Origin: Psychrilyobacter atlanticus DSM 19335
GTDB taxonomy: Bacteria; Fusobacteriota; Fusobacteriia; Fusobacteriales; Fusobacteriaceae
Reading direction: 5' to 3'
Length of the DNA stretch: 64,000 nt
Assembly (NCBI RefSeq): GCF_000426625.1
Contig: NZ_KE384548.1
Location: 248,001 to 312,000, forward strand
Made by a program: the position numbers and the translations under genes
In this document: positions 1-64,000 of the stretch, in pieces
Position numbering within the stretch: position 1 is the first letter of the stretch
Layout of the letters: each line of letters begins with the position of its first letter
The notes under the pieces: generated by a model
Told to the model about the DNA's origin: nothing
Database searches by the model: none
What the model saw: only the letters and a program-made list of their open reading frames with translations

Positions 1-114
1 AATTATAAGACCAAAGAAGCAATTTTTGAGAATGAATATGTGAATGGAGTTATAAAAAATACAAACTATTATACTCAAAATGGAACTTTTGAATATAATG
101 TTAAAAAAATATAG
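1..114 (+). CDS. C-terminal end of a small MORN/YwqK-like protein (partial)
   Basis: An open frame enters from the left edge and ends at a TAG at 112-114. Its last 37 residues, ending in QNGTFEYNVKKI, closely match the C-terminus of the complete gene at 157-498, so this is the upstream copy of a tandem duplication. The pattern of a Tyr/Asn-rich segment with NEYVNG resembles MORN/YwqK-like repeats. Function unknown. The start lies outside the window. Confidence 0.75.
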   Translation, partial: NYKTKEAIFENEYVNGVIKNTNYYTQNGTFEYNVKKI

Positions 115-156
115 AATATAATCATTTTACAAAAAAGAATACAGAGGAGGAGTTAT

Positions 157-498
157 ATGAAGAAGAAGATTGCACTACTTACAGGGGTAGTTTTAATAGG
201 GATATTTATGTATAGTATGCCTTACACTAGCAGTTTAAATGGGACGAGCATAAGCCAAACAGGGAATACGTCACAATTGAGGTTACAATATAAAAAAGGA
301 CTTTATTATGAACTAGGAAAGGAGACACCATTTACAGGTGAAATGAGAGTAAATTATGAAAAGGAATATATAAATAGTGAAGGTAATTCTAAGACCAGAG
401 AAGCATTTTTCAAGAATGAATATGTGAATGGACTTTTAAAAGAAACAAACTACTATAGTCAAAATGGAACTTTTGAATATAGTGTTAAAAAAATATAG
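157..498 (+). CDS. Small exported MORN/YwqK-like protein
   Basis: 113 residues. The start follows a strong GAGGAG site. Residues 1-25 form a signal peptide or N-terminal anchor (KKK, then a hydrophobic stretch to about Ser25), so the product is probably exported or membrane-anchored. The body contains PFTGEMRVNYEKEY and NEYVNGLLKET, a spacing like the short strand pairs of MORN/YwqK repeats, which are common in expanded families in Fusobacteriota. The C-terminal 37 residues are duplicated in the gene fragment just upstream. YwqK-like proteins are sometimes called antitoxins, but no toxin is visible here, so I do not assign that role. Confidence 0.7.
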   Translation: MKKKIALLTGVVLIGIFMYSMPYTSSLNGTSISQTGNTSQLRLQYKKGLYYELGKETPFTGEMRVNYEKEYINSEGNSKTREAFFKNEYVNGLLKETNYYSQNGTFEYSVKKI

Positions 499-500
499 AA

Positions 501-548
501 AAAAAACAGACGAGCAGCTAAAAATTCTTAGTTACTTGTCTGTTTTTT
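501..548 (+). terminator. Rho-independent terminator
   Basis: AAAAACAGAC pairs with GTCTGTTTTT and is followed by a T run, directly after the stop at 498. It ends the small-protein pair. Confidence 0.8.
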
Positions 549-618
549 TATGAGAAAATCATGTATTTTTCTCAAATAAAATTCTTATGCAAAGCAGAAG
601 TTTCCAGGGGTTACACGT

Positions 619-636
619 GCATAACTTTAGTTATGC
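619..636. repeat. Perfect 8-bp inverted repeat with a 2-nt centre
   Basis: GCATAACT-TT-AGTTATGC lies in non-coding DNA between the chromosomal-looking pair of small genes and the first gene of the mobile element. A short inverted repeat around a dinucleotide is compatible with a recombinase crossover site, but no convincing partner was found at the other end. It may simply be an operator or a short hairpin. Confidence 0.35.
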
Positions 637-657
637 GTAAGCGTGCAGTCCTTCTTT

Positions 658-861
658 TTATTCTTTAGGAAAGATTGTTATTTTTGGTTTGATTTTTGGT
701 TTTTTATCTGGTGTAGTAGTAATAGTAATTTCCTTAGGAGAATATCCTTTTATAACTTGACTTCCTTTATCACTAGGTTTTATAAAGTGATCAGAAAGTT
801 TTTTACGAGGAATATATCCTTCTAAACCCGGGATTGAGACTGTGTCTTTATTATCTTTCAT
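658..861 (-). CDS. Small protein of unknown function, partner of the DUF6338-like gene
   Basis: 67 residues, rich in Lys, Pro and Thr, with no membrane segment. The C-terminal half is a low-complexity tail of alternating Lys/Pro/Ile (PDKKPKIKPKITIFPKE), probably disordered. It starts 3 nt after the stop of the upstream gene with its GGAGGTG site inside that gene's end, so the two are translationally coupled and probably work together. I do not recognise a family. Confidence 0.65.
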   Translation of the reverse strand: MKDNKDTVSIPGLEGYIPRKKLSDHFIKPSDKGSQVIKGYSPKEITITTTPDKKPKIKPKITIFPKE

Positions 862-864
862 AAG

Positions 865-1449
865 TTATTCACCTCCATTACTTTCTATAATATTAGCATC
901 CATAAAATTAATTCGAGATATTTCAGAACCTTTGATAAGAACTCCTTTAGAATAATCTGAAAATTCTACTACTTGATTATTATCGTCAGTAGCATAAATA
1001 AATTCAAGATAGATACTTTGTTCGTTTGGGTAAGCACTGGCAAAAGAATTTGTTCCATAATAACCAACAATAGGCTTTTCTTTCCCTTTAATGTAAACTA
1101 CTACAACACAAGGCTCTCTTTTTTCAAAGAAAAAATCCCAAGCCAGAGGACTGATAGTATTTACAGTATTTTCTTTTATAAGTTTACTTAAAAGAATTTT
1201 TTTTAATAATAATGGCAAAACAAAAGACATTGAAATTATAAGAAGAATTTTGATAGGTTTATTCAAAAAATCTATAGATAGATAGACTAATTTATATAAA
1301 ATACCTAAAGAAATTATTTCAAAATAATTATCTTTTAACATATTTTTTTTATTTGGTACAATCATTTTCCAAATTTTATAAGAAATAAATCCCAAAGAAA
1401 AATAAGGAAATATACTTTCAAGTTGACTAAAAAAATTGGCACTATTCAT
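865..1449 (-). CDS. DUF6338-like membrane protein
   Basis: 194 residues. A short N-terminal helix is followed by two or three hydrophobic segments (about residues 10-30, 45-65 and 68-92) and a soluble C-terminal domain. In that domain I see WDFFFEKREPCVVVVYIKGK, then GYYGTNSFASAYPNEQSIYLEFIY, matching my memory of DUF6338: WDxxF, a hydrophobic strand, then G-x-S-x-A-S-x-P and YLE. Function unknown. The start has an AGGAGGTG site. It is the first gene of a two-gene unit at the left end of the mobile element, downstream of the putative defence genes and separated from them by two terminators. Confidence 0.65.
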   Translation of the reverse strand: MNSANFFSQLESIFPYFSLGFISYKIWKMIVPNKKNMLKDNYFEIISLGILYKLVYLSIDFLNKPIKILLIISMSFVLPLLLKKILLSKLIKENTVNTISPLAWDFFFEKREPCVVVVYIKGKEKPIVGYYGTNSFASAYPNEQSIYLEFIYATDDNNQVVEFSDYSKGVLIKGSEISRINFMDANIIESNGGE

Positions 1450-1503
1450 ATTTTCACCTCCTAAAATAAATTTTAAATTAAGTAATTACTTTATATTCTC
1501 TTA

Positions 1504-1546
1504 CTAAAAAGTAGGTTAATTATAGATATATTAACCTACTTTTAGT
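1504..1546 (-). terminator. Long inverted repeat, bidirectional terminator
   Basis: CTAAAAAGTAGGTTAAT pairs with ATTAACCTACTTTTAG around an 8-10 nt loop, with T-rich DNA on the plus-strand side. It separates the DUF6338-like unit from the methyltransferase operon. Confidence 0.65.
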
Positions 1547-1608
1547 TTTTTTGCAATACTTCTAATCTTTTTTTTAGAATTAATGTTCTGTTATCGTCTT
1601 TTTTGAAT

Positions 1609-1640
1609 AAAAAAAAGATAGTCAAAAACTATCTTTTTTA
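1609..1640 (-). terminator. Terminator of the methyltransferase operon
   Basis: AAAAAAGATAG / CTATCTTTTTT stem with a 7-nt loop; on the minus strand it is followed by T-rich sequence. It lies downstream of the methyltransferase stop and probably ends the minus-strand defence-like operon. The remainder of 1450-1806 holds only this, the preceding hairpin and a doubtful micro-ORF. Confidence 0.7.
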
Positions 1641-1732
1641 TTTTTAATATATTTACAAGATCACTCTGGATATCTCAGCTTCTTTTGAAGGGTAACTCTT
1701 CTCTAAATTAAATATATTTTGATCAAAAAAAT

Positions 1733-1789
1733 TTAAGCAACCATCTCTTCACACATTTTCTTGGTTTTGTCTTTATTTTTTTTATCCAT
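1733..1789 (-). CDS. Doubtful 18-residue ORF after the methyltransferase
   Basis: ATG at 1789 opens an 18-codon frame (MDKKNKDKTKKMCEEMVA) ending at 1733, 17 nt after the methyltransferase stop. A weak GAGTAGG precedes it. It is highly charged and matches nothing I know. It could be chance. Confidence 0.2.
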   Translation of the reverse strand: MDKKNKDKTKKMCEEMVA

Positions 1790-1806
1790 ATAAAATACCT
1801 ACTCAA

Positions 1807-3054
1807 TTAAATTTTTTTCATTACTACTATATATTCTTTATGCATTGTTTTTACTTTATTACCTTTTTTCCCTGTAGGCGCTACTTTTCCTGGAAGTCTT
1901 TTTCTACTAATATTTCTAATAATTGTTTCAAGGTGTTCAAATCCATTTTTTTCAAAAAAATGTTTTGTTACCTCGTCTGTTTTAAGAAGTTGACCTTTGA
2001 TAGTTCTATTCCCTACAACATATGCTACTATCCCTCCAGGTTTAATTACTTTAGCTACATTAGAAATTGATTTTTGATAATCTGAATAGAAACTCATCAC
2101 TTCACGAACTCTTTTTGAGTCTTGTTCTTTTATTTTATACAGTGAATCATCTAAAAGAGGAAAATCAAAATAAACTTCTTCTTTCTTTCTTTTCCCTCCC
2201 ATTAACATAGCATCTATTTTTTCAGAATTTTCATGCCCTAACCAATCATTAGCAAATCTTGAGAACTGCCCGTAAGCTACCGTTGATTGGCTATCTCCAT
2301 AGGGAGGAGAAGTTATAACTATATCCACACTATTTTCTTTTAAAATATCTTCTGGAATGTTTTGAACAGTATCAAAATTATAGATATTTATTTTAGAATC
2401 CTTATTTGAAACTTTTAAATACTCTTCTAATTTATCTCTCATTTGAGTGAGGTTCCCCAACATCAGAAAGAAAGCTTCTTTCCTATAATGTTCTATATCT
2501 TCCTTAGGTATACGATATCTTTTAAATTCATTATTTCTAGTCATTGACACTTCTCTTAAAGTTTCGCTAAATGCAATTTCAAAAAGATCCTTTATATCTT
2601 GATTTTGAATTTTATCGATCCATTCTTTTATTGGAACCAACTGTTTTATATTTCTTTTTTTGAACCAATATTTTATATTTGTAACTTTAGGGTATTCAAC
2701 AATCAAGTTATTAATATTTAATTCTACTTTTATTAGCTCGTGATCGAATTTTTCGATTTTTTTAGTCAACTCTTGGATATTTATATAGGTTGTTTTCACT
2801 TTTGATATTTTTCTAGCTAAAGGATTTAAGTCTGTTCCTATACAATTTAATCCTTTTATATTAGCTTCTATCAGAGTAGTCCCAGATCCTACGTATGGTT
2901 CAAATAAAGTATCCATACCTTTAGTTTGGTATCTTTCTAATAATTTTTCTACAATCCCTGGAACTAATTTAGCAGGATATTTATGTATATCATGTGTATA
3001 TTTGTATCTATTGTTTAAAAAATCCCACTCTATATCTTCATATTTTTTACTCAT
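1807..3054 (-). CDS. DNA methyltransferase (TSPPY type, N4-cytosine or N6-adenine)
   Basis: 415 residues from the ATG at 3054; GAGAGG lies just upstream, whereas an in-frame TTG four codons earlier has no spaced ribosome site. A SAM-binding motif I (TLFEPYVGSGTT, about residues 49-60) comes first and the catalytic TSPPYG (about residue 250) later, the I-then-IV order of amino-methyltransferases that modify exocyclic amines. SPPY is commonest in N4-cytosine enzymes, but adenine cannot be excluded. A large segment between the motifs probably contains target recognition. No endonuclease is obvious beside it. The neighbouring genes, a receiver-domain protein and a double GHKL ATPase, suggest it marks self DNA for an atypical defence module. 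It is the last gene of that unit. Confidence 0.85.
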   Translation of the reverse strand: MSKKYEDIEWDFLNNRYKYTHDIHKYPAKLVPGIVEKLLERYQTKGMDTLFEPYVGSGTTLIEANIKGLNCIGTDLNPLARKISKVKTTYINIQELTKKIEKFDHELIKVELNINNLIVEYPKVTNIKYWFKKRNIKQLVPIKEWIDKIQNQDIKDLFEIAFSETLREVSMTRNNEFKRYRIPKEDIEHYRKEAFFLMLGNLTQMRDKLEEYLKVSNKDSKINIYNFDTVQNIPEDILKENSVDIVITSPPYGDSQSTVAYGQFSRFANDWLGHENSEKIDAMLMGGKRKKEEVYFDFPLLDDSLYKIKEQDSKRVREVMSFYSDYQKSISNVAKVIKPGGIVAYVVGNRTIKGQLLKTDEVTKHFFEKNGFEHLETIIRNISRKRLPGKVAPTGKKGNKVKTMHKEYIVVMKKI

Positions 3055-3111
3055 GCTACCTCTCAATCTAATTCTTTAATATGTTTTTTCTAATCTAGTA
3101 TAACATAAATT

Positions 3112-4812
3112 TTAAAGTATTACATCAACTCCTGGGGAAGATATTTTGGCTAGAAAGTCCTGGTAAAGTGCTAAAGTTTTATCTTCCATAACTCTACCTA
3201 TCCTCTGAATTTTAAATTTAGTCTCGCTCTTATTAAAAGATATATTATTATTTTTAGAAATAATGTGATAGTTTAATTGATTAAATTCATCACCTTCAAA
3301 GCTCAATCCTAAGCTTTTTAGTTTCTCATCAAAAAAATTATCAAATTTTAAACCTTTAAAATATTCAGCTGAATAATAGGTCTTATTCTTGACAATTTCT
3401 TCTTTTGAACTTTCAAAATCAATAATAGCTTCTCCTTTGTTATTAAGTGTGCATAAATCTAAAATATTACAATCTACAATTTGAAGATTTTTTTTATCAG
3501 GAACTTTCAAGAACCAACTTTTAGATATTTGCCCGTTCGTAGAATCTTTATCAATTTGAATAGGCCAAAGATAAACACCTTTATCAATTTTTAAAAACTT
3601 GTCTAAATCATGATTATCTTTATCACTTCTATCATGATTATTAATTTTATCTTTTTCTAATAATAATAACCTATATTTATCTACATCTCTTGCTATATCA
3701 TTACCTTTTTTTCTTAAAATAGTGTGACATGATTTTGTTATAACTAAACCATACTTATTTTTATTTTTATAATCTTTAAATTTAAATAGATCTCCAGGAT
3801 AGATATCTTTATAACGAATATTAACAGAATAATCTATTATTGTGTGTTTGCTATTTTCTGATAGAAATTCCTCTAAATTAATTCTAGGCTCATTTTTAGT
3901 ATATTTATTAGAAGCATTATTGAGATTTTTTTTACTTTCTATATACTTTCCATTTTCGGTAGACCTGATATTATTAATAGTTCTAAAAGCTTTATTTAAT
4001 AAACTATCAACTCCTTCCCCACTTTCTTTAGCATTAATAATACTTGTTTTTAAATCAAAAATTTTAGAATGATATATGTCATCATATACCATTTGGTTTA
4101 ATTTTTTTCTTTTCTCCAAATAATCATATAGGTGAGAATAGAGATAAGAATCATATATTAAATTTTCCAATGAAGTGCCGCACATTTTTTTTAGTTCTTT
4201 CTTTACTTCTTCTACGCTTTCTTTTTTTTGTATAGGATGTATGAGATAAGTATAGCTCAGGTCACGACTATTAGTTTTTAAATAATTTTTTTTTGCTTCT
4301 TTGTCTTTTATATCATTAAGATTTTCATGACTATAAAGCATCACCATAAATTTTTCAACTTTCAGATCCTTTGTTATACAGTCTAGGAGTTCCAAAACAG
4401 AGTCTTCGTTTTCGCCACTCCCTTCCAAGTTTCTATCCACAACAAATAAAGTGAAGTCATCGTTTTGTGTAAATTCATCTTTTAAATTTTTAATGCCACA
4501 AAACTTCTCAATTTCTCCCCCAAAAAGTTCTTCTAATGCTTTTAAAGGAAGAGGCGTATCTGCACTATAAAGTTCAGGGAAATCATCTTCATCAAAATTT
4601 TCTTCAAATAAGTTTTTATCTTTTTCTTTTAATTCTCTTAATGTATTGTAATAACTTAATTTAACGATTTTTCCATGATCGGCATCTTCTTCTTTATCCT
4701 CTAAATATTTAACAGGGTTACTTTCCCATAATTTTTCATTTTCACCATGTTCCCACTCATCATCTATTGATACTATTTTTTTTATATTCAATTGTTTTAA
4801 AATTTCATGCAT
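3112..4812 (-). CDS. Receiver-domain protein, candidate effector or regulator of the GHKL module
   Basis: 566 residues. The first ~200 look like a receiver domain with an insertion: acidic pair at D17-D18 in KKIVSIDDEW, candidate phospho-acceptor D126 in TLFVVDRNLE, a Ser at 161 after MVMLY, and K195 in HPIQKK. The middle (about 215-310) is helical. The C-terminal ~250 residues contain GDLFKFKDYKNKNKYGLVIT and SCHTILRKKG, a domain I cannot name; it lacks a DNA-binding helix-turn-helix that I can see. The stop lies 57 nt before the methyltransferase start and the start 17 nt after the ATPase stop, so the three are probably co-transcribed. It probably responds to the kinase-like partner, a partnership inferred only from order and motifs. 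Confidence 0.65.
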   Translation of the reverse strand: MHEILKQLNIKKIVSIDDEWEHGENEKLWESNPVKYLEDKEEDADHGKIVKLSYYNTLRELKEKDKNLFEENFDEDDFPELYSADTPLPLKALEELFGGEIEKFCGIKNLKDEFTQNDDFTLFVVDRNLEGSGENEDSVLELLDCITKDLKVEKFMVMLYSHENLNDIKDKEAKKNYLKTNSRDLSYTYLIHPIQKKESVEEVKKELKKMCGTSLENLIYDSYLYSHLYDYLEKRKKLNQMVYDDIYHSKIFDLKTSIINAKESGEGVDSLLNKAFRTINNIRSTENGKYIESKKNLNNASNKYTKNEPRINLEEFLSENSKHTIIDYSVNIRYKDIYPGDLFKFKDYKNKNKYGLVITKSCHTILRKKGNDIARDVDKYRLLLLEKDKINNHDRSDKDNHDLDKFLKIDKGVYLWPIQIDKDSTNGQISKSWFLKVPDKKNLQIVDCNILDLCTLNNKGEAIIDFESSKEEIVKNKTYYSAEYFKGLKFDNFFDEKLKSLGLSFEGDEFNQLNYHIISKNNNISFNKSETKFKIQRIGRVMEDKTLALYQDFLAKISSPGVDVIL

Positions 4813-4829
4813 TTTCTCTTTAATCCCCC

Positions 4830-7358
4830 TTAAAATAAAGTTTGTTCCATTTCATGCTTATTGAACTTCAAATAAAATTTATAAAGTCTTCCTGTGTCAT
4901 TTCTTTCAGTTAACATACTAAGCTTACCATTTGATTCAGCAAGTAAAGCTTGCGATATATATAACCCTAATCCTCTACCACCTTCTTTTGCTGTTTGGAA
5001 TGGTTGGAATAAGAAAATTTCCATATTTTTTGATATACCTGGCCCATTATCATAAAATACTACTTCTCCTTTATCGCTAATCTCTATTATTATCTTTTTT
5101 TGCTCTTCATTTGAGTACATAACCCAGTATAAAGAGTTTAAGAATAAATTATCAAAGATAGTCACCAAATATCCTCTATTAATTTTTATTCTAAAGCTGT
5201 CTCCTCTTACTTCTACAAGAATATTAGCTTTTTTTGCCTTTTTTGACATTGGAGTCTCATCAATATAAATTTCTTCCAAAATTTTCTTGATATCAACATC
5301 CTCTATTAATTTTTTATTTTTCTTATACATAGGCTCTAAGTGATCTAACTGCTCTTCAAGGTATCTAATCTCAGTTATAATATTATTTTGCCACCTCAAT
5401 ATCTCTCGTTTTTCTATATTACCTTCTTTTACTTTTTTTCTACTACTGCTAGCATACCCTCTGATATTTGATACAATTCTATTAAATTCATGTGTCATTG
5501 ATTCCATTATTATACTTTGACCTACCATTGGTAGCACATCTTTAACATCGTCTAATACTTTCTCCTGAATCTCAATTGTTTGTCTTAAATGTTGATTTTG
5601 CTTTTTACCTGCTTTTTTTATTTTTTTTAGAGCATCGCCTATTTTTTTATTTCTTTTGTTTTTATTTTTTTCATCAGTTTTACCTATAGAAATTTCAGAT
5701 ACAACTATTTCTCCAGTACTTTCTTCTAATTTGTCATTTTCTTCTGTACTTTCATTATTTTCTTCACCCTCAAGAGCACTTTGAATTTCTTTCATAGCTT
5801 CTTCTATTTCTTCTTCTGAACTTTTTATTCTTTCAAATTTTAACAATCCATTTCTTGTAACAATTTCATCATCATTAAGGTTTCCTTTAATTTCAAATCC
5901 AGCAATAATATCACGTATTTCATCACAAATTAAAGTTACTATTCCATGCTTTATGATATTTAGAAAATTTTCTCCATATTCATCTAAAATAAAACCTTGT
6001 CTATTAGTTTGTTCTCTTAAGTTTCTACATGTAGGACTATCCAATTTTATATATCCTAAAATACTTTTTGATTGATAGGGAATATACTTAGTTTTTTGAG
6101 AATAAACATCAAAACCTGCCCAGTCATAGTTACTATTACCATAAGGCAATATCCTAAAACCATTCCTAAATATATAAAATCCTTGCAATGAACTCCATAT
6201 ATGAGTAAAATCATTATAACTTTTTATAGCGTCAAGTTTTAAATCTCTAATACTCTCTGTTATCAAACTCTTATTTTCTTGAGTAAGCGAAAGGTTATAT
6301 AATTTTCCAGAAAAATTACCTGGATTAGCTAAACCTCCATCAATATAATTTAAAACTATTTTTTTAAAATACTTTTCATACTCCACTTGTACTTTTTCTT
6401 TGAAATCTATTTTATGACTGGTATATTTAAAATTTTGTAATAACTTGGTATCATTCAGCTTGTTTTCAACTAATCGAAAATTTTGCATTTTATTCGTTCT
6501 ATTATTTATAAGCTTCTCTATATACTTCTCATAGTGAATAGTATTAATTTTTAATATCGAATTTTCATATGAAAACTCTATTGTGTTATCGGCTAAAAAC
6601 TCTAAAACCTCTTCATCTACTTCTGTATTTGAATATGAATTCCCATTTAATGAAAAGAAAATCTTAAATAAATCTTTTAATTCGTCGTTATTAGAATTAT
6701 TTAACTTGTCAAAAGGGGAAGACATCTTGTACAATTCATCTACTAAAAGTTTTATATTTTTCTTACTCAATTTCCAAAATTCAATATTTCTTATTCCATC
6801 AATCTCAATTCTTGTAAAAGAGTTTTTCTCATCACTATTATTATGCTCTAAATTTGCTGTTACATCTGTAATAGACATTTCAGTATTGAGTTTTGTCCAA
6901 TCAATTTTCAATTCAGAAGCATTTGTTTTTAGTAGAATGTCGATATCTTCATCTCTTAATAAATTATTTTCTTTAAAAGCATCTAAATCCGCTTTAGTTT
7001 TAACAGTAATGTAGTGCCCTAATCTTTGAAACGAAAGTCTTCCAAGCCCTTTTTCTCCTAACACTTGCCTATTAAACTTTAGTGATTCTTTATGCACCTC
7101 TCTAAAGTTAGTAGCAATTTTAAAGAAGCTATTCTTTAATATGCTTGGTAGCATTCCATGACCATTATCTTCTATAATTATTTTCCCTCTCCCATATGGA
7201 GTCATTATTTCTGTATCTACTGAAATAGATGCAAAGGTAGCGTCTGCATCATAGGAGTTTTTTATTAACTCTAATAATGCCACTAATTCATTTTCAATTA
7301 ACTGTTCTCCTAACTGGTATATTAATTTGGCAGCAGCCTGTAATTTTATTATTTCCAT
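4830..7358 (-). CDS. Double-GHKL ATPase with histidine-kinase-like C-terminus
   Basis: 842 residues. The N-terminus is an Hsp90/MutL/MORC-type ATPase: ELIKNSYDADA with N34, DNGHG at 64-68, and GEKGLGRLS at 101-109. The C-terminus holds a second GHKL domain: the N box FDNLFLNSLYW, then DNGPGIS, then GGRGLGLYIS. Before it lies MESMTHEFNRIVSNIRGY, resembling the H box of a dimerisation helix, preceded by an acidic, Lys-rich linker (about 520-620). It therefore combines a MORC-like ATPase with a possible sensor kinase. Its neighbour has a receiver domain and the next gene is a DNA methyltransferase. Known two-component phage defences (Detocs) and MORC-like ATPases in restriction systems are relevant precedents, but this arrangement is not one I can name. 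Confidence 0.75.
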   Translation of the reverse strand: MEIIKLQAAAKLIYQLGEQLIENELVALLELIKNSYDADATFASISVDTEIMTPYGRGKIIIEDNGHGMLPSILKNSFFKIATNFREVHKESLKFNRQVLGEKGLGRLSFQRLGHYITVKTKADLDAFKENNLLRDEDIDILLKTNASELKIDWTKLNTEMSITDVTANLEHNNSDEKNSFTRIEIDGIRNIEFWKLSKKNIKLLVDELYKMSSPFDKLNNSNNDELKDLFKIFFSLNGNSYSNTEVDEEVLEFLADNTIEFSYENSILKINTIHYEKYIEKLINNRTNKMQNFRLVENKLNDTKLLQNFKYTSHKIDFKEKVQVEYEKYFKKIVLNYIDGGLANPGNFSGKLYNLSLTQENKSLITESIRDLKLDAIKSYNDFTHIWSSLQGFYIFRNGFRILPYGNSNYDWAGFDVYSQKTKYIPYQSKSILGYIKLDSPTCRNLREQTNRQGFILDEYGENFLNIIKHGIVTLICDEIRDIIAGFEIKGNLNDDEIVTRNGLLKFERIKSSEEEIEEAMKEIQSALEGEENNESTEENDKLEESTGEIVVSEISIGKTDEKNKNKRNKKIGDALKKIKKAGKKQNQHLRQTIEIQEKVLDDVKDVLPMVGQSIIMESMTHEFNRIVSNIRGYASSSRKKVKEGNIEKREILRWQNNIITEIRYLEEQLDHLEPMYKKNKKLIEDVDIKKILEEIYIDETPMSKKAKKANILVEVRGDSFRIKINRGYLVTIFDNLFLNSLYWVMYSNEEQKKIIIEISDKGEVVFYDNGPGISKNMEIFLFQPFQTAKEGGRGLGLYISQALLAESNGKLSMLTERNDTGRLYKFYLKFNKHEMEQTLF

Positions 7359-7364
7359 ATCCCT

Positions 7365-7439
7365 CTACACCTCCTCCAAATATTTTCTTTCATCAAATAA
7401 ACTCGATAGTTTATTGATTAAATCGCCTTTAAAAAGCAT
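7365..7439 (-). CDS. 24-residue ORF just upstream of the GHKL ATPase
   Basis: MLFKGDLINKLSSLFDERKYLEEV, with a good GGAGG site 7-8 nt upstream of its ATG. Its last codons contain the GGAGGAGG that serves the ATPase gene starting 6 nt after the stop, so the two are translationally coupled. It may be a small module subunit, a regulatory leader, or the trimmed start of a lost gene. Not recognised. Confidence 0.5.
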   Translation of the reverse strand: MLFKGDLINKLSSLFDERKYLEEV

Positions 7440-7475
7440 TAATTAGCCTCCTTAGTTTTATTTTACTATTTATTT

Positions 7476-7976
7476 TTAATACGCTATAACATCTTCTAAA
7501 AACTCACTAAAACATACTTTACTGTCTAACATATCTTTAAATTCATGTATATCATTTCCATCTATTCTTATTGAGCATGAGCTTTTTTCTTTTCTATAAT
7601 AAAATATCTCTTCAGGATAAAGATAAGTTTTTTTAGGGATCCTAAACAAATAGAGGTTATTTTCATTCTGATCATTCAACAATATATACAATGTTTTTTT
7701 AAATTTTTTAGGTTTAGGTTCAAACCACCATTGTCCTGTTGTTTCATTTCTATTTGAAAAAATTGCATCCATAGAATTTAATCTTTTATCTGTACATCTA
7801 TTGATCATTTCTATAGCTTCACCTTTATTTATTTTTGTATCTAATTGAGTTATATTTATTGATTTATTCATGTTAGACATTTTTTTTAATTTTTCTATTT
7901 TTATTTCAATTTTTTCTATTTCATCTTTTTTTATTTTTAATTTTTTCGTCAATTCTTTGATTTCTTCTGTAAACAT
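7476..7976 (-). CDS. Coiled-coil protein of unknown function in the defence-like operon
   Basis: 166 residues. Residues 1-35 are a Lys/Glu/Ile heptad-like coiled coil; the rest looks like a small alpha/beta domain with GQWWFEPKPKKFKKT and a strand NLYLFRIPKKTY. A clear GGGGAGG site precedes the ATG. It opens the run that continues with the small ORF, the GHKL ATPase, the receiver protein and the methyltransferase. It could be a specificity or toxin-like part of that system, but no catalytic motif is visible. Confidence 0.55.
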   Translation of the reverse strand: MFTEEIKELTKKLKIKKDEIEKIEIKIEKLKKMSNMNKSINITQLDTKINKGEAIEMINRCTDKRLNSMDAIFSNRNETTGQWWFEPKPKKFKKTLYILLNDQNENNLYLFRIPKKTYLYPEEIFYYRKEKSSCSIRIDGNDIHEFKDMLDSKVCFSEFLEDVIAY

Positions 7977-8058
7977 ATTTGTCCTCCCCTACCAATTTTA
8001 CTCAAAAGAAGTTTTAATAATTATATTCTCTCACTCAGTATAACTATGGAATTATCGA

Positions 8059-8772
8059 TTATAACGACTTTTTTGTTTTCTTATGTTTTCTTTTACTTTC
8101 AACAACTATTCCATGGCATTTAAAATCAGTATCTTCAGTTTTTAAAATAATAATGTCTTTATAAATAGTTCTATTTGAATTATCGCTCATCAAGTTTATG
8201 AAATTTTCATTATCTGAAACTCTCTTAATATATTCTTGGCCTTCGTAAGTTACTAAACATATTTCATCATTAAGATCCAAGTCATGACAATCTGGATCTA
8301 CTACGGCAATATCTCCATCTAATAAAGTTGGGTACATTGAATCACCTGAAACTTCTACTGCAAAAGCTCCTTTAGGCATAGTTTCACCTTGTAAAAGAAT
8401 AAAACTTTCTTTTCTAACTACGTTCCCCATATTGATAGCTCCTCCACCTGCTGAAGCAGCTCCATAAACTGGTAATTCTATAACTGTTATTCCTAGAGGA
8501 TTAACCAAATTTTGAGAAGTATTTTCTTCATCTAAATAATCAACCATTTTATACAATATTTTATAATCTAAATCTAATGCTTCAGCTACTCTTCTTAGAT
8601 AGTAAGGATTAATTTTTTTCTTATCCCCTTTTTCTAAACGATGTATATCAGCATTATTAATTCCTGTTTTATATGCCAATTGACCTTGGCTTAATCCTTT
8701 CTCTAATCTTTTTTCTCTAATCAATTTTCCTAACAGATCTCTCTGTTCTTCATTAACATTAAACTTATCCAT
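8059..8772 (-). CDS. LexA/CI-type phage repressor (HTH-XRE plus S24 peptidase)
   Basis: 237 residues from ATG 8772; an AAGGAG lies 12 nt upstream, while a 29-codon extension runs back through the promoter. Residues 9-66 form an XRE helix-turn-helix (GLSQGQLAYKTGINNADIHR). The C-terminal half is a self-cleaving S24/LexA domain: likely cleavage at the Ala-Gly of YGAASAGG, catalytic Ser in VSGDSMYPTL and Lys in EYIKRV. Such repressors hold lysogenic elements silent and are inactivated by RecA after DNA damage. It faces the early genes divergently across operator-like repeats. It therefore probably controls the element and possibly autoregulates. Confidence 0.9.
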   Translation of the reverse strand: MDKFNVNEEQRDLLGKLIREKRLEKGLSQGQLAYKTGINNADIHRLEKGDKKKINPYYLRRVAEALDLDYKILYKMVDYLDEENTSQNLVNPLGITVIELPVYGAASAGGGAINMGNVVRKESFILLQGETMPKGAFAVEVSGDSMYPTLLDGDIAVVDPDCHDLDLNDEICLVTYEGQEYIKRVSDNENFINLMSDNSNRTIYKDIIILKTEDTDFKCHGIVVESKRKHKKTKKSL

Positions 8773-8815
8773 AAAACATTTCAACTCCTTGTATATTAAG
8801 ATTATATTTAAAAAT

Positions 8816-8895
8816 ACTGACAATTGTAAGAAACTAAAAAAAACTTCCTTGACAATCATCAGTAGAAGTGGTAAAACTATACTGACAAATATAAG
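8816..8895. promoter_or_regulatory. Divergent control region with three repressor operator-like sites
   Basis: Three copies of a 15-bp motif lie between the repressor and the rightward genes: ACTGACAATTGTAAG (8816-8830), an inverted ACTGATGATTGTCAA (8849-8863) and ACTGACAAATATAAG (8881-8895). The middle copy coincides with a TTGACA -35 hexamer (8849-8854) of the rightward promoter, so binding would block it. A fourth copy is at 9085-9099. These are the natural targets of the LexA/CI-type protein at 8059-8772. Confidence 0.7.
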
Positions 8896-8912
8896 TGGAG
8901 AGGAGGGGTGCT

Positions 8913-9080
8913 TTGAGTTTGCTTAGAAAAGTGAAATTAACTGTTATAAAATCTGATTTAAATATGAATAAAGCAATAGAAATATCTGGTGTATCCAGAG
9001 ATACATTTTATAAAAAATTAAAAAAAGATGATAAAGATTTTTACGATAAACTTCTTTTAAGTCTAAAAAAATTTACTTAA
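8913..9080 (+). CDS. Small helix-turn-helix early regulator
   Basis: 55 residues from TTG 8913, placed 6 nt after AGGAGG; a GTG at 8895 overlaps the operator and is unlikely. NKAIEISGVSRDTFYKKLKK is a Fis/resolvase-style helix-turn-helix. As the first gene right of the operators it occupies the position of Cro or an excisionase activator. Which target it binds is unknown. Confidence 0.6.
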   Translation: MSLLRKVKLTVIKSDLNMNKAIEISGVSRDTFYKKLKKDDKDFYDKLLLSLKKFT

Positions 9081-9084
9081 GTTA

Positions 9085-9099
9085 CTTACAAATATCAGT
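9085..9099. promoter_or_regulatory. Fourth operator-like site
   Basis: The inverse complement reads ACTGATATTTGTAAG, matching the three sites upstream. It lies just after the first early gene, where bound repressor could block elongation or act with the upstream sites by looping. Confidence 0.55.
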
Positions 9100-9166
9100 G
9101 AATAAAAGTGTTCTTTTAATTTTAAAGATTAAAAAATTGTTTTTATTTAATAACAAGGGGGGAGAT

Positions 9167-9466
9167 GTGAAAACTAACTTTAAAGATTATAAAGTTTTAG
9201 TCAGTAGAAAAATAAAAGTTCCTAGTTCTATAGAACTTAAAATGGGTAATATTGATATTATCATTGATGTTTTCTATGGATATGATGGGGTAATGAGCTA
9301 TAAAAAAAATGGAATATCTAGAGTGAGTATTTCCATTCCTCGTAAATTTCATTCTCCAGTCTTAATTAATAGAGATATACCAGTAATAACAAACTCAGGA
9401 AGAGAAATAAGAATAAATCTATTTAATAAAAGTAAATTAAGTTACACACTATATGAAAAATGTTAA
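9167..9466 (+). CDS. Small early protein of unknown function
   Basis: 99 residues from a GTG at 9167 just after a G-rich ribosome site (GGGGGGAG); a frame to 9098 exists but has no ribosome site. Predicted mostly beta strands (SIELKMGNIDIIIDVFYGYD, then ISRVSISIPRKF), basic, no membrane segment. Not recognised. Lies in the early operon between the HTH gene and a 46-residue ORF. Confidence 0.5.
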   Translation: MKTNFKDYKVLVSRKIKVPSSIELKMGNIDIIIDVFYGYDGVMSYKKNGISRVSISIPRKFHSPVLINRDIPVITNSGREIRINLFNKSKLSYTLYEKC

Positions 9467-9477
9467 AAGGGGGAACT

Positions 9478-9618
9478 ATGGAAATTTCAAATGCTAAGGT
9501 TATAAAAACTGTATTTAGGAATAAAGACAAGATAAAAAAGAATGAATTTATAAAGAAAGTAAAAAAGCTGACCTATGATCTTACTCCTACCGGGGAGAAG
9601 CAATATAAATTATTTTAA
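9478..9618 (+). CDS. 46-residue early protein
   Basis: ATG at 9478 follows AAGGGGG and opens 46 codons, strongly basic, ending LTYDLTPTGEKQYKLF. A decayed copy of this C-terminus sits at 10176-10226, so it belonged to a duplicated cassette. The hairpin that follows is also repeated. Function unknown. Confidence 0.55.
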   Translation: MEISNAKVIKTVFRNKDKIKKNEFIKKVKKLTYDLTPTGEKQYKLF

Positions 9619-9624
9619 ATAAAA

Positions 9625-9648
9625 AAGAGTAGAAATAGATCTACTCTT
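9625..9648. terminator. Bidirectional hairpin, copy 1 of a repeated family
   Basis: AAGAGTAGA pairs with TCTACTCTT around AATAGA, with A-rich and T-rich flanks. It lies between convergent genes. Nearly identical hairpins occur at 10233-10256 and 12000-12022, and a variant at 12546-12567. Confidence 0.75.
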
Positions 9649-9669
9649 AAAAAATCGGCAAATTTATGA

Positions 9670-9993
9670 TTATAAAATATTTTTATATTTTGCTAGGAAA
9701 TTTTCAACCCATGGATAAGCTTTACCGCAGTCAGGGCAGTAATTTGGTATTTCTTGACTCTCCATATATCGAGGTTGTCGAGCATGAGTAAAATTAGGAT
9801 TAGCATTCACAGCTAAAAGGCCGCCTTTGATAGGTGAGCCACATGTACAGTGAGTTAAAACTTTACTATTACACTTGGTACATAGATCACCACAAAAATC
9901 CTCTACTCTTTCAAGTGTAGAAGTTTGAAGATGTCCTTTTTCACAGATAGCAGACATTAAATTTCTTACCTTTACTTTTACTAATTTTTTCAT
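9670..9993 (-). CDS. DUF2321-like zinc-ribbon protein
   Basis: 107 residues with several zinc-binding Cys pairs: CGDLCTKCNSKV, then HCTCGSPIKGG, then NYCPDCGKAYPWVE at the C-terminus. The spacing and the CG-K-x-x-PW ending match my memory of DUF2321, small soluble proteins of unknown role found in mobile and chromosomal contexts. AAGGGGG precedes the chosen ATG; an internal ATG at residue 13 is an alternative start. It is convergent with the early operon on either side, a single-gene cassette bounded by repeated hairpins. Confidence 0.65.
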   Translation of the reverse strand: MKKLVKVKVRNLMSAICEKGHLQTSTLERVEDFCGDLCTKCNSKVLTHCTCGSPIKGGLLAVNANPNFTHARQPRYMESQEIPNYCPDCGKAYPWVENFLAKYKNIL

Positions 9994-10175
9994 CGAAGCT
10001 CGCCCCCTTAAATTTTAAATAGGATATTTCAAGAGTTTTTAAGAAAGTTTATCATTTCTCTTGAATAGCACTATTAAGATTTTAATACCATATTACTATA
10101 CTTGAGTATACTCTATAAATTATCAGTATTCAACATTTTTAGAGTAAAAATATAAAAAATTTTAAAGAAAAAAAA

Positions 10176-10226
10176 CTGACCTGTGATCTAACTCCAAATG
10201 GGAAGAAACAATATAAATTATTTTAA
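10176..10226 (+). pseudogene. Decayed duplicate of the 46-residue protein's C-terminus
   Basis: LTCDLTPNGKKQYKLF, then stop, matches the last residues of the 9478-9618 gene, but no start codon or ribosome site precedes it. It is a leftover from duplication of the gene plus its hairpin. Confidence 0.7.
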
Positions 10227-10298
10227 ATAAAAAAGAGTAGAAACAGATCTACTCTTGGAAGATAAAAAATTAAAGCGAGGTGTAACAATGAAAAAATT
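10216..10298 (+). repeat. Hairpin-leader direct repeat, copy A
   Basis: About 83 bp almost identical to 11983-12066. It contains the tail of the decayed ORF, the AGAGTAGA hairpin (10233-10256), a GAAGATAAAAAATTAAAG segment, the GCGAGGTG ribosome site and the first codons of a small membrane-protein gene. The repeat joins different genes to the same leader, a mark of cassette shuffling. Confidence 0.75.
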
Positions 10299-10539
10299 AC
10301 TGTTTGATATTATTTTTTTATCACTAATACTAATTATATTCTTTTTACGCTCTATTATTGAAAAGGATAAAATTAGTAAATACATGGAAATAATACAATT
10401 TGCATTAACAATAATTATTTTATATTTTGTAGTAAAAACAGGACAGACACTATCTAATCCATTTATTTATTTTGGATTAGGAGGTTCAGCTTTAACTAGC
10501 TTTATCAGTATAAGACAGAAATTCTTTACAAAGAATTAA
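10288..10539 (+). CDS. Small membrane protein
   Basis: 83 residues from the ATG at 10288 (GAGGTG ribosome site inside the repeated leader). Three hydrophobic segments: about residues 4-21, 35-53 and 58-73. It overlaps the convergent gene 10526-11227 by 14 nt. The size and topology fit a holin-like or inhibitory small membrane protein, but there is no motif to support that. Hypothetical. Confidence 0.55.
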   Translation: MKKLLFDIIFLSLILIIFFLRSIIEKDKISKYMEIIQFALTIIILYFVVKTGQTLSNPFIYFGLGGSALTSFISIRQKFFTKN

Positions 10540-11227
10540 AAAATATATATAGGGAAATTACACTAGAAACAAATCCAATAATTTTCATAAAATTGTCAAT
10601 AAATTTAAAAAATTTATTTTCAGCCTTATGTTTCATTTTGAAAGCTACATAGAAAATTAAAAGTATAAAATCAACTAAATTTTTATAAATAAAAATAGGT
10701 AGATATCTAAAAAAAGTATCTTTAAATTCTCTTTTTAAGTATCCAATTGATATATTTTTAGAAAAATCAATTTTATTATATGTTTCTTGAATAATGTATC
10801 TTGTTTCTTGTTCTTCAAAATTTATTAACATTTCATATTCACTAGCATCTTTATAAGAACGAATGGCATTAATAAAATCAGTTAGATTCTCTGGGTTATC
10901 TAAATTTTTAGCTGATTCTGTATTAGTAAATTTTAATATTGTATATTTTTTTAAAAGCTGTAGACACCTTGGGTATTTTTCTTCTAAAGATTTCCTAGAT
11001 GAGAGAAAAGATTCAACATATTCAATATTTGTTTGAACCAGTTTACTATTAAAAGATAAATTTCTAATTACTAAAATATCATTCCAATAATTTCTTAGAA
11101 AAGTAGCGGTTTCTTTAATTTTAAATTGATCATAAATGACAGCAAGAAGTCCTAAAAAATAAAGCCATAAAAATGTTTCGATTTTTAAGATAAAAATTTT
11201 TGAAATAAAATGTTCCATTTGTTCCAC
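10526..11227 (-). CDS. Membrane protein of unknown function
   Basis: 233 residues: one membrane helix near residues 10-33, a mostly helical, charged cytoplasmic middle (about 40-180), and two C-terminal helices (about 185-200 and 212-231). No enzymatic motif. The start is followed by a second Met (MEQMEHF), giving two possible starts. A lone minus-strand cassette among plus-strand early genes; such cargo in phage-like elements often encodes exclusion or defence proteins, but nothing here proves it. Confidence 0.5.
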   Translation of the reverse strand: MEQMEHFISKIFILKIETFLWLYFLGLLAVIYDQFKIKETATFLRNYWNDILVIRNLSFNSKLVQTNIEYVESFLSSRKSLEEKYPRCLQLLKKYTILKFTNTESAKNLDNPENLTDFINAIRSYKDASEYEMLINFEEQETRYIIQETYNKIDFSKNISIGYLKREFKDTFFRYLPIFIYKNLVDFILLIFYVAFKMKHKAENKFFKFIDNFMKIIGFVSSVISLYIFFNSL

Positions 11228-11376
11228 TCCTTTAAACTCTAGATAGTATTGGTTTAATTTCTAATTCAAGTATAACTTTTAAATAGGAGAAATCAAAAAT
11301 TATATCAAGCTAGGGAGTAAATATCTAACTAGAGTAGGTTTAATTTTACCATTAGAGCCCATTCATATAAAAAATA

Positions 11377-11400
11377 AAAAAAGGCATATAAGCCTTTTAA
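11377..11400 (-). terminator. Terminator overlapping the end of the 11397-11819 gene
   Basis: AAAAGGC-TTATAT-GCCTTTT read on the minus strand, followed by a long T run. It overlaps the stop codon. Confidence 0.75.
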
Positions 11401-11819
11401 TAATTTCTTATAAATTCATCAGTGATTGTACTAATATTAGTTTTAAAACTTGGAAAAATCGTTTTTAAAATGATTTCTAAAACTTTAGCATAATCAATAT
11501 CTTTCATTGAATTAACAACGAAATTTAGAAGTGCATAAACAAGCTGATTAGAATAATTGCTAGAAGATGAAGCTATGATAGCTACACCTAAGGCTTTATG
11601 TCTATATGGATCATCTTCTCTTGAGAATTCAACATAGCTAAATTCAAAATCTTTTTCTAGTTTATCGAAATTGTAATCTTCGAAATTAAGATTTGATATA
11701 GGCTCAAATTTGTCTGTTATTACTTTTACAGTTTCTTCTGTTGGGATTTTTCCATCAAATTTAATGCTGTAGCTAAATCTGGCCAAATCACCTAACGCGG
11801 TTGTGTTAATTTTATACAT
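11397..11819 (-). CDS. Hypothetical cytoplasmic protein
   Basis: 140 residues, no membrane segment or signal peptide, mixed alpha/beta. The N-terminus (DLARFSYSIKFDGKIPTEETVKVI) and the Ala/Ser-rich ALGVAIIASSSSNYSNQLVY do not match a family I know. A GGAG ribosome site precedes the start. Another single-gene cassette on the minus strand. The 236 nt upstream hold only the repeated hairpin leader of the next plus-strand gene. Confidence 0.5.
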   Translation of the reverse strand: MYKINTTALGDLARFSYSIKFDGKIPTEETVKVITDKFEPISNLNFEDYNFDKLEKDFEFSYVEFSREDDPYRHKALGVAIIASSSSNYSNQLVYALLNFVVNSMKDIDYAKVLEIILKTIFPSFKTNISTITDEFIRNY

Positions 11820-11982
11820 TTTTTACTCTCCTTTAAACTCTGAATAGTATAGTTCAAGAATTTCTAAAATAGCCTGGGCTTATCTTGAACTGTATCATTG
11901 AGACTTTAAATAATGCATTAGACTTCATTATACTATGAAGCTGAGAAGTAAACAAGAATGATATAGGAATTTATAAAAATAT

Positions 11983-12066
11983 AATTATTTTAAATAAAAA
12001 AGAGTAGAAACAGATCTACTCTGAGAAGATAAAAAAATTAAAGCGAGGTGAAACAATGGAAAAATT
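11983..12066 (+). repeat. Hairpin-leader direct repeat, copy B
   Basis: Matches 10216-10298 with a few substitutions and indels. It includes the hairpin at 12000-12022 and the GCGAGGTG ribosome site, and runs into the first codons of a different small membrane-protein gene. Confidence 0.75.
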
Positions 12067-12250
12067 TTGGATGAGCTTTCTTTTAGCGGGTTTTCTTATA
12101 GGGATTATAAATCTAATGATTGAAGCTAGTTTTATTTTAAAAAAATTGAATTATGAAATTATGGATATTAAAACCAAGTTTCTGACTAAACACAATAATT
12201 GCTGTAAGTGTTGTAATTATTGTAGAGAATGTCCCAATAATAATTTTTAA
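12056..12250 (+). CDS. Small membrane protein with cysteine-rich tail
   Basis: 64 residues: a hydrophobic helix at 8-29, then a soluble tail ending in six Cys within NNCCKCCNYCRECPNNN, which could bind a metal. It shares its leader and first residues with the 83-residue protein at 10288, but the rest is unrelated. Function unknown. Confidence 0.55.
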   Translation: MEKFWMSFLLAGFLIGIINLMIEASFILKKLNYEIMDIKTKFLTKHNNCCKCCNYCRECPNNNF

Positions 12251-12345
12251 GTTTTTAGCATATTTACCAATATGAAAAAATAATGGGAATTCAAAAATAC
12301 TAGATTAACGGGAAGATTTTATAAAAAATAAGAGGAGGGAACACC

Positions 12346-12558
12346 ATGGGAAAAAAATTAGATTTAAAATTAAGAGGTGTTCAATACGAAATCATAAGTA
12401 ATGACAACGATTATGATTTAGAACTTACTGAAGAAAATACTTTGTGTTTTAAAAGAGGAGGGGAACTGTATGTTTCTGTTAACCTGGACAAAGTTTGTTT
12501 AGGCAGTAAATTAGCTATCTTAGATTTTTTAGGTTTAAAAATAAAAAGAGAGAAATAA
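12346..12558 (+). CDS. Small early protein of unknown function
   Basis: 70 residues following a GAGGAGGG site. Charged, predicted beta-rich (LRGVQYEIISNDNDYDLELT), with no motif that I recognise. Its end overlaps a hairpin (12546-12567, AAGAGAGA/TCTCTCTT), a variant of the repeated terminators upstream. Confidence 0.5.
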   Translation: MGKKLDLKLRGVQYEIISNDNDYDLELTEENTLCFKRGGELYVSVNLDKVCLGSKLAILDFLGLKIKREK

Positions 12559-12567
12559 ATCTCTCTT
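12546..12567. terminator. Variant of the repeated hairpin
   Basis: AAGAGAGA-AATAAA-TCTCTCTT. Same layout and flanking words (TTGGAAAATTAAA) as the AGAGTAGA family but a changed stem, showing compensatory evolution of the stem. It overlaps a stop codon. Confidence 0.55.
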
Positions 12568-12607
12568 GGAAAATTAAATAAATTAGAAATGAGGGGAGGA
12601 AATAATA

Positions 12608-12841
12608 ATGAAAGAAAAGTTAATTATATATTCTTTAATAATACTAGGGTTATTAATTTTTATAATTGTATGTTTAGATTATTTATACCGTCTAGCACTT
12701 ATAAAAACCTTTAAACCTCAGAGGTTAAAATTTGAGTTAGAAGAGCAATTTATTTTAAAAGAGCTTAGAGACAACAATGTATATATTGTCAATGAAATCT
12801 CTGAATTTAGGAAAAGTCAAAATATCAAACACAGGAGGTAA
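12608..12841 (+). CDS. Small membrane-anchored protein
   Basis: 77 residues after a GGGGAGG site. One N-terminal membrane helix (residues 5-28), then a charged cytoplasmic part. It ends 3 nt before the next gene, whose ribosome site (AGGAGG) lies inside this one, so the two are coupled. Function unknown. Confidence 0.55.
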   Translation: MKEKLIIYSLIILGLLIFIIVCLDYLYRLALIKTFKPQRLKFELEEQFILKELRDNNVYIVNEISEFRKSQNIKHRR

Positions 12842-12844
12842 CAC

Positions 12845-13300
12845 ATGGCTAGACCAGATTCAGCTCTGTCCTTAGAGCTAGAAAGAAGCATGAATATGCA
12901 GGTAAGGGTTGAAACCTTTGAAGAACATCTGAGACATGCAGGAGTGATAGATGATCTCGATGATGAGAGACGGATAAAGAGTTTCAATTTAAATAAATGG
13001 AATGAGGATATGCAAAAATCATTTACTAAAACCAGATCTGAGATCCTAAGACTAAAAAATCTTTCATCTATGAAAAAAGCCCTGGAAGATCTGAATAAAA
13101 AAATAAATGAATTCAATGAAACATATTTTGAAAAAAGAAAACAGATCGATGCTTTAGAGGTCCAGTACGAAACCTTGGATGATGAAGTGAGAGTGTGGCT
13201 CTTGGAATATGCTGTCAGCTGCAGAGAAAAGCTAAAGATAGAAAATTCCAATATCGAGAAAAAACTTATTAGAGAAAATCTAAATCGGAAAAAAAGGTAA
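12845..13300 (+). CDS. Coiled-coil early protein of unknown function
   Basis: 151 residues, highly charged and mostly helical; residues 60-115 look like a coiled coil (KKALEDLNKKINEFNETYFE). The base composition is less AT-rich than neighbouring small genes. It sits just before the zinc-ribbon and initiator genes, where phage genomes carry replication or recombination accessory proteins, but I see no diagnostic motif. Confidence 0.5.
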   Translation: MARPDSALSLELERSMNMQVRVETFEEHLRHAGVIDDLDDERRIKSFNLNKWNEDMQKSFTKTRSEILRLKNLSSMKKALEDLNKKINEFNETYFEKRKQIDALEVQYETLDDEVRVWLLEYAVSCREKLKIENSNIEKKLIRENLNRKKR

Positions 13301-13313
13301 AAAAAAAGGAGGA

Positions 13314-13454
13314 CTAATCCACCTTTTTATAGAGACCTGAACCACAATCTGGGCATGCTGGTAACTCCTCATTGTCTGTCTCTATTATTAATTCTAAGTA
13401 ACACATGACACACATATAAGTTCCTACACCTGGTTTTTCACCTGCTGCGTACAT
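13314..13454 (-). CDS. Zinc-ribbon mini-protein, 46 residues
   Basis: On the minus strand, GGAGGTG precedes ATG 13454, and 46 codons follow: YAAGEKPGVGTYMCVMC, then LPACPDCGSG. The CxxC pairs and LPxCPxCG match a family of short zinc-ribbon proteins (GEKPGxGxYxCxxC). It probably binds one zinc ion. It lies opposite to the early operon, between the coiled-coil gene and the initiator. Confidence 0.7.
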   Translation of the reverse strand: MYAAGEKPGVGTYMCVMCYLELIIETDNEELPACPDCGSGLYKKVD

Positions 13455-13597
13455 AGGATCTCACCTCCTAAAACAAACTAAAAACTCTTTACTCTAGGAG
13501 TATACATTAAAAACCTTAAAAAAGCACTAAGAATTGTATTTTATTTAAATTGTGCTAATTTTAAAAACAAAAAAATATTATTGAAAGGAGTAAATTT

Positions 13598-14578
13598 ATG
13601 AGAGATACAATATTTAATATGAGACAAGATATTGCTCTAGAAATGAAAGAAAAGCATAAATTGAATATTGAGGACTTTATTTTAATCCGAAAAATAGGAG
13701 ATTTCAGCTTATCTGATGACACGATAGAAATTATAAAAGATGGAAAAGCTTATCACTGGATCAGTTATGAAACTATCCAAAAAGATTTTCCATTATTATA
13801 TCCCACAGTAGAAGCTATTAAAAAAAGAGTTCATAGAATGACTAAAAAAGGTCTCTTAGTGAGTAAAGCTCATATAGTAAAAAGAGGAGATTTAAATAAA
13901 AGTGAGTTTAACACACCAGGAACATTTTCAATCTTAAGGTTAGAAAAAGAAGCTAAAAAATTATTTAATTCAAAAGTAGTTCTACCCCCGGGACAAAATG
14001 GCGCACCCCTTGAGCCAAATTGTCCTGACCCCCAGGACAATTTGGGGCGACCCCTAGGACAAAATGGCGTTAACAAAGAACTCCTAGAAAAGAACCCCAA
14101 GAAAAGAACACCTAAAAAAGAAGTAGTAGCAAAAAAGAAAGGATCTACTGCTGCCCCTGAAGATACTTTTTTTAAAAACTTAAAAGACCTTCTGTCTAAA
14201 GCTAGTATTAAAAATCAGAATTCTAATACTTTAAAAAATATCAAAGAGTTCTCCAATGGGGATCTGGAGGAAGTAAAAAAAGTAATTGAATTTATAAAGC
14301 TGAAGAATAAAAATATGAACTCCAAGGTCTTGGTAGCAATTTTGAGAGACAAAGATCACCTGATAGTTGAACCGGTAGAATTAAAAAAAGTCACCAGGAA
14401 AGAAAAGATAAACTTTATGGTTAATAAATTGGGGGAGATTGAGATCAATGATCTCAGAGAGAAGGTCAAGGAGCAAACCTTCAAAGGTGAGGAGGGATGT
14501 TTTGTAAATACCGAGTTGGAAAATGTCCTATGTAAAAGATTCAATAAGTATATCTCAGATGGAGGGACCTATGCATAA
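13598..14578 (+). CDS. Replication initiator of the element (lambda O-like organisation)
   Basis: 326 residues. The N-terminal half contains a winged-helix-like DNA-binding region (SYETIQKDFPLLYPTVEAIK, then KRVHRMTKKGLL), typical of phage and plasmid initiators. Residues ~130-152 are encoded by unusually GC-rich repeats (see origin), followed by a Lys-rich linker and a C-terminal helical domain, which may recruit host helicase or loader. As in lambda O, the initiator would bind repeats inside its own gene. A clear GAAAGGAG precedes the ATG. It overlaps the next gene by 8 nt. No helicase gene is visible, so host DnaB would be needed. Confidence 0.7.
   Translation: MRDTIFNMRQDIALEMKEKHKLNIEDFILIRKIGDFSLSDDTIEIIKDGKAYHWISYETIQKDFPLLYPTVEAIKKRVHRMTKKGLLVSKAHIVKRGDLNKSEFNTPGTFSILRLEKEAKKLFNSKVVLPPGQNGAPLEPNCPDPQDNLGRPLGQNGVNKELLEKNPKKRTPKKEVVAKKKGSTAAPEDTFFKNLKDLLSKASIKNQNSNTLKNIKEFSNGDLEEVKKVIEFIKLKNKNMNSKVLVAILRDKDHLIVEPVELKKVTRKEKINFMVNKLGEIEINDLREKVKEQTFKGEEGCFVNTELENVLCKRFNKYISDGGTYA
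13991..14069 (+). other. Probable replication origin: four iterons inside the initiator gene
   Basis: GGACAAAATGGCG at 13991-14003 and 14057-14069 (identical), GGACAATTTGGGG at 14035-14047, and an inverted GGACAATTTGGC at 14014-14025. GC content here is far above the surroundings, and an A-rich stretch follows (about 14070-14145), matching the iterons-plus-AT-rich layout of lambda ori. Repeats are seen directly; origin function is inferred. Confidence 0.65.
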
Positions 14579-14765
14579 CACAGAGATCGGTGATTGGAAC
14601 TACTTTAGGATTAACATTTTGCCTAAAATAAAAAAAGTGGTTCTTCATGATATTGAATATACAGATAAAAATGATATACAGAGTATGTCTTTGGAGGCAT
14701 ATCTGCAAAAAGAAACTATTAAAATGGAAATGGGAGGATCTTATGGGGAAATTAAGTTTGTATAA
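14571..14765 (+). CDS. Small protein overlapping the initiator
   Basis: 64 residues from ATG 14571, which sits 4 nt after GGAGGG and overlaps the initiator stop by 8 nt, so it is coupled to it. A longer frame to 14523 is less likely. Acidic, no recognised motif. By position it may assist replication or its control. Confidence 0.5.
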   Translation: MHNTEIGDWNYFRINILPKIKKVVLHDIEYTDKNDIQSMSLEAYLQKETIKMEMGGSYGEIKFV

Positions 14766-14770
14766 AAAAA

Positions 14771-14802
14771 CAGCCTTCAGATCTATAGATCTAAAAAGGC
14801 TG
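14771..14802 (-). terminator. Hairpin after the initiator operon
   Basis: CAGCCTT pairs with AAGGCTG, with an inner palindrome AGATCTATAGATCT that extends the structure. The T run is on the minus-strand side, so as a terminator it works best leftward; it may instead be a processing or binding site. Confidence 0.45.
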
Positions 14803-14930
14803 CCAAACAGAATCACCAACCTATAAAAAATTCCGACCAAAGAAAAATATTACAGAAGGTGTCAGTGATTCTAAATAGATTATAGCATAAAGCCACCGGT
14901 TGTATTTAATTTTTAGGGGGTTATGAATTA

Positions 14931-15371
14931 ATGAAAACTAAAAAAGAAGTTTTAAAAAAATTAGAAACCAGACCTCATACTAAGAAATATGCTAAAAAAC
15001 AATGTTTTAAGTTTGGTTTAGACATTGAACTACTTAATAAATTTTGGTTAGGTGATATAGAGCCTATGGGGACCAAGAAGTATTTTTTTACTAGAAAAAG
15101 AAAAATTCAATTTCAAAGATTTATTATTTCCAATCGAGACTATGAGGTTGAGATAAAGAAAAATCAAAAGGAGAAAGATAAAATTCTTAACCTCAAGAAA
15201 GATGAAAAGATCAGAAAATGCACCAAATGTAAAAAAGAGTTTATAACGAAGGTCGATCGATTAGGAGTGAGTTATGATACTCGGTGTAAGAAGTGTAAAA
15301 CAAATGAGAGGTATGACCATAGTGGCCGATTAAATGGAAGGCTGGGGAAGGTAGAAGGTAGGAGTAATTAA
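14931..15371 (+). CDS. Basic zinc-ribbon protein of unknown function
   Basis: 146 residues, very Lys-rich. The C-terminal third holds one four-Cys ribbon (IRKCTKCKKEF, then TRCKKCKTN). This combination suggests nucleic-acid binding. It stands between the initiator unit and the methyltransferase cassette; GGGGG precedes the start. It may be a late-gene regulator, as zinc-ribbon proteins are in some phages, but this is conjecture. Confidence 0.5.
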   Translation: MKTKKEVLKKLETRPHTKKYAKKQCFKFGLDIELLNKFWLGDIEPMGTKKYFFTRKRKIQFQRFIISNRDYEVEIKKNQKEKDKILNLKKDEKIRKCTKCKKEFITKVDRLGVSYDTRCKKCKTNERYDHSGRLNGRLGKVEGRSN

Positions 15372-15481
15372 ATATTTGTTCAATTGGACATTGAAAACTA
15401 AATAGTGTGCTTAACTTGAAATTCATTTTTTATTGTAGTATATTTAATACTATAATTTTAAAGACTAGGGGTGTAAAGAAA

Positions 15482-16282
15482 ATGGAAACAATAATTAACT
15501 ATTATAATAAGTACGATGAAGAACCAAGACTTATGAGGACAAAAGCTAACACATTAGAATTTGAAACAACTAAATATCTTTTAAAATATTATATTGAGAA
15601 AAGTGATAAAATCTTAGAAACAGGTGCAGGTACTGGAAGATACTCTCTTCATTATGCTAATGAGGGAAACTGTGTTACTGCTACAGATCTGGTTCCTAGA
15701 CATGTAGAAATAATAAAGAATAAAGCTTTAGGAAACAAAATGAATAATCTTACTGTAGGATTAGCTAATGCAACTAACTTAGAAAAATATGCAGATAACT
15801 CTTTTGATGTTGTTCTTTGTCTTGGTCCAATGTATCATCTAACAAATATCAAAGATAGAGAAAACTGTATAAAAGAAAATTTAAGAGTTTTAAAGCCAGG
15901 AGGAATTTTAGCTATTGCTTATATAAACAAACATTATATTCTTTCTAACCTTCTCTTTAAAGATAAAAAGTTTTTAACTAATGATTTTATAGATAAGGTT
16001 TTAACAGATGGATATTTAAGTGAAGATGATGGATTTAATTTCTGGACAGATTCATGTTATTACACTCCTAAAGAAATTGAAGAATTTTTGGGAACGTTTA
16101 ACGTAAACAAATTAGAAAATGCCGCAACAGATGGTTTAGGAAGACTTCTTCCTGAAAAGGTGAATAATCTTTCGGATGAAGAATTTGAGGTATATAAAAA
16201 TTATCATTTTAAAAGTTGTAGAGAGGAATCAATAGTTGGTTATAGTAATCATGCACTTTACATAGGAAGAAAAAAACTATAA
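15482..16282 (+). CDS. Class I SAM-dependent methyltransferase
   Basis: 266 residues from ATG 15482 after AGGGGTG; the 25-codon extension upstream has no ribosome site. Motif I is ILETGAGTGRYSLHYA (about 43-58), motif II is a D in TATDLVPRH, and FDVVLCLGPMYHL matches the post-motif seen in small-molecule methyltransferases (Methyltransf_11/25-type). No DNA-type SPPY motif, so the target is likely a small molecule, perhaps a drug or metabolite. It is flanked on both sides by AATAGTGTGCTT sequences (15402-15413 and the hairpins after it), hinting that it arrived as a cassette. Confidence 0.75.
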   Translation: METIINYYNKYDEEPRLMRTKANTLEFETTKYLLKYYIEKSDKILETGAGTGRYSLHYANEGNCVTATDLVPRHVEIIKNKALGNKMNNLTVGLANATNLEKYADNSFDVVLCLGPMYHLTNIKDRENCIKENLRVLKPGGILAIAYINKHYILSNLLFKDKKFLTNDFIDKVLTDGYLSEDDGFNFWTDSCYYTPKEIEEFLGTFNVNKLENAATDGLGRLLPEKVNNLSDEEFEVYKNYHFKSCREESIVGYSNHALYIGRKKL

Positions 16283-16343
16283 ATAATTTTTTTCACTATA
16301 GTGAAAAACATGAAAATCATAAAAATATTAATATTTGAGATAT

Positions 16344-16416
16344 AAAAGCACACTATATAAATAGTGTGCTTTTATTTTATAAAAACACACTATATAAATA
16401 GTGTGCTTTTATTTTA
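16344..16416 (+). terminator. Tandemly duplicated terminator hairpin
   Basis: GCACACTAT-ATAA-ATAGTGTGC plus T-rich tail, repeated at once as ACACTAT-ATAA-ATAGTGT with the same tail; unit about 37 bp. The AATAGTGTGCTT word also occurs upstream of the methyltransferase. Confidence 0.75.
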
Positions 16417-16420
16417 TAAA

Positions 16421-16695
16421 AACAAATAAATAAAATATTTTAGAGGATAAAAAATAATATATTAATTCTTAAATCTAATTTTTAGATAAGATTACATGAA
16501 AAATCGGCTTTCTAATTTTGTTATATAGGCGTTTTGTAAGGATGGTTCGATAGATTAATCAAGAATTTGTCGGAATCGCTAGAAACTCGTTTTAGAGACT
16601 CTCAGAGGGGTTTACCAGAAAAAATGTTTTCAGTGGAGATTTAAAGTGAATTTTAGGAAATTATAAAAATCAAAATCAGGGGAGGAGGTATAAAT
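16421..16695 (+). other. Non-coding stretch before the recombinase
   Basis: About 275 nt without a convincing gene. The segment 16500-16640 is more GC-rich than its flanks and has short partial repeats (CGCTAGAAACTCG, GAGACTCTCAGAGG). It could hold recombinase binding sites or a promoter, but I cannot define an att site. Confidence 0.3.
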
Positions 16696-16779
16696 ATGGG
16701 TAATATTGAAAAAATAGAAATTTTAAGACTTTTAAAGAAAATAAAAACTAAGCAGGATAGGAGAAAGAAAAATGCTTAA
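16696..16779 (+). CDS. 27-residue leader ORF of the recombinase
   Basis: A strong GGGGAGGAGG site precedes ATG 16696. The frame MGNIEKIEILRLLKKIKTKQ... ends at 16779 and overlaps the recombinase start by 8 nt. The product is basic and helical. It may be only a coupling leader, or a small recombination directionality factor. Confidence 0.5.
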   Translation: MGNIEKIEILRLLKKIKTKQDRRKKNA

Positions 16780-18172
16780 AGGAATTTTGTATTGCAGAGT
16801 TTCTACTGAGATGCAAGAAGAAAAAGAATCTTTAAAGTATCAAATTGAAAAAGGTAAAAGTTATTCAAAATCACAAGATATAGAATTGACTAAAACTATT
16901 ACCGATGTGGAGTCTGGTGGAAGAGATGACAGGGATGGGTTTTTAGAATTGCAGAGAGAAATAAAAGCGAGGAGTTTTGATGTACTTGTAGTTTACGAAG
17001 CTTCTAGAATTTCTAGGAAGATGATTACAATGATCCAATTTGTATTACAGCTTCAGGAACAAGATATAAAATTTATCTCTATTTCTCAGCCAGATCTAAA
17101 TACAACTACAGCCACTGGAATGTTATTTTTTCAAATCCAGGCATCATTGGCTGAATATGAAAGAAAGCAAATATCTATTAGGGTAAAATCAGGAAAATAT
17201 GAGAGAGCTAAAGTTGGACAGTTTACAGGTGGGACTGCTCCTCTGGGATATGATGTTATCGAAAAAAAATTAACTCCAAATGAGGATGCAGAATTAGTTA
17301 ATGATATTTTTGATTATTATCTGAGATGCCAATCTATGGCAGCGACCGGAAAAAAATTTAATAGAAATAATGAATCAATAAGATGGATGTTAAAAAATGA
17401 AGTATATATAGGTAAAAAGAAGTGGGGACAAAAAGAAAAAAACTTAATGACTCATAAACAAAAAACAAAGTTAGATTATGAAGTGTTTGATGGTGAGCAT
17501 GAAGGAATAGTGCCGGAAGAGATATTTGAAAAAGTCCAAACAATACTAAAATTAAATTCTAAAAGAAGAATTGAATTTTCAACTAGTGGAGCTTTATTTG
17601 CCGGTTTAATTAGATGTGCTTGTGGAAATAAGATGTATAACTCAACTTTGAGAAATACTAAAAAAAATTATCATTATTATCAGTGCGATAATAAGCGTTG
17701 TAACTTGAAAATTCCAAGAGAGAAATTGGAAACTAAATTATTAAAACAAATATATGCTTTAAAGGAATTAAAAGATTTAAATAATACTGAAGATCTTAAA
17801 GTTGTCAATTATACATTAGATATAGAAAAACTAAAGGTTAAAATTTCTAAATCTAAAAACAAGAGAAAAAAATTAACTAGAAGCTTTGCTTCTGGATTAA
17901 TAGAAGATGATGATTTTGAAGATCTAGTAAAAGAGATTAAAAATGATATATCGATCTATGAAAATGAAATAGAAGAATTAGAAGAGATTAGGGATAATGA
18001 AAAAAACTTAGAAGTAAGAAATGATAATTTAGAATTGTTTATAGATGTTATGGAAAATTTAGAACCTGAAGATATTAATGATGCTAAAAAGGTAATGAGA
18101 TTTATTATCAATAGAATAGAGTTGCATGATGACAATAAGAAAAACCCACAGTTTGATATATACTTTAATTAA
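16772..18172 (+). CDS. Large serine recombinase (integrase of the element)
   Basis: 466 residues. N-terminal resolvase domain with the nucleophile Ser11 in YCRVSTEMQ and the Arg-rich RISRKM about residue 82; then a recombinase domain, a zinc ribbon (CACGNKM with CDNKRC, near 284-310) and a C-terminal coiled coil (about 355-410). Large serine recombinases integrate mobile elements at short attP/attB cores without host factors. It is the last gene of the element, reading outward towards the tRNA, as integrases usually sit beside an att site. The start overlaps the 27-residue ORF. Confidence 0.92.
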   Translation: MLKGILYCRVSTEMQEEKESLKYQIEKGKSYSKSQDIELTKTITDVESGGRDDRDGFLELQREIKARSFDVLVVYEASRISRKMITMIQFVLQLQEQDIKFISISQPDLNTTTATGMLFFQIQASLAEYERKQISIRVKSGKYERAKVGQFTGGTAPLGYDVIEKKLTPNEDAELVNDIFDYYLRCQSMAATGKKFNRNNESIRWMLKNEVYIGKKKWGQKEKNLMTHKQKTKLDYEVFDGEHEGIVPEEIFEKVQTILKLNSKRRIEFSTSGALFAGLIRCACGNKMYNSTLRNTKKNYHYYQCDNKRCNLKIPREKLETKLLKQIYALKELKDLNNTEDLKVVNYTLDIEKLKVKISKSKNKRKKLTRSFASGLIEDDDFEDLVKEIKNDISIYENEIEELEEIRDNEKNLEVRNDNLELFIDVMENLEPEDINDAKKVMRFIINRIELHDDNKKNPQFDIYFN

Positions 18173-18174
18173 TA

Positions 18175-18200
18175 AAAGCTCCCAAAAATGGGAGCTTTTT
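18175..18200 (+). terminator. Terminator of the recombinase
   Basis: AAAGCTCCC-AAAAA-TGGGAGCTTTTTT follows the recombinase stop directly. Confidence 0.85.
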
Positions 18201-18240
18201 AAATATCTAATTATATATCCCAATTTGTAGGGGGATAACG

Positions 18241-18326
18241 TGGTGCATCAGGGGGGACTTGAACCCCCACAGGAAAACTCCCATAAAGCCCTCAACCTTA
18301 CGCGTCTACCATTCCGCCACTGATGC
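18241..18326 (-). tRNA. tRNA-Leu (anticodon GAG)
   Basis: On the minus strand the 86-nt sequence starts GCATCAG and ends CTGATGC plus encoded CCA, forming a 7-bp acceptor stem. A TAAGG/CTTTA anticodon stem encloses TTGAGGG, giving anticodon GAG. There is a long variable arm (class II, as for Leu) and a GTTCAAGTC T loop. The mobile element ends just beyond its 3' end, which may be the insertion target region. Confidence 0.92.
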
Positions 18327-18424
18327 TTAACATAGAAAATTATATAGTAAACTCCTACACTTGTCAATTAATTTTTTCAAAAGAGATAAGTTGAATAGTT
18401 GATTTTACTTATCTCTTCTAAACG

Positions 18425-19858
18425 TTAACTGAGATAGCCTAATATTATAAATATAATAGAGCTTATTCCTGCATTTAAGAGGGCATATGGAATTTGAGTC
18501 TTCACATGATGTATATGATCCGATGCTGTTGCCATAGATGACATGATGGTGGTGTCGGATATAGGAGAACAGTGATCTCCCATAATACCTCCAGATATAG
18601 CAGCTCCCACAGCTAGGTAGATATTCCCGTCAAGGATTACGGCAGTTTGAAGTGCAATAGGAATCATTATTGCGAATGTACCAAAGGATGTTCCAGTAGC
18701 AAAGGCCATTATTCCAGCTAGAATAAATACTATTACCCCTGTAAAGGCAGAATTTATGGAAGCTCCATTTAATAGGTTGGCTAAATATTTTCCCGTTCCC
18801 AAGGCATTTATGGAATTACCAATTGCAAAGGCAAAGATTAGTATGGATGAAACGGGGATCATTCCTCCGATTCCCTTATAGAAATAATCCATATATTCTT
18901 TTAAGTTCATAATACCTTTACCTATATAATATATTCCTGTAAAGGTGGTCACTGCAAATATTGCCCAAAACAATGCTGTAGACCCGCTTCCCTTAGTGAG
19001 ATCTCCATCGCCAGTAATATACAGTCCGGTGGGAACCATTATTACTAAAACTAAAATAGGGAGGATCATATGCCACATAGATGGTTTTACACCCTTCTTT
19101 ATAGGAAGATGAATGGATTCTTTTTCGATTACAGGTCTGGCATCATCGGCTAAAACTTTTCCATCTAGCATGGCTCTGTCTTCAGCTTTTTTCATAGGTC
19201 CAAAATGGTTACCAGAGATAATAAAGTAGAGAACACTGAGAATAGTTACATATGAATAGACTTGATATGGAATGCTTTTTATAAGGATAGTTACTGGATT
19301 TATATCTACAACTCCTGCTGCTACCTGGGCAGCCAAAACTCCTAAGATAGTAGCACCCCATCCATTTAACGGGATCAGTCCGCAGATAGGTGCTGATGTA
19401 GAATCACATATATATGCTAATTTTTCTCTAGATACCTTATATTTATCGGCGAGATCTCTAGTGATGGTTCCGGCTAATAAGATGGTTATGCTAGATTCTA
19501 TAAAAACTACTATCCCTATAAAGTATGCCAAAAGCATAGTTCCACGCCTTGATTTTATTATTCTTTTTTTCTTTGTCAGGAAATCGACAAATCCTTGTAC
19601 TCCACCAGAGACCTGGATCAAGGTCATAACTCCACCTATTAAAAATACAAATATCAATGTTTTGGTAGCCCAACTTTCACTAAATACGTCTATAATCCCA
19701 TTTAGACTCTGATTTAATGAAGTTAACAGATTCCAATCTGTTAAGATAAGGTTGCAAAAGACTATCCCTAAAAATAAAGAGATTACCACCTGTCCTGTAG
19801 TTATAGCCAAAATTATGGTGATAATTGGGGGGATAATGCTTAAAATTCCATAATCCAT
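18425..19858 (-). CDS. NhaC-family Na+/H+ antiporter
   Basis: 477 residues with about 11-12 membrane helices along the whole chain. Signature stretches of the family include IYFESS-like FIESSITILLAGTI, CDSTSAPICGLIPLNGWGA, GTSFGTFAIMIPIAL and GDHCSPISDTTIMSSMA. These proteins exchange Na+ for H+ (or, in MleN-type relatives, Na+/lactate for H+/malate) at the cytoplasmic membrane. The gene stands alone, with a GGAGG ribosome site. The exact substrate cannot be fixed from sequence; malate/lactate exchange is an alternative. Confidence 0.85.
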   Translation of the reverse strand: MDYGILSIIPPIITIILAITTGQVVISLFLGIVFCNLILTDWNLLTSLNQSLNGIIDVFSESWATKTLIFVFLIGGVMTLIQVSGGVQGFVDFLTKKKRIIKSRRGTMLLAYFIGIVVFIESSITILLAGTITRDLADKYKVSREKLAYICDSTSAPICGLIPLNGWGATILGVLAAQVAAGVVDINPVTILIKSIPYQVYSYVTILSVLYFIISGNHFGPMKKAEDRAMLDGKVLADDARPVIEKESIHLPIKKGVKPSMWHMILPILVLVIMVPTGLYITGDGDLTKGSGSTALFWAIFAVTTFTGIYYIGKGIMNLKEYMDYFYKGIGGMIPVSSILIFAFAIGNSINALGTGKYLANLLNGASINSAFTGVIVFILAGIMAFATGTSFGTFAIMIPIALQTAVILDGNIYLAVGAAISGGIMGDHCSPISDTTIMSSMATASDHIHHVKTQIPYALLNAGISSIIFIILGYLS

Positions 19859-20085
19859 CTTATTCCTCCTAAGTTATATATTGTTTACTTAAACAGTGTA
19901 ACATTAGTTTTTTAGTTTCGAAAGTATCAATCAATCTGAAGAACTGTTCGCAAAAATCATAAGATTTGTTATAGATATTGGCGGTTGAGCTATTATACTG
20001 TTCATGTTTTTTGAATTTCAAGGTTATGAAATTTTATAAGGCCTTTAGAGAAGTAGGGGTTGTAATATAAAGTTTAAATACATAA
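19859..20085. other. Intergenic region upstream of the antiporter
   Basis: No gene seen. It must contain the antiporter's promoter on the minus strand, but I could not choose one with confidence. Confidence 0.3.
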
Positions 20086-20120
20086 AAGTCAAAAAGTGTC
20101 GCGGCGACACTTTTTGACTT
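20086..20120. repeat. Palindromic GC-core repeat, copy 1
   Basis: Perfect 35-nt palindrome: a 17-bp arm ending GTGTCGC, one central G, then GCGACAC and the mirror arm. The same core occurs at 20739-20777, 22688-22718 and, decayed, at 35846-35870. Confidence 0.85.
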
Positions 20121-20185
20121 CGGATAATTATTGATTATACCTTATTGAAAATATATGAATGATTTTAAGTGGAGGAAAAAAAACA

Positions 20186-20287
20186 GTGGAAATCAAATGG
20201 TTAGGTTTTACTCTAGAGGAACATAGAAATATGGTTCTTATGAAAATGTTAATGAAGGAGGAAAAAGGGAAAAAGCAGATAGAGTAA
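20186..20287 (+). CDS. Possible 33-residue protein
   Basis: GGAGG at 20171 lies 10 nt before GTG 20186; the frame reads MEIKWLGFTLEEHRNMVLMK... with a Lys/Glu tail. Spacing is a little long. It may be a small regulator or chance. Confidence 0.35.
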   Translation: MEIKWLGFTLEEHRNMVLMKMLMKEEKGKKQIE

Positions 20288-20408
20288 AGACGGTATTCGT
20301 GAATAGCAAGCTATAAAATTAAAGGGTGGATATTGAAGGAAAGAATTATAAGTTTGTTTTATTTTTTATGGTATAATAAGAAATAAAACATTAAAGGAAG
20401 TGATTATA

Positions 20409-20714
20409 TTGAGTATTACATTAGATCAAGAGATGAAAGAAAAATTAGATAGAAGAGTTGTAGCAATGAGTGAGAAGATCAGTGAATTAGGTTTTGACTT
20501 AGAGGAAGACATGAAAGAGTTGGTGGAGATGAGAGAAGATATCTCTGAGTTGATTTTAACAACAAAATTAAAGAAGATAGAGTACTTTGTAGAAAAAGAA
20601 GGAGATGGAGTAGGATTCTATTTAGGAGATTTACAAGTTACTTTTTTTGTAGAATATGGTGAAGATGAAGAAGGACCATATTATGAAGCTACAGCAGAGA
20701 TCTTAGAAGGGTAA
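20409..20714 (+). CDS. Acidic hypothetical protein
   Basis: 101 residues from TTG 20409, 8 nt after AGGAAG; a GTG at 20400 overlaps that site. Helical N-terminal half (MKEKLDRRVVAMSEKISELG), then a strand-rich half with GVGFYLGDLQVTFFVEYGED. Very acidic, no membrane segment, no family recognised. It is bounded by two copies of the palindromic repeat; the downstream copy serves as a shared terminator with the MATE gene. Confidence 0.55.
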   Translation: MSITLDQEMKEKLDRRVVAMSEKISELGFDLEEDMKELVEMREDISELILTTKLKKIEYFVEKEGDGVGFYLGDLQVTFFVEYGEDEEGPYYEATAEILEG

Positions 20715-20738
20715 ACCTTTAATATCAAATTTAAATTT

Positions 20739-20777
20739 AAAAAGCAAAAAGTGTCGCGGCGACACTTTTTGCTTTTT
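20739..20777. repeat. Palindromic GC-core repeat, copy 2 (bidirectional terminator)
   Basis: AAAAAGCAAAAAGTGTCGC, central G, then the exact mirror. It lies between convergent stop codons at 20714 and 20788, with A and T tracts on both sides, so it should terminate both genes. Confidence 0.85.
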
Positions 20778-20787
20778 TTGTAATAAT

Positions 20788-22155
20788 CTATACCTTTATA
20801 ACTTGCTCTTCTAAATTTGATTTCTTTTTTAGAGATTTGAACTCCTTAATTACAAAATGTGATGTGATTAGAGCTAGTGTGAAGTCTGTAATAGGAACAG
20901 CTAACCAAACTCCATTTACACCGTAGTATTTAGGTAAAAAATAGAGGAGTGGAAGCATAAGTATAAACTGACGGATGATGTTTATAGCTGTTGTTATTTT
21001 GGCTTTTCCAACAGTCTGGAAATAACTACTTCCAATCATATGAAATCCCATGAAGAGGGTCATACTAAAAAATATTTTAGTTGCATTTGTTGTTAGTTCG
21101 AATAATGTTTGATCGTTATTGATAAATGGTGAAATTAATAGATGTGGTAAAAATATAGCTGCAAAAAACCCTATGGCTGAAATACTCATAGCCACTAGAA
21201 GAGATAGCTTATACGTTTCCCTTACTCTTTTAAAGTTTTTAGCACCGTGATTATATCCTAAGATAGGCTGACTTCCTTGATATATTCCTACAATAGGCAT
21301 ATACATAAGAACACTGATACTGTTAATTATTCCGTAAGCAGCAATAGCGATATCGCCTCCATAGATATTTAAATTTTTATTGATGAAGATGACCACGATA
21401 GAATTGGACATCTGCATAATAAAAGGCGCTATTCCAATACTGGCTATCCCTAGAAGGATCTCTTTTTTTAATTTCAAATTTTTTAGTTTTAATTTTATAT
21501 TGCTGTCTCCGTTTAAAAAATGCCTGATTTGGAGTATTGCTACAAGCACATTTGAAATAACTGTAGCAATTGCAGCTCCTTTTATCCCCATACCCAGTGT
21601 GAATATGAAAAGTGGGTCTAGTAAAATATTTAATCCACATCCTATGATGCTCATCTTCATGGCAGCTTTTGGGTTCCCTTCACCCCTCATAATATTATTC
21701 ATTCCTATGAATAATAGTTGAAAAGTAGTGGCAAAAAAGATGATGGACATATAATCTTTGGCATAATTAATATTATTTGCTGTAGCACCAAATAATAAAA
21801 GGATATCATCTAGGAATAAGATCCCGAAAATTGAAAATAAAATTCCCATTCCAATAAATAAAGTCAGTGCATTCCCTAATATTTGCTCTGCTTTTTCTTT
21901 ATTTTTTTGTCCTAAATTTATAGAAATAAGAGCTCCTCCTCCGACACCTATAAATAACCCTGTTGCTAATATAAACGTGAAAAGCGGTAAAGCTATACTT
22001 ATTCCTGCAATAGCTAATCTTCCAACACCAAAACTTATAAAAATTCGGTCTACGATATTGTATAGGATATAAACCAAAGTTCCTGTGATGGCTGGGATAG
22101 AATACTCCCATAAAAGTTTTGGTATTTTTTCTGTTTCTAATTTTATGTTTTTCAT
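20788..22155 (-). CDS. MATE-family multidrug exporter
   Basis: 455 residues, 12 membrane helices in two related halves. Family features: PAITGTLVYILYNIVDRIFI in helix 1, GVGGGALISINLGQKN, then NNIMRGEGNP and YFQTVGKAK. MATE proteins pump cationic drugs or dyes out in exchange for Na+ or H+. A MarR-family gene lies 21 nt upstream in the same direction under an autoregulated-looking promoter, the usual layout of an inducible efflux operon. A GGAGAG site precedes the start. Confidence 0.9.
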   Translation of the reverse strand: MKNIKLETEKIPKLLWEYSIPAITGTLVYILYNIVDRIFISFGVGRLAIAGISIALPLFTFILATGLFIGVGGGALISINLGQKNKEKAEQILGNALTLFIGMGILFSIFGILFLDDILLLFGATANNINYAKDYMSIIFFATTFQLLFIGMNNIMRGEGNPKAAMKMSIIGCGLNILLDPLFIFTLGMGIKGAAIATVISNVLVAILQIRHFLNGDSNIKLKLKNLKLKKEILLGIASIGIAPFIMQMSNSIVVIFINKNLNIYGGDIAIAAYGIINSISVLMYMPIVGIYQGSQPILGYNHGAKNFKRVRETYKLSLLVAMSISAIGFFAAIFLPHLLISPFINNDQTLFELTTNATKIFFSMTLFMGFHMIGSSYFQTVGKAKITTAINIIRQFILMLPLLYFLPKYYGVNGVWLAVPITDFTLALITSHFVIKEFKSLKKKSNLEEQVIKV

Positions 22156-22176
22156 ACACTCTCCTAAATGTTCTTA

Positions 22177-22590
22177 TTATGTGATAGTCATTGAATTCTG
22201 ATCTATTTTCTTCATTATAGTAAATAAAGTTTCAACCTCTGATTCCGACAGATCTTTTAAAATGATTTTTTTCCAATGGGTGATAATGTTTTTTAGGTCG
22301 GGAATTATCTTTTTTCCGCTTTTTGTCAAAAATAATTTTTGTTTTTGTTTATGGTGGAGATCATCTTCTTGATATAGATAATCGTATTCAATTAATTTTT
22401 TGACTCCTTTAGAAATCAGACTTTTGTTTAATTTAGTCAGCCTAGAGACTTCGTTTTGACATATCCCTGGGTTATTATTGAGACAGAGTAAAATGGGGTA
22501 GTCGCTGTTGCCAATCTTATATTTTTTTAACTCCTCCCTCATATAATGCTGGTATTGTCTGTAGGTTATACTTATGTATTTTGAAAGCAT
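22177..22590 (-). CDS. MarR-family transcriptional repressor
   Basis: 137 residues with the winged helix: ICQNEVSRLTKLNKSLISKG is the recognition region, then LYQEDDLHHKQKQKLFLTKSG is the wing. C-terminal helices dimerise. It precedes the MATE gene in one operon and has an inverted repeat overlapping its promoter, so it probably represses itself and the exporter until a drug binds. AGGAGGAG precedes the ATG. Confidence 0.88.
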   Translation of the reverse strand: MLSKYISITYRQYQHYMREELKKYKIGNSDYPILLCLNNNPGICQNEVSRLTKLNKSLISKGVKKLIEYDYLYQEDDLHHKQKQKLFLTKSGKKIIPDLKNIITHWKKIILKDLSESEVETLFTIMKKIDQNSMTIT

Positions 22591-22603
22591 ATTCCTCCTC
22601 CTT

Positions 22604-22649
22604 ACTGTTTATATGTAAACAGTATAGATTAAAACATTTTAATTGTCAA
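22604..22649 (-). promoter_or_regulatory. MarR-MATE promoter with overlapping operator
   Basis: On the minus strand: TTGACA (22649-22644), 17-nt spacer, TATACT (22626-22621), an almost ideal sigma-70 promoter. The perfect inverted repeat ACTGTTTA-TATG-TAAACAGT (22604-22623) overlaps the -10 and start site, the expected MarR operator. Confidence 0.8.
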
Positions 22650-22687
22650 CAGAAATAAAAATAAGAGTGAAATTTAAAATGCTAAAA

Positions 22688-22718
22688 TTAAAAAAGTGTC
22701 GCCGCGACACTTTTTTAA
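22688..22718. repeat. Palindromic GC-core repeat, copy 3
   Basis: TTAAAAAAGTGTCGC, central C, then GCGACACTTTTTTAA. It lies between two divergent genes, so here it cannot be a simple terminator. Confidence 0.85.
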
Positions 22719-22781
22719 TAGGTGGATATATATAGATTAGAGTGATATAATATAATAATTTAAATTATACGGAGGGGAAAT

Positions 22782-24170
22782 ATGAAAAAATTATTGTTAT
22801 TGGGATCAATCGTTTCATTGTTTGCTTTTAATAGTGCAGAAGTAAAAGCTGCAAAAAAAGTAGATCTAATAGTAAAAAATGGGATAGTTTTAACTATGAA
22901 TGGAGAAAAAGAAATACTAGATGATGGTGTAGTAATTGTAAAGGGAAATAAGATAGTAGAGGTAGGAGATAAAAAGATACTGAAAAAATATTCTTCTAAA
23001 AAAACAATAGACGCAGACGGTGGGATAATCATGCCGGGGATGATAAATACTCATACCCATGTTTCTATGAGTGTATTTAGAAGTTTAGCAGATGACGTTC
23101 CTGATAGATTAAATAGGTATATATTCCCACTAGAAAATAAGATGGTATCTCAAGAGATGGTTTATACTGGAGCTATCCATGGTTCTATAGAGATGGCTAA
23201 AGGCGGAGTTACAACTATGGTGGACATGTATCTATTTGAAGAAAGTGCGGCAGAAGCTGTAAAAGAAATCGGTTTGAGGGGTATAATGACACAGAATATC
23301 ATTAAGTATCCTACAGCAGACGGAAAAGATGGAGACGCTAAGGTGAAGATGGCGATAGAATTTGTAGAAAAATATAAAAATGATGAATTGATAACTCCTG
23401 GATTTGGACCTCATGCACCTCATACTGTTAAAGAAGAAGATCTAAAGAGGATAAGAGATCTTTCTAAAAAATATAATGTTCCAGTTTCTATGCATGTAGC
23501 AGAAACACAAAAAGAGTTTGATAAATTTAAAGCTAAATATAATATGACCCCTATTGAATATTTAGATTCTATAGGTCTATTGAATGAAAGATTCATAGCA
23601 GCTCATTCTATTTTCGTAACAGACAGTGATATTGAACTTATGAAAAAAAGAGATATAGGGGTAGCACATAATATGGTAGCCAACATTAAATCGGCAAAAG
23701 GTGTATCTCCAGCGCTGAAGATGTTTGATGATGGACTTAGAATTGGACTTGGAACAGATGGACCTATGAGTGGAAATACACTGGATATAATCGGTCAAAT
23801 GGGATATGTGGCAAAATTACATAAATTAACAAATAAAGACAGATCAGCAATGCCGCCATATAAAGTAGTAGAAATGGCTACAATGGGAGGAGCTAGAGCT
23901 ATCCATAGAGAAGATGAATTAGGATCTCTAGAAAATGGAAAGTTAGCAGATATAGTAGTTCTAGAAACAAAATCTGCAAATATGCAGCCTATATTTGATC
24001 CATATTCAGTATTGGTGTATTCAGCTAATGCTTCTAATGTAGATACAGTAATTGTAAATGGAAAGATGATTGTAGAAGATAAAAAATTATTGACCTATGA
24101 TGAAGAAAAAAATAGAAAAGCTATTCAAGAATTTTCAAAAAAAGTTAAAAAGATAGCAGAAACTTTATAG
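22782..24170 (+). CDS. Exported amidohydrolase (TRZ/ATZ family, MtaD-like)
   Basis: 462 residues. Metal ligands of the amidohydrolase superfamily are visible: HTHVSMSVFRSL (HxH), HAPHT, the His of HVAET, AHSIF and LGTDGP. The fold is closest to MTA/SAH deaminases and chlorohydrolases (TRZ/ATZ), which deaminate purine-like or triazine rings using one metal. Unusual: residues 1-25 (MKKLLLLGSIVSLFAFNSAE) form a signal peptide, although this family is normally cytoplasmic, so it may act in the periplasm. The start has GGAGGGG. It stands alone, followed by its own terminator. Substrate unknown. Confidence 0.85.
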   Translation: MKKLLLLGSIVSLFAFNSAEVKAAKKVDLIVKNGIVLTMNGEKEILDDGVVIVKGNKIVEVGDKKILKKYSSKKTIDADGGIIMPGMINTHTHVSMSVFRSLADDVPDRLNRYIFPLENKMVSQEMVYTGAIHGSIEMAKGGVTTMVDMYLFEESAAEAVKEIGLRGIMTQNIIKYPTADGKDGDAKVKMAIEFVEKYKNDELITPGFGPHAPHTVKEEDLKRIRDLSKKYNVPVSMHVAETQKEFDKFKAKYNMTPIEYLDSIGLLNERFIAAHSIFVTDSDIELMKKRDIGVAHNMVANIKSAKGVSPALKMFDDGLRIGLGTDGPMSGNTLDIIGQMGYVAKLHKLTNKDRSAMPPYKVVEMATMGGARAIHREDELGSLENGKLADIVVLETKSANMQPIFDPYSVLVYSANASNVDTVIVNGKMIVEDKKLLTYDEEKNRKAIQEFSKKVKKIAETL

Positions 24171-24173
24171 ATA

Positions 24174-24213
24174 AAAATTTAAATCTACTCCTTTTTAGGG
24201 GTAGATTTAAATT
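24174..24213 (+). terminator. Terminator of the amidohydrolase gene
   Basis: AAATTTAAATCTACTCC pairs with GGGGTAGATTTAAATTT around a T-rich loop. Confidence 0.75.
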
Positions 24214-24230
24214 TATGAGGAGGAGTTAAA

Positions 24231-24470
24231 GTGGAAAAAAATCCAAAGAAAATAGTTGTCAAAGATAAAGGACAGAATATAAAAAGTGTTCAAGAGTATA
24301 AGTATAATGAATATGGAGATCCGATTTTGTTTAAAAAAACAGATGGCTTGGGGGAAACTTTAATTCACTGGATATATGAATATAAATATGACGAATCCAA
24401 AAGGAAGACTATGATGAAAATATCTGATATAGGAACAGATAAAGAAACAATAATGGAGTATGAATATTAG
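24231..24470 (+). CDS. Small YD-repeat-like protein
   Basis: 79 residues from GTG 24231 (GAGGAGG site). It holds two Tyr-rich units, EYKYNEYGDPILFKKTDG and YEYKYDESKRKT, resembling the YD/RHS-type beta repeats, but is too short to be a toxin scaffold. No signal peptide. Function unknown. Confidence 0.5.
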   Translation: MEKNPKKIVVKDKGQNIKSVQEYKYNEYGDPILFKKTDGLGETLIHWIYEYKYDESKRKTMMKISDIGTDKETIMEYEY

Positions 24471-24542
24471 AAGGAAAAAATAGAGGGAATATGATATAAT
24501 ATAATAAATTGTTCATATAAAATAGCAGAAGAGGAGATTTAT

Positions 24543-25154
24543 GTGCATTTATTAGATGGAATTATATGTGGAATGATACTTTCATTACCTTTTGGTCCAC
24601 TAGCTATATATTGCATGGAAAAGACACTATCTGAAGGAAGGTATAAGGGTTTTATATCCTCTTTAGGAATGATAACAGTAGATGTTTTTTACGGGCTTAT
24701 TGCATTGTTTGGATTTAGATATGTAGAAGGTTTATTACGTGACTATCAAATAGAAATAAAGGTAGTATCTGGAATATTAATATTAGGATTAGGATATAAA
24801 ATTTTTAGAAACAGAAAAGAGATAAAAAATATTGTAGAAGAAGATCACTTTGGTTATATAAGATCTTATGTAACAACTATTCTAGTGGCATTTGCTAACC
24901 CACTTTCGATCTTTACCTTTATAGGTCTTTTTGCAATTTTAGGTGTATCTACAGATGTAAAACACATTAGTTTAAAAATTGCTTTGGGAATACTAATCGG
25001 TGGAGGAACCCAGTGGTTTGGAATAACAGGGGCATTATCTCATTATAGAAAAAAAATAACATTTAAAACTTTAGAAACATTGAGGCATTATGCCAGTGTA
25101 ATAATTATGTTAGGTGGAGTGGCAATCACTCTGTCATCATTTATAAAAAACTAA
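24543..25154 (+). CDS. LysE/RhtB-family amino-acid exporter
   Basis: 203 residues, about six membrane helices. The N-terminal GMILSLPFGPLAIYCMEKTL carries the conserved Pro-Gly-Pro-like turn of the family, and VAFANPLSIFTFIG is the second-half signature. LysE-type proteins export amino acids or derivatives. A GTG start is chosen because an AGAGGAG lies upstream. It lies 40 nt before mnmA, with no terminator between. Confidence 0.75.
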   Translation: MHLLDGIICGMILSLPFGPLAIYCMEKTLSEGRYKGFISSLGMITVDVFYGLIALFGFRYVEGLLRDYQIEIKVVSGILILGLGYKIFRNRKEIKNIVEEDHFGYIRSYVTTILVAFANPLSIFTFIGLFAILGVSTDVKHISLKIALGILIGGGTQWFGITGALSHYRKKITFKTLETLRHYASVIIMLGGVAITLSSFIKN

Positions 25155-25194
25155 GATATAGCTTTTTCCTATAATCTTAAAAAGGAGTAGTGAA

Positions 25195-26292
25195 ATGGTA
25201 AAAAATTTAGATTCATACTTAAAGTATGATCCAAAGAATGAAAATGTAACAATAGCAGTAGCAATGAGTGGAGGAGTAGATTCTTCAACAGTGGCTTACC
25301 TGTTAAAAAAACAAGGATACAAAGTTTTTGGAATCACAATGGAGGTCTGGACCAGTGGATCAGCATGCAGTACAAATATAGACTTAAGTGATGCAAAAAA
25401 AGTATGTGATGATCTAGGAATAGAACATCATATGATTAACTTAGGAGACGAATTCAAAGACATAGTGGTAGACAGTTTTGTAAACGACTATATGGAAGGA
25501 AGAACTCCTAATCCATGCATGGTGTGCAATAGACATATTAAGTTTGGAAGATTAGTACAATCAGCATTATCTCATGGAGCTGACTTTATAGCTACCGGGC
25601 ATTATGCTAAGATAGAAAATGGTCTGTTGAAAATAGGTGACGATCCAAATAAAGACCAGGTATATTTTCTGTCTCAAATGAGAAAAGAAAATATAAAAAA
25701 ATTAATGTTCCCAATAGGAGATCTTGAGAAACCTCAGGTAAGAGAATTAGCCGAACTATTAAATATCAGAGTATATGCAAAGAAAGACAGTCAAGAGATC
25801 TGTTTTGTAGAGGATGGTAAATTAGGCGAATTCTTAAATGAACTGACAGATGGGAAAGCTACATCTGAAGGGGAGATTGTAACAACAGATGGAAAGATAA
25901 TCGGTAAGCATAGAGGAGTTAGTTTTTATACTATTGGACAGAGAAAAGGGTTAGGAATCAGTTACCCGACACCACTTTATGTTATTCAAATAGATAGCAA
26001 AAAAAATCGTTTGATAGTTGGAAATAATGAAGAGTTATTTAGTTCATATTTGATAGCTAACAAAATAAATCTTTTGGGATGCGAAATGATAGAAGATTTA
26101 AAAAGTATGAAATTAAAAGCAAAGACTAGATCTAGAGATAAATTTCATCCTTGTAGTGTAAAGGTTTTAGAAAATGACAAGATAAAGATAGACTTCACTG
26201 AGGAGAAGGTTAGAGCCATAACTCCAGGACAAGGTGTGGTACTTTATAATTACGATGGTGAAGTCATGGCCAGTGGATTCATAGTTAAATAA
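25195..26292 (+). CDS. mnmA: tRNA-specific 2-thiouridylase MnmA
   Basis: 365 residues. The enzyme thiolates U34 of tRNA-Lys, -Glu and -Gln. Visible hallmarks: PP-loop AVAMSGGVDSSTVAYLL at the N-terminus, the catalytic Cys in NPCMVCN, GHYAKI, DQVYFLSQM and the persulfide Cys in SQEICFVEDG; a C-terminal beta domain (about 285-365) contacts tRNA. Length is normal. Sulphur comes from a cysteine desulfurase not in this window. An AAAGGAG site precedes the ATG. A strong terminator follows. Confidence 0.97.
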   Translation: MVKNLDSYLKYDPKNENVTIAVAMSGGVDSSTVAYLLKKQGYKVFGITMEVWTSGSACSTNIDLSDAKKVCDDLGIEHHMINLGDEFKDIVVDSFVNDYMEGRTPNPCMVCNRHIKFGRLVQSALSHGADFIATGHYAKIENGLLKIGDDPNKDQVYFLSQMRKENIKKLMFPIGDLEKPQVRELAELLNIRVYAKKDSQEICFVEDGKLGEFLNELTDGKATSEGEIVTTDGKIIGKHRGVSFYTIGQRKGLGISYPTPLYVIQIDSKKNRLIVGNNEELFSSYLIANKINLLGCEMIEDLKSMKLKAKTRSRDKFHPCSVKVLENDKIKIDFTEEKVRAITPGQGVVLYNYDGEVMASGFIVK

Positions 26293-26325
26293 AAGAATCA
26301 AAAAGATAAAAATTATTTGAAATAA

Positions 26326-26356
26326 TAAAGCCCAAGTCTTTAGACTTGGGCTTTTA
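26326..26356 (+). terminator. Terminator after mnmA
   Basis: AAAGCCCAAGTC-TTTA-GACTTGGGCTTTT. Confidence 0.88.
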
Positions 26357-26368
26357 AAATTAAAAAAA

Positions 26369-26539
26369 TTAAGAACTAAATAATATTTGGCCGCTACTGT
26401 CTAGGGCCATGATAATTTTCATAGGATCATAATCACCAAAACTTTGATTCCAAGATATTATAGATGCTAGAAGTAATGTTTTGTTGTTAAATTTTTGCAT
26501 TATTTTTTCACCCTTTTTTAATATAAGAAACACTTTCAA
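26369..26539 (-). CDS. Possible 56-residue small protein
   Basis: On the minus strand GGAGGTG stands 6 nt before TTG 26539, opening 56 codons; an ATG at 26500, after AAGGGTG, would give 43 residues (MQKFNNKTLLLASIISWNQS...). The middle is moderately hydrophobic. It shares the region between mnmA and the FMN riboswitch. I know no homologue, but the ribosome sites are good. Confidence 0.45.
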   Translation of the reverse strand: MKVFLILKKGEKIMQKFNNKTLLLASIISWNQSFGDYDPMKIIMALDSSGQILFSS

Positions 26540-26760
26540 CTTATACACCTCCTCAAAATAATTGTGATAATAACTCCTTAATAGAGTATACCACCTATAT
26601 GGATAGAAAAAAATTAAAACTTCATTAAAAGTTTTATAAATTTACATCTTATAAATTAATTTTTTTTAATGTTTGTAGTTACTTTATTAGACGTAAAAAA
26701 TATAAAAAAGTTTAAAAAAAGTTATTTATGTCTTTTTTTTGAATTATTTATAAAAAATGT

Positions 26761-26790
26761 TTGACAAAGAGAGAAAATTAAGGATATAAT
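26761..26790 (+). promoter_or_regulatory. Promoter of the riboflavin operon leader
   Basis: TTGACA (26761-26766), 18-nt spacer, TATAAT (26785-26790). Transcription would start about 15-20 nt before the riboswitch. Confidence 0.85.
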
Positions 26791-26807
26791 CAATTATAAA
26801 ATTGAAT

Positions 26808-26916
26808 AGAAACTTCGGGGCAGGGTGTGATTCCCTACCGGCGGTTATAGTCCGCGAGCGTAAGCTGAACTAGTGAAATTCTAGTACCGACAGTATAGTC
26901 TGGATGATAGAAGTTA
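26808..26916 (+). ncRNA. FMN riboswitch (RFN element)
   Basis: The aptamer shows the conserved RFN blocks in order: CTTCGGGGCAGGGTG, ATTCCCTACCGGCGGT, AGTCCGCGAGC, a variable arm ending GTGAAATTC, then GTACCGACAGT and GTCTGGATG followed by AGAAG, which closes the outer stem. It senses flavin mononucleotide and lowers expression of the downstream riboflavin genes when FMN is abundant. Confidence 0.97.
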
Positions 26917-27034
26917 TTTAATAAAATTTTAATTTATAGTTTAAAATGTTTTTCCTTTATGGGGTATTCTGAAATAGAACCATATGGAAGTCTTTTTTTA
27001 GGAAAGTATAAATTAAAAAAATTATTAGAAGTCT

Positions 27035-27066
27035 AAAGCCTCAAGTAAAACTTGAGGCTTTTTTTA
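27035..27066 (+). terminator. First terminator between riboswitch and ribH
   Basis: AAGCCTCAAGT-AAA-ACTTGAGGCTTTTTTT. It lies about 120 nt after the aptamer and is probably the hairpin whose formation is governed by FMN. Confidence 0.8.
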
Positions 27067-27140
27067 TTATCTAAGAATCTTTAGAGAAAAATTCTGATGT
27101 GGTAAAAAATTATTAAAATATAAATTTGGCTAATCTGGAT

Positions 27141-27162
27141 GCAACGTCACGTTGCTTTTTTA
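27141..27162 (+). terminator. Second, shorter terminator before ribH
   Basis: GCAACG-TCA-CGTTGC followed by TTTTTT, 34 nt before the ribH start. It may be part of the expression platform or a back-up terminator. Confidence 0.6.
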
Positions 27163-27195
27163 TAAAAAAAATAAAATATATGGGGGAAAAAAATC

Positions 27196-27660
27196 ATGAA
27201 AACATTTGAAGGAAATTTTAACGGAGAGAATATCAGAGTAGGAATAGTATGCGGGAGATTCAATGAATTTATCACTTCTAAATTATTAGGAGGAGCTAAG
27301 GATGCTCTAGTTAGACATGGTGTAAATGTTGAAAATATAGATGCGGCATGGGTTCCAGGAGTGTTTGAAATGCCATTGATAGCTAAAAAAATGGTAGAAA
27401 CTAAAAAATATGACGCAGTAATAGCTCTAGGAGCAGTAATAAAAGGATCAACACCTCATTTTGATTATGTATGTGCAGAAGTATCTAAAGGAATAGCAAC
27501 TGTATCAATGGATTCAGGAATCCCTGTAATCTTTGGAGTTTTAACAACGAATACAATTGAGCAGGCTATAGAAAGAGCTGGAACTAAAGCAGGAAATAAA
27601 GGTTTTGATGCAGGAGTATCGGCTATCGAGATGGTAAACTTAATCCAAACAATAGGATAA
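27196..27660 (+). CDS. ribH: 6,7-dimethyl-8-ribityllumazine synthase
   Basis: 154 residues, the normal length. Condenses ribitylaminouracil with 3,4-dihydroxybutanone phosphate. Visible are RFNEFI at the N-terminus, [24 protein letters not shown] and [20 protein letters not shown], all core active-site stretches of RibH. It is first in the rib operon, unlike the common ribD-first order, and directly follows the riboswitch leader. GGGGG serves as ribosome site. Confidence 0.97.
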
Positions 27661-27727
27661 AACCTTAAAAATATAGTCAGAGAAGAAGAACTATAAACAT
27701 AAAGAGCACTGAGGAAGGGAGTTAATT

Positions 27728-28819
27728 ATGGTGAATTTAGATGAAAAATATATGGAGTTAGCCCTGGAACTGGCAGCCTTAGGAGAGGGAGATGTAAATC
27801 CAAATCCTATGGTAGGATCAGTAGTTGTAAAAGATGGGGAAATAATCGGAAGAGGCTACCACAAAAAATACGGTGGTCCCCATGCAGAAGTTTTTGCATT
27901 AGAAGAAGCAGGGAAAAGAGCTGAAGGCGCTACAATATATGTAACTTTGGAACCATGTTCCCATTATGGGAAGACCCCTCCTTGTGCTGAAAAGATAGTT
28001 AAAATGGGAATTAAACGATGTGTAATCGCAACTTTAGATCCCAATCCATTGGTAGCTGGGAAAGGTGTTAAACTTTTAGAAGAAGCAGGAATAGAGGTAA
28101 AAATTAATGTTTTAAAAAATACAGCCTTAAAACAAAATGTTGTTTTCTTTAAATATATAGAGAAAAAAATTCCTTATTTATTTTTAAAGTGCGCTATTAC
28201 CCTAGATGGAAAAATAGCTACTGAAAGTGGAGATTCTAAATGGATCTCTAATGAGATATCGAGGGAAAGAGTACAGAGGTTACGACATAAATATATGGGG
28301 ATAATGGTAGGGATAAATACACTATTAGGAGATAACCCAAGGCTCAATGCAAGGATAGACGGTGGGAATAATCCCCATAGAATCGTCATAGATCCCGGTT
28401 TAAAAACTCCAGAGGACTATAATTTTATTCAAAATAACAGGGATAATAAATCTATAATAGTTACCTCTAAAGAAAATATCGATAGTGAAAAGCATCTAAA
28501 ATTTGAAAAGAAATATAATGTGAAATTTATATTTTTAGATGGAAATAGATTTTTAATGACAGAGATATTGGAAAAAATAGGAAAAATAGGGATAGATTCT
28601 ATACTTTTAGAAGGTGGGAATTCTATGATATCTATGGCTTTTAAAGAAAAAGCTTTAGATGGAGGAGAGATATTTATTGCTCCAAAAATCACAGGAGACA
28701 ATAATGCCATCCCATTTGTAAGTGGATTTAAGATAGGAAATATGAAAGAAAGTATAGAATTAAAAGAGGCAAAGTTTAGAATCTATGGAGATAATGTAGC
28801 AATAGAATTTAGTTTATAA
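27728..28819 (+). CDS. ribD: Bifunctional riboflavin deaminase/reductase RibD
   Basis: 363 residues. The N-terminal deaminase domain (to ~145) has the zinc motif HAEVFALEEAG and PCSHYGKTPPCAEKIV. The C-terminal reductase begins about LKCAITLDGKIATESGDSKW and includes LLEGGNSMI. It deaminates and then reduces the pyrimidine intermediate of riboflavin synthesis with NADPH. It lies 67 nt after ribH and 11 nt before ribE, in one operon. AGGAAGGGAG precedes the ATG. Confidence 0.97.
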   Translation: MVNLDEKYMELALELAALGEGDVNPNPMVGSVVVKDGEIIGRGYHKKYGGPHAEVFALEEAGKRAEGATIYVTLEPCSHYGKTPPCAEKIVKMGIKRCVIATLDPNPLVAGKGVKLLEEAGIEVKINVLKNTALKQNVVFFKYIEKKIPYLFLKCAITLDGKIATESGDSKWISNEISRERVQRLRHKYMGIMVGINTLLGDNPRLNARIDGGNNPHRIVIDPGLKTPEDYNFIQNNRDNKSIIVTSKENIDSEKHLKFEKKYNVKFIFLDGNRFLMTEILEKIGKIGIDSILLEGGNSMISMAFKEKALDGGEIFIAPKITGDNNAIPFVSGFKIGNMKESIELKEAKFRIYGDNVAIEFSL

Positions 28820-28830
28820 GGAGTAAAATT

Positions 28831-29487
28831 ATGTTTACAGGATTAGTAGAGGAGATGGGGGAAGTAATCGGTCTGGAAACAGGAGATCTTTCACTTAAAA
28901 TAACACTGAGGTGTAAAAAAGTACTTGAAGGGGCGAAATTAGGAGACAGTATTGCTACTAATGGAACCTGTCTGACTGCTACTAAGATAGGCAGCGATTA
29001 TTTCGAGGCTGACATAATGCATGAAAGTGTGAAAAGAACCAACCTGAAAAGATTGAAGGTTGGAGATCGGGTAAACTTAGAAAAATCTATAACTTTGGCC
29101 ACTCCTTTAGGAGGGCATCTGGTAACAGGTGATGTAGACGGTGAAGGAATGATATCTAATATCTATTCCGATGGAATAGCAAAAATCTATGTAGTAAAGA
29201 TTGAGTCACGACTTATGAAATATGTTGTTGAAAAGGGGAGAATTACCCTGGATGGTGCCAGTCTGACTGTAGTAGATTTTGGAGATGATTTCTTAAGTGT
29301 ATCACTAATTCCTCACACCCAGGAGATGATAACTTTGGGAAGTAAAAGTGTAGGAGATCATCTAAATGTAGAGACCGATTTAATCGGAAAATATGTAGAG
29401 AGAATGATGAACTTTAAAGAAAAAGCAGATGTTGAAAAGAAAAGTAATATCACAGAAGGTTTTTTAGCTGAAAATGGCTTTTATTAA
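28831..29487 (+). CDS. ribE: Riboflavin synthase, alpha chain
   Basis: 218 residues. Starts MFTGLVEEMG, the invariant N-terminus of the enzyme. Two similar beta-barrel repeats follow: SIATNGTCLTATKIG in the first, ITLDGASLTVVDFG in the second, with GGHLVTGDVDG between. It dismutates two lumazines to riboflavin. A short C-terminal extension (about residues 195-218) may contact lumazine synthase. Starts 11 nt after ribD. Confidence 0.97.
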   Translation: MFTGLVEEMGEVIGLETGDLSLKITLRCKKVLEGAKLGDSIATNGTCLTATKIGSDYFEADIMHESVKRTNLKRLKVGDRVNLEKSITLATPLGGHLVTGDVDGEGMISNIYSDGIAKIYVVKIESRLMKYVVEKGRITLDGASLTVVDFGDDFLSVSLIPHTQEMITLGSKSVGDHLNVETDLIGKYVERMMNFKEKADVEKKSNITEGFLAENGFY

Positions 29488-29606
29488 AGCTTAGTAATTA
29501 CTAAATATCAGTTTTCACCAGCAATAATTTCGACTTGTTATGAAAACTAAATTTTGAAATCAATAAAAAAGTTGTATTAAAAAAATTGAAAAAGGGGAGA
29601 ATAACT

Positions 29607-30803
29607 ATGTTAGATAATATAAAAGATGCAATTGAAGATATAAAACAAGGAAAGATGATAATAGTAGTAGATGATGAAGACAGAGAAAATGAAGGAGATA
29701 TAGTAATGGCTGCCGATATGGTATCCTATGATGCGATTAATTTTATGGCTACTCATGCCAGAGGACTTACTTGTGTCCCAATGGATAGAGCAAGAGCTAA
29801 GGAATTAAAGTTAGATCAAATGGTCGGGAACAATACCGATCCCCATGGAACAGCCTTTACAGTATCTGTGGATTCAAAAGATACTACTACAGGAATATCT
29901 ATCAGAGACAGGGTGCAGACTATAAAAGATCTATCTGATAGAAATAAAGGTGCTGATGACTTTAATAGGCCAGGACATCTATTTCCCCTTGTAGCAAAAG
30001 ATGGAGGAGTTTTGATCAGAAATGGTCATACTGAAGCATCTGTAGATTTTGCACGTTTAGCAGGGTTAAAACCAATGGGTGTAATCTGTGAAATTTTAAA
30101 AGATGACGGTACCATGGCAAGATTAGATGATTTAAAAACATTTGCTAAAAAGCATAATTTAAAACTTGTAAGTATAGAAGATCTTATAAAATACAGGAAA
30201 GAAAATGATGTTTTAGTAAATGAAGTTGCAGTAGCAAAGATGCCTACACAATGGGGTGAATTTAACCTTCATGCCTATGAAAATTGTTTGGATGATAAGG
30301 AACATATTGCCTTAGTAAAAGGAGATGTAAAGGGTAAAGAAGAGGTATTGGTAAGGATACATTCTGAATGTTTTACAGGAGATGTATTGGGATCTCGTAG
30401 ATGTGACTGTGGTTCCCAACTACATAAGGCTATGAAAACTATAGATGGAAAAGAAGAGGGAGTTATCCTATATCTTCGTCAGGAAGGAAGAGGAATAGGT
30501 CTTTATAACAAGATGAAAGCCTATAATCTGCAGGACGAAGGATTAGATACTGTGGAAGCTAATGAAAAACTTGGATTTGAAGCAGATCTAAGAGATTATG
30601 TATTAGGATCTCAGATATTGAAAGATTTAGGAGTAAAATCAGTTAAACTTATGACAAATAATCCTAAGAAGATAGAGGGATTAAAATCTTATGGGATAGA
30701 TGTTGTAGAGAGAGAAAATATCGAAATTACACCTAATGAGGAGAATAAAAGATATTTAAAAACTAAGAAAGAAAAATTAGACCATATGCTGGAAAAGGTA
30801 TAA
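29607..30803 (+). CDS. ribBA: Bifunctional DHBP synthase / GTP cyclohydrolase II
   Basis: 398 residues from ATG 29607 (GGGGAG upstream); an in-frame TTG at 29586 is less likely. N-terminal DHBP synthase: [18 protein letters not shown] with the acidic metal site, then RPGHLFPL and [15 protein letters not shown]-terminal GTP cyclohydrolase [22 protein letters not shown] (zinc Cys), RQEGRGIGL, then [12 protein letters not shown]. It supplies both precursors of riboflavin. The 119-nt gap after ribE contains no obvious terminator. Last gene of the operon. Confidence 0.97.
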
Positions 30804-30825
30804 AATCGATCTCATTGATAAATAA

Positions 30826-30862
30826 AAAAGACAGATATTTTTTAAATGTCTGTCTTTTTATC
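30826..30862. terminator. Bidirectional terminator between ribBA and gltB
   Basis: AAAAAAGACAGATATTT pairs with AAATGTCTGTCTTTTT between convergent genes. Confidence 0.85.
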
Positions 30863-30869
30863 TATATAC

Positions 30870-33800
30870 TTATATATTCCTTGTTTTTTCTAAATATCTT
30901 CTAGAGGCTATTTTTATAAAGTTATTTTTGATTCCCTCTGTTAGCAGGCCTCCTACAACCTTATTATCTGTATAATCAAGATGTTTTTTCAATAAAATTT
31001 CCAATATTTCCAGATCATTTTCATTGATATCAAAACATTCTACCATATCCATATTTATGTTGGATTCTAAATAGTTTTCTTTCAACAGGTAAGCAACTCC
31101 TCCACTCATTCCTGCTCCAAAGTTATTTCCTGTACTTCCCAAGATAACAACATGTCCTCCAGTCATATACTCACAGCCATGGTTTCCTATACCTTCTACC
31201 ACAGCAGAAGCTCCAGAATTTCTTACTGCAAATCGTTCTCCAGCGCTGCCATTTAAGTATAATTCTCCTCCAGTAGCTCCATATAATACTGTGTTCCCGG
31301 CAATACATCCCATATTAGATGAATAATCTACCTCTTCTGGTTTTTTAATTATAATTGTTCCTCCAGAGAGACCTTTGGCTACATAGTCATTCCCATAACC
31401 TTCTAAGGTTATCTTCTGCCCCTCTACGGCAAAGGCACCAAAACTCTGTCCCGAATATCCCCTGAGGTTTATGTTTAAATTTGTTTTCCCGTCATTATGG
31501 AAAGCTTCTAATTGAGCTTTTCCAGCTACTGTAGTTCCAAAAGATCTGTTTGTATTATCAATTATTCCATGATATTCCAAGTTCCCATGATTTGAGTTCT
31601 GACAAATCATTTTATTTAGAGGATCTACTGTGTTTATATTTCCACAGTATTCTTTTTTACTTCTAACCTCTCTGAAGATAGGATCAAAATTCAGCTTAGA
31701 TCTTTTATATCCAGAGCTTAAATCAGAAGATAACAAGGAAGATTTACCAAGTATTTCTTCAATACTTTTAGCTCCTATAGATGCCAGTAGTTCCCTTACT
31801 TCAGATGCTATAAACTTTAAATATGTAAGGATATCTTCAGGTGATCCGGTAAATTTTTCTCTCAATTCTTCTTTCTGAGTTGTAATTCCTACAGGACATG
31901 AATTGGTATGGCATCTTCTACAGAAGATACAGCCTTCAGCCACAAGAAGTCCACTACCAAAAGCATATTCATCTGCTCCTAAAAGAGCTGCAACAATAAT
32001 GTCATATCCTGTTTTTATCCCACCGTCTACTTGGAGTTTAACCAGATCTCTCAGATCATTTTCACATAAAACTTTATGGGTGTCTGATAGTCCAAGTTCC
32101 CATGGAGTAGCTGTAAATTTCATAGATGAAGAAACTGCTGCACCTGTTCCTCCGTCAAATCCTGATATAACTACCTTATCGGCTCCTGCCTTTACAGTCC
32201 CGCTGGCTATTATTCCAACACCTTTTTCACTGGCCAGTTTCACACTTACCTTAGCATCAGTATTCAAATTTTTTAGATCAAATATCAGCTGAGCCAGATC
32301 TTCTATAGAATAGATATCATGGTGGGGAGGAGGAGAGATAAGATCTGTCCCCGGAACTGTATTTCTTACTTTTCCAATGGAATCACTGACTTTATGTCCC
32401 GGAAGATGTCCACCTTCTCCAGGCTTTGCTCCCTGGGCCATCTTTATCTGAAGTTCTTTGGCATGCATAAGATAATTTGCTGTTACACCAAACCTACCAC
32501 TGGCAATCTGTTTAACTTGGGAGATTCTGTTATCTTTTAATCTTTCTATATCTTCTCCACCTTCACCGGAATTTGACATAGCTCCAATGGAGTTAAAGGC
32601 TATAGCGATAGTTTCGTGAGCTTCCTTGGAGAGAGCTCCAAAAGACATGGCTCCTGCTACAAATCTTTTTAGTATATTTTCCTCCGATTCCACCTGGGAT
32701 AATGAGATAGGTTTTTTATTCAGGATGAAATAATCTCTCAAAGTTCCCTTTATCTTATGGAAGTCATCTGAGTATTCCTTATACTTAGTATAATCTTTTG
32801 AATAGACTGCCTCCTGAAGTTTTTTTATCATATCATATGAATTTTTATGGGAGAGGCCATTTTTTGTAGCTATAAACTCTCCGATACTTTTTTTGTGGGA
32901 ATATCCGGTCTTTTCTCTAGAGATAACTTCTCTTTGGATGTCTTGTATGCCCAATCCGTCAAGGTCTGAAGATGTATTCCCCATATATTTTCTACATAGT
33001 TCCTGGGATAAGCCGATACTTTCAAAAATTTTGGCTCCTCTATAGGATGCTATAGAAGATATTCCCATCTTAGACATTATCTTTTGTATACCGTTATCGA
33101 CTGCTTTTAAATATTTAACTGTGTTCAATTCCTTAACGGCAAGATATTCCAATACAAGGTATGGATTAACAAGGTCTGCTCCGTATCCAATAAGAAGTGC
33201 ATAATGAGTAACTTCACGAATTTCACCACTTTCTGCAGCCAGGCCGATTTTTCCCCTCAATCCTTTTTCTATCAGAGCATGATGCACTGCAGAGACAGCA
33301 AGTAATATAGGGATGGATCTTTTGGTATCTTTATCCGTAAGGATGATATTTTTATTCTGCTTTGCATTTGATATAGCGATTTCTATTATGCTTTTTAAAG
33401 ATTCCTCCATATTTTCTTGAAATTCTGTTGAAATCACAGCGGAGTTTACTTGTTTAAATTTTTCTATATATTTATTTTCTACTATGGGAGAGGGAAACTG
33501 GTGTATGGTTCCCCTATCTTCTATTGGGTCTAAAAGATTTTTCTTCCCTCCAAAGTTAGAAGTGATAGAAAATATTGATTTTTCCCTTATAGAATCCGTA
33601 GGAGGATTGGTTACCTGAGCAAATTTCTGCTTAAAATAATCAAAGAATAGTCTGGGATTATCTTCATCTAATACAGCCAGAGGGACATCGTAGTTTGTAG
33701 ATGCTACGACCTCTTTCCCCTCATCGGCTAGATGCTCTATGGACATATCTATATCTTCCTTGGTATATGAATATCTGTCTAAAAGATCTTCTACTTCTTT

Positions 33801-35105
33801 GGTTGTTAGATCAGCTTTCACTACCTCTGCTCTACTATATTTTTTTAGATTCTTTACCTCCTCACTGTAATCTGTTCCACTGATGATCCTTTCAATTATC
33901 TCATCTCTAGTGAGTAGTTTTTTTTCTATGAGATCTAAGTGTAAAAATTCCCCTGCACTTAGTTTTCCACTATGAGCAATTTTTGAAAATTCTGTATCCA
34001 GTACTCCCATCTCAGAAGAGATAATGAGTTTATTATCTTTAGTTATCGTATATCTCATAGGTCTCAGGCCATTTCTGTCCAAAGAGGCAAAGATCTCATC
34101 TCCATTAGATGTAATAAGACCTGCAGGGCCGTCCCAAGGTTCCATAACTAGAGATTTGGCCTCATAATACTCTTTTAATTTTTCTTCTAAATTATTATTT
34201 TTTTCCCAAGCCTGAGGAACCAGAGTTGTAACTATCTCAGGAAGTTTCTTCCCTGTATACATCATAAATTCTACTACACTGTCAAGATTGGCACTGTCAG
34301 AATTTTCAGGACTGGTAAGGGGAAAGATGTTTTCGACATCATCCCTTGAATATTCTTTTGAATAAGTATCATTTTTTCTGGCTTCAATCCACGCTGTATT
34401 ACCGTTTATTGTGTTGATCTCTCCATTGTGCTCCAAAGTTCTAAATGGCTGTGCCAGATCCCATGAAGGCAGTGTATTTGTACTAAACCTCTGATGGATC
34501 ATAACATAGGCTGATTTAAAACTTTCTTCTGAGAGGTCACTATAAAAATCATTGAATTGTTTAGGAGTAATAAGTCCCTTATAAACTACTGTCTTATTGG
34601 AAAATGAAGCAAAATAAAAATCTTTTTTAAATATCCCTTCAGCAGAAATCTTTTTTTCTATATTTCTTCTCAAGTTATATGCAGAAAAACTATCTTTACT
34701 TTGAGGAATCTTTATAAAATATTGATATATATATGGAAGAGATTTTCTTGCACTGGTTCCGAGGATCTCCTCCTTTACAGGAACTTTTCTTTCGCCTATG
34801 ACAGCACTTCCAGTAGAAGAGACCTCTTCTAGAATTATGTCTATACAGATTTTTCTTAAGAGTTCATCTTTTGGCAGGAATGTCATAGCTACATGGTAAT
34901 CTCCATCTATACCAATTTTTTCTTTAAAAAAATCCTTTGGAACCTGGACTAAAAGACCGGCACCATCGCCACTACCGTCTCTTAGAGTCCCTCCTCGATG
35001 TTCTAATCTATTTAATATTTTTATACCCTCTCTGACTATCTGATGTTGAGGTATATTGTTTATATCAGCTACGACTCCTATTCCACAATTTGAATGTTCT
35101 TTCAT
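30870..35105 (-). CDS. gltB: Glutamate synthase, large subunit
   Basis: 1411 residues from ATG 35105 (AAAGGAGG 5 nt upstream); an upstream in-frame ATG at 35126 overlaps that site. It begins MKEHSNCGIGVV, so the glutaminase nucleophile is Cys7, with a very short propeptide to remove. In order: class II amidotransferase, central domain, FMN-binding synthase domain with the 3Fe-4S motif CRRCHTNSCPVG, and the C-terminal beta helix of Gly-rich repeats. It makes two glutamates from glutamine and 2-oxoglutarate. No small subunit (gltD) is adjacent; the electron donor must be elsewhere, or ferredoxin. Confidence 0.93.
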   Translation of the reverse strand: MKEHSNCGIGVVADINNIPQHQIVREGIKILNRLEHRGGTLRDGSGDGAGLLVQVPKDFFKEKIGIDGDYHVAMTFLPKDELLRKICIDIILEEVSSTGSAVIGERKVPVKEEILGTSARKSLPYIYQYFIKIPQSKDSFSAYNLRRNIEKKISAEGIFKKDFYFASFSNKTVVYKGLITPKQFNDFYSDLSEESFKSAYVMIHQRFSTNTLPSWDLAQPFRTLEHNGEINTINGNTAWIEARKNDTYSKEYSRDDVENIFPLTSPENSDSANLDSVVEFMMYTGKKLPEIVTTLVPQAWEKNNNLEEKLKEYYEAKSLVMEPWDGPAGLITSNGDEIFASLDRNGLRPMRYTITKDNKLIISSEMGVLDTEFSKIAHSGKLSAGEFLHLDLIEKKLLTRDEIIERIISGTDYSEEVKNLKKYSRAEVVKADLTTKEVEDLLDRYSYTKEDIDMSIEHLADEGKEVVASTNYDVPLAVLDEDNPRLFFDYFKQKFAQVTNPPTDSIREKSIFSITSNFGGKKNLLDPIEDRGTIHQFPSPIVENKYIEKFKQVNSAVISTEFQENMEESLKSIIEIAISNAKQNKNIILTDKDTKRSIPILLAVSAVHHALIEKGLRGKIGLAAESGEIREVTHYALLIGYGADLVNPYLVLEYLAVKELNTVKYLKAVDNGIQKIMSKMGISSIASYRGAKIFESIGLSQELCRKYMGNTSSDLDGLGIQDIQREVISREKTGYSHKKSIGEFIATKNGLSHKNSYDMIKKLQEAVYSKDYTKYKEYSDDFHKIKGTLRDYFILNKKPISLSQVESEENILKRFVAGAMSFGALSKEAHETIAIAFNSIGAMSNSGEGGEDIERLKDNRISQVKQIASGRFGVTANYLMHAKELQIKMAQGAKPGEGGHLPGHKVSDSIGKVRNTVPGTDLISPPPHHDIYSIEDLAQLIFDLKNLNTDAKVSVKLASEKGVGIIASGTVKAGADKVVISGFDGGTGAAVSSSMKFTATPWELGLSDTHKVLCENDLRDLVKLQVDGGIKTGYDIIVAALLGADEYAFGSGLLVAEGCIFCRRCHTNSCPVGITTQKEELREKFTGSPEDILTYLKFIASEVRELLASIGAKSIEEILGKSSLLSSDLSSGYKRSKLNFDPIFREVRSKKEYCGNINTVDPLNKMICQNSNHGNLEYHGIIDNTNRSFGTTVAGKAQLEAFHNDGKTNLNINLRGYSGQSFGAFAVEGQKITLEGYGNDYVAKGLSGGTIIIKKPEEVDYSSNMGCIAGNTVLYGATGGELYLNGSAGERFAVRNSGASAVVEGIGNHGCEYMTGGHVVILGSTGNNFGAGMSGGVAYLLKENYLESNINMDMVECFDINENDLEILEILLKKHLDYTDNKVVGGLLTEGIKNNFIKIASRRYLEKTRNI

Positions 35106-35275
35106 AAATTCCTCCTTTATCTTCAAATTTCACCTATATTTATAGTATTATCATATTACATTTATATGTTTTTCATATATATACTAAATACTTCATTCAT
35201 TAATAATATATTCTTTGAATGGTAATGTCAATTATTATTTTATAGAAACGAATTATTAAACTTTTTATGAGAGGG

Positions 35276-35734
35276 TTATTTTTTAAATTTATCTTCTAAA
35301 AATGTAAAGATAACAGTTATAAAGACTGTGGAGATGATGCCAACTCCGGTATCTATTATCCTGTGAAAAGCATAAAAAGAACTAGAAATTCCTCCTAAAT
35401 TTATAGAAATAGCTAAAAAGACTATTCCTGCCATATTTGAGGGGGCTTTTAAAAAATTAGAGCAGATGAAAACTACCAGAAATGCACCCAAGGCATAGAT
35501 ATAATTTGAATGAGGAAGATAATGATAAAAAAATAGACCCATAAGGGCTCCTATAATTGTTCCATAAAGTCTTTTTATACCTAATTGAATAACTTTTTTA
35601 TGGCAGGATTGGGATACTACCACTGCTGCAATACAAGCATAAAATAAAGAGTTTATATGTAGGAGAGTTCCTATAGACAGGGCAGTTAATATGGAAATTC
35701 CTGTAATCAGCGACAGTTTTAAATTTTCTAACAT
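35276..35734 (-). CDS. FUSC / aromatic-acid exporter family membrane protein
   Basis: 152 residues, about five helices, ending in a short charged tail. SIGTLLHINSLFYACIAAVV and KRLYGTIIGALMGLFF match the N-terminal membrane half of the ArAE/FUSC family (DUF939-like), here without the soluble C-terminal domain; that short form is common in Gram-positives. It may export aromatic acids or similar compounds. The ATG is preceded by AGGAGAA. Stands alone. Confidence 0.7.
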   Translation of the reverse strand: MLENLKLSLITGISILTALSIGTLLHINSLFYACIAAVVVSQSCHKKVIQLGIKRLYGTIIGALMGLFFYHYLPHSNYIYALGAFLVVFICSNFLKAPSNMAGIVFLAISINLGGISSSFYAFHRIIDTGVGIISTVFITVIFTFLEDKFKK

Positions 35735-35845
35735 GTGATTCTCCTTTTTTCAAAAACGGTATTAAGTTTAGTATAAATAATTTAGTATAAATAAATTTTA
35801 TCATAATCAAGAAAAAATTGTTTGAAATAGAGGAGAAAAAATATG

Positions 35846-35870
35846 AAAAAATGTCGCCGCGACAACTTTT
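35846..35870. repeat. Palindromic GC-core repeat, copy 4 (decayed)
   Basis: TGTCGC-C-GCGACA core survives, but the A/T arms are imperfect (AAAA against AACTTTT). Confidence 0.7.
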
Positions 35871-35969
35871 GAATGAGAGGAAAGATTATTATTTTAAGCT
35901 ATAGAGAGAATACAAAAATTAGAATTGAAAGAAGGAGGTCTATAAAAATAAAAGTTCATAAAAAATATA

Positions 35970-36002
35970 ATAAAAGAGATAATCAAAATGATTATCTCCT
36001 TT
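35970..36002 (-). terminator. Terminator for the damaged MFS/OYE unit
   Basis: AAAGAGATAATCA-AAA-TGATTATCTCCTTT; read on the minus strand it ends in T-rich sequence. Confidence 0.65.
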
Positions 36003-36029
36003 ATTAATTTCATTTATAATCAATATACC

Positions 36030-36099
36030 CTTTTTCTAACAATTCTTCTCCTCTTTATATAGTTTCCTGTTAAAGTATTTTCTTCAAATAATTTTTCAT
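36030..36099 (-). pseudogene. Remnant of an Old Yellow Enzyme gene with internal deletion
   Basis: On the minus strand ATGAAAAATTATTTGAAGAA is the start of the OYE gene at 40832-41917 (ATGAAAAAATTATTTGAAGAA) with one A missing. The similarity then jumps from the codons for NILAG to those for GNYTKERGEELLEKDY, about 900 bp further on in the intact gene, joined at a shared GCAGGA/ACAGGA. Further indels follow. The leader before the ATG is also similar to the intact copy. It is a deletion relic of a duplicated gene. Confidence 0.8.
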
Positions 36100-36135
36100 A
36101 AATTACACTTCTTTTAATTTTACATTTAGTTTAAA

Positions 36136-37307
36136 TTAAGCTACAACAACTTTATTTTTGTTAACTTTTATTGCGATAAATGTAAATACTAAACCAATCG
36201 TTGGTATTATTGCTCCATAAAATGGAATTGCAGATGCTCCTATAGACTGACTATCTAATATATATCCACCTATTGAGGCTCCTAAAAAATTAGCTATATT
36301 AAAGGCTGATATATTTGCAGTACCTGCTAGTTCTGGGGCTTTGGCTCCATATCTCATTACATTCATTTGCATTGATGGAACATTAAAGAAAGTTCCTATA
36401 CCAAAGATAAATGCAAATATCCAGAATAAATAATAATTTGTATCTACAAATCCTAAAATAATCATACTAACTATCATGAATACAGCACCAACTATAAGTG
36501 ATCTATCAAGATCTTTATCTGCTGCTTTACCTCCAAAGTTATTCCCAACTAAAAGACCGAACCCTACAAGGATAAGAAGTGGAGTTAATAGATGCTTAGA
36601 TATTCCTGCTACATCAAGTGATAGTGGAGCTAAATAACCGTAAACACTCATAAACCCTGTCCAAACTAGTACTGTGCTTAAAAGACTTCCTATTAATCTA
36701 GGATTTTTAAATACACTCAATTGGGAGATAATACTATTTTCTGTTTGATTTTCTTTTAGATCTTTTATAAAAATTATTATACTGATCATTGTTATTAATC
36801 CAAGAAATGCAACCACTACAAATGTTGTATCCCAACTAAAGTTTTGAGCTATAAAAGTTCCTCCAGGAACTCCTAAAACATTTGCTAGTGTTAATCCGGC
36901 AAACATTTGACCTATTGCTCTTCCGTTTTGTTCTTTTGTAACCAATTCTGTGGCAATAACTGCTCCTATTCCATAGAAAGGACCTTGAGTTAATCCTGAT
37001 ATGACTCTACCTAAAAGCATCATATGATAAGTTGGTGCAAAGGCACAAATTAGATTCCCCGCTATAAATAATCCAATTAATCCAATCAAAACTATCTTTT
37101 TATCATATCTAGATAACCAAAGTGTGAGTATAGGTCCTCCAATAACTATTGCTAATGCGTAATAACCTATAAAGTTTCCTGCAGCCCCTTCTGTTATTGA
37201 AAATGCTGCAGCTACATCTTTTAATACTCCTGCAATTATAAATTCCGCTGTTCCTATTGCAAATGCTGCAAGTGTCAGTATCCATACTTGAAATGGTAGT
37301 TTTTCAT
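36136..37307 (-). pseudogene. MFS transporter with a frameshift right after the start codon
   Basis: The main frame encodes an ~390-residue MFS exporter (DHA1-like): NFIGYYALAIVIGGPILTLW, then LSRYDKKIVLIGL (motif A), and 12 helices. The natural start, ATG 37307 with GGAGAG upstream, is followed by only five A residues; a sixth would give MKKLPFQVW and the complete protein, but as written translation stops after 10 codons. In-frame ATGs are far downstream, leaving at best an incomplete transporter from TTG 37089. Either a real or slipped-strand frameshift, or a sequencing error in a homopolymer. It has the first of the five regulon promoters upstream. Confidence 0.8.
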
Positions 37308-37464
37308 TTTTTCTCTCCTTTTATAAATAAATTTAATACACTACAAATTTTAACATCTAAAAAATAACGGTAATAATTTATTACCTATAAAAGTTACTAT
37401 TTTTTATGTGATATTTTTTGACAGGCCATTTAGTAGTTTTTGTTCTTCTTACTTTTATGTATAC

Positions 37465-37505
37465 ATTGTAAATTAATTTGATTTTAAATTACACGCCAAA
37501 TGTCG
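37465..37505 (-). promoter_or_regulatory. Regulon promoter A (MFS)
   Basis: CGCCAAATGTCG (37494-37505) centred 29.5 bp from a minus-strand -10 TACAAT (37470-37465). Placed like class II Crp/Fnr activation sites, at about -41.5. It directs transcription to the frameshifted MFS gene. Confidence 0.75.
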
Positions 37506-37542
37506 TTACTTTGAATTTTTTTAGTTAAAAATAAAAAAAGGT

Positions 37543-37573
37543 TTGCATTAAACCATGGTTTAAGATATATACT
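37543..37573 (+). promoter_or_regulatory. SDR promoter with a palindrome between -35 and -10
   Basis: TTGCAT (37543-37548) and TATACT (37568-37573) are 19 bp apart, or TATATA at 17 bp. The perfect 16-bp palindrome TTAAACCATGGTTTAA (37548-37563) fills the spacer, the geometry of MerR-type activator sites and of some HxlR/TetR repressor sites. Confidence 0.6.
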
Positions 37574-37605
37574 AATTTCATAATAAAACTTTAGGAGGAA
37601 ATTTA

Positions 37606-38328
37606 ATGAAAAAATTAGTAGTAATAACAGGAGCAAGCAGCGGATTTGGAATGGAACTGGCAAAGGAATTCTCAAAAGATGGATATCCAATGTTGTTATT
37701 AGCAAGAAGGGTGGGAAAAATGGAGGCACTTAATTTACCAAATACAATATGTAGAAAAGTAGATGTAACTGATAAAGTTTCATTTGAAAATGCAATAAGA
37801 GAAGCTGAAGCTAAATATGGGAAAACAGATTTAATAATAAATAATGCTGGAATGATGTTATTGGGAGATATAGCAACTCAAGATGCGAGTGAATGGCAAA
37901 CTATGTTAAATGTAAATGTAATGGGGGTAATGAATGGAATGCAGATAGTAATGAAGGATATGAAAGAAAGAAAATTTGGAACAATAATTAATCTATCTTC
38001 AATAGCAGGATTAAAACCATTTGGTGGTCATGCTGCTTATTGTGCAACCAAATATGGCGTGACAGGTCTTACTGAAGTAGCGAGACAAGAGATGTCTTCT
38101 TATAATGTAAGAGTGTTGTCTATTTGTCCAGGAGCAGTAACAACTGAATTATTGGGACATACTACAGATAAAGATATTGTCAATGGATACGAAGCTTGGA
38201 AAGAGGCAGTAGGAGCTATAAATATCACAGCAAATGATGTAGCAAAAACAATAAAATATGCCTATGAATTGCCTCAATCGGTTTCTTTAAGAGAAGTTGT
38301 AATTACAGATACAAAGCAAGATGCATAA
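37606..38328 (+). CDS. Short-chain dehydrogenase/reductase (SDR)
   Basis: 240 residues. NAD(P)-binding TGASSGFGMELAKEF at residues 8-22, NNAG at about 81, and the catalytic Ser-Tyr-Lys set: INLSSIAG, then YCATKYG. It resembles YdfG-like SDRs that reduce serine, 3-hydroxy acids or aldehydes with NADP. It is divergent from the MFS gene and close to OYE and nitroreductase genes, suggesting detoxification of reactive carbonyls or electrophiles. AGGAGG precedes the ATG. Confidence 0.9.
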   Translation: MKKLVVITGASSGFGMELAKEFSKDGYPMLLLARRVGKMEALNLPNTICRKVDVTDKVSFENAIREAEAKYGKTDLIINNAGMMLLGDIATQDASEWQTMLNVNVMGVMNGMQIVMKDMKERKFGTIINLSSIAGLKPFGGHAAYCATKYGVTGLTEVARQEMSSYNVRVLSICPGAVTTELLGHTTDKDIVNGYEAWKEAVGAINITANDVAKTIKYAYELPQSVSLREVVITDTKQDA

Positions 38329-38344
38329 TTGAGATATAAAATAA

Positions 38345-38386
38345 GCTCTCCCAGCTATAATAACCATATAGCTAGGAGAGTTTTTG
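38345..38386 (+). terminator. Terminator of the SDR gene
   Basis: CTCTCCCAGCTATA pairs with TATAGCTAGGAGAG (one bulge) and is followed by TTTTT. Confidence 0.8.
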
Positions 38387-38693
38387 TTTATTGGAGTAGA
38401 TGCGATAAAATCAAAAACTATATGACAATTAATTAAAAAATAGTAGAGAGAAAACATAAAATATTAAATAAAAAGATATTCAATTATAATTATCCCTTTT
38501 TATTGGTATTATTTTATTCGAATTTGGATGTTTACTTATCGATATCCCCCTTATTTATTTTTAACTTCATAAAAAAACCTCCCAGATTAGGGAGGAAAAT
38601 AATATATCTAATACTCTTTAGCTATAATCTTAAATTGAGAATATATATATTCTCAATTATTTTGGCTATCTTTTGATTTATAAGTATTAAAAT
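38387..38693. other. Non-coding stretch with minus-strand hairpins
   Basis: Holds CCTCCC-AGATTA-GGGAGG (38572-38598; T run on the minus strand, a likely terminator of the nitroreductase unit) and a perfect palindrome AATTGAGAATATATATATTC... (38633-38658). No gene seen. Confidence 0.5.
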
Positions 38694-39269
38694 TTATTTT
38701 TCATCGATTATTAAAGTTTCTAGAGTAAGTTTAGGAACATTATAAATTCCACTCTCATCTTTAAAATACTTCCAAGCAGAGATATCTTCTGTCTCTACTA
38801 CATTTCTTTTTTTAGTAAGAGGGTGTCCATATCCTATGGCATAAGAAACTTCATACTTATTAATACCTAGTTTTAATAACTCTTGTATTTTGTTTTTATT
38901 TGGTGAAAACAAACATACATTTCTCATACCATATTCATTCATCATCAAATTTATACTCTGGTAGACTATCCCTTGGTCAAAACTTAGAGTATCTCTATTT
39001 TTTATCCTTGATTTTTCAACTACTACAATAATATAACCTGCTGGTTTATGTTGCTCTTCTACCTCGTGAAATGTAGGAAGGTTAGTAAGTTTAAATAATT
39101 TATCTTTTAATTCCATATCTTCATTGACGATAATATATCTACTAAGTTGCATATTAAATGCACTAGGAGAATTTTTAGCACCCTTTATAATGTTTCTAAC
39201 TATCTCTATATCTACTTTTTTATTTTGATATCGTCTATGTGTTCTGGCTTTTAATAGTTGATCTTTCAT
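38694..39269 (-). CDS. Nitroreductase-family flavoprotein
   Basis: 191 residues from the second ATG (39269), 6 nt after CAGGAG; the first ATG abuts that site. RTHRRYQNKKVD near the N-terminus binds FMN phosphate, and SPSAFNMQ is the second FMN-contact loop. The C-terminal IGYGHPLTKKR is typical of the family. Such enzymes reduce nitroaromatics, quinones or enones with NAD(P)H. Last gene of the minus-strand unit below OYE; a hairpin separates it from the QueD-like gene. Confidence 0.82.
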   Translation of the reverse strand: MKDQLLKARTHRRYQNKKVDIEIVRNIIKGAKNSPSAFNMQLSRYIIVNEDMELKDKLFKLTNLPTFHEVEEQHKPAGYIIVVVEKSRIKNRDTLSFDQGIVYQSINLMMNEYGMRNVCLFSPNKNKIQELLKLGINKYEVSYAIGYGHPLTKKRNVVETEDISAWKYFKDESGIYNVPKLTLETLIIDEK

Positions 39270-39302
39270 TTTCATCTCCTGCTTTTATTTAGTTAATATA
39301 TA

Positions 39303-39343
39303 AAGCTTCTTAATATCATTATCTCTATGATACTAAGAAGCTA
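39303..39343 (-). terminator. Hairpin between the QueD-like and nitroreductase genes
   Basis: AGCTTCTTA and TATCAT pair with ATGATA and TAAGAAGCT. A weak T run follows, so it may reduce but not stop read-through. Confidence 0.55.
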
Positions 39344-39378
39344 TTTATAAAAAATGGTTGGATCTTAATTAAATTTGT

Positions 39379-39855
39379 TTAAAACTCTCTGTATGCTGCA
39401 TTATCTCCAGATGTTACTTCTAATCTTTTGATATTGTAGTGATCTTTTAATAATGAGTAGAAAATTTCTAGTAAGTTTTCGCAAGTAGCTACTTTCTTTA
39501 CTACTACTAGTCTCTTTTCAGGATATGATTTAGCTAATTCATTATCTATAGGAAGACCTAAAGTTGTGTTATCCTTATCTCCATCATTGATTCCTTGCTC
39601 TTTATATACCTCTAATATATGTTGTAGTAACCCATCTTCTTCTTGTAAAATTAAAGCATGGTCAAAGTTTTTTAAATATTCCCAAGCAATATTTTTAATC
39701 TTGTTACACGGAAATGCAAATCCAGTTCTAGGATCAACCTCTCCTTCTACTTCGATAAGTAAAGTTCCTGTATGTCCATGAAGATATTGAGCTTCACCTT
39801 CATATCCTAAAAATCTGTGTGCATATTGAAAATCTAATTGACTTTTGGATCTCAT
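39379..39855 (-). CDS. QueD / 6-pyruvoyl-tetrahydropterin synthase-like protein
   Basis: 158 residues. FQYAHRFLGYEGEAQYLHGHTG gives the three zinc His of the family; FDHALIL and the C-terminal ATCENLLEIFYSLLKDHY with LEVTSGDNA are also family-like. The Cys usually found a few residues before HGH in QueD (CxxxHGH) is absent; FPCNKIKN further on cannot replace it. It may therefore do a lyase/aldolase-type pterin reaction, or something different. It is in line with OYE and an OpuAC-like protein, not with queC/queE. AGGAGGAA precedes the ATG. Confidence 0.75.
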   Translation of the reverse strand: MRSKSQLDFQYAHRFLGYEGEAQYLHGHTGTLLIEVEGEVDPRTGFAFPCNKIKNIAWEYLKNFDHALILQEEDGLLQHILEVYKEQGINDGDKDNTTLGLPIDNELAKSYPEKRLVVVKKVATCENLLEIFYSLLKDHYNIKRLEVTSGDNAAYREF

Positions 39856-39952
39856 AATTTATTCCTCCTTAGTAAAAAAAATATAACATTTAAAATATAC
39901 TAATTAATAACTTTGACGATTACTTAATAAAATTTAACTAGAAAACTGCATT

Positions 39953-40786
39953 CTAATTTTCAAACCATTTTTTTACAGCTTCATCTTCACTTAGATTTCC
40001 TCTACAATACATATAATCAAGTTCTGAAATAATTTCATTAGATAAGATTACTTTATCTAAAATTTCTAATTCTTCTTTTATAAAAGTATTTTTAGCTTTT
40101 TTTTCAGATATTAATAATAAAGCTTTATCTGTAACTCCAAGAAGACCTTTTGGCTCTTCTAAATCTCTAATTTTAAATTTATGCTGTAAAAATTGAGGCT
40201 GCCATAATGGAACTACTAGCCATTCTTTCTTAGCTACACCTTTTTCAAAGGCTTCAACACATAAATCCTGATTTCCAATTTTAAATTCATAACCAGCATC
40301 GCTTAGACCATATTCTTCCATCATCTTAATAGAAAATCTTGTAATTCCAGCACCGATATTAATTCCCTGGATATTTTTATTCATTTTTTCTAATACTTCA
40401 GGCTTTTTTAAGTCATCGATAGTTTTGAGCATATCTTCTGGGATATAATCTGGAACTCCCCAAAGTGCGTAGGGAGAGTAGTGATTTCCTAGTTCAATCA
40501 CAGGTGTAAGACTTTCTACATCGGCTTTATATCCTCCATGACTTGATGGGATCCAAGCAGAAGATAACATGTCGATTCCTCCGTGCTTTAATCTTTTAAA
40601 ATTTTCTTCATGGGGAGCATATCTTCTTTCAACTTCATATCCCATTTTATTCAGAATATAAGTTATTAAAGCTCCAGTAACTCTATGGAAAGATAAATCT
40701 ATAATACCTAGTATAATTTTATCTCCATTATTAGTTTTTTCTATTTTTTCTAGAAATTGTTTTCTGTTTTTTAATATAGATTCCAT
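39953..40786 (-). CDS. OpuAC-like substrate-binding protein without signal peptide
   Basis: 277 residues with the fold signature of glycine-betaine/choline binding proteins: IILGIIDLSFHRVTGALITY, then SAWIPSSHGGYK, GINIGAGI, and WLVVPLWQPQF. There is no signal peptide or lipobox, and no ABC permease or ATPase is nearby, so it is not an ordinary uptake receptor. It probably binds a small ligand in the cytoplasm, perhaps as a sensor or enzyme partner of the OYE upstream. GAGGTG precedes the ATG. The role is inference. Confidence 0.7.
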   Translation of the reverse strand: MESILKNRKQFLEKIEKTNNGDKIILGIIDLSFHRVTGALITYILNKMGYEVERRYAPHEENFKRLKHGGIDMLSSAWIPSSHGGYKADVESLTPVIELGNHYSPYALWGVPDYIPEDMLKTIDDLKKPEVLEKMNKNIQGINIGAGITRFSIKMMEEYGLSDAGYEFKIGNQDLCVEAFEKGVAKKEWLVVPLWQPQFLQHKFKIRDLEEPKGLLGVTDKALLLISEKKAKNTFIKEELEILDKVILSNEIISELDYMYCRGNLSEDEAVKKWFEN

Positions 40787-40831
40787 TATTTCACCTCATA
40801 GTTGATTTGTTCTAAATGATTTTTTTAGTTA

Positions 40832-41917
40832 TTAACCTTGATAATCTAAATACCCTTTTTCATCTCCACCAAATAAAGTTGTTGGATCTAAAGGCATCAA
40901 TGGTAAGTTATTTTCTAGTTTATGTGGTAAGTTAGGGTTAGAGATAAATGGTCTTCCAAATGCAATTAGATCTGCATAATCTTTTTCCAATAACTCTTCT
41001 CCTCTTTCCTTTGTATAGTTTCCTGCTACAATTATTTTATTCTTGAATACTTTTCTAAGCTCTACTCTAAAACTTTCTGGAACTGCAGGTGCTTCATCCC
41101 AATCAGCTTCACTTAAGTGGATATACTCTATATTTAGTTCTTGGCAATATTTTGCAACATCTAAGATAGCATCTAAAGTATATGGACAGTCCATTCCACG
41201 GTATGTAATAAATGGCGCTAATTTAATTCCAACTTTATCTGCTCCAATCTCATCTGCTGTAGCTTTTAAAATTTCTTTTGCAAATTTAGTTCTATTTTCC
41301 AAAGAACCACCATATTCATCTGTTCTTACATTAGAAGGTGTTCTTAAGAATTGATCTATAAGATAACCATTTCCACCATGGATCTCAATACCATCAAATC
41401 CTGCATCTACAGCATTTTTTGCAGCTTTAGCATAATCTCTGACAATCTCTTTTATCTCTTCTGTTTCAAGGGCTCTAGGCTTAGGACAATCTACCATTTT
41501 ACCAGCGTCTTCTCCCTCTTTCCACATCCAAATTTGTGAATCAAAATCTACTTCAGATGGACCTACAGTTCTTTCTCCATTATGAAAATATGGATGAGAC
41601 ATTCTTCCTACATGCCATAATTGAGCAAATGTAACACCATCATTAGCATGGATAGATTTTGTTACCCTCTTCCATCCTTCTACTTGTTCTGGTGAGTAGA
41701 TTCCGGGAGTGAAAGAATATCCTTTCCCTTGTGTAGATATTTGAGTAGCTTCTGATATAATCATTCCTGCACTGGCTCTTTGACCATAGTATTCAGCCAT
41801 CATATCATTTGCTGTATCTCCAGGCTGACTTGCACGAGCTCTAGTCATTGGTGCCATGATTACTCTGTTTTTTAATTTCTTACCTGCTAAAATATTTTCT
41901 TCAAATAATTTTTTCAT
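40832..41917 (-). CDS. Old Yellow Enzyme family ene-reductase (NemA-like)
   Basis: 361 residues. LKNRVIMAPMTRARA is the N-terminal family signature; the His/Asn pair appears in GFDGIEIHGGNGYLIDQFL; RTDEYGGSLENR and FGRPFISNP follow. FMN-dependent, reduces activated C=C bonds (maleimides, enones) or nitrate esters using NAD(P)H. It opens a unit: OYE, OpuAC-like, QueD-like, nitroreductase. Its promoter carries a Crp/Fnr-type site, with two more promoters of the same build upstream. A broken second copy lies at 36030-36099. Confidence 0.92.
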   Translation of the reverse strand: MKKLFEENILAGKKLKNRVIMAPMTRARASQPGDTANDMMAEYYGQRASAGMIISEATQISTQGKGYSFTPGIYSPEQVEGWKRVTKSIHANDGVTFAQLWHVGRMSHPYFHNGERTVGPSEVDFDSQIWMWKEGEDAGKMVDCPKPRALETEEIKEIVRDYAKAAKNAVDAGFDGIEIHGGNGYLIDQFLRTPSNVRTDEYGGSLENRTKFAKEILKATADEIGADKVGIKLAPFITYRGMDCPYTLDAILDVAKYCQELNIEYIHLSEADWDEAPAVPESFRVELRKVFKNKIIVAGNYTKERGEELLEKDYADLIAFGRPFISNPNLPHKLENNLPLMPLDPTTLFGGDEKGYLDYQG

Positions 41918-41955
41918 AATTACACTCCTCTTATTTTCATTTCTTTTATATATAC

Positions 41956-41996
41956 ATTATAAATTAATTCCATTTCGAACTACACGTCAGTTGTCG
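41956..41996 (-). promoter_or_regulatory. Regulon promoter B (OYE)
   Basis: CGTCAGTTGTCG (41985-41996), centre 29.5 bp from -10 TATAAT (41961-41956) on the minus strand. About 32 nt of leader lies between the expected start site and the OYE ATG. Confidence 0.8.
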
Positions 41997-42134
41997 TAAA
42001 ATTATAGTTCTTTTTTACATCTCCTCATGATGTGCAAAATTCAATTGATAATATTTTTTTACAAATGTTTCTCTTCTGTGTTATGTTTCTTAAAACATTT
42101 TTAAATGTTTTGTTGATATTTCTTTTATGTAACC

Positions 42135-42175
42135 ATTATAAAATAATAAAATTTTAAATGACACGTCAAGTGTCG
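42135..42175 (-). promoter_or_regulatory. Regulon promoter C
   Basis: CGTCAAGTGTCG (42164-42175), centre 29.5 bp from -10 TATAAT (42140-42135). It reads towards promoter B and OYE, with no terminator between. Confidence 0.75.
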
Positions 42176-42202
42176 TTAGAATGATTTTTATATCAAAATT
42201 TT

Positions 42203-42233
42203 AAAAAGTAGAGAATAATAACCTCTACTTTTT
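42203..42233 (-). terminator. Hairpin just after promoter D
   Basis: AAAAAGTAGAG-GTTATTATT-CTCTACTTTTT on the minus strand. It begins within about 2 nt of the start site expected from promoter D, so promoter D would make only a short hairpin RNA, or read through. Confidence 0.6.
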
Positions 42234-42241
42234 ATGCTCTT

Positions 42242-42282
42242 ATTATAGAATAAATTGATTACGGTCTCCACGCCAAACGTCG
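42242..42282 (-). promoter_or_regulatory. Regulon promoter D
   Basis: CGCCAAACGTCG (42271-42282), centre 29.5 bp from -10 TATAAT (42247-42242). It is followed at once by the hairpin at 42203-42233. Confidence 0.72.
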
Positions 42283-42305
42283 TTACTTTGATTTTTTTAC
42301 AAAAA

Positions 42306-42335
42306 AAAAGTAGGGGATTACATATCCCTACTTTT
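42306..42335 (-). terminator. Terminator of the Crp/Fnr-type gene
   Basis: AAAAGTAGGG-ATATGTAATC-CCCTACTTTT on the minus strand with a long T run; it overlaps the last codons. Confidence 0.8.
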
Positions 42336-42993
42336 CAAATTTTTTCTTATATTTATCTAGTTTAAATTGATCTTTTATAAATATCTTAGTTCCTGTCTTT
42401 TCTATAACTTTTTCTTCTATCAGCTTTTTTAATAACCTTTGGAGTGTTCTCAAATTTATGTTGAGATGCTCTGAAATTTCTTTGGAGGTTCCTATATTTA
42501 ATACTTTATGATTTTCTAAATACTTTATGAAAAACTCTTCATCTGAATAGATACTTTTAAGCAGAAGGTGATTAAATTCTTTAAAGTGATCTTCTACTCC
42601 TATGGTTATAATTTTTTCAAGAACTGCGGCTTTACCTTTAAATTCTAAATCTAGAGTTTTTTCAAGGGGTAGATAAGCAATTATTGAATCTTCTTTAACG
42701 ATAACGTCTACATCAAAAGGCCTAAATCGTTCTGGTGTATTTCTGTTGGAAAGAGAAAAACTTAACCCTGGAATATCACCTTCAAAAAAATCTCTATAAA
42801 ATTCTCCACCTTCAGGAGTATATATTATATGCTGAGTTTTACCTTTTATTAAAAAATATGTATTAAATTTTTTAAATCGTTCGTAAAAAATAGAAGTTCC
42901 TTTAGGCAGTTTTTCAATCGAGATAAGATCTTCAAATTTAGTTCCTATAAGTTCTTCAAAATTAATTTTATGTAGTATATCTGCTACAGTCAT
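42328..42993 (-). CDS. Crp/Fnr-family transcription regulator without cysteines
   Basis: 221 residues. N-terminal cyclic-nucleotide-binding-like beta barrel (about 20-115; LPKGTSIFYERFKKFNTYFL, then GDIPGLSFSL), a long dimer helix (about 120-150) and a C-terminal winged helix with TSKEISEHLNINLRTLQRLLKK. It contains no Cys, so it cannot carry the Fe-S cluster of FNR, and the phosphate-binding Arg of CRP is not evident. Its signal is unknown. Promoters A to E near it carry a matching 12-bp palindrome at the activator position, so it probably activates the OYE, MFS and AEC genes. AAGGAGGA precedes the ATG. Confidence 0.85.
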   Translation of the reverse strand: MTVADILHKINFEELIGTKFEDLISIEKLPKGTSIFYERFKKFNTYFLIKGKTQHIIYTPEGGEFYRDFFEGDIPGLSFSLSNRNTPERFRPFDVDVIVKEDSIIAYLPLEKTLDLEFKGKAAVLEKIITIGVEDHFKEFNHLLLKSIYSDEEFFIKYLENHKVLNIGTSKEISEHLNINLRTLQRLLKKLIEEKVIEKTGTKIFIKDQFKLDKYKKKFEK

Positions 42994-43161
42994 AATATTA
43001 TCCTCCTTCTTAATAAATTATCATTAAGATAATAAATATCTATAATTATAACATATTTTAGCTGTAATAGTCACACAGTCAGAAGGGGGGATTTTTGTTT
43101 TATCATTGAGAAAGAGAATTTTTTTTGTTCTTATAATTTTTTTATTCTATATAAGTTAATA

Positions 43162-44091
43162 TCAACCAATTAAGAAAATTAAACCTCCAATTGTAAAGAT
43201 AGATACTATCGTTCCTAAAACGGTAACTGCAGCCGTTTCCTTTTCATAGGTTTCAAATTTAGCTGAAAATATAGGTGCAGTCGAAGCTGTAGGCATAGCT
43301 GAAACAATAAGAATTTCATTGAATAAATTGCCAGTAATCCCCATTCCTATTATCACAAAGTAAAATATTAATGGAGAAGTAATATTTCTTATAAATATCA
43401 GTAATACTACCTCAGATGAAAGAGAAATTTGAGTATAAGCCATAAAAAGACCAGTAGTAAATAACGAAATAGCTGGGGCTGTATCCCCTAAAAACTTAAA
43501 ACTAGATGTTATATAGTCTGGTATTGGAATGTGGAAAAATGATAGTATAAGCCCTAATATAGGAGCAAAAATAACAGGAGTTTTGGCTAAATTAAGTAGC
43601 TGTATACCTATTGATTTAAAACTAACACTCTTCGGATTATCGTGATACTCGACTAAAAATATTGTAATAGGAGTTACTAAAAGGAATACAAGAAGACTTC
43701 CTATAATAACTACAGAGATCCCTTCATCACCATATAGATGTGATATTATAGGAATTCCCATAAAAGCTGCATTTGGAAAAGCAGACATGAGTGACGCTTG
43801 AGAAGTTTCTTTAGGGTGTTTCTTAAATTTATAATGATATATGATATACGTTTTAATATATGTCAATAATAAACCTATACTTATTACTACAACTACATTT
43901 AAATTAAGGAATGATTCTATAGGTTTAGTAACAGTCATATTAAATAATAGAGCTGGAGTAGCTAACAAGATTATAAAATCAACCAGTGATTTTGAGTGTT
44001 CTTCTTTAACTATCTCTTTTTTTCCAGCATACCAACCTATCAAGATAGTAAAAAATAATGGGAATAAAACATTAATAATTAGTAGAATCAT
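43162..44091 (-). CDS. AEC-family (auxin efflux carrier) permease
   Basis: 309 residues from the ATG at 44091, 7 nt after AAGGGGA; an upstream ATG at 44109 precedes that site. About ten helices in two similar halves. LFFTILIGWYAGKK and FIILLATPALLFNMT open the chain; AFPNAAFMGIPI is the first crossover, and SAMPTASTAPIFSAKF the second, both typical of AEC carriers of organic acids such as malate. Promoter E with the Crp/Fnr-type site lies upstream, so it is likely co-regulated with OYE. The substrate is unknown. Confidence 0.88.
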   Translation of the reverse strand: MILLIINVLFPLFFTILIGWYAGKKEIVKEEHSKSLVDFIILLATPALLFNMTVTKPIESFLNLNVVVVISIGLLLTYIKTYIIYHYKFKKHPKETSQASLMSAFPNAAFMGIPIISHLYGDEGISVVIIGSLLVFLLVTPITIFLVEYHDNPKSVSFKSIGIQLLNLAKTPVIFAPILGLILSFFHIPIPDYITSSFKFLGDTAPAISLFTTGLFMAYTQISLSSEVVLLIFIRNITSPLIFYFVIIGMGITGNLFNEILIVSAMPTASTAPIFSAKFETYEKETAAVTVLGTIVSIFTIGGLIFLIG

Positions 44092-44259
44092 AACTGTTTC
44101 CCCTTTCATTTGATATTTGTTTCATAATACTCACCCTCTCTAATTTAAATTTTTATAATTTATTTTCTGTAAATTCATTGCTTTTGATTTCCATCATGCG
44201 TTTCTTTTATTTTGACTTTCAATCACCTTTAATAATTTTAAAATTATTTTTATATTTGA

Positions 44260-44300
44260 ATTATAGATAAATTTGCTATTAAAATAAACGCCAATTGACG
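44260..44300 (-). promoter_or_regulatory. Regulon promoter E (AEC permease)
   Basis: CGCCAATTGACG (44289-44300), the most symmetric copy, centre 29.5 bp from -10 TATAAT (44265-44260). The expected leader is ~160 nt. Confidence 0.78.
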
Positions 44301-44404
44301 CTATTTAATTTTTCATAATTTTTTTTAAAGTTTAGGAAATGTACGAAATGAAATTTTTAAAAAATGTCTGTCTATTTAAAGTATTTTAAGGTTTTGAAAA
44401 AAGA

Positions 44405-44445
44405 AAAAAGAACCCTTAAACCTATATGATTTAAGAGTTCTTTTT
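44405..44445 (-). terminator. Terminator of the receptor/peptide operon
   Basis: On the minus strand AAGAACTCTTAAATCATATAGG folds back on TTTAAGGGTTCTTTTTTC; it starts right after the peptide stop. Confidence 0.8.
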
Positions 44446-44583
44446 TTAGTTAAGTTCAAATGTGATTTCAGATATGTTAGCTGGGACTTTAGGAGCTCTT
44501 CTTCCCTGACCGTCATCTTTATTAGCAAAAGTAATGCTAAAGAGTAATAGGACACCTAAAAAAATTAAATATTTTGTTTTCAT
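44446..44583 (-). CDS. Exported 45-residue peptide, candidate signalling pro-peptide
   Basis: ATG 44583 stands 6 nt after GGAGGAA. The product begins MKTKYLIFLGVLLLFSITFA, a signal peptide with a likely cut after TFA, leaving about 25 residues (NKDDGQGRRAPKVPANISEI and a short rest). Its start is only 19 nt after the stop of the HTH-TPR gene, in one operon closed by a terminator. Receptor followed by a short secreted peptide is the Rap-Phr/PlcR-PapR (RRNPP) arrangement, in which a processed C-terminal piece re-enters the cell and binds the TPR protein. That role is inferred. Confidence 0.75.
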   Translation of the reverse strand: MKTKYLIFLGVLLLFSITFANKDDGQGRRAPKVPANISEITFELN

Positions 44584-44602
44584 TGAAATTCCTCCTTTAA
44601 AT

Positions 44603-45811
44603 TTATAATGGTATCTTCTGAATCAGAAGGCTGGCTTCATATTCTAAAGAATTATTTATATAGAATTTTAATATGTATGTCAAGAAATCATAATCCATCA
44701 TTTTTTTTGGTATTCTGCTAATTATTTTTATCAATCCCTGCTGTTTTAACGGCTGACTATCATGGAGTAAAACAAGTTGTTTAATGGAATCTAGATATTT
44801 AATTGGGTTAAAATGAGGATTGTCAAAATTTATAGGAAGTGAAATTTCTTTTTCAAATGCATTTATAGCTTTTTTTTGCTCTCCTAAATATAAATAAGCT
44901 AATCCTATATTCCAATAAGTTTGATATAATATTTTATTTTTTAATTCTTTAAGTATATTTTCGAGTTTATTAAGAGTAATCTTTACCAGTATTTCATTTT
45001 TCATCTCTCTGGCACAGGAAATAATGTTGATATAACAAATTTCTAAATCATGATAATTTGATGGGTCACTGACTCTTTTTTTAAAATATTCAATGGATTT
45101 GTCATATTCGCCTAAGTTTTGACAACAGATCCCCAGATTATTGTATGAGTGATAGTAGTGTTTTGTAATCTCTGGCATATTTACAAGAACCTCAAAACAT
45201 GGGACAGCTTTCTTCCATTTTTCGGTTCTTAAAAGGTTAACTCCGGTATTGTAAGCTAAGAGAGCCTTTGTTTTATATGGAGCTATATCGATCTGTTTTT
45301 TATATCTCAGATATATATCATAGGTAAGTTCTAATTTTTCCAGTCTGATGATTTCAATTAAGACAGAGTAGAAAATATCAGAGCAGGAGAAATTATTTAA
45401 CAGGTCATAGTAGATCTTTAAAGCTTCTTCTTTCCTGTCTGTCCTCTGATTATGTTTGGCTATAATATATCGGTATCTGCAGCTATGAACTTCTTTTTTT
45501 AGTTCAAACTTATTTATTTCTTCTTGTTTTTCAGTGGAATAGATACTTTTATTTATAAGACTTTTGTTGACTAATTGTTCCAGCTCCTGCTGGGGTGGAA
45601 TATATAGGTCTTCTGTAGTGATTATCTTATTTATATTTTTTTCTTTAAATATTTTATTAAGTGAAATAACTAAATATGGTAGATGTTTTGGTTTTAAAGG
45701 TGTTTTTCCGCTTCTGATCTTGTACAGTAGAGACAGGCTCATTTTTGGATTCTCCAATTCTTTAATTCCAATTTTATGCTCTTTTATAAGTTCAAATATT
45801 TTATTATTCAT
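44603..45811 (-). CDS. HTH-TPR regulator, RRNPP-like receptor
   Basis: 402 residues from ATG 45811 (AGGAGGG upstream); an earlier in-frame ATG at 45853 has no such site. Residues 1-60 resemble a small helix-turn-helix domain (GIKELENPKMSLSLLYKIRS). From about 115 on there are TPR-like helix pairs: ALKIYYDLLNNF, KWKKAVPCFEVLVN, YYHSYNNLGICCQNLGEYDK, and QTYWNIGLAYLYLGEQKKAI. This is the fold of RRNPP quorum-sensing receptors. The next gene encodes a secreted short peptide. A promoter and short RNA start divergently upstream, a possible target. Confidence 0.78.
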   Translation of the reverse strand: MNNKIFELIKEHKIGIKELENPKMSLSLLYKIRSGKTPLKPKHLPYLVISLNKIFKEKNINKIITTEDLYIPPQQELEQLVNKSLINKSIYSTEKQEEINKFELKKEVHSCRYRYIIAKHNQRTDRKEEALKIYYDLLNNFSCSDIFYSVLIEIIRLEKLELTYDIYLRYKKQIDIAPYKTKALLAYNTGVNLLRTEKWKKAVPCFEVLVNMPEITKHYYHSYNNLGICCQNLGEYDKSIEYFKKRVSDPSNYHDLEICYINIISCAREMKNEILVKITLNKLENILKELKNKILYQTYWNIGLAYLYLGEQKKAINAFEKEISLPINFDNPHFNPIKYLDSIKQLVLLHDSQPLKQQGLIKIISRIPKKMMDYDFLTYILKFYINNSLEYEASLLIQKIPL

Positions 45812-45937
45812 AAACCCTCCTAATCGTAGTGAAATTATACAATAAAATCGCAATTTTATATAAATAAAATAAAAAAAGAGTTGTTTTGGAAAAATAAGGG
45901 GTTATAAATTCCAAATTTTATGTTTATATTGTTAAAT

Positions 45938-45966
45938 TTGACAAATTAATTTTAACGACATAATAT
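45938..45966 (+). promoter_or_regulatory. Strong promoter divergent from the HTH-TPR gene
   Basis: TTGACA (45938-45943), 17-nt spacer, TAATAT (45961-45966). It would start about 45973. Confidence 0.8.
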
Positions 45967-45972
45967 ACTAAA

Positions 45973-46070
45973 GTGACCCTTGGGAGAGAGTCGAAAATGA
46001 AAACAATAAATGAAAACTGAGAAAAGAAAATGGGGGGGGCTAGGGCTCTCTTTTTTCTTTAAAATATAAA
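45973..46070 (+). ncRNA. Candidate short RNA beside the HTH-TPR receptor
   Basis: From the promoter just upstream, about 95 nt lead to AGAGAG...GGGCTCTCTTTTTTC, a terminator-like end (arms 45986-45993 and 46045-46051). Only a 7-codon ORF (MKTINEN) lies inside, so it may be a regulatory RNA or an attenuating leader. A run of eight G (46032-46039) precedes the 3' arm, odd in such AT-rich DNA. Confidence 0.5.
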
Positions 46071-46116
46071 GATCTAAAAAATAGAACTTAAATTATTAAA
46101 TTTGATATAAGAGGGG

Positions 46117-46215
46117 ATGATTAAAATTATAATTAAAATCTTTAAATTACTATTCGTAACATTAATGTACTGTATATCACTTATTTCATCATTTGTAATA
46201 GCTGATTTTTTTTAA
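46117..46215 (+). CDS. 32-residue hydrophobic peptide
   Basis: GAGGGG lies immediately before ATG 46117 (spacing is short). The product, MIKIIIKIFKLLFVTLMYCI..., is a basic start and one long hydrophobic helix ending VIADFF, like a signal peptide or membrane peptide. In the same direction as the short RNA and the DUF2087 gene. It could be a second pheromone precursor. Confidence 0.45.
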   Translation: MIKIIIKIFKLLFVTLMYCISLISSFVIADFF

Positions 46216-46315
46216 GACTAAAAATATAAATTTTATGAGAATATTAAATGAAAAGAAATTAAGTTTTGAACTTTTGTTACCATAAAAAAAATTAGAAGAT
46301 AAGGAGGAACACAAT

Positions 46316-46606
46316 ATGTTCGATCAAAAAAAAGTTAATAATTTTTTGGATAAAAATGGTTTATTAAAACTTTATCCTACTAAAAGGAATAAACAGGTAC
46401 AAATTTTAAAATATTTAATAACATTTTTTGAACCTAAAAAAATATACACTGAAAGTGAGGTTAATAAATGTCTGAATAACCTGTCTATTCTTAAGGATAG
46501 TTGTCTTTTAAGAAGAGAATTAATTGATATAGGGTATTTAGAGAGAAGTAAAGATGGAAAAGTTTATTTTTTAAGAGATAATGATGATCATGTTGAAGGT
46601 AAATAA
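46316..46606 (+). CDS. DUF2087-domain protein
   Basis: 96 residues. FLDKNGLLKLYPTKRNKQVQ, then FFEPKKIYTESEVNKCL, then DSCLLRRELIDIGYLERSKD match the DUF2087 pattern (F-D-x-x-G-x-L-x-x-x-P-x-K, YTE-EVN, LRREL), a helix-turn-helix-like domain found in small regulators. AAGGAGGA precedes the ATG. It may be regulated by the neighbouring receptor system; the link is only proximity. Confidence 0.8.
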   Translation: MFDQKKVNNFLDKNGLLKLYPTKRNKQVQILKYLITFFEPKKIYTESEVNKCLNNLSILKDSCLLRRELIDIGYLERSKDGKVYFLRDNDDHVEGK

Positions 46607-46656
46607 AATAAAAAATTATTATTTTATAGGGCTACAAATGAAATATGAAGGAGGAG

Positions 46657-46694
46657 CTTTCAATATTAGTGATACTAATATTGAAAGTTTTTTT
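46657..46694 (+). terminator. Terminator of the DUF2087 gene
   Basis: CTTTCAATATTAGT-GAT-ACTAATATTGAAAG then seven T. Confidence 0.88.
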
Positions 46695-47058
46695 ATCTAT
46701 AATAAATTAAAACTTTTATAGGGATAATTCCTTACTAAATATCGAAAAAAAAGAAGTATAAGAAAATAAATATTTGAAGAGGTTCTAAAGTTATTTAATA
46801 AAACAACAAGAACGTTACTATTATATATATATAAGAAAAAATAATTTATGGTTATTGAGTGGATTTTAATTATTAAGCATGTTTAAATTATTAAAATAAT
46901 GAAAAAAACTTTTTAAAAAGAGTATTTCATCATAAAAGTGAAAAAAACATCTTGACAAAGCAATCACGATAAATATATCATATATATGAACATCTTAGGG
47001 AAGATGAATAACATATATAAATATTACAATAAGAGGAGATCATTAATTTGGATTTTAA
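46695..47058 (+). other. Non-coding region with a promoter for the adhE relic
   Basis: A -35 TTGACA at 46952-46957 and a TATATC-like -10 about 16 nt later; AT-rich. An AGGAGATC at 47034-47041 is a ribosome site without a matching start nearby. Nothing else is seen. Confidence 0.45.
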
Positions 47059-47352
47059 ATGGTTTTTGAAAGTCTTGAAACAGGTTACAAGAATGGGAAT
47101 GACATAAAAGTCATAAAAGCCAGAGGAGCTATGCATAATGTATCATCACTTTCTGGAATGGCATTTACAAATGCATTTAATGATCCTTGTACTTTAACAA
47201 ATCCAAGAAATATATCACCGGAAGATATTAAAGAGATCTATCTGTCAGCATATTATGGAAGAACGGCTAAAAAAAATAATTTAATAATAAGAGCTTGTTT
47301 TACAGGCTCTTATTTTAATCAAAAGAAGGGGAAAGATGAATATAAAGGATAA
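47059..47352 (+). pseudogene. Relic of an AdhE-type iron alcohol dehydrogenase
   Basis: The 97-codon frame contains ARGAMHNVSSLSGMAFTNAF, like the A-R-x-x-M-H-x-A-S-x-x-x-G-M-A-F stretch of iron-dependent alcohol dehydrogenases, joined directly to NDPCTLTNPRNISPEDIKEI and YLSAYYG, like the extreme C-terminus of AdhE. The ~150 residues that should lie between, including iron-binding His, are missing, and most of the N-terminus is absent. The frame runs through the terminator hairpin (47286-47314), showing loss of the stop. Non-functional remnant. Confidence 0.75.
47286..47314 (+). terminator. Terminator of the former adhE gene
   Basis: AATAAGAGC / GCTCTTATT stem followed by TTAATC, now inside the relic reading frame. 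Confidence 0.6.
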
Positions 47353-47917
47353 AAAAAGAAAAATAATAATAAATACTGCTGTAAAACTTTTTGTAGAAAG
47401 AGGTTTTCATGGAACACCTACAAGTTTGATAGCAAAAGAAGCTAAGATTGCCACAGGGACCTTATTTAATTATTTTAAGAGTAAAGATATTTTAATAAAT
47501 GAAATATTTAAAGAGGTAAAAACAAAACAAATAAATTTTATTTTAAGGGATTTCAATAAAGAAAATAAATCTAAAGAAAAATTAAAAAAAATATGGGATA
47601 ATTTAATCCTTTGGGGAATTGAAAATCCTCAAGAAAAAAAGTTTGTAAATTATTTCAGTAATTCTAGCTATATAAGTGATGATACTAAAACAGAAATCAA
47701 TAAAAATTATAAATTTATGCTGGAAATTTTTAAAAATCTCATCAGTATAAAAAACATAAAAAATACAAATGAATTAATGCTTATCTTTAATTTTTTAGGA
47801 GCATGTATATTTACAGGGAATTATTTTTGCGTGACAAATGAACCTTACGATAAGAAATTATCCCGTGAATCTTTCGAAAGATATTGTAAAAGTATTGGGT
47901 TGACAGAAAAAGATTAA
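47336..47917 (+). CDS. TetR-family transcription regulator
   Basis: 193 residues. The N-terminal helix-turn-helix is clear: IINTAVKLFVERGFHGTPTS, then LIAKEAKIATGTLFNYFKSK. The variable C-terminus binds an unknown ligand. GAAGGGGA precedes the ATG. It stands next to the adhE relic and may once have controlled it. A terminator follows. Confidence 0.9.
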   Translation: MNIKDKKRKIIINTAVKLFVERGFHGTPTSLIAKEAKIATGTLFNYFKSKDILINEIFKEVKTKQINFILRDFNKENKSKEKLKKIWDNLILWGIENPQEKKFVNYFSNSSYISDDTKTEINKNYKFMLEIFKNLISIKNIKNTNELMLIFNFLGACIFTGNYFCVTNEPYDKKLSRESFERYCKSIGLTEKD

Positions 47918-47958
47918 AAAAATGGGAGAGTATTTCCGTATATTTCCTTTACATAACT

Positions 47959-47999
47959 AAAAAGGACAAATAGACTTAAATTGTCTAGTTGTCCTTTTT
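47959..47999 (+). terminator. Terminator of the TetR gene
   Basis: AAAAGGACAAATAGAC-TTAAATT-GTCTAGTTGTCCTTTTT. Confidence 0.85.
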
Positions 48000-48049
48000 A
48001 AAATATTCTAAGAGTATTTTTTAGTGCTTATTTTGTGCAACGAAAGACT

Positions 48050-48700
48050 CTAATTTTTTAGAGAAACATTAAATACCTTAGAAAAATTTAATTTAAAGAG
48101 GTCTAATATATCCTCTCTTGTAATTTTCTTACCTTCATTTAATATTGAAGTAACTCCTAAATTGCTTATACCACAAGGGTTAATGTTATTAAAATAGTCC
48201 AGATCAACTTCGTGATTAATTGCAATACCGTGAAGTGTTCTCCATTTTTTAACTTCCACTCCTACAGCACAAATTTTTCCTTTCTCGGTAAAAATACCGA
48301 CAATACCTTCTTTTTTATGAGCTTTTACCCCCAATCCTTTCAATGTTAAAATTACAACATCTTCTAAAGATTCAATATACCATTTAATGCTTTTTTTAAA
48401 ATGAGATAAATTCAGGATAGGATAGATAACTATTTGACCGGGACCGTGAAAAGTTACTTTTCCACCTCTTCTAATATCAATAAGCTCAATTCCTTTTTCC
48501 TCTCGTTCCTCTTTTGATATAAAAATCTCACTATCTTCTCCTCTAATGCCCTTAGTGATAGTGGGGTTAGGCTCTGTTATAATAAGGTGGCCCAAAACTT
48601 CTTTATCAGAGATTAAGTTGTCAAAAAATTTCATTTGAAGTTCATAAGATTTTAAATATGGTACTCTTCCTGTGTCTGTAACTCTTATATCTTTCATCAT
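48050..48700 (-). CDS. lipB: Octanoyltransferase LipB
   Basis: 216 residues. Transfers octanoate from ACP to lipoyl domains, here most likely GcvH. Family blocks: [19 protein letters not shown] at about 79-97, [12 protein letters not shown] with the catalytic Lys region, [14 protein letters not shown], and the acyl-accepting Cys in NINPCG. The start overlaps the glyA stop by 4 nt, and it closes the operon that begins with lipA. Confidence 0.95.
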
Positions 48701-49929
48701 CTATTTATTGGAAATTCTGCTGCTAAGGCCTGAACTTCTTTCCTATAGTTTTTTTCAGATTTTCCTTCTATAATATCTGCAACCATATTAGCAATCTTAA
48801 CCATCTCTTTTTCCTTCATCCCTCTAGTAGTTACAGCAGGAGTACCTATTCTTATTCCGCTTGTTACAAAAGGTTTTTGAGGATCATTTGGAACGGCATT
48901 TTTGTTTGTAGTGATATCTGATTCTAAAAGTATTCTTTCGGCTTCTTTACCCGTGATCCCTTTATTTTGTAGATCAACAAGGAACATATGATTATCCGTC
49001 CCACCAGAAACTAAATTAAATCCTCTTTCTACGAGAGTCTCACCAAATACTTTTGCATTTTTAACAACCTGCTTTTGGTATTCTTTAAAGTCATCAGAAA
49101 GAGCTTCTTTAAACGCCACTGCTTTACCTGCAATTACGTGCATTAGGGGTCCCCCTTGAATACCTGGGAAGATAGTTTTATTAATTTTTTTCATAATATC
49201 TTCATCATTTGAAAGGATAATTCCTCCACGAGGTCCACGTAATGTCTTATGAGTTGTAGATGTAACAACATGAGCGTATGGGACAGGGTTATTATGAAGA
49301 CCTGCAGCAACAAGACCTGCAATATGTGCCATATCTACCATAAGATATGCTCCTACTTCATCGGCTATTTCTCTAAATTTTTTAAAATCTATTTCCCTTG
49401 AATAAGCGCTGGCTCCCGCTATAATCAACTTTGGTTTTTCTTTTAGAGCCATCTCTCTAATATTGTTATAATCAATAATCTGCTCTTTTTCAGTTAATTT
49501 ATATGAAACTACATCATAGAGGGAACCTGAAAAATTTACAAAGTGACCATGGGTAAGGTGTCCTCCTTGGTCTAGAGCCATCCCTAAAACTTTATCCCCT
49601 ATGTTTAGAAGAGCCATATATACTGCCATATTAGCTTGGGAGCCAGAGTGAGGCTGGACATTTGCATATTTACAACCAAAGAGTTTTTTTAATCTGTCAA
49701 TTGCAAGTTTTTCCACAACATCTACATGTTCACACCCGCCGTAGTATCTTTTTCCCGAATATCCTTCAGCATATTTATTTGTAAATTCCGAACCAACTGC
49801 TTCCATTACAGCTTTAGATACAAAATTCTCAGAGGCAATTAATTCAATTCCATTTTCTTGTCTCTCTCTTTCATTGATTATTTGGTCAAAGACCTCTCTA
49901 TCAATATAACTAAGTTGTTTATTATCCAT
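48697..49929 (-). CDS. glyA: Serine hydroxymethyltransferase
   Basis: 410 residues. Interconverts glycine plus methylene-THF with serine plus [13 protein letters not shown] at the N-terminus, [20 protein letters not shown], and the PLP lysine in [13 protein letters not shown]. It is placed between the UGA-containing ORF and lipB; its ATG overlaps the ORF's TAA (TAATG), so its translation depends on that ORF being read through. In this operon it links glycine cleavage to serine synthesis. Confidence 0.97.
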
Positions 49930-50237
49930 TATAACCCCTCCAAATATTTATATCTAAAAATTAGAAGAGCTTTATTTTTTCTTTCTTTAACATCTCCTTT
50001 TATAAATTGAACTTTGATCTTATCGTTAAGTAAAAGTTCTTCATCTTTTAAATCATTCACATAATTTTTAACTTCTTCTACCTCATCCTGAGATAGTTCA
50101 GACTTTACTCCAAATGCCAGAGATAATGCCGCATTTCTGTCTCATGTATCACACATTTTTCCATCTCTTTCAAGAAGAGACTCTAATATGCTATCTTCTA
50201 TAGCTTCTTTAGCCGGTTTACCATTTAAAAAACTCAT
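49929..50237 (-). CDS. Probable selenoprotein with a C-x-x-U motif in the glycine-cleavage operon
   Basis: From ATG 50237 (AAGGAGGAG upstream) to TAA 49931-49929 there are 103 codons with one in-frame UGA at 50144-50142, codon 32. Read as selenocysteine, the product is 102 residues with [18 protein letters not shown]. Both sides of the UGA look coding: helical, charged, no other stops, and the end overlaps the glyA start. CDTU is a C-x-x-U redox motif. Just after the UGA, AAATGC pairs with GCATTT around a 13-nt loop (about 6-30 nt downstream), where a bacterial SECIS belongs. No family known to me. A Cys-to-stop mutation is the main alternative. Confidence 0.65.
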
Positions 50238-50277
50238 TAATTCTCCTCCTTTTTGATTATTATCTTAGATTTATATC

Positions 50278-51726
50278 TTACCAAGAGTGAGTAACAATTA
50301 TATCTCTTGCAGCTTTTCCTTCGTCAATTCTTTTGATTAGTGTGTTTCTAGGTGCTGATAGAACAACTTCAGGATCTTCTTTCATCTCTTTTTTTATAGT
50401 GATCATAGCATCTATAAACTCATCCATTGTTTCTTTGCTCTCTGTTTCTGTAGGTTCTATCATCATAGCTCCTTTTACAATGAGAGGGAAATAAATTGTT
50501 GGTGGATGATATCCAAAATCTAAAAGCCTTTTTGCAATATCAAGTGTAGTTATCTTTTCATGTTCTGGTTCTGTTAATACAAATTCATGCTTACATACTC
50601 TATCGACTGCAATAGGGTAATGCTCTTTTAATTTTGCCATCATATAGTTTGCATTAAGAACTGCAGTTTCACTTGCAGTCTGTAAACCACTTCCACCCAT
50701 TGTCAAGATATATGTATATGCTCTCAAAATAACACCATAATTCCCATAAAAACTACGAACTTTACCGATACTATCAGGTTTGTCATAATTAAGGTGATAT
50801 TTGTTATTTGTTTTTTCTATAACAGGTACAGGCTGAAAAGGGGCAAGTTTATTTTTAAATCCTATTGCTCCACATCCAGGACCCCCTCCACCATGTGGAG
50901 TAGAAAAAGTTTTATGTAAATTATAATGCATTACATCAAATCCCATATCTCCAGGTCTTGCTTTGCCCATTATTGCGTTCATATTTGCTCCGTCGTAATA
51001 CAGCAATCCTCCAGCATCATGTATAAGTGTTGAAATTTCTTTTATATTTGATTCAAAGATCCCAAGGGTACTTGGGTTTGTTAACATGAATCCTGCCAGT
51101 TCATCATTCAGATGTTCTTTTAGAGCTTCAACATCCACATCACCTTCTGGTGTGGATTTAATTTCAATTACATTGTAGCCTACAATTTGTGCTGAAGATG
51201 GGTTTGTTCCATGAGCAGAATCAGGAAGTATTATATTTTTTCTTTTAAAATCACCATTTTTCTCGTGGTAAGCTTTTATCAACATAAGTCCTGTCATCTC
51301 TCCATGGGAACCTGCAGCAGGTTGAAGAGATACCTGATCCATTCCAGCAACTTCGGCTAGGTCTGTTTCTACCTCATACATCATTTCAAGAGCTCCTTGT
51401 ACACTTTCTTCAGGTTGATAAGGATGGAGGTTTACCATCTTAGAATTTCGAGCGATCACTTCATTTATTTTGGGGTTGTATTTCATAGTACAAGATCCCA
51501 AAGGATAGAACCCCGTATCTAATCCAAAGTTTTTATTAGATAAACGAGTATAGTGTCTCACTACTCCATTTTCACTTACTTCTGGTAACTTTATATCCTT
51601 TGTTTTTAGTAAATTTTTTGGTATTTCTAAGTTAATAATAGAGTTCTCTACCTCAAATTCTGGCAGTGAATAACCACATCTTCCTTTTTTAGAAATTTCA
51701 AATATAAGTTTATTGTATTCTCTCAT
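50278..51726 (-). CDS. gcvPB: Glycine dehydrogenase (decarboxylating) subunit 2
   Basis: 482 residues. PLP subunit of the P-protein: PLP lysine in [18 protein letters not shown], preceded by [14 protein letters not shown]. It decarboxylates glycine and passes the aminomethyl group to the lipoyl arm of GcvH. Two-subunit P-protein as in many anaerobes. Its ATG directly follows the gcvPA stop with no gap. The next gene is the UGA-containing ORF, 40 nt on. Confidence 0.97.
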
Positions 51727-53061
51727 CTATATCTCACCCATCCTCTTAGCAAAACTATCGATCTCTAATTTACTTCTTTTTTCTGTAGTACAAACTAAAG
51801 ATGTATTTTTTAATTCTGGATATTCTTTTTCCAGAGGATACCCACCCAAAATACCATTCTTTAATAATTTTTCATTGATAATTTCAGGAGACTCCTCTCC
51901 CTCGATTACGAATTCCTTGAAGAAAGGTCTGTTAAATTTTAATTTATATCTACCTGTTTCCAGGATTTTACTCAATGTGTAATTAGATTTTTTATAACAT
52001 TGTTCAGCCATTTTTTCTAATCCGACTTTTCCTAGAAGTCCCATACAAATAGTCGCTGCCAAAGCATTTAATGCATGGTTTGAACAAATATTAGAAGTGG
52101 CTTTATACCTTCTGATATGTTGTTCTCTTGCTTGGAGAGTTAAGACATAAGATCTTTTACCATCTTGATCCACACTTTCTCCGACTATCCTTCCTGGCAT
52201 CTTTCTGATAAGTTCTTTGGTTATTGCCATAAATCCTAGATAAGGTCCACCATATGCAAGTCCACTGCTAAAACTTTGGGCATCCCCAACAACAATATCT
52301 GCTCCGGATTCCCCAGGAGTTTTAAGCATTCCCATTGCTACAAGGTCTGTGTAGACAATATATTTTGTTTTTTTATCTGTGATGTTTTCTCTGATTTCAT
52401 CCAGGTCTTCAATTATTCCAAAAAAATTAGGGCTTTGTACTATTACTCCCGCTGTTTTATCAGAAATTTTATCCTTTAAATCTTTAATAGAGGTAACACC
52501 TTCATCTAGTTCTACCTCGACTACCTCGATATCTCTAAATTTACAATATGTTTTCAGAACTTTTCTTGTCTCAGGATTAACACTCTTTGAGACAACTATT
52601 TCTTTTCTTTTAGTAACAGTTGCGGCTACCATAGCTCCTTCTGCTGCTGACGTAGCACCGTCATACATAGAAGCATTGGATGCGAACATCCCGGTTAAGT
52701 TAGCTATCATAGTTTGATATTCAAATATACACTGTAATGTTCCCTGACTGATTTCGGGTTGATATGGTGTATACGCTGTATAAAATTCAGACCGGCTGAT
52801 TAGGTGATCAACTGCTGCAGGAATATAGTGATCGTATGCCCCAGCTCCCCTAAAACATATAAGATCTGATGAATTTTTATTACCCAATTCCTCTATTCTT
52901 TTCTTCAACTCTATTTCAGACATAGGTGCACCAATATTTAAAGGTTGACTTTGCTTTAAATCTTTAGGGATATCATTAAAAAGTTCATCAACGTTATTAA
53001 TACCAATTACACCTAACATCTCTTTTCTGTCGTCCTCCGTAGCAGGTATATATCTATACAT
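51727..53061 (-). CDS. gcvPA: Glycine dehydrogenase (decarboxylating) subunit 1
   Basis: 444 residues. Starts [16 protein letters not shown], the typical N-terminus. Other family stretches: FRGAGAYDHYIPAAVD, FYTAYTPYQPEISQGTLQ and ALNALAATI. It forms the P-protein with GcvPB. Overlaps gcvH by 1 nt (TAATG), so the pair is coupled. Confidence 0.97.
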   Translation of the reverse strand: MYRYIPATEDDRKEMLGVIGINNVDELFNDIPKDLKQSQPLNIGAPMSEIELKKRIEELGNKNSSDLICFRGAGAYDHYIPAAVDHLISRSEFYTAYTPYQPEISQGTLQCIFEYQTMIANLTGMFASNASMYDGATSAAEGAMVAATVTKRKEIVVSKSVNPETRKVLKTYCKFRDIEVVEVELDEGVTSIKDLKDKISDKTAGVIVQSPNFFGIIEDLDEIRENITDKKTKYIVYTDLVAMGMLKTPGESGADIVVGDAQSFSSGLAYGGPYLGFMAITKELIRKMPGRIVGESVDQDGKRSYVLTLQAREQHIRRYKATSNICSNHALNALAATICMGLLGKVGLEKMAEQCYKKSNYTLSKILETGRYKLKFNRPFFKEFVIEGEESPEIINEKLLKNGILGGYPLEKEYPELKNTSLVCTTEKRSKLEIDSFAKRMGEI

Positions 53062-53435
53062 TAATTATCCTCCTCACATAATTCATTATATGCTGATAGA
53101 TCTAATAATGAATCTAATTCTCCTTCGTCTGAAAGTTCGATTTTTATAATCCAAGCCCCATATGGATCTTCGTTTAATAAAGTAGGACTGTCTTCTAAAG
53201 CTTCATTAATTTCAATGATTTTTCCTGATACAGGCATATATGAATCTGAAGCTGCTTTTACAGATTCTATAACACCAAAAGCTTCTTCAATTTCAAATTC
53301 ATCATCAACTTCAGGAAGTTCTACATACACAATTTCTCCCAATGATTTCTGTGCATGATCAGTGATTCCGATAAACGCTGTACTCCCCTCTTTCCTAATC
53401 CATTCGTGATTTTTTGAATAAAGTAATTTTTCCAT
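53061..53435 (-). CDS. gcvH: Glycine cleavage system H protein
   Basis: 124 residues, the lipoyl carrier of the system. Lipoyl lysine in [11 protein letters not shown] (about 64), preceded by [13 protein letters not shown] and followed by [10 protein letters not shown]. It accepts the aminomethyl group from the P-protein. lipA and lipB in the same operon supply its cofactor. AGGAGGAA precedes the ATG. Confidence 0.97.
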
Positions 53436-53462
53436 GATTAATTCCTCCTCTATATTTTTTAT

Positions 53463-54563
53463 TTATTTTTTGTATTTTTTTTCTAAAAATTTTTTGCTGA
53501 TTACTTCTGCATCTACAAGTTTATTCCTGATTTCAATTTCAATATTTTTGCCTATTTTAGCGTAATCTATATCTATAAGAGCAATACCTATACTTTCTTT
53601 TTGTCCGGGAAGCTGATAGCCTGTTGTGACAGTTCCTATCTCTTTTCCATCAGCAAAGGCTTTATAGCCACCCCTGGCAATACCTTTTCCAATTAATTTA
53701 AATCCCGCAGTTCTTCTTTTTAAACCTTCTTTTTTTTGTGCTACGAGGATATCTTTTCCTATAAAATCTCCAGCCTCTAACTTTACAAAAAAACCAAGTC
53801 CTGATTCGAGAGGAGTGACATCGTCTCTTAATTCATTCCCGTATAGTGGTAATCCTGCTTCAAATCTAAGTGTGTCTCTAGCACCTAATCCTATAGGAGA
53901 AAGATCTTCTCCACCAACATTTAGTAGTTCTTCTACAATAAAAGCAGCTTTATCATTATTTAGATATATTTCAAATCCATCTTCTCCAGTATATCCAGTT
54001 CTTGAAACCAGGCATTCTACTCCAGATAATAGGACTTTAGAATTGAATGTAAAAAATTTTATCTCATTTAAGTCAATACCTGTAACCTTTTGAAGGATCT
54101 CTTGAGCTTGAGGTCCCTGGATTGCAATTTGTGAGACATCATTGGATATGTCTTTTGTTACAACATCAAAATCTTTGGCTTTTTCTTCTATCCATCTATA
54201 ATCTTTTTCAATATTAGATGCATTTACTACCAATAATATCTTTTCGTTGGTATATTTATAGACAAGTAAGTCATCTACAACTCCACCTTTTTCATTGCAC
54301 ATAAATGTATACATAACTTGATTTTCATTCAGAACACTTGCATTATTGGCAACTAAATAATCCACAAATTTTAAAGCTTCTAAACCATCAATAGTAATTT
54401 CTCCCATATGTGACACATCAAAGAGACCGGCTCTTTCCCTAACAGCTAAATGTTCTGCTTTTATTCCTTCAAATTGAATAGGTAGTTCCCATCCTGCAAA
54501 ATCTACTAATTTCCCACCTAGTTTTTTATGCACTTCATTTAACGATGTTTTTTTCAATTCCAT
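53463..54563 (-). CDS. gcvT: Aminomethyltransferase (glycine cleavage T protein)
   Basis: 366 residues from ATG 54563 after AAGGAGG; the longer in-frame ORF to 54677 runs back into lipA and should be ignored. THF-binding and folding marks: FAGWELPIQF, LFDVSHMGEI, MYTFMCNEKGGVVDDLLVY, RTGYTGEDGFEIY and a C-terminal TTGYQLPGQKESIGIALI. Releases ammonia and makes methylene-THF. Lies between lipA and gcvH. Confidence 0.97.
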   Translation of the reverse strand: MELKKTSLNEVHKKLGGKLVDFAGWELPIQFEGIKAEHLAVRERAGLFDVSHMGEITIDGLEALKFVDYLVANNASVLNENQVMYTFMCNEKGGVVDDLLVYKYTNEKILLVVNASNIEKDYRWIEEKAKDFDVVTKDISNDVSQIAIQGPQAQEILQKVTGIDLNEIKFFTFNSKVLLSGVECLVSRTGYTGEDGFEIYLNNDKAAFIVEELLNVGGEDLSPIGLGARDTLRFEAGLPLYGNELRDDVTPLESGLGFFVKLEAGDFIGKDILVAQKKEGLKRRTAGFKLIGKGIARGGYKAFADGKEIGTVTTGYQLPGQKESIGIALIDIDYAKIGKNIEIEIRNKLVDAEVISKKFLEKKYKK

Positions 54564-54573
54564 TTCATCCTCC

Positions 54574-55434
54574 TTAATCATTATATAGTTGCCAGGCTTT
54601 ATAAGAACTTCTAACAAGAGGTCCAGAAGCCACGCCTTCAAATCCGATTTCTTCAGCTTTTTCCTTGTACCACTCAAACTCTTCAGGAGTTACGTATTCA
54701 GACATAGGGTAGTGTTCTTCTGAAGGTCTTAAATATTGACCTATAGTTAATAGATCACAAGAATTTTTCCTCAAGTCTTTAAAGACTTCAATAACTTCTT
54801 CCCGGGTTTCCCCCAATCCTAACATTATTCCAGATTTGGTTTTAATTCTTGGATCTATTGCTTTTGACATTTTCAAGATCTCTAAACTTCTATTATATTC
54901 AGCCTCTGGTCTTACGAGTTCATATAATCTTGGGATTGTTTCGATATTATGGTTTAATACTTCGGGCATTGCTTTTAAAACTATATTTAAAGAGTCTTCA
55001 CTCCCTTTTAAGTCAGGAATCAATATTTCAATTCTGACATTTTTATTAATTTCTCTTATCTCTTTTATAACCTCAGCAAAGTGACCAGCACCCCCATCAA
55101 CTAAATCATCCCGGGTTACCGATGTGATAACTACATAATTTAATTTAAGTTTCTTAACAGCCTCAGCAATATGTTTAGGTTCATCAATATCCAAACTTTT
55201 TGGTGAACCATCTTTTACATTACAAAATTTACACTTTCTAGTGCAGATTCCCCCCATTATCAAAAAAGTAGCAGTTCCACTAGAATAACACTCTGCTCTA
55301 TTAGGGCAGTTTGCTTCTTTACATACTGTTTTTAAGTTTAATTCCTTTAAAATGTTTTCTATATTTTGAAAACCTTTAACACTTCCTAAGTTTATTTTTA
55401 ACCATTCTGGTTTTGGTACTCTGCTATTATTCAT
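54574..55434 (-). CDS. lipA: Lipoyl synthase
   Basis: 286 residues from ATG 55434 (GGGAG 11 nt upstream); an in-frame GTG three codons earlier would stand too close to that site. Radical-SAM enzyme that inserts two sulphurs into octanoyl groups. Auxiliary cluster CKEANCPNRAECY, radical SAM cluster CTRKCKFCNV, and C-terminal RSSYKAWQLY. First gene of the operon, 10 nt before gcvT. A clear glycine riboswitch is not visible upstream. Confidence 0.97.
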   Translation of the reverse strand: MNNSRVPKPEWLKINLGSVKGFQNIENILKELNLKTVCKEANCPNRAECYSSGTATFLIMGGICTRKCKFCNVKDGSPKSLDIDEPKHIAEAVKKLKLNYVVITSVTRDDLVDGGAGHFAEVIKEIREINKNVRIEILIPDLKGSEDSLNIVLKAMPEVLNHNIETIPRLYELVRPEAEYNRSLEILKMSKAIDPRIKTKSGIMLGLGETREEVIEVFKDLRKNSCDLLTIGQYLRPSEEHYPMSEYVTPEEFEWYKEKAEEIGFEGVASGPLVRSSYKAWQLYND

Positions 55435-55443
55435 AAATATCAC

Positions 55444-55728
55444 TACTCCCGATCTTTATAATTTGTAACACTCTATGGTTCTAAGTATAGTCTTTTAATC
55501 AACTGTATTCTTATTTTATAGCAAAGTCAATAAGGAATATTATTTTCACACCACAATAGTGTGCACAATATATTTTTTTATTGAAACACTTAAGAAATTT
55601 GAGATACAGCTCTAAAAAAAGTTTATTATTATTATTATTTTCACAGAAATTTTAGGGGGATGTCCATAAATTTATGAATGAAGTTTTAAAAATTAAGTGT
55701 AATTATATTTAAACATATATTTAATTTT
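55444..55728. other. Intergenic region between lipA and the SnoaL-type operon
   Basis: No gene. For lipA a minus-strand TTGACT is present around 55534-55529. An imperfect inverted repeat CACACCACAATAGTGTG (about 55549-55565) could be an operator. I saw no glycine riboswitch aptamer. Confidence 0.4.
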
Positions 55729-55742
55729 TGCAATCGCTTTCA
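55729..55742. promoter_or_regulatory. LacI-type operator 1
   Basis: TGCAATCGCTTTCA fits the LacI/CcpA operator pattern TGNAANCGNTTNCA. It lies 19 bp upstream of the -35. Confidence 0.78.
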
Positions 55743-55760
55743 AAATAATTTAAATTTAAT

Positions 55761-55789
55761 TTGACTTTTAAGTATATAAATTGTAATAT
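55761..55789 (+). promoter_or_regulatory. Promoter of the SnoaL/MFS/SSS operon
   Basis: TTGACT (55761-55766), 17-nt spacer, TAATAT (55784-55789). Confidence 0.8.
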
Positions 55790-55832
55790 TCTAGTACGAA
55801 AAGATTCGTTTTATTATTTTTTTATTTTTTAT

Positions 55833-55846
55833 TGCAAGCGATTGCA
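55833..55846. promoter_or_regulatory. LacI-type operator 2
   Basis: TGCAAGCGATTGCA, nearly a perfect palindrome, 44 bp after the -10. With operator 1 it brackets the promoter at 104-bp spacing, about ten helical turns, suiting repression by looping. The local LacI-family gene is the obvious binder. Confidence 0.82.
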
Positions 55847-55862
55847 AAATGGAGGGGTAAAT

Positions 55863-57083
55863 TTGAAAGAAAATAACATGGAAAAAAAACTAGAAAAAGT
55901 AACGGTTATTAAACAGGATTCAACTACTAAAGCTGTAAAACCAAAAATAAAAACTCACCCAACAGGAAAGGTTTTTTTTGGAGAAACCAGTGAAGTTACA
56001 CCAGTTCATTTTCATTCGTATAATGAGTTATCTAAAAACACTGAGGTTAAACAGGATATGGAGGGGTTTGATAAAAAATATTGTGATTTTGTAGATTACA
56101 TTATGAGAATCACTCACAATATCTGGGAAGAAAGAGGAATCGGAGTAATTTATGATACATATCACGATGATGTAACGATGCACTGTGGATCTTTTAATCT
56201 GCAAGGAATGAATGATGTTGTTTCAAATACACTTCAAACATTACATGCTTTTCCTGATAGAAGATTAGTTGGAGAAAATGTCGTATGGGCAGCCGATCCT
56301 GATAATACATATTATTCTTCCCATAGGATTGTGTCTAATGCTACTAATCTTGGGGACAGCGGTTTTGGACCTGCAACAGGAAAAAAAGCATTTTTTAGAA
56401 CAACTGTTGACTGTAAAATTTATAAGAATAGAATTATAGAAGAATGGTTAGTAAGAGATAACCTTTATATTGTTAAACAATTGGGATTTGATCCAATCGA
56501 GGTAGCTAAGAGAATGGCTAAAGGATTTAAAACAAAGGCTCCAGCACTACAATCAAGATTTGGCCTTGCAGAAAATAGAAAAGGACAATTTGTTCCTGAA
56601 CTTACAATAAATAAAACAACAGATGATAATGGAAATTTTGATATTGGAAATTTTATACTTTCTATGTATGAAAATGTATGGAATTATAGATATTTTAATA
56701 AAGTCAGAGAATATTATACAGAAAATGCTGTTATTCATTCGATTTGTAATAAGGAACTTATCGGTGAAAGTCAATTACAGGGATTTTTAGTAAGTTTATT
56801 CGCATCTGTTCCTAATGGAAGAACTATGATAGAAAGAGTAACTTGTAATGAGATCCCCGGAAAAGACTCGTGGGATGTATCGGTTAGATGGAGAATCTCT
56901 GGAATGCACGAAGGTATTGGATTCTTTGGTCAGCCAAGTGGAAAGCCGGTAGAAATATTTGGTATAAATCATTTAAGAGTTAAAGATGGTATGATTACCG
57001 AAGAGTGGGTTACTTTTGATGGGTTGGATGTATTGAGACAAATTCATGTTGAAAATGATGATGATTTTATTCAAGGTCAATAG
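55863..57083 (+). CDS. Double SnoaL/NTF2-fold protein (paralogue 1)
   Basis: 406 residues from TTG 55863, 5 nt after GGAGGGG; ATG 55878 is a possible alternative. Two SnoaL-like domains in series (about residues 75-235 and 270-400). In each, an N-terminal helix (NIWEERGIGVIYDTYHDDV; NVWNYRYFNKVREYYTENAV) leads to a curved sheet (FFRTTVDCKIYKNRIIEEW; FGINHLRVKDGMITEEW). Such cone-shaped folds house cyclases, isomerases and hydratases of polyketide or terpene-like rings. First gene of an operon with two transporters and a second such protein, so it probably acts on an imported compound. No metal or thiol motif. Confidence 0.75.
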   Translation: MKENNMEKKLEKVTVIKQDSTTKAVKPKIKTHPTGKVFFGETSEVTPVHFHSYNELSKNTEVKQDMEGFDKKYCDFVDYIMRITHNIWEERGIGVIYDTYHDDVTMHCGSFNLQGMNDVVSNTLQTLHAFPDRRLVGENVVWAADPDNTYYSSHRIVSNATNLGDSGFGPATGKKAFFRTTVDCKIYKNRIIEEWLVRDNLYIVKQLGFDPIEVAKRMAKGFKTKAPALQSRFGLAENRKGQFVPELTINKTTDDNGNFDIGNFILSMYENVWNYRYFNKVREYYTENAVIHSICNKELIGESQLQGFLVSLFASVPNGRTMIERVTCNEIPGKDSWDVSVRWRISGMHEGIGFFGQPSGKPVEIFGINHLRVKDGMITEEWVTFDGLDVLRQIHVENDDDFIQGQ

Positions 57084-57151
57084 AAATTAAAATTTATAAA
57101 TATTGGATATGAAATTTTTTAATTATATTAGAAGTAACTAGGGGGGATATT

Positions 57152-58429
57152 TTGAATAATAATAATGAAGAAAAAGCTATCTTAGGGGTAGACTTTTCGA
57201 TGGGGCGAAGGATAGCTGCATTTGTAGCTATCTTAACAATATACTTTTTTTACTGCTATAATTTTATGGTTGGGACCTTTGTAAGACCAACATTGATTAA
57301 TGAGTTTGGATTTACTTTGCAGAATGCATCATCGATCTTTGCAATTCTATCATTTGGAACAATACCTGGAACAATTATATTTGGTATGTGTTCTACTAGG
57401 TTTGGAAAAAAGAAAACTCTTATGGGAATAGCCTTGCTCTTTGCATCTATGACTTTTTTACCATTACTGGATCCTACCAGCTACAATTTATGGAGGGGAG
57501 CTAGATTTGTAACAGGGTTTTCATTAGGAGGAGTATTTGGAACTGCGATACCTCTAATTACAGAGTTATTCCCACAAAAATACAGGGGTAAATTAGCTGC
57601 GATTTGTACAAGTACTTTTTCAGTAGCTATGATATTTGCAGGTCAGTTGTATGGAGCTTTGGGAGATGCTAACTGGAAAATCCTTTTATGGACAGCTATC
57701 ATACCACCTATTATTGGAGTTATCCTAGTATTTTTCCTTGTACCTGATGATTCTGCTCATATGAAACAAATGAGAGAGGAAGCTGCAAAAGAAAATATTA
57801 AGATCAATTATTTTGAGATGTATAAAGGAAAATATTTTTTCATCGGTTTAGGAGTGATCTTACTTTCTGGAGCTAACTTTGTATCTTATGCAGGTTATTC
57901 AAATAACGCCACTACATATTTAACGACAGTACTGGGAATGTCAGCAGCAACAGCAGGATCTATCTATTCATTACAGGGGATAGGACAACTTATCGGCTAT
58001 AACTTCTGGGGGTTCATCTCAGACAAATTTGGTAGGAAAGCTCCACTTATTGGGATGGCGTCAGTATCGGTAATTATTTTTTTCTTCTCAAAGTTAGGAG
58101 GAGGAGACATAAAATTATTTTACGTTCTATCATTCTTATTAGGTATTTCTTTTGGATTTTCTGGAGCTTGGGGAGCATACTATACAGAGTTATTCCCACA
58201 AAAATTCCGTTCTTTATCAGCAGGAATATCATTTAATGGTGGTAGAATAGTATCAACATTTGCACTGCCTATGGTAGCAGGAGTAGCAGCAACAGCTTGG
58301 GGGATGAAAGGAGTCTTTACAATAGTTATGATAGTAGCATTAATAGGAGCAGTAATATGGTTCTTCCTACCTGAAACTCTTGTAAAAAATAAAAAAGAAG
58401 AAACGTGTCTGAATGAAAATTTAAAATAA
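57152..58429 (+). CDS. MFS transporter (sugar/acid-type, 12 helices)
   Basis: 425 residues from TTG 57152 after GGGGGGAT. Motif A in MCSTRFGKKKTLMG; the related copy in the second half is FWGFISDKFGRKAPLIG. The chain starts with a soluble ~20-residue tail. The LPET-like motif before the end and the aromatic-acid/sugar type profile suggest import of an organic acid or aromatic. In the same operon as both SnoaL proteins, 12 nt before the second. Confidence 0.85.
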   Translation: MNNNNEEKAILGVDFSMGRRIAAFVAILTIYFFYCYNFMVGTFVRPTLINEFGFTLQNASSIFAILSFGTIPGTIIFGMCSTRFGKKKTLMGIALLFASMTFLPLLDPTSYNLWRGARFVTGFSLGGVFGTAIPLITELFPQKYRGKLAAICTSTFSVAMIFAGQLYGALGDANWKILLWTAIIPPIIGVILVFFLVPDDSAHMKQMREEAAKENIKINYFEMYKGKYFFIGLGVILLSGANFVSYAGYSNNATTYLTTVLGMSAATAGSIYSLQGIGQLIGYNFWGFISDKFGRKAPLIGMASVSVIIFFFSKLGGGDIKLFYVLSFLLGISFGFSGAWGAYYTELFPQKFRSLSAGISFNGGRIVSTFALPMVAGVAATAWGMKGVFTIVMIVALIGAVIWFFLPETLVKNKKEETCLNENLK

Positions 58430-58441
58430 AAGGAGAGAGTT

Positions 58442-59452
58442 ATGAATAAGTATCAAAATAGTAAAAAAATAGTAAGGGATTACTTTGAGGCTATGGAGAA
58501 AGCAACACCTGAGACTATAGTGTCAGTATTAAAAGAACACACAGGAAAAGATTACAACTGGAAAGGAGTATATCCTTTTAGAGAGCAGACTGATGCAGAA
58601 TCAGTAGCAGAAAAATTTTGGATTCCATTGAAAACTTCATTGACTAAGATGCAGAGAAGACAAGATATCTTTATTGGAGGAACCAATGAGATAAGTGGTG
58701 AAGAATGGGTAATGTCAATGGGTCATTTTATGGGGTTATTTGATAAAGAGTGGATGGGAATCAGACCTACCGGTAAGATGATTAATCTACGTTATGCTGA
58801 ATTTAGTTGTATAGAAGAAGGAAAAATAACTAAAACAGGAATATTTATAGATATAATCGGATTTATGCAGCAGGCAGGAGTTAATCCTATGCCACCTTCT
58901 ACAGGACAATATTTTGTATATCCAGGGCCGAGAAACCATGACGGACTTTTATTTGAAGATGCTCCTGAGCAGGATGGTATAGATACCCTTGCATTAGTAA
59001 ATAAGATGGTCAATGATTTGACAGAATTAAATGAAAGTGGAGCTATGGGATGCCCTCCAGAAGTATTGGCGAAAGCATGGTCTGAAGATATGATTTGGTA
59101 TGGACCTGCAGGAATTGGTGCTAGTTATACAATTCCTAGATACCAAAAACAGCATCAGCTTCCATTTAGAAACAACTTGACTGATAAGAAATTTAACGGA
59201 CATGTGTGTAGATTTGCAGAGGGGAATTTTGCTTGTTTCTTTGGTTGGCCTAACCTTTCTAATACTCCACTTGGAGGTTTTTTAGGGATGCCTGGCGGAA
59301 TTCATGCTGATATGCAGGTTGTAGACGTTTATTGCAGAGAAGGGGATAAACTTACTGAAAACTGGGTATTGATTGATTTACCTTACTGGTTAAAACAACA
59401 AGGATTAGATATCTTTGAAAGAACTCAGGAAATAATGAATCCTAACCTATAA
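58442..59452 (+). CDS. Double SnoaL/NTF2-fold protein (paralogue 2)
   Basis: 336 residues. Two SnoaL-like domains (about 8-150 and 185-330). WMGIRPTGKMINLRYAEFSC and EGKITKTGIFIDI in the first half, then WSEDMIWYGPAGIGASYTIP and VDVYCREGDKLTENWVLIDL in the second. It differs a lot from the 406-residue protein but has the same architecture, so the two may form a hetero-oligomer or act in sequence. Starts 12 nt after the MFS gene with GGAGAG. Confidence 0.75.
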   Translation: MNKYQNSKKIVRDYFEAMEKATPETIVSVLKEHTGKDYNWKGVYPFREQTDAESVAEKFWIPLKTSLTKMQRRQDIFIGGTNEISGEEWVMSMGHFMGLFDKEWMGIRPTGKMINLRYAEFSCIEEGKITKTGIFIDIIGFMQQAGVNPMPPSTGQYFVYPGPRNHDGLLFEDAPEQDGIDTLALVNKMVNDLTELNESGAMGCPPEVLAKAWSEDMIWYGPAGIGASYTIPRYQKQHQLPFRNNLTDKKFNGHVCRFAEGNFACFFGWPNLSNTPLGGFLGMPGGIHADMQVVDVYCREGDKLTENWVLIDLPYWLKQQGLDIFERTQEIMNPNL

Positions 59453-59513
59453 TCTAAATAAAATGGCTGACCTAGTGTCAGCCTCTTTATACTTATAATA
59501 AAGGAGGGAAATA

Positions 59514-61112
59514 ATGTCACAAATTGATTTTATGATAGTCATATTTTATATGATCGGAATGATCTTTATTGGTTATAGATTGGGTAAAAAAAATGAAACA
59601 CAAGAAGATTATTTTTTAGCTGGAAGGTCTATGCCATGGTTTCCTGTAGGATTATCAGTCGCAGCTACAATGATAAGTGCAAATGGTTTTGTAGGAGGAC
59701 CAGGCTGGGCATATAGTAGTGGGATCGGACCTTTCATGGTTAATATTACTGTCCCGTTAGCTATAATGGCGGCTCTCTATACTTTTATTCCTGTATTTTA
59801 TAATCTTAAATTAACATCTGTATATGAGTATGTGGAAAAAAGGCTAGGAATTTATAGCAGAACATTAACTGTATTTGGATTTTTAATCAATTCTTTAATT
59901 CAAGTGAGTTCTATGGTTTATATACCTGCTCTTATAATAAATAAATTTACTAATTTTGATATAAAAATAAGCGTAATAATAATAGTGGTTGTAGCTATAG
60001 TTTATACCCTTTTAGGAGGGATAAAGGCTGTTATATGGACCGATGCAACTCAAATGGGAATATTATGGGGTGGATTGATATTTGCATTTATCTTTATATT
60101 AAAAGCAACAGGACTATCGATTGGTGATACTTTTGTAATAGCAAGAGAGGCTGGGAAACTCCAGGCTATTGATTTTAGTTTTAATATAAGTTCTACAAAT
60201 GGATTTTGGGCATCTCTTATAGGTGGGTTTATTATGTGGGTTCGATATTTTGGTTTAGACCAAGGGCAGGTGCAGAGGATTCTTACATCAAAATCATATA
60301 AAGGCGTAAAAAATTCATTTCTTGTAAGTGCTATTATTATGAATATAGTATATTTCTCTTTTATGATATTAGGAGTGATGCTTTTTATTTATTATAAAGG
60401 AGCAAGCTTTAATTCCTCTAACGATATAATGATAGATTTTTTATCCAATCATCTTCCTGTAGGAGTCGTTGGGTTAATTATATCTGGGATATTTGCAGCG
60501 GCCATGTCTAGTATAGATTCATTGCTTAATTCAATGACAACAGTTTACACAAAAGATATCCACGAAAGATTTATTTCTACTAAAGCAGATGTTACTTCAC
60601 TAAAAAATACAATGATTATTTCTGTTGTTTTTGGTATACTGATAGTACTGTTTACATTAATAGGGTTTTCAGGAACAATGAAATCGGTATTAGATGTCAT
60701 TGGAAAATATATATCCTATATTTCTGGCCCCATGTGTGGTGCATTTTTCTTAGCAATGTTTACAGTAAAAAGTAGTGATAAAGGTGTGTCTATTGGGATA
60801 ATAATGGGGATGATTGTTACATTTTTAATAGGCCAGCACATTGAGATCAGCTGGATATGGAATCCTGCAATTGGTTTTGTGATAACTTCTATTATAGGTT
60901 ATTTATTCAGTTGCTTTATAAAATCAAATAAGAGTGAAGATGAAAAATATAAATATACTTTAATTGGTCAAAGGGAAAAGATGATTTCAGACAATGAAAC
61001 ATCAGAGGAGGGAGTTTCTAAACTACCTTTAGAATTTGACAGATATTCAGTGATACTAATAATATTTTTTTTCCTGCAGTATATTATTCTTTATTCTATA
61101 GGAAACTATTAA
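59514..61112 (+). CDS. Sodium:solute symporter (SSS family)
   Basis: 532 residues, ~13 helices. FLAGRSMPWFPVGLSVAATM is the N-terminal family signature; GGIKAVIWTDATQMG and RYFGLDQGQVQRILTSKS are typical of SSS sugar/acid carriers; FAAAMSSIDSLLNSM contains the sodium-site Ser. It imports a solute with Na+. It is the second transporter of the cluster. AGGAGGG precedes the ATG. Confidence 0.93.
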   Translation: MSQIDFMIVIFYMIGMIFIGYRLGKKNETQEDYFLAGRSMPWFPVGLSVAATMISANGFVGGPGWAYSSGIGPFMVNITVPLAIMAALYTFIPVFYNLKLTSVYEYVEKRLGIYSRTLTVFGFLINSLIQVSSMVYIPALIINKFTNFDIKISVIIIVVVAIVYTLLGGIKAVIWTDATQMGILWGGLIFAFIFILKATGLSIGDTFVIAREAGKLQAIDFSFNISSTNGFWASLIGGFIMWVRYFGLDQGQVQRILTSKSYKGVKNSFLVSAIIMNIVYFSFMILGVMLFIYYKGASFNSSNDIMIDFLSNHLPVGVVGLIISGIFAAAMSSIDSLLNSMTTVYTKDIHERFISTKADVTSLKNTMIISVVFGILIVLFTLIGFSGTMKSVLDVIGKYISYISGPMCGAFFLAMFTVKSSDKGVSIGIIMGMIVTFLIGQHIEISWIWNPAIGFVITSIIGYLFSCFIKSNKSEDEKYKYTLIGQREKMISDNETSEEGVSKLPLEFDRYSVILIIFFFLQYIILYSIGNY

Positions 61113-61140
61113 AATACATGAAAGAAAGGTAGGTTAAATT

Positions 61141-62166
61141 ATGGCAATAACATTAAAAGATATAGCAAAAATAGCTGGTGTAAGTGAATCTACTGTTTCT
61201 AGATGCTTAAATGATAGCCCATTAGTCTCAAAAAAAACAATGAGCCGGGTAAAAAAAATAGCTGAAGAATATAATTTTCAGTGTAATATAAATGCAAGAA
61301 ATTTGGCTAACAAAAAAACAAAACGTATTGGAATAATATTTCCAGATGGGTTTTATAAATTTAATATGAGAGATTTTTTCAGTTCTCTAGAAGAACACCT
61401 CCTTAAGGGTGTTGAAGAACAAAATTATGAAGCTGTGGTTTATACTTTAAATAGTAGAAGTCGTGTAAAAAGTAATATAAAAAGACTTACCAATGGAAGG
61501 GAAGTGGATGGACTTCTAATTGCCTGCAGGGATATCCCAATAGAAGATATAGAAGCACTAAAAAGAAATAAAATTCCACATACATTGGTATATTATAAAC
61601 CAAATAAATACTGGGGTCCAATGAAACTATTTACAAATGATAATGTTTATAGTGGCTACCTTGCTACCCAGTATTTAATTGAAAATGGATGTAAAAAAAT
61701 TGCTGTTATCACAAGTGATGACAAACAATTAAAAAACTATTCTCAGCGTACTATAGGTTATCTAAAGGCTATTAGAGAATCTAAGTTGAAAATAGAGAAA
61801 GATTATATAATAAAAGACATAATGGATTTTAAAACTGGAGAGAGATTAGCTTTTGAAAAAGTAAATTTCTTTAAAACTATTGATGGGGTAGTCTGTCAGC
61901 AAGATAAGGTAGCTTTAGGGCTTATTAAAGGACTTATTAAACAAGGGTTTTCTATTCCGGAAGATATCTCTATAATTGGTCATGATAACTTAGAAATCGT
62001 AGATTTCTTTGATCCAAAACTTACAACTGTTCAGCAACCCTTTAAAAATATCTGTGAAAATGCTGTAATTGATCTATTTGATCAGATAAATGGAGTAGAT
62101 AAAAAGGTTAGAAGGATATTTAAAAGTAATATTGTTGAAAGAGAAACGGTTAAAACTAATTTCTAA
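61141..62166 (+). CDS. LacI-family transcription regulator
   Basis: 341 residues. N-terminal LKDIAKIAGVSESTVSRCLN helix-turn-helix and hinge NARNLANKKTKRIGIIFP, then a periplasmic-binding-type ligand domain; GVVCQQDKVALGLIKGL and SIIGHDNLEIVDFFDP are normal. It lies 28 nt after the SSS gene in the same operon, and two fitting operators flank the operon promoter, so it probably represses it until an inducer from the imported substrate appears. Confidence 0.95.
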   Translation: MAITLKDIAKIAGVSESTVSRCLNDSPLVSKKTMSRVKKIAEEYNFQCNINARNLANKKTKRIGIIFPDGFYKFNMRDFFSSLEEHLLKGVEEQNYEAVVYTLNSRSRVKSNIKRLTNGREVDGLLIACRDIPIEDIEALKRNKIPHTLVYYKPNKYWGPMKLFTNDNVYSGYLATQYLIENGCKKIAVITSDDKQLKNYSQRTIGYLKAIRESKLKIEKDYIIKDIMDFKTGERLAFEKVNFFKTIDGVVCQQDKVALGLIKGLIKQGFSIPEDISIIGHDNLEIVDFFDPKLTTVQQPFKNICENAVIDLFDQINGVDKKVRRIFKSNIVERETVKTNF

Positions 62167-62176
62167 TAATTTTTTT

Positions 62177-62207
62177 AAGGGACTAAATTAATTTAGTCCC
62201 TTTTTTT
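62177..62207 (+). terminator. Terminator of the LacI operon
   Basis: AAGGGACTAAAT-TA-ATTTAGTCCC then seven T. Confidence 0.9.
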
Positions 62208-62433
62208 AATAACTTTTTTGATTTAAATTTTGTTAGACAATAAAAATATAAAATGCTACAATCTGAATATAAATAAATTAAAAGGAGGTAAAAGATTAAT
62301 GGGAAACTTAACAGGGGTAGATGTAATTTAATAAAAAGAGGATGTTTGGTAATATAATTATGATTGCAGGACTATAAATTACTTATAGTATTTTTTAGTG
62401 CTTAAATTTATTGTTATTTATTCAAAATAACTC
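62208..62433 (+). other. Non-coding region with two very short ORFs
   Basis: A perfect AAAGGAGGT precedes ATG 62299 (MGNLTGVDVI, 10 codons), and a second short frame opens at 62342 (MFGNIIMIAGL). Both read like broken pieces of a transporter N-terminus, so this may be gene debris or a leader peptide. Confidence 0.35.
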
Positions 62434-62550
62434 TTTTCCCAAGAGTTTAGGTTTGTATCAATAGCTATTAGTTTAAGTAAATTAAGCAGAAGTCTATTTA
62501 GGATATTTCTAAATAGACTTTTTTTTGTACATTTTTTACTCTTGGGAAAA
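62434..62550 (+). promoter_or_regulatory. Structured leader of the kinase-like gene
   Basis: TTTTCCCAAGAGT (62434-62446) pairs perfectly with ACTCTTGGGAAAA (62538-62550) across 91 nt. Inside lies AGTCTATTT..AAATAGACT followed by eight T (about 62491-62526), a terminator. A long-range stem enclosing a terminator just before a ribosome site (AGGAGG, 62557) suggests an attenuator or an undescribed cis-acting RNA. I recognise no known riboswitch. Confidence 0.5.
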
Positions 62551-62567
62551 TTAATTAGGAGGTAAAA

Positions 62568-63434
62568 ATGGAACAAATTTATAAAATTTTAAAAGAACAC
62601 AATGTTAAAAATCTAAAAGAAATAACTCTAGAAGAAGTTTCAAATAAAGACGGGATTCTTGTGTATAGAGTTAAAGATCAAGAGTCATCAAAAATTTTAA
62701 AAGTGTTTGAAAATGAAATTTATAAGAGGGAGATTAGTAACTATAAAATATTAATGGAATTAGGAATTCAAACTATTCCAGTTTATAGCTTTGCAGAATC
62801 ATCTATTTTAATGGAAGATATAAAATTTTCGGATAGATATAGACTTGCAGTAAAAGAAGATGTGTTTGATCCAAAGGTTATAGTTCCTCTTGCAAGGTGG
62901 TATCAAAAGCTCCATAGGGAAGGGGAAATATATTTAAAAGATAATAAAATAAAACTCTATTCTGAGTATGATCTAATTACTAGGGAATCTATTACTTTTC
63001 TTAAAGATAAAATTAATGTTAAAAATGAGGAGGTATGGGATATTTTAATTTCTGAAATAGATAAATTACATAAATTTTGTAAAGATCGAAGGACGATAAC
63101 ATACAATGATTTTTATTTTGTGAATATGATAGTTGCCAAGGATTACAGCGAAGCATTTATGTTTGACTATAATATGTTAGGAGAGGGGCTTATAGCTTCT
63201 GATATTTTAAATGTAACTTCTTCTACAAAAAAATGTGGTGAAAAGTTTATTGAATCATATGGAGAAATTAATATGTTGGAAATTACAGTGAACAATATAT
63301 TAGCACATATATTTGCTGTTTTAGAGGGATTTAAGAGGGAAAATTTTCCTGATTGGGCTGAGGAGTCCCTCAAATTTTTAGAAGGTGAAAGTTTTGAGAA
63401 AGAGATAATAAAATGGAGGGAGATAGATGAGTAA
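62568..63434 (+). CDS. APH/choline-kinase-like phosphotransferase
   Basis: 288 residues. The aminoglycoside-phosphotransferase/choline-kinase fold: ATP-lysine region SSKILKVFENEIYKREI, LARWYQKLH, the catalytic loop YNDFYFVNM (the usual His-Gly-Asp replaced by Tyr-Asn-Asp, keeping Asp and the later Asn) and FDYNMLGEG in place of the second metal Asp motif. It could phosphorylate a sugar, amino alcohol or drug. Overlaps the next gene (an MFS transporter) by 8 nt, so the pair may act on one compound. AGGAGG precedes the ATG. Confidence 0.75.
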   Translation: MEQIYKILKEHNVKNLKEITLEEVSNKDGILVYRVKDQESSKILKVFENEIYKREISNYKILMELGIQTIPVYSFAESSILMEDIKFSDRYRLAVKEDVFDPKVIVPLARWYQKLHREGEIYLKDNKIKLYSEYDLITRESITFLKDKINVKNEEVWDILISEIDKLHKFCKDRRTITYNDFYFVNMIVAKDYSEAFMFDYNMLGEGLIASDILNVTSSTKKCGEKFIESYGEINMLEITVNNILAHIFAVLEGFKRENFPDWAEESLKFLEGESFEKEIIKWREIDE

Positions 63435-64000
63435 AATAACATATGAAATAGATATTGCATCTAAGCAGAATAAAGTGTGGAATAAAAATTTTACATTATT
63501 AACAATTGGGTCTTTTATATCAATGATGGGAAGTTATATGGCTTCTTTGGCTATTAGTTTTACAGTTTTTGATATGACTAAATCTGTATTTTTATTTGCT
63601 ATGTTTAATGTAGCATATTATATACCTAAATTAGTTATAACCCCGTTGTTGGGACCAATAATAGATAAATACAGTAGGAAAAAAATAGTAATAGGTACAG
63701 ACTGCTGTTATTGTTTGTTATTTTTTTTACTGCCAGTGGTAATATACTTTACAGAATTTAGTTTGCCTTTATATCTAGGCTTTAACTTTTTGATAAGTTT
63801 ATTAGATTCAGTTTATTCAGCAGCTTTTACAACACTATTACCAGATACTATAACTCCTGGAAAATCTCAAAAAGCATATTCTATAGACTCTCTTTTAGGT
63901 CCAGTTTCCCAAGGATTGATGGCTCCTATTTTCTTGATTGTATATAATAAAATAGGACTATCTGGGATATTAATCTTTAATTCGATAACTTATCTGATTG
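63427..64000 (+). CDS. MFS transporter, N-terminal part (cut by window end)
   Basis: ATG 63427 overlaps the kinase-like gene's stop by 8 nt; the frame stays open to the end (191 codons). A soluble start, then FTLLTIGSFISMMGSYMASL and motif A LLGPIIDKYSRKKIVIG, placing it near MFS drug/enterobactin-exporter-type (MFS_3/DHA3) proteins. At least five helices are visible. Confidence 0.8.
   Translation, partial: MSKITYEIDIASKQNKVWNKNFTLLTIGSFISMMGSYMASLAISFTVFDMTKSVFLFAMFNVAYYIPKLVITPLLGPIIDKYSRKKIVIGTDCCYCLLFFLLPVVIYFTEFSLPLYLGFNFLISLLDSVYSAAFTTLLPDTITPGKSQKAYSIDSLLGPVSQGLMAPIFLIVYNKIGLSGILIFNSITYLI

Follow-up and report, generated by a model that had tools for sequence, protein, structure and literature searches.

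The window, a stretch of 64,000 nucleotides, encodes on its minus strand an HTH-TPR regulator, referred to below as the receptor, followed by a gene for a small and apparently exported peptide (Table 1). A first-pass annotation of this DNA had described an HTH-TPR protein followed after 19 nt by an ORF with its own GGAGG, a signal peptide, a tail of about 25 residues and a terminator, and all of these points proved right.

Table 1. Features of the receptor-peptide locus and its divergent side, in window coordinates.
Feature	Position	Strand	Basis
Intrinsic terminator right behind the peptide gene	44404..44446	minus	19-pair stem and T-run
Pre-peptide, 45 aa, MKTKYLIFLGVLLLFSITFA followed by NKDDGQGRRAPKVPANISEITFELN	44446..44583	minus	ORF; homologous peptides behind paralogues
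Ribosome-binding site GGAGG of the peptide gene	44591..44595	minus	Sequence
Receptor, HTH-TPR regulator	44603..45811	minus	ORF with ATG start, 402 aa
Putative receptor promoter, -10-like TATAAT, poor -35	45834..45839	minus	Sequence; retained in same-genus loci
Inverted repeat resembling an operator, TTTTGGAA-N17-TTCCAA, in the gap that separates the receptor gene from the divergent transcript	45884..45914	none
Putative divergent promoter TTGACA-17-TAATAT	45938..45966	plus	10 of 12 consensus positions, a level that chance also yields (12.9 sites in shuffles, 12 observed); counterparts at L004, L002, L015 and L017
Terminator-like hairpin GAGAG...CTCTC and T-run, ending a short divergent transcript	46032..46053	plus	Similar in L004 and L020
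Hydrophobic divergent ORF, 32 aa, MIKIIIKIFKLLFVTLMYCISLISSFVIADFF	46117..46215	plus	Kept in sister species G007, dN/dS 0.04/0.48
DUF2087 protein, 96 aa, next divergent-strand gene, possible target	46316..46606	plus	Pfam E 1e-20

The receptor consists of an HTH domain (approximately residues 1-57) and a TPR superhelix (approximately residues 65-402), the latter with a Pfam TPR_2 match (E 3e-11), and HTH_3 was detected by Pfam in 15 of 27 family members. The AlphaFold2 model (mean pLDDT 91.7) has the same layout, with an N-terminal helical HTH-like domain followed by the TPR superhelix. Four asparagines (N188, N225, N262 and N301) align at the usual peptide-backbone position of successive TPRs. 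Asparagines at this position of successive repeats face the groove in TPR proteins, and these four probably do so as well.

The peptide ORF begins 19 nt past the receptor stop codon, and AAAGGAGG precedes its ATG. A signal sequence of about 20 residues, which starts with basic residues and continues into a hydrophobic core free of charges and a cleavage-like site TFA/NK with an A-x-A-like end, is followed by the polar mature tail NKDDGQGRRAPKVPANISEITFELN of about 25 residues; the export signal was called by a rule of thumb on hydropathy and charge. A strict scan covered the 34 other genes of the window. Only one lay within 600 nt of a small signal-peptide ORF in either direction, and no gene had such an ORF within the first 80 nt downstream on its own strand. 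The 64-kb stretch has 6 terminator-like sites where shuffled sequences average 0.6, and the terminator is retained behind most paralogues. As far as sequence can tell, one promoter precedes both the cytoplasmic regulator and the Sec-signal pre-peptide and one terminator closes the unit, albeit the -10-like site of the receptor was absent from the consensus promoter scan.

Operator and divergent genes

The putative operator lies between the operon and the divergent promoter, with its arms about two helical turns apart. Its pattern has a single match, at this site, in the 3.54-Mb genome of three contigs (backward controls gave 2 and 2), and strict patterns revealed no wider regulon in the genome. 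Psychrilyobacter carries a chromosome, a chromid and a plasmid (PMC10580919), a set that agrees with the three contigs. Paralogue loci have operators at the same position and with the same arm spacing (about 17 nt) and other arm sequences. Both arms change jointly, and the arm type goes with the HTH type: receptors with the recognition helix SLSLLYKIRSGK have arms TTTTGGAA/TTCCAA or TTTTAGAA/TTCTAA, those with S-TYLTKIKKGH have AAACTGAA/TTCAGTTT, and those with SSTYLSKIKRGH have AAAATGAA/TTCATTTT. The CTGAA version occurs in the window's own genome at one paralogue and one relic locus, and Ilyobacter-type loci have another inverted repeat (TTTTTGTCA...TGACAAA) that is kept across two genera.

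On the divergent side, the short transcript with its terminal hairpin and the 32-aa ORF are added here, neither having been itemised in the first-pass annotation. The transcript (45967-46053, plus strand) is a possible small RNA or attenuator, and the 32-aa ORF is a candidate second short peptide, small membrane protein or small toxin. A 7-codon ORF in the divergent leader (MKTINEN) was dropped because locus L020 is without such an ORF. Elsewhere in the window an FMN riboswitch was observed (26807-26919, plus strand, 112 bits).

Divergent neighbours differ between relatives. L017 and L018 adjoin HD-GYP proteins in which the HD and HHE..DG.GYP motifs are intact, L003 and L016 an MFS exporter, and L002 a membrane protein; Ilyobacter-type systems adjoin HD-GYP-like proteins (HHEKWNG.GYRG). 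Judged by position, these neighbours and those in the window are presumably the regulated genes.

Recurrence, divergence and exchange among relatives

The same genome holds two paralogues of the receptor (69 and 61% identity), each with an exported peptide 14-19 nt downstream, and sister species hold further receptor-peptide copies; the pair is therefore no accident. Relatives were found in 37 of 98 Fusobacteriota genomes, every one within the window's family, the Fusobacteriaceae, and receptors in four other genera have adjacent signal-peptide ORFs. No relative was found in phage records or viral contigs.

Ilyobacter polytropus DSM 2926, of the same family and a different genus, is among the relatives with long downstream precursors, which occur in three genomes of its genus and in one genome of another genus and carry 4-7 tandem copies of one short peptide. 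The unit of I. polytropus is SSRRATSGGWAV, its congeners have SSRRAGSGGWAV and SSRRSGSGGWAV, and the other genus has PSTRRSSGGGWEAVEAT; the units are nearly uniform inside a species and different between species. In I. polytropus the precursor holds seven perfect 36-nt units, and its gene (ILYOP_RS15835) carries no annotation beyond "hypothetical protein".

At some relatives the small ORF lies on the divergent side, with 30 aa at L008 and L076 and 41 aa at L009 and L075. At L076 (7278-9082, genome G025) the 30-aa ORF, with NECGTLSRLF as a possible mature part, is followed by a secreted right-handed beta-helix protein. At L075 (4465-8482, genome G009, of another genus) the divergent 41-aa signal-peptide ORF adjoins the receptor relative, and beyond it lie three bacteriocin-like ORFs with a double-glycine leader (MKELQLNGITELNE.EMM.IDGG) together with CPBP/Rce1-like membrane proteins. 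These three ORFs have weak matches to class IIb bacteriocin models, and the locus possibly represents peptide-controlled bacteriocin production.

As findings that would count against the pair, the first-pass annotation had named homologous receptors with no downstream secreted peptide, or a peptide always absent or out of frame. The outcome was mixed. Many more distant HTH-TPR homologues, with lower profile scores and from Fusobacterium-like genera, are without a secreted peptide beside them, and the peptide is out of frame in 3 of 10 same-genus copies; against this, the close clade always keeps the peptide or its remnant, with the sole exception of L006, a tandem receptor copy without its own peptide that adjoins a copy having one. 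A single clade of peptide-linked receptors was unsupported. The receptor tree, whose deep part is unsure owing to long branches, needs two label changes, and therefore two gains, or one gain with losses, both fit.

The out-of-frame copies involve a homopolymer. Five same-genus peptide genes start with ATG, a poly-A run and TGG; with nine A the peptide is in frame (two genes), and with ten, eight or seven it is out of frame (three genes). Runs of 7-10 A after the start codon occur at L002, L005, L015-L018 and others; the window's peptide gene lacks one and reads in frame. The differences in length are compatible with phase variation by strand slippage, with recent decay and with an assembly error in the homopolymer. 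Between two out-of-frame copies the signal part is still constrained (dN/dS 0.053/0.449). A relic in the window's own genome (L073:1341-1540, C2:55074 region) retains operator and promoter, with the receptor deleted and the peptide remnant out of frame, and receptor fragments are present in G007 and G004.

A further expectation of the first-pass annotation, a fast-changing peptide beside a conserved receptor in homologous loci, was borne out: the tail diverges across copies, and the receptor and the signal sequence are conserved. For the window peptide and its 93% identical G007 orthologue, dN/dS is 0.02/0.40 in the signal part and 0.13/0.14 in the mature tail, and for the receptors 0.033/0.29 (HTH 0.007/0.093), all figures being drawn from a small number of substitutions. 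Across ten pairs of the same genus, similarity between peptides correlates with similarity in receptor columns 140-240 (Mantel r 0.70, p 0.0002) and not with that in the HTH (r -0.05, p 0.57). The correlation with the C-terminal end of the receptor, which lies nearest to the peptide gene, is weaker (r 0.45), so that linkage alone does not explain the covariation of peptide and TPR. Peptide type tracks TPR type, as operator type tracks HTH type.

Natural exchanges show the same division. L003 in the window's genome and L016 in G007 occupy the same site beside the same MFS gene. Starting at this gene, they are mostly 93-100% identical across the operator and into the receptor for ~150 nt (the HTH). 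Identity then drops abruptly, to 53-92% over the TPR region and to 6% between the mature peptides. L003 and L019 exhibit the reverse pattern, with 82% identity in the C-terminal half of the TPR part, 52% in the peptide, 44% in the HTH and a different operator. Since the downstream flanks of L003 and L016 differ too, rearrangement between paralogues is as possible as gene conversion. Whichever the route of exchange, HTH with operator and TPR with peptide behave as two modules in these comparisons, and the natural swaps are the best evidence for a TPR domain that would read the peptide.

Kinship to known peptide-receptor systems

When the family profile was compared with PDB sequences, the best natural bacterial match was NprR (E 2.7e-10), co-linear over profile positions 75-268 (194 positions). 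A search of PDB folds with the receptor model returned NprR (Z 17.6) and RapI (Z 17.3), and other TPR proteins equalled or exceeded these scores. The fold alone is undecisive because generic TPR proteins lead this search, as exemplified by LGN (Z 20.9). PlcR and PrgX were absent among the matches listed in the PDB fold search, and PlcR also among the listed sequence matches, which excludes nothing; in a viral fold library, TPR proteins of giant viruses were the only matches. In an AlphaFold2 model of a read-through fusion (the L015 receptor with its TAA read as S, plus its peptide), the peptide was left unplaced with pLDDT below 50. NCBIfam scans of the window receptor and its paralogues gave no match to the curated Rgg model TIGR01716 or to any other model of a named RRNPP subfamily.

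NprR-NprX of the Bacillus cereus group resembles the window pair in having an HTH and TPR receptor with the gene of a signal-peptide pre-peptide directly downstream. It differs in that the window's host belongs to another phylum and has an outer membrane, the peptide sequences are unrelated, the receptors share about 10% identity in structural alignment, and the window receptor would regulate a divergent gene via its own paired operator. PlcR-PapR likewise joins an HTH-TPR transcription factor to a downstream peptide gene, and PapR is processed from an exported precursor of the 48-residue class. However, PlcR uses a single regulon box scattered genome-wide, whereas the operator described here was found only at family loci. 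Rap-Phr systems include tandem pheromones, e.g. Phr105, with up to eight copies reported (PMC11343458), similar to the seven identical units of the secreted Ilyobacter precursor. Unlike the receptors described here, Rap is without an HTH and known from Bacillota only, and the Fusobacteriota units, which share a conserved RR..SGGW core and measure 12 or 17 residues, are unlike those of Rap-Phr.

A five-part RRNPP signature comprises a small Sec-exported propeptide (10-100 aa), a receptor of 250-500 aa, TPRs C-terminal to the DNA-binding domain, and direct adjacency (PMC10075063). The window pair has a receptor of 402 aa, a C-terminal TPR domain, a propeptide of 45 aa (30-105 aa in relatives) and 19 nt between the two genes (relatives being adjacent downstream or divergent), and its propeptide is a putative Sec substrate by the hydropathy rule; on these heuristic calls it would exhibit the same signature as the systems surveyed in PMC10075063 and PMC9765709. 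It matches no named subfamily, and an RRNPP-like system outside these is its best classification. Both the RRNPP_detector catalogue (PMC10075063) and the survey of RRNPPA evolution (PMC9765709) cover Firmicutes, with their phages and plasmids, only and make no mention of Fusobacteriota, and published surveys did not cover the window's diderm phylum (PMC9765709, PMC10075063, PMC12700828). No paper joining RRNPP signalling with Fusobacteriota was found among the open-access papers searched.

The first-pass annotation had proposed an RRNPP-type pair in a Fusobacteriota-like organism. This proposal gains from the recurrence in paralogues and other genera, the fast-changing tail, the covariation of peptide and TPR and the NprR profile match, and the host indeed falls within the family of I. 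polytropus. We therefore consider it likely that the two genes form a peptide-receptor pair working like NprR-NprX and PlcR-PapR. A wider proposal, which we put forward tentatively and at somewhat less than even chances, is that of a native RRNPP-type communication family of the Fusobacteriaceae, bacteria with an outer membrane, in which DNA-binding/operator modules and sensing/pheromone modules recombine and some pheromone genes are switched on and off by poly-A runs behind the start codon.

Proposed mechanism and alternative readings

The best reading of the locus is an autoregulated receptor-peptide operon that would also control the divergent transcript. The pre-peptide would leave the cytoplasm, signal peptidase would release the tail, and proteases would trim it into a short signal, which an oligopeptide ABC importer would return to the cytoplasm; the genome encodes 15 OppA-like binding proteins. 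The short signal would sit in the concave TPR groove, lined by the asparagine ladder, and the bound peptide would alter the action of the HTH dimer on the operator. The receptor would thereby switch the divergent gene and its own operon; depending on the paralogue, the divergent targets would be HD-GYP proteins, an MFS exporter or small membrane proteins. A communication system in the full sense, with export, import, binding and a density response, is what we infer.

In a cell with an outer membrane, the signal could travel from one cell to another, or it could do no more than inform the cell about its periplasm, and we know of no route for the peptide through the outer membrane. The pair could then be self-sensing, with the peptide released to the periplasm, largely retained by the outer membrane and re-imported by the same cell as a report on Sec export or envelope state. 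We regard this as rather unlikely. In its favour, the phylum is diderm, no outer-membrane exporter adjoins the pair among the window ORFs, and the mature part has 20-25 residues. Peptides of this length exceed typical free porin cargo. On the other hand, the fast divergence of the tail, the recurrence of distinct types among paralogues and the sudden joint exchange of TPR and peptide between species resemble the pherotype divergence of social signals, and tandem-copy precursors would raise output as in Phr systems (PMC11343458).

That peptide types follow the TPR domain would be unneeded if the small ORF, rather than serving as a ligand, encoded a small membrane protein or a secreted effector (of bacteriocin type or acting on the envelope) under HTH-TPR control. 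The L075 receptor adjoins a divergent run of bacteriocin-like peptides with CPBP proteins, and the receptor family can therefore neighbour antimicrobial genes. Those ORFs, however, are separate from the additional Sec-signal peptide beside that receptor, and no immunity gene adjoins the window peptide. We hold this explanation to be improbable. Even less credence goes to an ordinary XRE-TPR regulator accompanied by a decaying, functionless small ORF that gene duplication has carried along. The out-of-frame copies, the relic locus and the receptor fragments in G007 and G004 could be taken in this sense, but the signal part is under strong purifying selection (dN/dS about 0.05 for the window pair and 0.12 between two out-of-frame copies), the strong SD, terminator and signal sequence are all retained, and other genera have independent peptide genes.

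A peptide-receptor pair of RRNPP type is thus our preferred reading. Its paralogues constitute a natural domain-swap series for mapping TPR residues to the peptides they would read, and in I. polytropus a named culture is usable for testing. So far, nearly all catalogued cases of imported-peptide quorum sensing come from Gram-positive bacteria and their phages. If the reading is true, a diversified Fusobacteriota family puts this mode of signalling into a diderm phylum, raises the question of how the signal passes the outer membrane, and makes it testable whether RRNPP signalling has a greater age or mobility than hitherto assumed.
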